Source: a virus. Taken from it: a stretch of DNA of 23,294 nucleotides. Both the position numbers and the translations under genes were made by a program. Each line of letters begins with the position of its first letter. The first letter of the stretch is position 1. The notes beneath the pieces were generated by a model. It saw only the letters and a list, made by a program, of their open reading frames with translations. It was not told where the DNA came from and ran no database searches. Positions 1 through 23,294 of the stretch are shown in pieces. The DNA is taken from positions 1 through 23,294 of the IMG/VR virus record IMGVR_UViG_3300020733_000823; one strand, written 5' to 3'.

Positions 1-107
1 ATATGACTGTTATTATGGAAAACGGAAAAGAAATATCTCGCACTTATCAAGATAACAGAATTAAAATTGACTACTACAGTCCAACTTTTTACCCAGGAAC
101 AAAATAA
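1..107 (+). CDS. 3' end of an unidentified gene (or a 34-residue ORF)
   Basis: An open frame runs from the window edge to a TAA at 105-107. The first ATG visible in it, at position 3, would give a 34-residue peptide ending in SPTFYPGTK. The stop is followed immediately by the nrdB start codon, so the two are almost certainly co-transcribed. The frame is open to the left edge, so this is probably the C-terminus of a longer gene. I do not recognise it; it does not look like the cysteine-containing tail of NrdA. Confidence 0.45.
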   Translation, partial: MTVIMENGKEISRTYQDNRIKIDYYSPTFYPGTK

Positions 108-1220
108 ATGTCAAAAGAACAATACAACCTAAAGACAAAAACAGACTATCTTAAACGTAAGATGTTTTTAGATCCAGAAGGGCCAGTAACTATTCAACGT
201 TTTGAAGAAGTACGTTATCCTAAAATTGCAGACTTCGAAGCGACAGCCCGAGGCTTCTTCTGGCAGCCTGAAGAGATTAGTCTTAGTAAAGATGCTAATG
301 ACTTTAAAGATGCCTCAGATGCCATTCGACATATCTTTACTAGTAATCTACTTCGTCAGACTGCTTTAGATAGTCTGCAAGGTCGTGGACCTAGTCAGAT
401 CTTTACTCCGGTTGTTAGTTTACCAGAATTAGAAGCTCTAGTTTATAATTGGACATTCTACGAAACCAACATCCACAGTAAAAGTTACAGTCACATTATT
501 CGTAACATCTACAATGTTCCTAAGGATGTATTCAACACTATCCATGATACAGAAGAGATTGTCAGTATGGCATCTAGTGTTGGCAAGTACTATGATGACT
601 TGCACAGATTAAATTGTTTTAAAGAAATCGCTGACCCAACAAAAGAAACAGTATTAGAAACAGCGCACATTAAAGCAATTTGGTTAGCCTTACACGCTAG
701 CTATGCTCTTGAAGCCTTCCGCTTTATGGTCAGTTTTGCAACAAGTTTGGCTATGGTAGAGAACAAGATTTTTATTGGCAATGGTAACATTATCAGCTTG
801 ATCCTACAGGATGAATTGCTACACAAAGGTTGGACAGCCTACTTGATCAATCAAGTTATCAAAGAAGATCCACGTTTTGTCGAAGCCAAACTAGAGTGCG
901 AACAAGAGGTATATAATTTATATATGGATGTTATCCGCGAAGAAAAAGAGTGGGCTGATTACTTGTTTATTAAAGGACCTGTAATTGGTCTTAACGCTAA
1001 TATTCTAAAAGACTTTGTAGATTATACAGCAGTGAATGCTCTTAAAGATATTGGTATTAAGTATCAAAATCCTGCTCCAAAAACTACACCAATTCCGTGG
1101 TTCAACAAGCATGTAAACACATCAAACAAACAGACAGCACTACAGGAAAACGAGTCAACAAACTATGTTATCGGTGTTATGTCCGATGCGGTTGACTACG
1201 ATGAACTGCCGATAGTATAA
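108..1220 (+). CDS. nrdB: Class I ribonucleotide reductase, small (R2) subunit
   Basis: R2 subunit, which houses the diiron-tyrosyl radical cofactor and works with NrdA to make dNTPs in the cytoplasm. Its 370 residues match the usual length (E. coli 376, from memory). By alignment to E. coli R2, the metal ligands are D88 (LDSLQGR), E119, H123, E202 (LEAFRF), E236 and H239 (QDELLH). The radical tyrosine is Y127 in the block SKSYSHIIRNIY. The acidic tail ending DYDELPIV is the expected docking peptide for NrdA. The ATG directly follows the upstream stop. A 2OG oxygenase and a glutaredoxin (a likely electron donor) follow. One oddity: E119 and H123 are separated by three residues (ETNIH), where E. 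coli and T4 have two (ETIH). Confidence 0.95.
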   Translation: MSKEQYNLKTKTDYLKRKMFLDPEGPVTIQRFEEVRYPKIADFEATARGFFWQPEEISLSKDANDFKDASDAIRHIFTSNLLRQTALDSLQGRGPSQIFTPVVSLPELEALVYNWTFYETNIHSKSYSHIIRNIYNVPKDVFNTIHDTEEIVSMASSVGKYYDDLHRLNCFKEIADPTKETVLETAHIKAIWLALHASYALEAFRFMVSFATSLAMVENKIFIGNGNIISLILQDELLHKGWTAYLINQVIKEDPRFVEAKLECEQEVYNLYMDVIREEKEWADYLFIKGPVIGLNANILKDFVDYTAVNALKDIGIKYQNPAPKTTPIPWFNKHVNTSNKQTALQENESTNYVIGVMSDAVDYDELPIV

Positions 1221-1227
1221 TGAACGC

Positions 1228-1773
1228 ATGAAAGAATTCCAGATTTATGACAATCTAATTGACCAAGAAATGGTAAACTTGTTTTACAACTTTACTATAG
1301 AATCTAAAAATTGGTTTTACGGTCGTTCGGCTTCCCCCGGCGATGCTCGTTTTTGGGGACAAATATTATACTTAAATCCAGGCCCTCGTAATTTTTTTGT
1401 AGACTATCTAGAAGCAAAATTTAAAACAGTAAGCGGATTAAACTTTGTTACACAAACTGCCGATCTTAATGGGCAAACAAGTGGTCAACCTGGTGGGTTC
1501 CATCGTGATGTACATACACACGGCAGAGTAACTACTGACGGAGTACCATTCGCTGACAGATTTTTAACACTGATATACTATGTAAATTCAACATGGGATG
1601 ATCCTAGAGGATCGACTATATTGGAGAAACCTGGCGGCATCAGAGAAGAAGTTAAATTTGTACCAGGACGTGTTCTAGTGTTTCCAAGTGCTTGGTTACA
1701 CTATGGGGATTGTCCAGAAAGTAGTGATTTATTAAGAATCACCTGCGCACTTAAATTGGAAATTATAGAATGA
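1228..1773 (+). CDS. 2OG-Fe(II) dioxygenase family protein
   Basis: A 181-residue protein with the double-stranded beta-helix metal site of 2-oxoglutarate/Fe(II) oxygenases. The HxD motif is in GGFHRDVHTHGR (about residues 90-101). The distal His is in FPSAWLHYGDCP (about residues 151-162), followed by the arginine of LLRITCAL that would bind 2-oxoglutarate. Related short oxygenases are common in T4-like aquatic phages; substrates are mostly unknown, with protein, lipid or nucleobase hydroxylation all possible. It starts 7 nt after nrdB, and its stop overlaps the glutaredoxin start (ATGA at 1770-1773), so it belongs to the nrdB operon. Family is confident; substrate unknown. Confidence 0.8.
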   Translation: MKEFQIYDNLIDQEMVNLFYNFTIESKNWFYGRSASPGDARFWGQILYLNPGPRNFFVDYLEAKFKTVSGLNFVTQTADLNGQTSGQPGGFHRDVHTHGRVTTDGVPFADRFLTLIYYVNSTWDDPRGSTILEKPGGIREEVKFVPGRVLVFPSAWLHYGDCPESSDLLRITCALKLEIIE

Positions 1774-1997
1774 AAGCAACAGTATGGAGCAAGAATGCCT
1801 GCCCGTTTTGCGTACAAGCAAAGGCATTGTTAGAAATGAAAGGTATTGAATATGAAGAACGTAATGTTCAAAAAGATTGGACCAAAGAACAGCTATTAGA
1901 AGCTGTGCCTACAGCCAGAACTTTACCACAGATATTTTTAGACGATAATTACATAGGCGGTTTTACAGAATTAAAAAAATACTTTGAAAAGGGATAG
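1770..1997 (+). CDS. Glutaredoxin
   Basis: A 75-residue thioredoxin-fold protein with the dithiol active site CPFC (residues 11-14), the cis-proline region TLPQIF and the GGFTEL glutathione-binding segment, all classic for glutaredoxins. It probably supplies electrons to the ribonucleotide reductase whose small subunit lies two genes upstream, as phage NrdC-type glutaredoxins do in T4. The ATG overlaps the stop of the oxygenase gene by 4 nt, indicating translational coupling. The small size is normal for phage glutaredoxins. I leave the symbol empty because sequence alone does not separate NrdC from a general Grx. Confidence 0.9.
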   Translation: MKATVWSKNACPFCVQAKALLEMKGIEYEERNVQKDWTKEQLLEAVPTARTLPQIFLDDNYIGGFTELKKYFEKG

Positions 1998-1998
1998 T

Positions 1999-2289
1999 AT
2001 GTTAATAGATAAAGGTGTATCAGCAGGAGAAGTAGTTACTCTTAAACTTACAAGTGGTGAAGAGATTGTAGCTAAAATGGTAGAAGAAGCTCCAACTTAC
2101 TACAAGTTATCAAAGCCAATGGTAATCGGTATGGGACAAAAAGGCCCAGGACTAATGCCATATTTGTTTACAGTTAGCCCAGACAAAGATGTTAAGTTGC
2201 TCAAAACTACAGTAACAGTAGCAGAGCCAACTGATGCAGAATTTGCAAAACAGTTTTTAGAATCAACAAGCGGTATTAAATTGGTATAA
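1999..2289 (+). CDS. Sm-like small conserved phage protein
   Basis: A 96-residue protein beginning MLIDKG; the ATG at 1999 lies one base after the glutaredoxin stop and is preceded by AAGGGA. The segment EVVTLKLTSGEEIVAKMVEE (about residues 11-30) has the strand pattern and the LxxGxEIxG/A signature of an Sm/LSm-like beta barrel, and similar short proteins occur in T4-like aquatic phages. If it is an Sm fold, RNA binding is plausible, but nothing in the sequence proves it. It is the last gene of the nrdB group before a gene with its own strong ribosome site. Confidence 0.6.
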   Translation: MLIDKGVSAGEVVTLKLTSGEEIVAKMVEEAPTYYKLSKPMVIGMGQKGPGLMPYLFTVSPDKDVKLLKTTVTVAEPTDAEFAKQFLESTSGIKLV

Positions 2290-2314
2290 GTATTAGTATA
2301 CCATTGGAGGTAGT

Positions 2315-2626
2315 GTGAAAAAGTTACTATTTGCATGTGTGTTATTACTAATTGCCGGAACTGTGCATGCCGAACGTTGGCGACATGGTGGCGGAGCATA
2401 CTACTATCATCCGGGCTATGGTTGGGCAGTTCCAGCTGTGGTCGGTGGGGTCATTGTCTACGAAGCTACTCGCCCACCTGTTGTAATTCAACAACAGCCA
2501 GTTTATATTCAGCAACAAAATCCTCCAATATACCCGCCAGTCTATCCAGCACCTGCAGGATACCATTGGGAAGCACTAGTAGATGCTAGTTGTAATTGCT
2601 ATAGAGCTGTTCTAGTTCCAAATTAA
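2315..2626 (+). CDS. Small exported Gly/Tyr/Pro-rich protein
   Basis: Starts at GTG 2315, with GGAGG at 2306-2310 giving good spacing. The first about 20 residues form a clear Sec signal peptide (MKKLLFACVLLLIAGTVHA, cleavage predicted before ERW). The mature protein is about 84 residues: a Gly/Tyr/His-rich segment, a hydrophobic patch (VPAVVGGVIVYEA), then a Gln/Pro/Tyr-rich stretch and a C-terminal domain with two cysteines (SCNCY). It resembles small periplasmic glycine-rich or YXWxxP-type proteins of proteobacteria rather than a known phage family. A lysis accessory or envelope-modifying role is possible. Function unknown. Confidence 0.65.
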   Translation: MKKLLFACVLLLIAGTVHAERWRHGGGAYYYHPGYGWAVPAVVGGVIVYEATRPPVVIQQQPVYIQQQNPPIYPPVYPAPAGYHWEALVDASCNCYRAVLVPN

Positions 2627-2627
2627 A

Positions 2628-2792
2628 ATGAAATACCTGTATACATTTATCATTTTAATTAGTATATCCACAGCATCGGCTGCAGGGCTTGGTAATATAT
2701 TCAACGATTTAAAAAAACCGGTGCAACAACCACATCCAACTCCTCAACCCCCGCAGGCACCTAAACCACCTCAACCTCCGGTAAAGAAATAA
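2628..2792 (+). CDS. Tiny exported proline-rich protein (54 aa)
   Basis: A short ORF, ATG 2628 to TAA 2790-2792, lying exactly between two tightly spaced genes. Residues 1-18 are a signal peptide (MKYLYTFIILISISTASA). The remaining 36 residues are mostly a Pro/Gln/Lys tail (repeats like PQPPQAPKPPQPP). It starts one base after the previous stop and ends one base before the iscU ATG, so the spacing supports a real gene. A proline-rich periplasmic spacer could span or touch the cell wall, as in spanin-like proteins, but there is no lipobox. Function unknown. Confidence 0.6.
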   Translation: MKYLYTFIILISISTASAAGLGNIFNDLKKPVQQPHPTPQPPQAPKPPQPPVKK

Positions 2793-2793
2793 T

Positions 2794-3177
2794 ATGGCCT
2801 ATAGCGATAAAGTTTTGGATCACTACGAAAACCCACGTAATGTAGGAAGTTTGGATAAAAATAGTCCAAATGTAGGTACCGGTATGGTTGGTGCCCCGGC
2901 ATGTGGGGATGTAATGAAATTACAGATAGAGGTTAATGATGAAGGGATTATTACAGACGCCAAATTTAAAACCTACGGCTGCGGATCTGCTATTGCGTCG
3001 TCTTCGCTGGTCACGACGTGGCTCCAAGGTAAAACGCTCGACCAAGCTTCAGAAATTAAAAACTCACAAATTGCTGAAGAATTGGCCCTACCCCCGGTTA
3101 AAATCCACTGCTCGATATTGGCCGAAGATGCAGTCAAGGCGGCTATAAATGATTACCGTAACAAACGCAGCCAGTAA
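2794..3177 (+). CDS. iscU: IscU-type iron-sulfur cluster scaffold
   Basis: IscU assembles [2Fe-2S] clusters from sulfur delivered by the cysteine desulfurase IscS. The 127-residue sequence keeps all three ligand cysteines at the same numbers as E. coli: C37 in PACGDV, C63 in YGCGSA and C106 in KIHCS, plus D39. It also keeps LPPVK at 99-103, the peptide that recruits the Hsp70 chaperone HscA in bacteria. It overlaps iscA by 29 nt, so the two are coupled. No iscS, hscA or hscB is in the window, so host IscS is presumably used. The phage DnaK encoded at 9035 is a generic Hsp70. Identification is very secure. Confidence 0.95.
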   Translation: MAYSDKVLDHYENPRNVGSLDKNSPNVGTGMVGAPACGDVMKLQIEVNDEGIITDAKFKTYGCGSAIASSSLVTTWLQGKTLDQASEIKNSQIAEELALPPVKIHCSILAEDAVKAAINDYRNKRSQ

Positions 3178-3469
3178 AAAAATTAAAGAAAATCTTGCCA
3201 AACGTGGCAAGGGCATTGGTATCCGTGTGGGCATACGAACTACAGGGTGTTCTGGGCTTGCTTATGTATTAGAATATGTGGATACCTCATGGGACGGATC
3301 TGTTGCGTTCCCACAACAGAAATTTGGTATTTTGGTAGATCAAAAAGACCTACCTTATCTTGACGGTCTTGAAATAGACTATGTACGTCAAGGGCTCAAC
3401 GAAGGATTCGAATTCAAAAATCCTCAAGAAAAAGATCGATGCGGTTGCGGAGAATCATTTCGAGTTTGA
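3149..3469 (+). CDS. iscA: IscA/ErpA-type A-type Fe-S carrier
   Basis: A-type carrier that receives and delivers Fe-S clusters. The 106-residue protein has the three conserved cysteines, C34 (TTGCSGLAY), C98 and C100 (RCGCGESF), equivalent to C35, C99 and C101 of E. coli IscA. The ATG at 3149 lies inside the end of iscU, a 29-nt overlap that signals translational coupling. Likely clients include the iron enzymes of this region or host Fe-S proteins needed during infection, such as ferredoxin for the bilin reductase; this is inference. The stop codon overlaps the -35 box of the next promoter. IscA versus ErpA cannot be separated by eye. Confidence 0.92.
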   Translation: MITVTNAASKKIKENLAKRGKGIGIRVGIRTTGCSGLAYVLEYVDTSWDGSVAFPQQKFGILVDQKDLPYLDGLEIDYVRQGLNEGFEFKNPQEKDRCGCGESFRV

Positions 3470-3494
3470 CAAAATCCAAAATTGATTGTATAAT
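3466..3494 (+). promoter_or_regulatory. Consensus sigma70 promoter
   Basis: TTGACA at 3466-3471, a 17-bp spacer and TATAAT at 3489-3494: a perfect bacterial vegetative promoter. It overlaps the iscA stop and reads into the gene at 3531. A 16-bp perfect palindrome (3490-3505, centred on AGTACT) covers the -10 and the predicted start point, consistent with an operator. Confidence 0.85.
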
Positions 3495-3505
3495 AGTACT
3501 ATTAT
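3490..3505. promoter_or_regulatory. 16-bp palindrome over the -10/+1 region, putative operator
   Basis: ATAATAGTACTATTAT is its own reverse complement. It lies on the -10 hexamer and the expected transcription start, where a bound dimer would block RNA polymerase. The regulator is not identifiable from this window. Confidence 0.5.
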
Positions 3506-3530
3506 TAACAATTAGGAGTTGCGATTGTCA

Positions 3531-3914
3531 ATGCATATGGAAGGTCCTTGGTTAAGTACCACAGGCAAACAAAAAGGTAAGAAAAAATGGGCTAGTTCCG
3601 AAGCCAAGCGTAAGGCAGAAAAACTAGAAGCCGATTGGAAAGAGTTACTCAAACAGCAAGGTATTGAGCAACAGGAACGCCGCCGCCAGCGTGCATTATC
3701 TAGCGAGGCATTAAGTGTATCACCACTTAGATTCCGGGGATCAGACCTGCCCCGGATCGAAAGCCGCGACACTGGTTGGGTGGCTTGTACTAAGGGCGCT
3801 GACAAAATCTACACCGGAACCAAAGTTAAGGGCATCGGAACCATGCATAAAAGCAATGCAGTGCCTATTTTTAGTGATGATGAGGCTGTTGATATTTCCA
3901 AAATGCGGAGATAA
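3531..3914 (+). CDS. Conserved phage protein of unknown function (GPWLSTTGK family)
   Basis: A 127-residue basic protein if started at ATG 3531. AGGAG at 3514-3518 is 12 nt from this ATG and only 6 nt from an in-frame TTG at 3525, so the start may be the TTG (129 residues). It begins MHMEGPWLSTTGK, has a Lys/Glu-rich helical segment (about residues 15-55) and ends with the conserved-looking block GIGTMHKSNAVPIF followed by an acidic patch and MRR. I recall similar proteins in T4-like environmental phages but know no function. It is directly driven by the consensus sigma70 promoter at 3466, which suggests early or middle expression. Confidence 0.75.
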   Translation: MHMEGPWLSTTGKQKGKKKWASSEAKRKAEKLEADWKELLKQQGIEQQERRRQRALSSEALSVSPLRFRGSDLPRIESRDTGWVACTKGADKIYTGTKVKGIGTMHKSNAVPIFSDDEAVDISKMRR

Positions 3915-3917
3915 ATA
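3910..3917 (+). promoter_or_regulatory. Late-type promoter box GATAAATA
   Basis: GATAAATA matches T4 late promoter TATAAATA at seven of eight positions. It overlaps the end of the previous gene and would start a transcript around 3923, giving a leader of about 165 nt before the lysin start. The same G-preceded box recurs at 5007, 8969 and 20397. Confidence 0.6.
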
Positions 3918-3973
3918 GTGCCCATTCATAATAATAGTATATTACCCCAGACAACAGAGGATAACTATATATT

Positions 3974-3995
3974 GTCCCCTAAGGGTTTAGGGGAC
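3974..3995 (+). other. Strong hairpin in the lysin leader
   Basis: GTCCCCTAA (3974-3982) pairs perfectly with TTAGGGGAC (3987-3995) around a 4-nt GGGT loop. No T-run follows, so it is not an ordinary terminator. It lies about 50 nt into the predicted late transcript and 94 nt before the lysin ATG. This 3918-4088 leader holds no convincing gene: the frame is open from a GTG at 3918, but the SD and signal-anchor both point to ATG 4089. Confidence 0.6.
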
Positions 3996-4088
3996 GTAAG
4001 TAGTAAGGCTAACTTTTATAGGAGAAATAAACACAGCCGAATTAATGATGGTACTAGCGATACCTCATCCAGCGTAAAGGAGAAAAAA

Positions 4089-4619
4089 ATGATACGCATT
4101 ATCAAAACAGTAGTAAGCGTGATTGCATTAAGTATTATTGCAACCGTGACATACAATGCAATAACGATCAAATTTGATCATCTCAAGGCTGCAAGACAGG
4201 AAACAAGTCCTGTGACAGCAAAAGTAAGGCAAACACAATTAGATTGCCTAGCCAGAAATATATACCATGAAGCAGGAAATGAGCCATTTGAAGGCAAAGT
4301 AGCCGTTGCTCAAGTCACGATTAATCGTGCAGAAAGTGGAGAATTCCCATCTGACATCTGCGGCGTGGTTTATCAAAAAAATGTTGTGTACGAAAAGGTA
4401 CTGTGCCAGTTCAGCTGGTATTGTACAGGTCCGGGTGCTATGAAGCCCATGAATGGTCCTGTGTACACAGAATCAATGGAAGTAGCCAAAAAAGTCCTGC
4501 TAGAAGGATTCCGGCTTCCAGATTTAAAGAACGCCCTATATTTCCATGGGGATTATATTCAACCAGGCTGGAACAAAAAGCCAGTGGCCAAAATTGGTCG
4601 TCATATTTTTTACAACTAG
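4089..4619 (+). CDS. SleB/CwlJ-type cell wall hydrolase (probable phage lysin)
   Basis: Start chosen at ATG 4089 because AAGGAG (4077-4082) lies 6 nt upstream and translation from there gives an N-terminal hydrophobic segment (residues 5-22), a signal peptide or signal anchor. The 176-residue protein then has the Hydrolase_2 signature: IYHEAGNEPFEGK with the probable catalytic glutamate E61, followed by VAQVTINR, FSWYCTG and a C-terminal ALYFHGDY block. This family cleaves peptidoglycan glycan strands, is best known from Bacillus spores, and is also used as phage endolysin. The next gene encodes a three-TM holin-like protein, supporting a lysis cassette. A signal-anchor (SAR) release mode is possible but unproven. 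Confidence 0.82.
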   Translation: MIRIIKTVVSVIALSIIATVTYNAITIKFDHLKAARQETSPVTAKVRQTQLDCLARNIYHEAGNEPFEGKVAVAQVTINRAESGEFPSDICGVVYQKNVVYEKVLCQFSWYCTGPGAMKPMNGPVYTESMEVAKKVLLEGFRLPDLKNALYFHGDYIQPGWNKKPVAKIGRHIFYN

Positions 4620-4627
4620 AGGTTTAA

Positions 4628-4963
4628 ATGAACGCAACTGTACTTAAGAAATTTGCCCGTGAACTACTTGACCTAGATCTATGGGTTAAAAACATCAAAG
4701 AACATTTTCCACATATTTCAGCGGAAACTGCCGGCTGGTGCGCTGTGGTGTTACTGCACCTAGCCACTGTACCTACAGAGATTGCTGTTCTTACAGGGCT
4801 AACCGAAAAAATGCCTCCTGTAGACATGGTCCTGTTTAGTTGGGCTGGCTTGTTCTTGTTTTTTATAAAAGCCACAATCCAAAAGGATTTATTGAACATT
4901 GTAACCATTGGTTTTGGCTTTTTCATCCAGGCCTGTTTAATGGCTCTAATCGTGTTTAAATAA
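4628..4963 (+). CDS. Holin-like small membrane protein
   Basis: A 111-residue protein with an amphipathic N-terminus and three predicted membrane segments: about 36-57 (AGWCAVVLLHLA...), 67-84 (MVLFSWAGLFLFF) and 88-110 (LLNIVTIGFGFF...). The ATG at 4628 follows the lysin stop by 8 nt, with GAGG close upstream. Size, topology and its place beside a cell-wall hydrolase fit a holin that permeabilises or depolarises the inner membrane. Holins share little sequence, so the call rests on context. A hairpin and a late-type promoter follow, so this is the end of the lysis unit. Confidence 0.6.
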   Translation: MNATVLKKFARELLDLDLWVKNIKEHFPHISAETAGWCAVVLLHLATVPTEIAVLTGLTEKMPPVDMVLFSWAGLFLFFIKATIQKDLLNIVTIGFGFFIQACLMALIVFK

Positions 4964-4971
4964 TCAAATCT

Positions 4972-4998
4972 GCCTCTGAGTTTATTCTGCTTAGAGGC
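4972..4998 (+). terminator. Hairpin ending the lysis unit
   Basis: GCCTCTGAG (4972-4980) pairs with CTTAGAGGC (4990-4998) with one G-T pair and a 9-nt loop. Only GGTTT follows, so termination may be inefficient. It lies 9 nt after the holin-like stop and 9 nt before the next late-type promoter. Confidence 0.6.
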
Positions 4999-5006
4999 GG
5001 TTTGCT

Positions 5007-5014
5007 GATAAATA
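5007..5014 (+). promoter_or_regulatory. Late-type promoter box GATAAATA
   Basis: GATAAATA between a terminator-like hairpin and a strong ribosome site (AGGAG, 5026-5030). Its isolation between transcription units makes it one of the best late promoter candidates here. It should start RNA near 5020, a 20-nt leader. Confidence 0.7.
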
Positions 5015-5039
5015 CATGATAATTTAGGAGCATGGACAA

Positions 5040-5708
5040 ATGCCATCAGGATATCAACAAAACCCAAATCAGTTAGATACAACACTCTACAGAGTTACAA
5101 TTACTCAAAGTGGCGGTACAGCTACTTGGACAACAGCTGGCCAAACTGCTGGCGGTGTAAACCCATACGATTGGGGTGCTTACACAACATTGCCATCAAG
5201 TGCAACCAATGCTCTTAATTTAGCACAGGGTAATGTACGTTGGTTATCTATTGTTGAAGAATTGAGCAAACTAGCTGATTGCCGTATTTACGATATGACT
5301 ATCAATTTTGGCAGCGGCGCAACTAGCGGACTACCTGCTAGCCCAAATGCTAATACAGTAGTTACAAGCCTAGCATTTGATGTTGCTTACGATCGTGATT
5401 CATTCATCCTTCCTGGTTACCAAAAAATCCTATTGTCTGAAAACGCATCAAACACTTCATTCGTTGGCTATGGCGGTGGATCAAACTACGTTACTACAAC
5501 AGCACAAGCTATTCGTGAACTAGTTACACGTGCTATCATCCGCGGTACAACAGTATCAAATGGCTGGTACAAAACTCATCGCGTTTACAATCCAACTACT
5601 AGTGACGACACAGAAACCAAAGTGTACGTACAACAGCCTGATGTACCTGCAAACATTTGGGCAGATATCGGCGTAACTCAAGTAGCAGACTCATTGACAG
5701 GTAGTTAA
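5040..5708 (+). CDS. Probable virion (structural) protein, late expressed
   Basis: A 222-residue protein rich in Thr, Ser, Gly and Asn, with predicted beta structure and no signal peptide or membrane segment. It starts MPSGYQQNPNQLD at ATG 5040, 9 nt after AGGAG. It has its own late-type promoter and an isolated position after the hairpin at 4972, the pattern of a highly expressed structural gene. Composition and context suggest a capsid-decoration, fibre or other virion protein. I cannot name the family. One cysteine is present (LADCRIYDM). Function is inference from regulation and composition. Confidence 0.55.
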   Translation: MPSGYQQNPNQLDTTLYRVTITQSGGTATWTTAGQTAGGVNPYDWGAYTTLPSSATNALNLAQGNVRWLSIVEELSKLADCRIYDMTINFGSGATSGLPASPNANTVVTSLAFDVAYDRDSFILPGYQKILLSENASNTSFVGYGGGSNYVTTTAQAIRELVTRAIIRGTTVSNGWYKTHRVYNPTTSDDTETKVYVQQPDVPANIWADIGVTQVADSLTGS

Positions 5709-5728
5709 TATTAGTGTAAACTTATAGG

Positions 5729-7027
5729 ATGATATTAGCTTACCTATTACTACTAACCGGTTTAACAATTTCAGCGGTCGCAATTTACTACTCAGTAGTA
5801 GGTTTGACCGCTATTTTCTCTGCGGCAGCTATTCCAATTATTATCATGGGATCAGCTCTGGAGATTGGCAAACTTGTCTGCGCCTCTTGGCTAAAGCAAA
5901 ATTGGGAACGTGCCCCACGTTTCATGAAGTACTACATGACTATTGCTGTAGTTGTCTTAATGATGATTACTTCAATGGGTATCTTTGGATTCCTTAGCAA
6001 AGCACACAACGATCAGACCCTGGTGTCAGGTGATGTGGGCAGTAAGATCGCTATCTACGATGAAAAGATTAAAACAGCCAAAGATAATATTGAATCTGAT
6101 CGCAAACAGTTGTCTCAAATGGATGCCGCAGTTGATCAAATTATGGCACGTTCCACATCTGAAGGCGGTGCCGACAAGGCTAATGCTGTTCGTAATAGTC
6201 AAAAACGAGATCGTGCGGCACTGGCTAAAGATATCGAAGCTAACCAAAAGCTAGTTGCAAGCCTTAATGATGAAGCCGCACCGATTCGTGCAGAAGTACG
6301 CAAGGTAGATGCAGAAGTAGGCCCAATCAAATACATTGCGGCATTTATCTACGGTACCACACCAGATGCAACTATGTTAGAAAAAGCAGTAACTTGGATC
6401 ATTATTATGATTGTTGTAGTATTTGATCCATTAGCAGTTATCATGCTACTAGCCGCACAAATGACATTTAGTTGGAATAAAAAGCAAGAAGAACCTAACT
6501 GGATTGATGAGCAAGCAGATGAGCTAACAGAAGCATTTAACACTGACGAGCCTGTAAAGCATTTTGAAGGTGTTCGAATTCCCGGCGGTGAATGGATACA
6601 AACTGGCCCTGAATTTACATATAACGAACCGCCTGCATATGAACCAGATGATGGTCCATTAACTGAAAGCCAAGTTGAGCAAATACAAGAACAAGCCGAC
6701 AAAGAATTGCCAACCGGCAACACAATATCGCTATCTTCGTTATTTGGTGCTCCAGCATTTACACCTATTCCTAATCCACAGCCTGTAGAGAAAGAAGAAG
6801 AAATTCCAATCCCGATTGAGCAGTGGAATGCCATGCTTGCAGAAGCCGAGCGTGCAGTACAAGAAGAACAGGGTTCTACTGTCGAAGAGCGTGTAGCCAA
6901 AGGCGAAACTTATATTGATGGCGAAGGCAGCGAAGTAGCCTTGGAGCCGGATTTTCCAGAAGACGCAAAAAAAAAGACTTACATGACGAAGGACAATCAA
7001 GGGAAGATACAAATCAAGAATCGATAG
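5729..7027 (+). CDS. Four-TM membrane protein with periplasmic-type coiled coil and acidic tail
   Basis: A 432-residue protein starting at ATG 5729, 20 nt after the previous stop. Membrane segments lie at about 2-20, 25-50, 69-90 and 221-246. Between TM3 and TM4 is a charged helical region (about 105-200) with heptad-like spacing. After TM4 comes a long acidic, Pro/Glu-rich tail (250-432). Similar proteins occur in T4-like aquatic phages; function is unknown to me. Near the 3' end the codons AAA AAG sit in A-AAA-AAG (6970-6976), the slippery heptamer of E. coli dnaX. A -1 shift there would replace the last 16 residues with a 107-residue extension, giving a 523-residue product. Confidence 0.8.
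   Translation: MILAYLLLLTGLTISAVAIYYSVVGLTAIFSAAAIPIIIMGSALEIGKLVCASWLKQNWERAPRFMKYYMTIAVVVLMMITSMGIFGFLSKAHNDQTLVSGDVGSKIAIYDEKIKTAKDNIESDRKQLSQMDAAVDQIMARSTSEGGADKANAVRNSQKRDRAALAKDIEANQKLVASLNDEAAPIRAEVRKVDAEVGPIKYIAAFIYGTTPDATMLEKAVTWIIIMIVVVFDPLAVIMLLAAQMTFSWNKKQEEPNWIDEQADELTEAFNTDEPVKHFEGVRIPGGEWIQTGPEFTYNEPPAYEPDDGPLTESQVEQIQEQADKELPTGNTISLSSLFGAPAFTPIPNPQPVEKEEEIPIPIEQWNAMLAEAERAVQEEQGSTVEERVAKGETYIDGEGSEVALEPDFPEDAKKKTYMTKDNQGKIQIKNR
6970..6976 (+). promoter_or_regulatory. Putative -1 ribosomal frameshift site (A-AAA-AAG)
   Basis: A nine-A run (6967-6975) followed by G gives, in the reading frame of the 5729 gene, xxA AAA AAG: the exact -1 slippery heptamer of dnaX. The -1 frame is open from 6919 to 7299 and contains no ATG or GTG before its conserved-looking coding part. 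No clear downstream stem-loop or upstream SD-like stimulator is visible, so efficiency is uncertain. Transcriptional slippage or an assembly indel in the homopolymer are alternatives. Confidence 0.55.
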
Positions 7028-7299
7028 GCTACATTCAAAATAGTGAGCAAGGCACAAACACACTATGGGCTAAATTGCATCGTACACGAGCCAAAGACGA
7101 ACTTTCCAAAGAGTTTAGTGATCATGGATTTAACGACTTTACCGTAGATGAAAAAGAAGATCCAGAACTTTACCAATTTGTAGAAACTATTAAAAACACC
7201 GGGCCTAGATTTAATGACTATGCTCCAGAACTATTAGAAAAATTTGCAGATAAAATATATGAACTTAGGAAAAATAACACTAATAACTCCGCCGGATAA
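6976..7299 (+). CDS. C-terminal extension read by -1 frameshift (or separate 74-aa ORF)
   Basis: The -1 frame after the slippery site encodes 107 residues, beginning DLHDEGQSRED and ending with helical, charged sequence (YAPELLEKFADKIYELRK). The only conventional start inside is a TTG at 7075, with no visible ribosome site, which would give 74 residues. The absence of ATG or GTG, the overlap with the membrane-protein gene and the dnaX-type heptamer together favour expression as a fusion tail. Codon and amino-acid makeup are normal for this genome (LWAKLHRTRAKDEL looks like real coding sequence). Function unknown; it would be cytoplasmic, attached to the membrane protein. Confidence 0.55.
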   Translation, partial: DLHDEGQSREDTNQESIGYIQNSEQGTNTLWAKLHRTRAKDELSKEFSDHGFNDFTVDEKEDPELYQFVETIKNTGPRFNDYAPELLEKFADKIYELRKNNTNNSAG

Positions 7300-7672
7300 A
7301 CTATTCAATATGAATTTGAGCTATCTTTTAATTAAGCCTAGCCAATTGATTAAAGAACAAATGCAGAGTATTCTTAGTCGTAGTATAGACGATATCAATA
7401 TTTTCATTTTTGATCAAGAAGATACTGATATAGAATGGATGCTGAGTGTTTCACAGCAGGTGGACAGAATTTTTATAGATATAGATAACTGTGATGCAGT
7501 TACTCAAAAGTTTATAACTTTTTTATTAGCCCAACCTAATGCTAACTATGTTACCAGTGATGAAACTACTCCATATGGTTTAATCAGCAAGAATCGGATC
7601 TATAATCTAGACCAAATTGTGGAACAGCTTAAAGATGCAGAAGAAGGGGACATGGACGACGATGAACAATAA
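7259..7672 (+). CDS. Conserved phage protein of unknown function (KITLITPP family)
   Basis: A 137-residue protein. ATG 7259 is chosen because it keeps the conserved-looking N-terminus MNLGKITLITPPD; a TTG at 7244 and an ATG at 7310 are alternatives. It overlaps the preceding frame by 41 nt and the bS21 gene by 11 nt. It alternates beta and helix (IFIFDQEDTDIEWML, RIFIDIDNCD, NYVTSDETTPYGL), suggestive of a small Rossmann-like fold, and ends in an acidic tail. I recall related proteins in T4-like aquatic phages, always without assigned function. No catalytic motif is visible. Confidence 0.7.
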   Translation: MNLGKITLITPPDKLFNMNLSYLLIKPSQLIKEQMQSILSRSIDDINIFIFDQEDTDIEWMLSVSQQVDRIFIDIDNCDAVTQKFITFLLAQPNANYVTSDETTPYGLISKNRIYNLDQIVEQLKDAEEGDMDDDEQ

Positions 7673-7889
7673 AAAAGGAACAGGTATTACTGTTAAAGAC
7701 GGCGAAAATATTAATCAATCTCTGCGTCGTTTTAAACGTAAAATGGAAGAAGCGGGAACTTTGGACACTCTAAGATCCAAAGAATTCTACGAAAAACCAA
7801 CCACTGAGCGTAAGCGTAAAAAGGGTGCCGCCCGAGCACGTTGGAAAAAGAAGCTCAGAGATCAACAATTACCCAAAAAAATGTATTGA
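7662..7889 (+). CDS. rpsU: Ribosomal protein bS21 homologue
   Basis: A 75-residue very basic protein matching bacterial small-subunit protein bS21. It has ITVKDGENINQSLRRFKRK (about residues 9-27), then the signature EFYEKPTTERKRKK and a Lys/Arg-rich tail. In E. coli bS21 binds near the anti-Shine-Dalgarno end of 16S rRNA and takes part in initiation. A viral copy could swap into host ribosomes and bias translation to phage mRNA, a role proposed for other phage bS21 genes. The ATG at 7662 lies within the previous gene's last codons, with AAGGGGA at 7644-7650 upstream. The stop overlaps the -35 of the next promoter. Confidence 0.9.
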   Translation: MNNKKGTGITVKDGENINQSLRRFKRKMEEAGTLDTLRSKEFYEKPTTERKRKKGAARARWKKKLRDQQLPKKMY

Positions 7890-7914
7890 CACAGCATAAC
7901 ATCTGTGTTATAAT
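7886..7914 (+). promoter_or_regulatory. Consensus sigma70 promoter with dyad operator in the spacer
   Basis: TTGACA at 7886-7891, 17-bp spacer, TATAAT at 7909-7914, reading into the exonuclease gene. ACACAG (7889-7894) and CTGTGT (7903-7908) form an inverted repeat filling the spacer between the two boxes, a typical repressor-binding arrangement. Confidence 0.85.
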
Positions 7915-7942
7915 GTAAGTTCATAATAAGAAAGAATTTACA

Positions 7943-8524
7943 ATGTTAACAGATGTAATGATCGATTTAGAAACACTAGCAACATCAACTGACGCAGCCA
8001 TACTAACAATAGGCGCTGTAAAATTTGATCCATTTGGCAAAGATATAGAAGAACCAGAAATGGAGTCGTTCTACGTTAGGGTAGATCTTGACAGTTGCCA
8101 TGAACTAGGCCTTGTAACTAACGATGATACAATCGCTTGGTGGGCCAATCAAAGCAAAGAAGCACAAGACGAAGCGTTTACCGCAGACAATCGAATACCT
8201 ATTACAGATGCATTTAATCAACTGTATAAATTCTGTTGGGGAGCCAAGCGTGTTTGGTCCAACGGAAGCGTATTTGATATTATGATTTGCGAGCATGTGT
8301 TCCGTAAAATTAACAAAGCAGTGCCTTGGCAGTTTTGGCAGGTCCGCGATGTGCGTACTATTTTTGATATTGGCATTGATCCAAAACGTCCACCAGTAAC
8401 AGCTCACCATGCCTTACAAGATGCATGGAACCAAGCAGTGGGTGTACAAAATGTATACAATGCCCTGCGTGGTTCAACAATGTATGACGGAAAAATGATA
8501 CAACCATTTATAAATCAAAGATGA
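7943..8524 (+). CDS. DEDDh 3'-5' exonuclease (DexA-like)
   Basis: A 193-residue nuclease of the DEDD family. Acidic metal ligands are D8 and E10 (MIDLET), D112 (NGSVFDIMI) and D160 with the catalytic histidine at 155 or 156 (AHHALQD). This arrangement matches phage 3'-5' exonucleases such as T4 DexA and related exoribonuclease families. Likely roles are nucleotide salvage, end processing or RNA turnover; substrate type is not decided by sequence. It is transcribed from the consensus promoter at 7886. The start codon ATG 7943 has only a weak purine-rich site upstream. Its stop overlaps the next small gene by 4 nt (ATGA at 8521-8524). Confidence 0.88.
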   Translation: MLTDVMIDLETLATSTDAAILTIGAVKFDPFGKDIEEPEMESFYVRVDLDSCHELGLVTNDDTIAWWANQSKEAQDEAFTADNRIPITDAFNQLYKFCWGAKRVWSNGSVFDIMICEHVFRKINKAVPWQFWQVRDVRTIFDIGIDPKRPPVTAHHALQDAWNQAVGVQNVYNALRGSTMYDGKMIQPFINQR

Positions 8525-8700
8525 GAGAAATAACTAAACCCGATGGAGAAGTCTACTGTTGGGTAGACATCGTAGATTCACTTATTAAAATTAAACTTAA
8601 TACAGGGTCGGCTAAAGGATATAGTGTAGTGTTAGATGAAAAAATTATTCCACAATTAATTGAAATTTTACAAGAGGTACAAAATGGACAGTCAAACTAA
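8521..8700 (+). CDS. Small hypothetical protein (59 aa)
   Basis: An ATG at 8521 overlaps the exonuclease stop, and the frame ends at TAA 8698-8700, inside the MazG-like gene (17-nt overlap). The product begins MREITKPDGEVYCWVDIVDS and ends in a helical segment (KIIPQLIEILQEVQ). The four-base ATGA junction and the overlap at the other end show it is a true member of the operon. There is no signal peptide or membrane segment, and I recognise no family. Confidence 0.65.
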   Translation: MREITKPDGEVYCWVDIVDSLIKIKLNTGSAKGYSVVLDEKIIPQLIEILQEVQNGQSN

Positions 8701-8968
8701 AGAAGTATTAGATATATTACAAGAAGAATGTGCTGAAGTGATTCAAGCAGTTAGCAAAATTAGTAGGTTTGGGTTAGATAATTATAAACCAGGAAAACCT
8801 AAAACTAATAGAGAACATCTAGAAGACGAAGTTGGTGATGTACTAGCCATGATAGATATTCTATGTTCTATGAATGTTATTAGCCACGATAATATTCAGG
8901 CAGCAAAAATTGCCAAATTTCAAAGACTTAAAAAGTGGTCCAATATTCAGAATTTAGAGAATATCTGA
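8684..8968 (+). CDS. mazG: MazG-like nucleoside triphosphate pyrophosphohydrolase
   Basis: A 94-residue single-domain all-alpha NTP pyrophosphatase. Metal-binding glutamates are in LQEECAEVIQA (E14, E15, E18) and the downstream EDEVGDVLAMID block, the ExxE...ExxD pattern of the MazG superfamily. These enzymes hydrolyse (d)NTPs to monophosphates, and phage versions are thought to tune nucleotide pools. ATG 8684 is preferred over an upstream TTG because GAGG (8674-8677) is 6 nt before it and the conserved domain begins soon after. It is the last gene before the chaperone group. Confidence 0.85.
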   Translation: MDSQTKEVLDILQEECAEVIQAVSKISRFGLDNYKPGKPKTNREHLEDEVGDVLAMIDILCSMNVISHDNIQAAKIAKFQRLKKWSNIQNLENI

Positions 8969-8976
8969 GATAAATA
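8969..8976 (+). promoter_or_regulatory. Late-type promoter box GATAAATA of dnaK
   Basis: GATAAATA overlaps the end of mazG. A start point about six bases past the box falls on G8982, the first base of the dnaK leader hairpin, so the messenger would begin with that hairpin. Confidence 0.65.
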
Positions 8977-8981
8977 AATTT

Positions 8982-9002
8982 GTAGACGCCGTAAGGGTTT
9001 AC
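8982..9002 (+). ncRNA. 5' leader hairpin of dnaK (bulged-G, GNRA loop)
   Basis: GTAGAC (8982-8987) pairs with GTTTAC (8997-9002), including one G-T pair. G8988 is bulged, CC (8989-8990) pairs with GG (8995-8996), and the loop is GTAA, a GNRA tetraloop. It lies 32 nt before the dnaK ATG and is structurally matched by the hsp20 leader at 10957. Confidence 0.65.
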
Positions 9003-9034
9003 GAATTTACTTGCTTAATTATAAGGAGAAAATT

Positions 9035-10942
9035 ATGAGCAAAATCATCGGTATCGACTTAGGTACAACAAATAGCTGTGTGGCAATCCTAGAAAACGGA
9101 GTTGCTAAGGTAATTGAAAACAGCGAAGGTGCTAGAACAACACCATCAATCATTGCATATACAAAGGACGAGATCCTAGTAGGTGCAACAGCAAAACGAC
9201 AAGCCGTCACAAATCCAAAGAATACAATCTACGCAGCCAAGCGTCTAATCGGACGTAAGTTTGATGAGAAAGAAGTCCAAAAGGACATCGATCTAATGCC
9301 TTACGGTATTATCAAAGCAGATAACGGCGATGCCTGGATTGAAGCTAATGGCGAAAAATTGGCTCCACCACAAGTTTCAGCTGAAGTACTTCGTAAGATG
9401 AAAAAGACTGCTGAAGACTATTTGGGTACAACAGTTACTCAAGCAGTTATCACAGTTCCAGCTTACTTCAACGACAGCCAACGTCAGGCTACTAAGGATG
9501 CAGGTAAAATTGCAGGCCTAGAAGTTCTGCGTATTATTAATGAGCCAACAGCAGCCGCACTAGCATATGGTGTTGACAAAGCTGATAACCGTGATCGTAA
9601 GATTGCTGTATACGACCTAGGTGGTGGTACATTTGACGTGTCTATTATTGATATTAGTAATGTAGACGGCGACAAGCAAATTGAAGTGCTATCAACAAAT
9701 GGAGATACATTCTTAGGTGGTGAAGACTTTGACCAAGTTCTAATGGATTATCTATGCGATGAATTTAAGAAAGAAAATGGTATTGATCTTAAACAGGATC
9801 AACTAGCCCTACAACGCTTAAAAGACTCAGCTGAAAAGGCCAAGATTGAATTGTCAAGTGCTAACCAAACTACAGTGAACTTGCCATATGTTACAGCAGA
9901 TGCAAGTGGTCCTAAGCATTTAAATATAACTATCAATCGTGCTAAGTTTGAGTCAATGGTTGAAAGCCTAATTCAACGTTCACTAGCACCATGCAAAACA
10001 GCTATGGCAGATGCTAAAGTAACTGCCGCAGACATTGACGAAGTTATTTTAGTTGGTGGACAAACACGTATGCCTAAGGTACAAGAAGCAGTTGAGAAAC
10101 TGTTTGGTAAGGCTCCACGCAAAGACGTTAACCCAGACGAAGCTGTTGCCGCAGGTGCCGCTATTCAAGGTGCTGTTCTAGCAGGTGATAAGACTGACGT
10201 TCTATTGTTAGACGTAACACCATTGAGCTTGGGTATTGAAACAATGGGCGGTGTGTTTACCAAGTTAATCAACAAGAATACAACTATCCCAACTAAGGCT
10301 AGCCAAACATTTAGTACTGCTGAAGATAATCAACCAGCTGTAACTATTAAAGTTGGTCAAGGTGAACGTGATATCGCCAAGTATAACAAACTATTAGGTG
10401 AGTTTAACTTAGAAGGTATCGCTCCGCAAATGCGTGGTGTTCCACAAATTGAAGTTACATTTGATATTGACGCAAACGGTATTATGCACGTTAGCGCCAA
10501 AGATAAGAATACAGGCAAAGAAAACAAAATTACTATCAAATCAGATTCTGGATTGAGCAAAGAAGATATTGATCGTATGATTAAAGAAGCTGAAGCTAAT
10601 GCGGAATCAGATAAGAAAGCTAAAGAAGTAATCGATGCCCGTAATAGCGCAGACGGCGCAGCTCACTCAATTAAAAAGGACTTTGATACTTACAAAGATC
10701 AATTAGTTGAGGAAGACAAAAAGAAAATTGAAGATGCATTTACCGCACTTGATGAAGCTATCAAAGGTGAAGATGCAGAAGCGATTAACAAAGCTAGTCA
10801 AACTTTAATCGAGTCAGCGGCTCCAGTATTCACCAAGAAACAAGAAGCTGAGGCAGCTAAGGCAGCAACTCCAGATCAGCCAGTTGATGGTACTGTAGTT
10901 GATGCAGACTTTAAAGAAGTTGACGCAGAAGAAAAGAAGTAA
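9035..10942 (+). CDS. dnaK: Hsp70 chaperone DnaK
   Basis: A full-length Hsp70 of 635 residues (E. coli 638). It shows the nucleotide-binding signatures [13 protein letters not shown] (about 4-16) and [15 protein letters not shown] (about 192-206), the linker [13 protein letters not shown], a substrate-binding beta domain and a helical lid ending in an acidic/Lys tail. ATG 9035 follows AAGGAG with ideal spacing; an in-frame TTG at 9011 lies inside the conserved leader and is rejected. No dnaJ or grpE is nearby, so host co-chaperones are presumably used. Codon choice (frequent CTA, ACA, GTA) matches neighbouring phage genes, so the gene has ameliorated. Likely helps fold abundant virion or auxiliary proteins. 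Confidence 0.97.
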
Positions 10943-10949
10943 TATAATA
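10943..10949 (+). promoter_or_regulatory. Possible promoter TATAATA of hsp20
   Basis: TATAATA directly after the dnaK stop is a one- or two-base variant of the late box and also a perfect -10 hexamer without a -35. It would place the RNA start near 10955-10957, again at the foot of the leader hairpin. Confidence 0.35.
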
Positions 10950-10956
10950 TAAACAA

Positions 10957-10979
10957 GTAGGGCGCCGAAAGGGCCCTAC
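10957..10979 (+). ncRNA. 5' leader hairpin of hsp20 (bulged-G, GNRA loop)
   Basis: GTAGGGC (10957-10963) pairs with GCCCTAC (10973-10979). G10964 is bulged, CC (10965-10966) pairs with GG (10971-10972), and the loop is GAAA. It lies 30 nt before the hsp20 ATG. The lower-stem pairs differ from the dnaK copy in a compensatory way (A-U and G-U become G-C). No T-run follows, so this is not a normal terminator. Confidence 0.65.
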
Positions 10980-11009
10980 AAAGTTCTTGCTTAGTATAAG
11001 GAGAAAATT

Positions 11010-11429
11010 ATGACACAATTAAGAACTATAGACGCGGCACATCTTGCCAATTTAAGTAGAGCATTAGTGGGATTTGATCGTTACTTTAACGGACACTTAC
11101 AACCAAACGGTAACTATCCACCACACAATATTGTCAAGTATGATGACACACATTATGCTATTGAAGTTGCAGTAGCTGGATTTAGTAAAGATGAAATCAC
11201 AGTAGAAGTTGATCAAGATCAACTAACTATTCGTGGTAATCAATCAGCAGACAGTGATGAAAAAACATATTTACATCGCGGTTTGGCATCACGTGATTTT
11301 GAACAGACATTTACTCTAGCCGAGTATATGAATGTGTTAGGTGCAGAAGTTAAGGATGGTATGCTTAAAATTGGTATCGAGCGTATTATTCCAGAAGCAC
11401 TCAAGCCACGTCAAATTGAAGTTAAATAA
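11010..11429 (+). CDS. hsp20: Small heat-shock protein (Hsp20/IbpA type)
   Basis: A 139-residue alpha-crystallin-domain chaperone. The core runs from about residue 33 (NYPPHNIVKYDDTHYAIEV) through AVAGFSKDEI to the conserved GMLKIGIERIIPEA. The C-terminal IxI/V anchor is present as QIEVK, as in IbpA/IbpB. Such proteins hold unfolding proteins for DnaK, which is encoded immediately upstream. Hsp20 genes are common in T4-like cyanophages and relatives. The leader shares with dnaK both the hairpin and the start-proximal block TTGCTTA...TATAAGGAGAAAATTATG, so the two genes probably respond to the same post-transcriptional control. Confidence 0.93.
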   Translation: MTQLRTIDAAHLANLSRALVGFDRYFNGHLQPNGNYPPHNIVKYDDTHYAIEVAVAGFSKDEITVEVDQDQLTIRGNQSADSDEKTYLHRGLASRDFEQTFTLAEYMNVLGAEVKDGMLKIGIERIIPEALKPRQIEVK

Positions 11430-11435
11430 TCAATC

Positions 11436-11453
11436 GGGGGAGGCAACTCCCCC
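11436..11453 (+). terminator. GC-rich hairpin between hsp20 and clpS
   Basis: GGGGGAG (11436-11442) pairs perfectly with CTCCCCC (11447-11453) around a GCAA (GNRA) loop. The tail is ACTTTAT rather than a T-run, so it may act as a partial terminator or as a clpS leader hairpin 20 nt before its ATG. Unlike the dnaK and hsp20 hairpins it has no bulged G. Confidence 0.5.
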
Positions 11454-11473
11454 ACTTTATAGAAAGAGATAAA

Positions 11474-11776
11474 ATGCCAACTACAGATATACAACTAGAC
11501 GAAAAAATAGTTGTTAAAATTTCCGAACCAAGACAGTGGAAAGTTATACTGTTAAATGATGATACTACACCAATGGAGTTTGTAGTAGCAATGCTAACTA
11601 GTATCTTTAAGCATACCGCAGAGTCAGCACATGCTGTAATGTTAGAAGTACACGAATCAGGTAGCGGTATTGCCGGCATTTATAGTTTTGAAATTGCAGA
11701 AGCTAAAGCAGTCGAAGCTACTAATCTTGCTCGTACAAATGCTTACCCACTACAGATCAAATTGGAAGAAGAATGA
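11474..11776 (+). CDS. clpS: ClpS adaptor protein
   Basis: A 100-residue ClpS that binds N-degron substrates and hands them to ClpAP or ClpCP. The signature WKVILLNDDTTPMEFVV (about 22-38) forms the N-end residue pocket, and the Clp-contacting region and C-terminal YPLQIKLEEE are also typical. N-terminal region is short, as in proteobacterial ClpS. No Clp ATPase is in the window, so it would redirect the host protease. The TGA stop overlaps the heme oxygenase ATG by 4 nt. Together with DnaK and Hsp20 it forms a viral proteostasis group. Confidence 0.92.
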   Translation: MPTTDIQLDEKIVVKISEPRQWKVILLNDDTTPMEFVVAMLTSIFKHTAESAHAVMLEVHESGSGIAGIYSFEIAEAKAVEATNLARTNAYPLQIKLEEE

Positions 11777-12333
11777 GCAATCTACGTGAATTAACCAAAG
11801 AAGCACATACAAATGCAGAGCGCCAAGAATTTGTAAAGATTTTATTTTCAGGTAAAATTAATCCTAAACTGTATGCAGCCTATTTAAAAAATCAACATCC
11901 GCAGTATGAAATCTTAGAAGTATGTGCAATGATGCATCCGGGATTGCTAAGTGGTATGCCCGATATCCGTCGTGCTCCTGCTATCCTAGAAGACTTTACC
12001 GAACTATGGGGTGCCGACAACGAAGAACAAGTAGAAATACTTCCCGTAGTAAATGAATATGTAAAGTATATCCTAAGTATCAAACATGATACACAAAAAC
12101 TAATGGCACATATCTATGTTCGCCATATGGGCGATCTAGCTGGTGGACAGATGATTGCTAAAAAAGTTCCAGGTAAAGGTAGGTACTATCAGTTTAGCGA
12201 TCCTAATACTCTTAAAGAAGCTATTCGCGCTAAGATAGATGATAGTATGGCCGATGAAGCTAAATTATGTTTTGACTACGCTACTCGATTTTTTAAAGAA
12301 ATGATGGAAGTTGTTGAATATAAAGATGAGTAA
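11773..12333 (+). CDS. ho1: Heme oxygenase
   Basis: A 186-residue all-helical heme oxygenase that opens heme to biliverdin, CO and iron using reduced ferredoxin. The probable proximal heme ligand is H12 (TKEAHTNAE), and the distal-helix signature HMGDLAGGQ (118-126) matches the family's GDLSGGQ. Length is a little short of cyanobacterial HO1 (about 240) but close to phage and proteobacterial forms. It is coupled to clpS by an ATGA overlap and to the following bilin reductase by an 8-nt overlap, so biliverdin would be passed to that enzyme. The released iron could also help the nearby Fe-S genes. Confidence 0.92.
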   Translation: MSNLRELTKEAHTNAERQEFVKILFSGKINPKLYAAYLKNQHPQYEILEVCAMMHPGLLSGMPDIRRAPAILEDFTELWGADNEEQVEILPVVNEYVKYILSIKHDTQKLMAHIYVRHMGDLAGGQMIAKKVPGKGRYYQFSDPNTLKEAIRAKIDDSMADEAKLCFDYATRFFKEMMEVVEYKDE

Positions 12334-13006
12334 AGTATGGGACACACTGATAGACATACAGCATCTACTAGAAGAAAGTTTTGAACGCACTGGCTCTGAA
12401 ATTTTCGAGTCTGGTATGGATCGTTTTAACCAACCTGGCTGGATTAATAGGGTATGGACTAGTGATCGCTATCGCCGTGCTCACGTTGACGTGGTGGATG
12501 CGAGAGAAACTAAAGGACTTTGGATGATGCATTGTTGCATCTTCCCACATACTCATAATCCTGCTCCAATTTACGGCTTTGATGTAGTAGCTGGTAAAAA
12601 CAAAATGACTGGCTGTTTCCATGACTATTCAAAAGCTGGGGATCCCAATCATCCAATGATGTCGTGGTTTGCTGAAGAAATTAGCAAGTTAGAATGGCGC
12701 AAACCTAGAGCTTTACCTGAATGGGCTACCAACATATTCAGCCCTAGCATGGTTGCCGCTGGTAATGTGCAAGATGAAGCAGAATTAGAGCAAATTATGA
12801 CTATGGCTAGAACTACTCTAGCACACTACTTAGATACTGTAGCTGAAACTAATAATACTGCCCTAGATACAACAGAACAGCAGAATTACTACTGTCAAAA
12901 TCAGAAATGTAACCCGCACACACCTAAAGTTATGGTTAGTTTAGGGCTTAGTGAAGAGGATGTACAAGTGTTCATCCAGGAATGCTTGTTCCCAGAAATA
13001 CGCTAA
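12326..13006 (+). CDS. pcyX: Ferredoxin-dependent bilin reductase (PcyX/PebS type)
   Basis: A 226-residue reductase that would reduce biliverdin from the adjacent heme oxygenase. The FDBR core is clear: RRAHVDVVDARETKGLWMMH (51-69), CIFPH, IYGFDVVAG, then CFHDYS and WFAEEI. H69 and D86 correspond to PcyA H88 and D105. In the C-terminal block YCQNQKCNPHTPKV, P197 occupies the place where PcyA and PebS carry an aspartate used in later reduction steps. Phage FDBRs PebS and PcyX make phycoerythrobilin; overall appearance and non-cyanobacterial context favour PcyX, but the exact product is not certain. ATG 12326 overlaps the heme oxygenase end by 8 nt. Confidence 0.82.
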   Translation: MSKVWDTLIDIQHLLEESFERTGSEIFESGMDRFNQPGWINRVWTSDRYRRAHVDVVDARETKGLWMMHCCIFPHTHNPAPIYGFDVVAGKNKMTGCFHDYSKAGDPNHPMMSWFAEEISKLEWRKPRALPEWATNIFSPSMVAAGNVQDEAELEQIMTMARTTLAHYLDTVAETNNTALDTTEQQNYYCQNQKCNPHTPKVMVSLGLSEEDVQVFIQECLFPEIR

Positions 13007-13009
13007 ATA
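13003..13009 (+). promoter_or_regulatory. Late-type promoter variant CTAAATA
   Basis: CTAAATA overlaps the bilin reductase stop and ends only 7 nt before ATG 13017. If active, the RNA would begin almost at the start codon, with no room for an SD. Confidence 0.4.
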
Positions 13010-13016
13010 TTACACT

Positions 13017-14672
13017 ATGCGTGTAAATGAGATAACCAAGTATATTTCCGAAGCTTCAATATTTGACCCAAAATATCCCAGTGGAACACTGGTTAAATTC
13101 AGTGGTAAGACAACCGGTAATGCATTATTAGCTCGAGTAGCATCGAAACTTGCAGATTTCGATAAATCTGAACAACTAGAAAAACTAGCAGCAAATCTTA
13201 TATCTACTCCGGAAGAATTAGAAGAATACCTAGGGACCGATAATGCTATCTATTCACCACAAATAATAGATAGTAAAGGAAAACTGAAAAATAATATATA
13301 TGCAATGCAGTTTAAAAGAGAGAATGGCGATGAGTTTTATATTGTTGATACTGGATCTAATTTAAGCGGAAATTTAACTCGAGTATTCCGTGAAGGAGAA
13401 AAACTATCAACTCGTAGTAAAGGATTAGTAGCAGAAGCTTTATTAGGAGTCGCTATGTATGCTAAACTAATTGCTCGCGGAGGAGATTTAATATCTCCAA
13501 TCAGTTCGCAGGATGTTTGGAATATAGTTGATAAAATTAAACCGTCCGGAGAAGACAGATTAGAAGATACTGTAAATGACAGATCTCACAAAGTATCAGA
13601 TAAGATACACTTAGCAATAACTCTAGCTACCGATGTTCAACATTTACTAACAGATAAACAGCATAGAGGAAGTTTTAGAAATGAGGTAGATAACTGGGTT
13701 AACTACGCAAATTCTGCTCTCGCTCAAAAATACGCTGATGTTCTTTATAAGAATGACAGACCAGATAATGTTACTATTATGTTAGCAGGCAAGGAAGGCG
13801 GCAAGTTGGATGTTGGTATTAATGTGTTAGATGCAGAAGGACATGCAACTAGTAAATTTAAACAGGTTAAATTGAGTGTTAAACTTAGTGACGGACTAAT
13901 TGGACAAGTAGGTCGCGGCGGCGACCCTGTAGAAGCCTATAATAATCTAGTTCAACTATTTTCTCCATTGGGGGTAGATCTGAGTCCTTCTAAGGATGCT
14001 ATTATTGCTGCTGCTATAGAATCCGGAGTGAAAAAACAATTTATTGGTGGAATGAATGTAGCGTATGAAGAAGCTTATCGACAATTAAAAGCGTTAACTG
14101 GAACCCCGGAAGGCGACGCAGAATTAGCACTGCGTTTAGCAAGATTAGCTGATCATCATGCAACGGGTAATGATCCTCATATACAAGTTATTGAGGCAGG
14201 TGATACCGGTAATTTTAGATTATTAAATTATAAAGGATTACATCAATCATTAGCGCAACAAGGTAGGAATATCGATGTAGATTTACGTTGGGGTTCTAGT
14301 TCAAAAATTCCGGGCGAAAAGACACCAGCTTTGAGATTTTATGATGTTAATAATTCTGGCCCTAAAGGTAGACTTATTGAAATACGTATTCGTGGTCGTG
14401 GCGGCTACGGAAAAGAATATGCTAATAATATTATTGAACCTTTATCATTGATGAAGGACTTAGCAGCATTCAAACGTTTTAGGAAATCAGAGCCACAAGT
14501 ACAACCACAACAACTTCCTCAAGAACCACAAGTACAGCAAGAGCCACAAGTACAACCACAACAACTTCCTCAAGAACCACAAGTACAGCAAGTCCAACCA
14601 GAGCCAACAACCGCCCAGACACCAGACGAGCTCGAGCAAATCAAGCGCAACGCTGGCTTACAACCCACATAA
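13017..14672 (+). CDS. Large protein of unknown function with tandem Gln/Pro repeat tail
   Basis: ATG 13017 is preferred to an upstream in-frame start at 12951 because the N-terminus MRVNEITKYISEA resembles the short leader of many large T4-like aquatic phage proteins, and it lies just past a CTAAATA box. The product is 551 residues with no signal peptide or TM. The middle is mixed alpha/beta, with the block QVKLSVKLSDGLIGQVGRGG (about 320-340) and several Gly/Arg-rich turns. The last 60 residues include two exact copies of a 17-residue Gln/Pro unit (EPQVQPQQLPQEPQVQQ). A virion or injected protein is possible. I do not recognise its family. Confidence 0.7.
   Translation: MRVNEITKYISEASIFDPKYPSGTLVKFSGKTTGNALLARVASKLADFDKSEQLEKLAANLISTPEELEEYLGTDNAIYSPQIIDSKGKLKNNIYAMQFKRENGDEFYIVDTGSNLSGNLTRVFREGEKLSTRSKGLVAEALLGVAMYAKLIARGGDLISPISSQDVWNIVDKIKPSGEDRLEDTVNDRSHKVSDKIHLAITLATDVQHLLTDKQHRGSFRNEVDNWVNYANSALAQKYADVLYKNDRPDNVTIMLAGKEGGKLDVGINVLDAEGHATSKFKQVKLSVKLSDGLIGQVGRGGDPVEAYNNLVQLFSPLGVDLSPSKDAIIAAAIESGVKKQFIGGMNVAYEEAYRQLKALTGTPEGDAELALRLARLADHHATGNDPHIQVIEAGDTGNFRLLNYKGLHQSLAQQGRNIDVDLRWGSSSKIPGEKTPALRFYDVNNSGPKGRLIEIRIRGRGGYGKEYANNIIEPLSLMKDLAAFKRFRKSEPQVQPQQLPQEPQVQQEPQVQPQQLPQEPQVQQVQPEPTTAQTPDELEQIKRNAGLQPT
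14490..14591 (+). repeat. Two perfect 51-bp tandem repeats (in coding sequence)
   Basis: Positions 14490-14540 and 14541-14591 are identical, in frame, and encode two copies of EPQVQPQQLPQEPQVQQ. Within each unit CCACAAGTACA also recurs. Perfect identity points to a recent duplication, and copy number probably varies between relatives. Confidence 0.9.
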
Positions 14673-14705
14673 TTAAACAGTCGGTTAATGTCCTGCTTTA
14701 ACGTC

Positions 14706-14712
14706 TTAAATA
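14706..14712 (+). promoter_or_regulatory. Putative curli-locus promoter TTAAATA within an inverted repeat
   Basis: TTAAATA is one or two bases off the late box. It sits in an inverted repeat, GTCTTA (14703-14708) and TAAGAC (14717-14722), that could be an operator or leader hairpin. It lies 28 nt before the csgF ATG, with GGGAG (14728-14732) in between. Confidence 0.4.
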
Positions 14713-14740
14713 CTAATAAGACCTAGTGGGAGCGAAAACC

Positions 14741-15235
14741 ATGTCAAAAAGAGTATTATGCCTATTGCTGGCATTATTACCTCTGCCTGTATTAGCAACA
14801 ACGATTGCCGACTATAGCTTCAAAAGCCCTAGTCTGAACGGTAACGGCTATGGCGCCTACCAAATGGCTATCGAAAACGAGCAGTATACACGCCAACAAC
14901 AAATTCAGCAGTCTATCCAAGCGGCCGCTCAGGCAAAAATAGCAGCGGATCAAAATACTCCATTGGCTATGTTTTTAACCAACTTGGAATCACGTATCTA
15001 TGCACAGATTAGCCAGAATGTGGCAACCAGTATGTTTAGTTCAACAGGTGCTCCGCAAAGTGGCAGTATTAATTTTGGCGGTAGCATTATCAGTTGGCAG
15101 CCAACAACACTGCCAGCAACAGTAGTCGGTGGAAATACGATTCCAGGCGGACAAGGTATTAAAATGACTATCATTGATCCAACAGGTAATACTTCTGTAA
15201 TCAATGTACCTTTAGGACAATTTGTCATACCATGA
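14741..15235 (+). CDS. csgF: CsgF-type curli assembly factor
   Basis: A 164-residue exported protein. The signal peptide ends about residue 19 (LPLPVLA). The mature N-terminus DYSFKSPSLNGNGYGAYQM parallels the CsgF segment FQFRNPNFGGNPNNGAF that plugs into the CsgG pore. The remainder has a Gln-rich helix and a beta-rich C-terminus (KMTIIDPTGNTSVINVPL) like the CsgF DxxG...QVSG tail. CsgF links the CsgG channel to the surface nucleator in curli export. ATG 14741 follows GGGAG; a GTG at 14726 would spoil the signal peptide. The stop overlaps csgG (ATGA), and csgF-csgG adjacency matches curli operons. Longer than the 138 residues of E. coli CsgF. Confidence 0.87.
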   Translation: MSKRVLCLLLALLPLPVLATTIADYSFKSPSLNGNGYGAYQMAIENEQYTRQQQIQQSIQAAAQAKIAADQNTPLAMFLTNLESRIYAQISQNVATSMFSSTGAPQSGSINFGGSIISWQPTTLPATVVGGNTIPGGQGIKMTIIDPTGNTSVINVPLGQFVIP

Positions 15236-16284
15236 AGAAATTAATTTTATCTCTATTAGTGTTAGGTATGCTGGGCGGATGTGCTGTGTCACAGAAAGTT
15301 GGCTTGTATGACTATAAACCAAAGGCTGCTAAAAATGAATTGGACAAAGAACTAAATGAAGTTCCACCACCAAGCAAGGGTAAACTGACCGTGGCAGTCT
15401 ACAGCTTCCAAGATAAGACAGGACAGCGTAAATCAGTTCCAGGTATAGCCAGCTTTTCAACAGCAGTTACCCAGGGTGCTGATGTATTTTTAATTCGCGC
15501 ACTACAGGATGTAGGACAAGGCACATGGTTTGATGTAGTGGAACGTGGCAACTTAGATGACTTGACTAAAGAGCGATTGATTATTAAACAAATGCGTGAT
15601 GCCTATGAAGGTCCAAGCGCACAAAAACTAATGCCGTTAACCTTTGCCGGAATACTAATTGAAGGCGGAGTCATTGGCTATGACACAGGATTAGAAAGTG
15701 GTGGCACAGGCTACAACTGGTTAGGCATCGGCCCGAGTACACAGTATTCAAAGGATATCGTCACTGTTAGCATGCGAGCTGTCAGTGTTAATACAGGTAA
15801 AATACTAGCCAGCGTTACAGTGACAAAAGTAGTATTATCAACATCTGATACTATTGCTATATTCAAAAGCGTAGACCCAGCAGGCGGCAGTATTCTAAGT
15901 CAAGTACAGGCATGGAACACTGGCAGCCAAGCAGTAGGCGCAGGTATATTTCAATTTGAATCAGGTATTGTTATAAACGAAGCAACTACATTGGCATTAA
16001 AGTCAACTATAGAAAGCACAGTAGTCGAATTAATTAAGGAAGGACAACGTAAGGGAGTATGGGACTATAAATTTCCGTTTCCTGAAACTAAATCCTGGTA
16101 TGATTTTAGCAGTAATGCAGCACCGGTGAAAACTGAAGTTCAAAAAGATTCGCCGATAGCAGTATCACCAGCAGTACCAAACAGTAGTGGAAAAGGAAAT
16201 GCTGATATTCCATTGGGATTGTCAAACACACAGAAAGATGTGTCAGCGGATGAGGCAGCGAAGTTAGGGGTAGTAAAAAAATAA
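15232..16284 (+). CDS. csgG: CsgG-type curli secretion channel lipoprotein
   Basis: CsgG forms the nonameric outer-membrane pore for curli subunits. The lipobox LGGC gives a lipidated C17. The family core is obvious: KLTVAVYSFQDKTGQ (51-65), SFSTAVTQGADVFLIRAL, the helix KERLIIKQMRDAYEG, GILIEGGVIGYDTGLESGG, the TQYSKD strand, and the end GVWDYKFP. In the constriction loop, KSVPGIASF replaces the E. coli KPYPASNF, so Y51 and N55 are not kept while F75 aligns with F56. The 350-residue protein is about 70 longer than E. coli CsgG because of a hydrophilic C-terminal tail. Its partner CsgF is upstream and a curlin-repeat substrate downstream. No csgE is visible. Confidence 0.93.
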   Translation: MKKLILSLLVLGMLGGCAVSQKVGLYDYKPKAAKNELDKELNEVPPPSKGKLTVAVYSFQDKTGQRKSVPGIASFSTAVTQGADVFLIRALQDVGQGTWFDVVERGNLDDLTKERLIIKQMRDAYEGPSAQKLMPLTFAGILIEGGVIGYDTGLESGGTGYNWLGIGPSTQYSKDIVTVSMRAVSVNTGKILASVTVTKVVLSTSDTIAIFKSVDPAGGSILSQVQAWNTGSQAVGAGIFQFESGIVINEATTLALKSTIESTVVELIKEGQRKGVWDYKFPFPETKSWYDFSSNAAPVKTEVQKDSPIAVSPAVPNSSGKGNADIPLGLSNTQKDVSADEAAKLGVVKK

Positions 16285-16312
16285 GAAAGGAAGGGTAGTA
16301 GCGAAAATTAAA

Positions 16313-16354
16313 GGAGCAGAGACTCCAGGAGCGAACTGAGCAACAACTCAGTTC
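16313..16354 (+). promoter_or_regulatory. Structured ribosome-binding region of the curlin gene
   Basis: AGGAG (16327-16331) lies between two hairpins: GGAG/CTCC (16313-16326) and a perfect 8-bp stem, GAACTGAG (16333-16340) with CTCAGTTC (16347-16354). The linear distance from AGGAG to GTG 16359 is 27 nt, too far, but folding the second hairpin brings them to about 5 nt. Similar SD-hairpin-start layouts are known in T4. Confidence 0.55.
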
Positions 16355-16358
16355 TGTA

Positions 16359-17300
16359 GTGAAAATGAAAAAAAGTCTAAAAGGCGCTGGCGTGTTGTCG
16401 AGAAAATTACACGCAATGCTGGTGGTGGCTGGAATGCTCTCATTGGCGTCTGCTTACGCAGGTGACAATACTATCTACATTAATCAAGCAGGTAGTAATG
16501 ACACTATTGGTGTAACACAGAATGGAGCAGGTAATGCTGTTGAAGGTATACAGGGTACAGGAACTGGAGCAACTACTCCGGCGAATATACAGGGTAATAA
16601 CCAGACTATCAGTATTAACCAAGTTGGTACTGGTAATACCTTGCAGTTTGGCATCAATACCACAGTGGCTAACGGCAAAACCGGCAACAATTACTCATAC
16701 AGTGTAACTGGTAACAATGCCACTGCTGTTATCAACAGTAATAATGATGGCAGTGCTACTAGTGCCAGTAATAATATTAGCATAACACAAACTGGTGATA
16801 CTGCCAATGCCAACATTAATCTAACAGGTACAGGTAATAACTTTACTGCTGTAACCAGTGGCGGTGCAAGCAATAGTGTAGTGGCTAATATCAAAGGTGC
16901 AGGAACAACTGATAACATTACTATGACTGGCGGTGCCAGTAACAGTTTTACCACTAATCAAGGTGTAAACACAGCAGTGGTAAGTGGTACTAACATCACC
17001 GTCAACACCAACGGTGCTGGCAACACATTCAGCATTAACCAAGATGGTGGTACTAATGGCAACACTGTGACTGTAGGTGGCTATAGTAGTAACTCAATAA
17101 CACCAACAACTACATCAGTAGGATCTAGCAACTCGATAACTGTAGCACAGTCAGGCGGTTACGACAATACATTTATTCTAGGCTTAACTGGCAGTAACAA
17201 TACATTTGGTGTTACACAAACAGGTACAGCCGGTAATAACACTACCAATATCCAAAGTAACGGTAGCAGTAACACATGGACAATTCATCAGACACATTAA
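16359..17300 (+). CDS. Secreted curlin-repeat protein (major curli-like subunit)
   Basis: A 313-residue exported protein, almost entirely Asn/Thr/Gly/Ser/Gln. A long signal peptide ends in SLASAYA (about residue 34). Curlin-type repeats follow, built on NxIxINQxGxxNxxxxxQxGxGN: NTIYINQAGSNDTIGVTQNG, QTISINQVGTGNT, NISITQTGD and NTFGVTQTGT, among others. This strand-loop pattern is that of CsgA/CsgB amyloid. Start: GTG 16359, or ATG 16365 two codons on; the hairpin at 16333-16354 positions AGGAG next to the GTG. Directly downstream of csgG, it is the presumed export substrate. CsgA-like or CsgB-like role cannot be decided, so no symbol is given. Confidence 0.85.
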   Translation: MKMKKSLKGAGVLSRKLHAMLVVAGMLSLASAYAGDNTIYINQAGSNDTIGVTQNGAGNAVEGIQGTGTGATTPANIQGNNQTISINQVGTGNTLQFGINTTVANGKTGNNYSYSVTGNNATAVINSNNDGSATSASNNISITQTGDTANANINLTGTGNNFTAVTSGGASNSVVANIKGAGTTDNITMTGGASNSFTTNQGVNTAVVSGTNITVNTNGAGNTFSINQDGGTNGNTVTVGGYSSNSITPTTTSVGSSNSITVAQSGGYDNTFILGLTGSNNTFGVTQTGTAGNNTTNIQSNGSSNTWTIHQTH

Positions 17301-17316
17301 TTGGATTGGGGGATAG

Positions 17317-18450
17317 ATGAACGTATGGAAGTCGGGCTTATTCGCAGTATTATTCAGTACCTCACTGACTGCTATGTCAGCGGTAGGAACTATCACGGAA
17401 CAAGCCAGCGCACCAGCTACCATTCAGAGGGCAAAAAGTCAGTTAACTGGCACCAAGGGTGTTGGCGTAGAAATGGCGGATGCAATCAATACCAAGCAGG
17501 GCAAGGTTGGAATAGTATTTTCTGACAACACCAAAGTCCAGGTTAATGAAAATTCAAAGTTAGTTATCGATGAATTCGTCTATGATCCAAAAAATAAAGA
17601 TGCTGGTAAACTGGCTCTTAACATGGCAAGTGGAACCGTACGTTATGCTAGCGGTGCTATTGCTCATAACAATCCTAATCGGGTAGCAATCAATACTCCT
17701 ACTGCTACTGTGGCTGTGCGAGGTACTGATTTTACTGCCACAGTAGATGAACTAGGTGAAAGCACCTTTATCCTACTGCCTTCGTGCCCACGTACTAACA
17801 TGATGCCAGACGAAATAGAACGACAGTGCAAGACAGGAATTATTGATGTTATCACAGATGCCGGCAAGGTAACCTTGGATCAGGCATTTCAAGCAACCAA
17901 AGTTGTGGCTCGCAATCAACCTCCTACTAAACCTGTAACAATTAGACTTAATGAAGATGCCATTGGTAATATCTTAATCCTAGCACCGCCTCAAGAAATT
18001 ACCAATGCCCGTAAGCAGTATGAAGAAAATAAAAATATGGCTGCCAGTGCATTGAGCCAAAACTTTTTGCAGGGTGTAGATTTAAGCAGTGTGTTGGCAG
18101 AACAAAATGCCACTTACTTGAATAATGCTCTACAGCGTAACTTCTTGGATCAAGACTTCCTGGCTAATATTTTATCCTTGCTGAATGAACAGCTATCACA
18201 AGAGTTTAGCAATTTATTAAAACCTAAAAATGCACTACTACCAGACTATACCAAAGCCAGTGGTGTAGTGGCCACTGTGGATGCTATCAATGTTGAACTG
18301 TGCCGCAGTGACAGTGCCAGCAATACCAGCTGTATCACCACACCTAAAACACAAAACTCAACTGTGACACAAACACAAAGTGAGAATGTGGCATTTAAGA
18401 ATCGTATCAACGCGGGCAACAATACTTTCATAACTACCAAGCAGAATTAA
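17317..18450 (+). CDS. Exported FecR-domain protein of the curli locus
   Basis: A 377-residue protein with a signal peptide (MNVWKSGLFAVLFSTSLTAMSA). The FecR-type beta domain spans about 55-145: AINTKQGKVGIVFSDNTKVQV, NSKLVIDEF, GTVRYASG and INTPTATVAVRGTDF. A helical region (about 230-310) and an Asn/Thr-rich tail follow; cysteines occur in pairs (SCPR...RQCK, ELCR...SCIT). In siderophore systems FecR passes signals across the inner membrane, but here there is no N-terminal cytoplasmic part, so it is more likely a periplasmic or surface scaffold. FecR-domain genes accompany curli-like loci in some bacteria. Lies between two curlin genes, 1-16 nt from each. Confidence 0.78.
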   Translation: MNVWKSGLFAVLFSTSLTAMSAVGTITEQASAPATIQRAKSQLTGTKGVGVEMADAINTKQGKVGIVFSDNTKVQVNENSKLVIDEFVYDPKNKDAGKLALNMASGTVRYASGAIAHNNPNRVAINTPTATVAVRGTDFTATVDELGESTFILLPSCPRTNMMPDEIERQCKTGIIDVITDAGKVTLDQAFQATKVVARNQPPTKPVTIRLNEDAIGNILILAPPQEITNARKQYEENKNMAASALSQNFLQGVDLSSVLAEQNATYLNNALQRNFLDQDFLANILSLLNEQLSQEFSNLLKPKNALLPDYTKASGVVATVDAINVELCRSDSASNTSCITTPKTQNSTVTQTQSENVAFKNRINAGNNTFITTKQN

Positions 18451-18451
18451 G

Positions 18452-19924
18452 ATGAAATTTACCGCTTATCTATTAGTTGCGTTTTTGCTTGCTGGTTTGG
18501 GATATTGTAATAAAACCCAAGCAGACGGTGTTGCTGGCTGGACATATACTACCTATTATGGCGGTGGCCCTAGTCCTAGCATTGCCAACCGAACTGTAGA
18601 TACTACGGGTGTAACCACATCAATCAATTATGACTGGGGCGGTGGTTTAGTCTTAGACAGTAGACTATACGACGGTGTAATTATACACTTTCAAGGATAC
18701 TTGCAAGCACCTACCACCGGTACCTATTACTTTGGAGTAGCCAGCGACGACGGTAATCAATTAACTATCAACAATACTGTGGTAACTGCCTGTTGGTGCG
18801 AACAAGGTACCACATTTAGATCAGGCAGTATCTATCTCACAGCTGGACAAATAGTGCCAGCCGACATATGGTATTATGAAAACGGTGGCGGTGCCGCGGT
18901 ACAGTTTTACTGGTATACCAATGGTAATTGGCAAATTGTACCAACTAGTATGATGGCTACCAGTGCTAGTTATTGGGGACCTAGTGTTACCGGTACAGGA
19001 AGCGGTACTATTACTACTACATCAACATCAGGATCAACAACATCAACTTATAGTCAGCCGGTGACTATTACCTACTATAGCGATGGCTCGCAGACTACTA
19101 CCAACAATGGAAGTGCAACTTTAATTAGCACAACTACCACTGGTGGATCTAGTACCATTACTAGCACACAACAACAAATGATTAACACAGTAGCATCACG
19201 CATGCCCGGATTGACTAACAACTCAATTTATATTAATCAAGCAGGTAACGGAGATACTATAAAAATTACTCAAGCAGGAGCAGGTAATGTTATAGATGGT
19301 GCTACTAGTACCAGTAACGGTCCTGGATATACTACAGCAGCACCTATTACAGGTGGCGGCAATAAAATTACTATACGGCAACAATCAAATAATAACATAA
19401 TAGATCTCGCTGCAACAGGCGGCAATAATACACTGAATTTAAATCAGGGTACTGATGCCAACGGTAATACTACCGGATTGGATCAAGGCGGACATTATCA
19501 GTTTGACTATATCAATGGATCCGGTAATCAGATAACTGTGGTGCAGGAAAATACATCAACTAATGCTGGACAGTTTAGTAGTCTAGCAGTAGTTGGTAAT
19601 TTAAACACTGTAGGTATCACACAAACAGGTAATGCTCGTAATCAATTGTTTGCCACTGTAAATGGTAACAGCAACTCAATTACTACAACGCAAACAGGTA
19701 CTAGTGCTGGATACATCAATATTTCAGCATCAGGTAATGGCAATTCAGCAGTGGTAAATCAAAGCAATACTGGTGCCACTGGCAACAATAATGCATCAAT
19801 TACATTAATAAACAATGGTGCACCTGCGAGTGTTAATCTAACACAAACTGGTGGACAGAATTATTCAGTTACACAATCGTGTGTAACCACATGCGGCACT
19901 ATAACAGTAAAACAGGGGAATTAA
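18452..19924 (+). CDS. PA14-domain protein fused to curlin repeats
   Basis: A 490-residue exported protein. Signal peptide at 1-24 (cleavage near TQA-DG; the LGYC is not a valid lipobox). Residues about 30-165 form a PA14 domain: YDGVIIHFQGYLQAPTTG, YYFGVASDDGNQLTINN, IWYYENGGGAAVQFYW. A Thr/Ser linker (180-245) leads to curlin repeats from about 257 on, starting NNSIYINQAGNGDTIKITQAGAGN, closely similar to the first repeat of the gene at 16359. PA14 domains bind carbohydrates, so this may be a surface adhesin that nucleates or caps the amyloid (CsgB-like). It begins one base after the FecR gene stop. Confidence 0.8.
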   Translation: MKFTAYLLVAFLLAGLGYCNKTQADGVAGWTYTTYYGGGPSPSIANRTVDTTGVTTSINYDWGGGLVLDSRLYDGVIIHFQGYLQAPTTGTYYFGVASDDGNQLTINNTVVTACWCEQGTTFRSGSIYLTAGQIVPADIWYYENGGGAAVQFYWYTNGNWQIVPTSMMATSASYWGPSVTGTGSGTITTTSTSGSTTSTYSQPVTITYYSDGSQTTTNNGSATLISTTTTGGSSTITSTQQQMINTVASRMPGLTNNSIYINQAGNGDTIKITQAGAGNVIDGATSTSNGPGYTTAAPITGGGNKITIRQQSNNNIIDLAATGGNNTLNLNQGTDANGNTTGLDQGGHYQFDYINGSGNQITVVQENTSTNAGQFSSLAVVGNLNTVGITQTGNARNQLFATVNGNSNSITTTQTGTSAGYINISASGNGNSAVVNQSNTGATGNNNASITLINNGAPASVNLTQTGGQNYSVTQSCVTTCGTITVKQGN

Positions 19925-19926
19925 TC

Positions 19927-20148
19927 ATGAGAGCGAACATGAGATTTTTTAAACTATGGCGTAAAGGTAGAAATACTTCCGAATATAATTTATTGGAAGA
20001 AGATATCTGGCAGTATGTACAAGCCCACAACGGAAGTATGGAAATTGGCAAGTACACTATAGAATTTCGAGTGCCAGAAAAGTATGCTGATTTTTTATTA
20101 ATGAAACATCCTGAGATAGAGGAGACTACAGAAGAATGGGTACAATAA
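19927..20148 (+). CDS. Small hypothetical protein (73 aa)
   Basis: ATG 19927 lies 3 nt after the PA14-curlin stop, with AGGGGAA just upstream. The product starts MRANMRFFKLWRKGRNTSEY and is charged and helical with a C-terminal acidic run (EIEETTEEW). No signal or membrane segment. It overlaps the next gene by 13 nt, so it is part of the curli operon by position, but I see nothing linking it to curli function. Confidence 0.55.
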   Translation: MRANMRFFKLWRKGRNTSEYNLLEEDIWQYVQAHNGSMEIGKYTIEFRVPEKYADFLLMKHPEIEETTEEWVQ

Positions 20149-20330
20149 TAGCACAGATACTAGGCGGTGTATTTGGTTTTGGAGTAGCTTATGCGATACA
20201 TCGTATTGTAGAACTACCTTATGAACGTAGTACAGCAGAAGCTAGAGTCAAGTATCTAGCAGAAATGGAAGAACTACGTCAAGCAAAACTTGCAGCAATA
20301 AGAAAACAAACAACTTCAGGCAAGAATTAA
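20136..20330 (+). CDS. Small single-TM protein (64 aa)
   Basis: A 64-residue protein with an N-terminal membrane segment (IIAQILGGVFGFGVAYAI, about 4-21) followed by a charged helix (ERSTAEARVKYLAEMEELRQAKLAAIRK). Starts within the previous gene and ends before a clear terminator, closing the curli transcription unit. Its topology resembles small spanin- or holin-like or regulatory membrane peptides. Function unknown. Confidence 0.55.
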   Translation: MGTIIAQILGGVFGFGVAYAIHRIVELPYERSTAEARVKYLAEMEELRQAKLAAIRKQTTSGKN

Positions 20331-20370
20331 TTTCTAATAATACACACATTCGGGCATAGCTCATTTCACA

Positions 20371-20393
20371 AGCCCTCCGAAGAGGGCTTTTTC
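20371..20393 (+). terminator. Rho-independent terminator
   Basis: AGCCCTC (20371-20377) pairs with GAGGGCT (20382-20388) around a CGAA loop, followed by TTTTTC. This is the best intrinsic terminator in the window and separates the curli unit from the cyclase. Confidence 0.88.
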
Positions 20394-20396
20394 ACG

Positions 20397-20404
20397 GATA
20401 AATA
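20397..20404 (+). promoter_or_regulatory. Late-type promoter box GATAAATA of the cyclase gene
   Basis: GATAAATA just after a strong terminator and only 4 nt before ATG 20409. By T4 late geometry RNA would start at about 20410, so the message would be leaderless or nearly so. No SD is visible. Confidence 0.6.
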
Positions 20405-20408
20405 TTCA

Positions 20409-22424
20409 ATGCTGAAAAAAATCCTAACTAGCCCCTGGACTGCTCTGCTAACACTAGCGTTAGTAGTGGGCTTACGTGTAGCAGACCCATCATTTGTAGA
20501 ATCAGTACGCCTACGTTACTTTGATACACTAGTAACTAGCAAAGCACCTGAGACTATAGGTGTTAGTGTAGTAAACATTGACGAAAAGGCTTTAGAAAAA
20601 TATGGACAATTCCCGTTTAGTAGAGATGTATATGCCCAGCTCATCCGAGACTTATACCGCCGTAATGCTGGTCTTGTGGTTTTCAATGTTCTTACTCCTG
20701 ATAGAGATCGCATGGGGCACGATGCGGAATACATACAAGCACTCAGACAGTATCCCACAATTCTTCCAGCAGTTGGGTCAACAAATAATCGCAACCAAGC
20801 CCGGAACCCTGGTTCTGTTATTATTGGACCTTATGGCTTGGATGCTTTTGTAACCTATCCGGGAATTGTAGCTAATCAGTCTAGTATAGAATCCGCTGCT
20901 GCCGGTGTAGGACTTGTCAATACCTTGCCCGAAGTTGACGGTGTTGTGCGCCGTATGCCTATGGTTGCTGCACATGACGGTAAACTATATCCTAGCCTTG
21001 CTATGGAAGTACTGCGTGTAGCTGCTGGCGATTCAACATTCCAAGTTAAGATTAACGAGAATGGCGTTGAGAAAATGCGTATTCCTAAGTTTGGACCTAT
21101 AACAACAGACAGTCTTTCACGTGTGTGGATTGATTGGAGTCTAGTACCAAGCAAGTATAGCCTAACAGATTTACCTCAAGACTTTGAAGGTGAAATAGTT
21201 ATTGTAGGTGTGTCAGCACAAGGCTTAGCAAATCCAGTTGCTACTAGTCTAGGTGAAATGCTGCCACAAGATTTACAAGCGGCTGTACTAGGTACCGTAA
21301 TCGCCAACAAGGATCGTCCAGCTATTACTCGTCCAGACTGGGCAGAAGGCGGTGAAGTATTACTGCTAGTAGCCCTAGGTGTTTTATTAATATTTTTATC
21401 AAGGTGGACCTATGTTGGAATTCTTAGTAGTGTTATTATTATTGGTGGTAGTATTCCCCTTTCTAGTTTTCTGTATAAGACTGATGCTTGGCTTATCGAT
21501 GTTACTAGTTTGGTTGGTGGGCTTGTGCTTGTTAGTCTCCATACTTACGGGGTCAAGTTTGTAAGTGAATTCTTACAGAAGCAACAAATCAAGAAACAGT
21601 TTGGTAGTTATGTTAATCCTACTATTGTAGAACGCTTACAGAAAGATCCTAGTCTAATTAAACTAGGTGGCGAGCGTAAAGAACTATCAATTGTTATGAC
21701 TGATCTTAGAGGCTTTACTACATTAGGTGAATCATTTGGAGATGATGTAGAAGGCCTAACACAAATCATGAACGACTACATGACTGCTTTGAGTGTTCCT
21801 GTGCTTAAAAATGATGGAACACTTATCAAGTTCATTGGTGATGCTAGTTTACATGTACACGGTGCTCCATTGGACGATATAAATCATGCCAAGACCGCTG
21901 TGCGTACGGCACAAGAAATGATCAAGGCAATTGATGATTTTAATGTCGAATTAACAGCCAAGGGTCGTCCGCCAGTAGGCATGGGCGCAGGTGTCAACAC
22001 CGGCGAAACACTCATTGGTAACATTGGCGCTAAGACTAAGTTTGGTTACGATGTCCTAGGCGATTCAGTAAGTACTGCGGCACGTTTAGAAGGACAAACC
22101 AAGGGCTACGGTGTCTTATTAATTATTGGGCCACGCACTGCTGAACTAGTACGTGACGAAATTCCTGTTGTAGAATTAGATTGTATTGCTGTTAAAGGTA
22201 AAACGATTGGATTAAAGATTTATACTCCGGGCAATAGCACAAAAGAACATGAACAGTTCTTAGATTTATACTATCGTGGACAGTGGTCAAAAGCACAGAT
22301 ATTAATTCCATCTTGTACAGCGTCTAACCCTGCACTAGCTGAATACTATCACAAGATGGAAGAACGCTTAAAAGAAGGTGTCCCAAGCAATTGGTCGGGC
22401 ACCTACGTTGCTACCTCAAAGTAA
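20409..22424 (+). CDS. CHASE2-domain class III adenylate/guanylate cyclase
   Basis: A 671-residue membrane cyclase. After an N-terminal TM (10-25), a CHASE2 sensor domain fills about 30-300. Three membrane helices follow (about 316-332, 335-352, 363-380), and a class III cyclase domain spans about 425-600. Metal aspartates are D432 (MTDLRGFT) and D478 (IKFIGDA); K474 is the purine-selecting lysine expected for ATP. The usual GDxVNxAAR motif reads GDSVSTAARLEG (551-562), so R559 is present but the transition-state asparagine is replaced by S555. Other sites look intact, so activity may be altered rather than lost. This class is typical of bacteria, not phages. Follows the curli locus after a terminator, with its own promoter. 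Confidence 0.9.
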   Translation: MLKKILTSPWTALLTLALVVGLRVADPSFVESVRLRYFDTLVTSKAPETIGVSVVNIDEKALEKYGQFPFSRDVYAQLIRDLYRRNAGLVVFNVLTPDRDRMGHDAEYIQALRQYPTILPAVGSTNNRNQARNPGSVIIGPYGLDAFVTYPGIVANQSSIESAAAGVGLVNTLPEVDGVVRRMPMVAAHDGKLYPSLAMEVLRVAAGDSTFQVKINENGVEKMRIPKFGPITTDSLSRVWIDWSLVPSKYSLTDLPQDFEGEIVIVGVSAQGLANPVATSLGEMLPQDLQAAVLGTVIANKDRPAITRPDWAEGGEVLLLVALGVLLIFLSRWTYVGILSSVIIIGGSIPLSSFLYKTDAWLIDVTSLVGGLVLVSLHTYGVKFVSEFLQKQQIKKQFGSYVNPTIVERLQKDPSLIKLGGERKELSIVMTDLRGFTTLGESFGDDVEGLTQIMNDYMTALSVPVLKNDGTLIKFIGDASLHVHGAPLDDINHAKTAVRTAQEMIKAIDDFNVELTAKGRPPVGMGAGVNTGETLIGNIGAKTKFGYDVLGDSVSTAARLEGQTKGYGVLLIIGPRTAELVRDEIPVVELDCIAVKGKTIGLKIYTPGNSTKEHEQFLDLYYRGQWSKAQILIPSCTASNPALAEYYHKMEERLKEGVPSNWSGTYVATSK

Positions 22425-23115
22425 TTTTAGCAAGTCCTACTAGGCTGAATAAGCGTAGCCACATGTAGCCAATATCAAATTCGAACCAGCGACGACTTAG
22501 TTTTACGCTAGCCGGATTGATATGATGATTATTGTGTAACTCTTCACCGCCAATAACAATACCCCAAGGAACTATGTTACGACTTTGATCCTTAGTATCA
22601 CCGTTCTTATAACCCCACCAATGCCCTACTCCATTGATTACTCCAGCTGCCCAGAAAGGTATCCATGCAAGTTGTATACCCCATATGACAAATCCCCACA
22701 GACCAAATAACAATAAGTTTATAACTAGCATTAAGAGAATTCCGTAGAAATTATATGGGGTATACAAATTACGTTCGATCCAGTCGTTAGGTGTGCCCTT
22801 ACCGTAACTCATTATAGTTTGAGTATTTTTGCCTTCCTTGACATAGTACATTACTCCGCGAGACAGAATATTCCAAAAGCCGAATACGTGTGGCGAATGT
22901 GGGTCACCTTCTACATCACTAAATCTATGATGTTTACGATGTATAGCTACCCACTGGCGAGTAATCATACCAGTAGTTAACCATAACCAGAATCGCATAA
23001 AGTGACTTAGAATCGGATGAAATTCAATTCCCTTGTGTGCTTGTCCTCTATGTAAAAATAAAGTAACAGACACAATAGTAATATGGGTGACAATTAGGGT
23101 ATAGATTATTAGCAT
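22411..23115 (-). CDS. Membrane fatty-acid desaturase (acyl-CoA/acyl-lipid delta-9 type)
   Basis: A 234-residue membrane desaturase, with all three histidine boxes of the diiron site: HRGQAH (22-27), HRKHH (59-63) and ELHNNHH (193-198). An extra NGVGHW histidine (165) is also typical of delta-9 enzymes. Membrane segments flank the boxes. It introduces a double bond into acyl chains using an electron donor such as ferredoxin or cytochrome b5. The gene is short compared with bacterial forms (about 300) but includes the whole core. It is on the opposite strand; its 3' end overlaps the cyclase stop by 14 nt. Phage desaturases are known in cyanophages. No clear SD precedes ATG at 23115. Confidence 0.9.
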   Translation of the reverse strand: MLIIYTLIVTHITIVSVTLFLHRGQAHKGIEFHPILSHFMRFWLWLTTGMITRQWVAIHRKHHRFSDVEGDPHSPHVFGFWNILSRGVMYYVKEGKNTQTIMSYGKGTPNDWIERNLYTPYNFYGILLMLVINLLLFGLWGFVIWGIQLAWIPFWAAGVINGVGHWWGYKNGDTKDQSRNIVPWGIVIGGEELHNNHHINPASVKLSRRWFEFDIGYMWLRLFSLVGLAKITLR

Positions 23116-23197
23116 AGTTATAATTATTAGTGCTACACTTCGAGGCTAGCGGTAGCGAATCGCATCACCTCAGGCAGTAGCCGCCTACCCTACGTAA
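23116..23197 (-). other. 82-nt gap upstream of the desaturase
   Basis: No gene, tRNA or clear promoter is visible here. It is rich in short inverted repeats, including GCG/CGC and GGT/ACC around 23150-23170 and GGC/GCC around 23172-23182. Confidence 0.4.
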
Positions 23198-23218
23198 CTA
23201 AGTTACGGTCCTAAGGGT
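23187..23218 (-). other. Nested hairpin at the end of the minus-strand ORF, with 23S-like core
   Basis: ACCCT (23187-23191) pairs with AGGGT (23214-23218), and inside CGTAAC (23193-23198) pairs with GTTACG (23202-23207) around TAA. On the + strand it contains CGTAACTA and, from 23205 to 23216, ACGGTCCTAAGG, both found in the conserved bacterial 23S rRNA region around helix 71. No T-run follows on either strand. Confidence 0.4.
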
Positions 23219-23293
23219 GTCTTTTCTACGACGAGCTTCTTTGCTTGCCGCACCAACATATAACCATTTTTCGATAGGCATAGATTTATCCAT
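23198..23293 (-). CDS. Short ORF at window edge, probably partial
   Basis: Minus-strand frame from ATG at 23293 to TAG at 23198-23200, 31 residues (MDKSMPIEKWLYVGAASKEA, then an Arg/Lys-rich end). The frame is open to the window edge, so the true start may lie beyond it. Basic and without hydrophobic segments. The stop falls inside the nested hairpin. I do not recognise it. Confidence 0.35.
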   Translation of the reverse strand: MDKSMPIEKWLYVGAASKEARRRKDTLRTVT

Positions 23294-23294
23294 T

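Follow-up and report, generated by a model that had tools for sequence, protein, structure and literature searches.

A curlin gene with a PA14 domain at an exchangeable N-terminus in a phage-encoded curli operon

Curli operons of the type VIII secretion class were reported in pelagiphages between 2020 and 2022 (PMC7029224, PMC9599517, PMC9004378), with the gene order csgF-csgG-curlin-fecR-second curlin-adenylate cyclase and without CsgE (PMC9599517). In these studies the second curlin gene is included in the operon and treated either as a plain curlin or as a hypothetical protein, and PA14 did not come up in the main text of any of the three papers. Published proposals for the role of curli in lytic phages of free-living aquatic bacteria range from "sibling capture" to the timing of lysis. 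A literature search for PA14 domains together with curlins returned a single paper, which concerns yeast-type adhesins.

The window analyzed here (the whole stretch of DNA under study) is a viral record of 23.3 kb containing csgF, csgG, a first curlin gene, fecR, a PA14-curlin gene, a small ORF, and a CHASE2-cyclase gene, in this order (Table 1). Direct homologues of the operon genes are present in phages HTVC008M and Melnitz, and the matching gene order is annotated in both and recurs in dozens of IMG/VR contigs from freshwater and marine phages. Both CsgG and CsgF are encoded in the operon of the PA14-curlin gene, which marks it by gene content as a type VIII secretion locus. The gene of interest lies at 18452-19924 on the + strand, where the first-pass annotation had placed it; it begins with ATG and encodes 490 amino acids, comprising a signal peptide, a PA14 domain, a Ser/Thr-rich linker, and curlin repeats from the N- to the C-terminus. 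That annotation had described a single secreted chain with PA14 at the N-terminus and curlin repeats at the C-terminus, and the Pfam match to PF07691, the repeat motif count, the match to CsgA structure 8C50, and the structural models all bear this out. In the AlphaFold2 model (mean pLDDT 69, mostly 65-88 in the PA14 part), the signal peptide appears as a hydrophobic helix at residues 2-15, and relatives share its pattern.

Table 1. Features of the PA14-curlin chain, its operon, and curlin-free proteins carrying head A (positions refer to the window unless a contig is named)
Feature	Position	Strand	Basis or remark
Signal peptide, residues 1-25	18452..18526	+	Probably signal peptidase I, ends KTQA/D; by inspection
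PA14 domain, residues ~25-176	18524..18979	+	Pfam PF07691 and structure matches of the model
Asp99-Asp100 (DD pair)	18746..18751	+	Invariant in 9 homologues; aligned to the DD of MpAFP PA14
Loop W140-Y-Y-E-N-G-G-G147	18869..18892	+	Corresponds to MpPA14 loop 11 (Gln156-Gly157) by profile alignment, PMC8092209
Ser/Thr-rich flexible linker, residues 177-252	18980..19207	+	pLDDT mostly <55
Linker stretch common to homologues with other heads	19028..19135	+	Likely exchange joint
Curlin-repeat domain, residues 253-490	19208..19921	+	Motif count, 8C50 match, strand ladder
Cys477 and Cys481, last repeat	19880..19894	+	Conservation in homologues
CsgF homologue	14726..15235	+	PF10614, E 4.8e-9
CsgG outer-membrane export channel homologue	15232..16284	+	PF03783, E 1.4e-42
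First curlin gene, headless, CsgA-like	16359..17300	+	PF07012, E 6.3e-5, above cut-off; motif count
FecR-domain protein	17317..18450	+	PF04773, E 2.7e-11; phrog_37870, E 3e-109
CHASE2-adenylate/guanylate cyclase, operon end	20409..22424	+	PF05226, E 4.7e-39; PF00211, E 6.4e-16
Head A proteins without curlin	L165:3917-6256, L167:3917-6745, L168:3914-6262		

The PA14 assignment is supported at the levels of both sequence and predicted structure. Pfam PF07691 matches residues 54-158 (E 1.7e-14; 54.3 bits against a cut-off of 24), and a phmmer search against solved chains retrieved RsgI-type proteins and an RTX adhesin through their PA14 domains. When residues ~22-176 of the model were compared with solved PA14 sugar-binding domains, matches reached Z scores of 17-21 over 138-156 residues with an rmsd of 1.7-4.2, the best being 6qe7 (Z 21), with the MpAFP PA14 lectin structures at Z ~17; the model adopts the beta-sandwich fold of solved PA14 domains. 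Sugar binding is absent in some PA14 domains. In the present family, Asp99, Asp100, and Gly101 do not vary across nine homologues, HTVC008M among them, and profile alignment places the DD pair on that of MpPA14 and the WYYENGG loop on its DQGG, with Asn in place of Gln156. The DD pair of PA14 lectins holds the Ca2+ that binds sugar (PMC8092209). By its DD pair and loop 11, the head appears to be of the sugar-binding type, and binding would then be Ca2+-dependent. Among close relatives, the PA14 part shows a dN/dS of 0.03-0.08, indicating strong purifying selection, which suggests that heads change by swapping rather than by fast substitution.

The stem can be recognized as curlin by several routes. 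Residues 253-490 contain 7 copies of the motif N-x-h-x-h-x-Q, compared with 0.72 in shuffled sequences, and none of 2000 shuffles reached 7. The Pfam curlin model PF07012 scores the window protein at 17.4 bits, below its cut-off of 20.7, and the HTVC008M homologue at 33.1 bits, above it, while a profile of the stem family matches the solved curli subunit CsgA R15.5 (8C50) with an E value of 1.5e-4. Structure prediction, the check suggested in the first-pass annotation, recovered both the PA14 fold and the expected repeats: the stem of the window protein is modeled as a strand ladder like that of the headed homologue L149, whose model, of moderate confidence, matches beta-solenoid structures with Z 18.9 over 205 residues. 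The last repeat is deviant yet among the best conserved parts of the second curlin; Cys477 and Cys481 are each 95% conserved, and 73 of 75 homologues have at least two Cys among their final 25 residues.

The close resemblance noted earlier between the first repeat of this protein and that of the gene at 16359 was confirmed (tblastn, 48% identity over 65 aa, E 5e-9; 61% over the 28-aa repeat), and the recent duplication of the neighboring curlin that had been proposed to explain it was not. The first repeats of the two genes are 86% and 82% identical to those of the same gene elsewhere, compared with 61% to each other, and the nearest neighbor of a first repeat belongs to the same paralogue in 74 of 78 cases, a pattern that argues against the first curlin gene having been duplicated recently. 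Judged from these repeat sequences, the two curlins of the window are old paralogues. The excess similarity of curlins within a phage ignores relatedness and was not counted as evidence. Fusion to a head was likewise recurrent rather than a single event, given the many head changes of the second curlin gene in the stem tree.

A search for the PA14-curlin architecture, also suggested beforehand, found it in many viral contigs and in HTVC008M. In other viral contigs, PA14-curlin proteins at the same operon slot range from 87% to ~27% identity to the window protein, and the HTVC008M chain combines PA14 (E 2.7e-6) with curlin (E 5.2e-8). The stem that follows fecR may carry PA14, a 145-aa module without a Pfam name (head A), a combination of heads B and A, head A with another piece, head A with PA14 (L154), or no head. 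Among 87 distinct proteins, 47 have head A, 24 PA14, one both, 14 none, and one another head, counts that mirror how the loci were found rather than natural frequencies. In the stem tree, built by a quick method from 80 rows with some long branches, the head changes 13-14 times; on its well-supported branches alone there are at least five gains or losses of head A and at least four of PA14. PA14, A, A+B, and headless forms all occur in the well-supported clade of the window protein. The window-type linker motif is also found in L026, L028, L038, and L040, whose heads are A, B, or C and not PA14, so that the linker shared by PA14-, A-, and B-headed relatives looks like an exchange joint. On this comparative sequence evidence, the second curlin gene is modular, with a conserved stem and an N-terminus exchangeable among related phages. 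The operon itself was already known, and the novelty lies in this modularity and the swapped heads. One stem with differing heads in related phages suggests exchangeable adhesins displayed by infected bacteria.

Head A extends beyond curli. Nearly all of the 60 contigs that encode it show it before a curlin downstream of fecR, or the sequence ends early; in L165, L167, and L168 it occurs in proteins lacking curlin and fecR. In the L168 protein, head A is accompanied by an autotransporter barrel and by a galactose-binding-like domain of F5/8 type C, both above cut-off. The L165 protein also has an F5/8 domain, and its C-terminus shares 43% identity with the one in L168; L167 shows weak similarity to L165 (25%, E 3e-7); an autotransporter barrel in L167 is a guess. 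Searches of viral contigs with exact patterns from the autotransporter part of L168 returned no relative besides L168 itself. Head A is found on two surface-display routes, which supports an extracellular role, and represents a new, widespread phage module on two kinds of surface protein. Head A was not detected in sequenced phage records. A structure search of head A, made within a larger model, gave no recognized match, and the term "lectin head" accordingly applies by homology solely to PA14 and F5/8. Another set of PA14 proteins from phages (L113-L128) forms a family apart, whose members combine repeats of low complexity with a C-terminal stretch (e.g., GADMSPQTREQAEK) that is conserved and peculiar to them; they are not curlins.

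A bacterial source of the fusion, which may lie beyond the sample covered, was also sought. A scan of genome contigs yielded just a headless Fibrella curlin; in 296 Bacteroidota genomes, PA14 matches did not extend past the front of the profile, and all 20 checked loci were without curlin; and curlin loci on ten bacterial plasmids had no match to PA14, head A, or head B. In each of five long records from related phages, PA14 occurs a single time, in the second curlin gene, so that in these records the domain was not copied from a tail fibre of the phage itself.

Several features of the surrounding genes deserve mention. The FecR-domain protein has a short C-terminal strand-like stretch that resembles a curlin strand, with a final Gln invariant in 13 phages, although this tail reached no significance as a curlin repeat when the window protein was taken alone. 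It also weakly matches models of the Leptospira surface adhesins Lsa33 and LipL45, far below cut-off, and may serve in the envelope as part of the fibre rather than as an iron regulator. The cyclase at L016:7161-9176 is 96% identical to that of the window, whereas fecR (62%) and the first curlin (41%) diverge, pointing to recombination between operon genes. An additional gene separates fecR and the second curlin in two contigs (L015:5267-5953, matching Gcw_chp PF09694, and L024:9118-9795, which looks similar). The stretch from the second curlin to the cyclase is a hypervariable spot in L004-L009, with inserts of at most ~5 kb whose gene content differs among close relatives. Elsewhere in the window, a heme oxygenase gene (PF01126, E 7.5e-24) adjoins one for a ferredoxin-dependent bilin reductase (PF05996, E 1.1e-15) at 11773-13006, forming a phage bilin pathway; in a chaperone/proteolysis cluster at 9011-11776, a complete phage DnaK (Hsp70, E 2e-258) precedes an Hsp20 and a ClpS adaptor; and an IscU-like (NifU_N) gene adjoins an IscA-like gene for iron-sulphur assembly at 2794-3469.

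Regarding function, the first-pass proposal of an amyloid with glycan affinity is retained as the leading reading because the chain is secreted, the predicted folds are those expected, the Ca2+- and sugar-site residues are present, and the operon encodes CsgG and CsgF; from these features we infer amyloid formation and glycan binding themselves. We lean toward regarding the PA14-curlin protein as a minor adhesive subunit of the phage-encoded curli system on infected cells. In the route that we infer, the chain would cross the inner membrane via Sec and the outer membrane via the phage CsgG during infection, and its stem would be added to, or initiate, a first-curlin fibre on the infected cell. 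The PA14 head could then bind sugar on neighboring cells, matrix, or progeny virions, head exchange would retarget adhesion as hosts and surface sugars change, and the benefit may be the capture of cells or virions or the masking of the cell. The passage of folded domains fused to CsgA through CsgG in E. coli (PMC9477280) supports an adhesive subunit. Several points count against it: clumping was not seen with phage Melnitz (PMC9004378), although the second curlin of Melnitz is headless; the published operon lacks CsgE (PMC9599517); some PA14 domains bind no sugar; and a folded PA14 domain is not expected to fit the CsgG pore, so that its folding would have to be delayed until after export.

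A wider view, offered tentatively, is that aquatic phages may possess a recombining adhesin system in which exchangeable sugar-binding heads sit on a phage-made amyloid or, elsewhere, on an autotransporter, and capture hosts or hold progeny. If so, the heads would be under host-driven exchange, as receptor-binding proteins are, while acting on the infected cell and not the virion. A targeted adhesin would be expected to show just this combination of a constant stem and exchanged binding heads.

It is unlikely, by comparison, that the protein acts mainly as a CsgB-like nucleator, whose last repeat and Cys pair would dock CsgF and seed the first curlin while the head grips the cell's own polysaccharide. 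A cluster with two curlin genes matches the usual CsgA/CsgB layout, the imperfect last repeat of CsgB has been implicated in contact with CsgF (PMC10192328), and the last repeat of the window protein is similarly deviant, well conserved, and equipped with a conserved Cys pair; a nucleator would nevertheless need no exchangeable head, and the heads observed here change often and are sometimes missing. Still less probable is a head that plugs or gates CsgG on the periplasmic side, or renders the channel leaky, in an operon that times lysis: a lysis role of CsgGF has been proposed for Melnitz (PMC9004378) and a folded head is unlikely to pass the pore, but such a plug would require neither conserved sugar-site residues nor many unrelated heads, and head A also occurs with an autotransporter barrel. 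That the protein belongs to the virion, as a tail fibre or decoration whose repeats form a plain beta-solenoid shaft, is very improbable, for while tail spikes often contain beta-solenoids and PA14 domains are found in other phage proteins, this one has a signal peptide, a fixed slot in a CsgG/CsgF export operon, and a PA14 domain without a second occurrence in the five long related records.

With an adhesive subunit as the preferred reading, the question on phage curli becomes which sugar is bound by the head and on which cell. Annotation is improved as well, since the second curlin gene of the cultured phage HTVC008M has so far been listed as a hypothetical protein.

Among known proteins, A0A6J7WGW2 of an uncultured Caudovirales phage (UniProt/BFVD; 442 aa, 33% identity across most of the chain) is probably a full-length relative with the same architecture, although it is named just for its PA14 domain ("PA14 domain-containing"). 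The head shares its PA14 fold, DD pair, and loop 11 Gly with MpPA14 of the Marinomonas primoryensis ice adhesin (PMC8092209), which, unlike the window protein, is one domain within a 1.5-MDa RTX adhesin and has no curlin stem. Conversely, the curlin motif and beta-solenoid of the stem are those of E. coli CsgA and CsgB (CsgA R15.5, 8C50), both of which are headless. A comparable design is the engineered CsgA-VHH (PMC9477280), a man-made protein in which a binding domain is placed on a curlin stem and exported by CsgG, whereas the PA14-curlin protein is natural, carries its head at the N-terminus, and would presumably be exported in the same manner.
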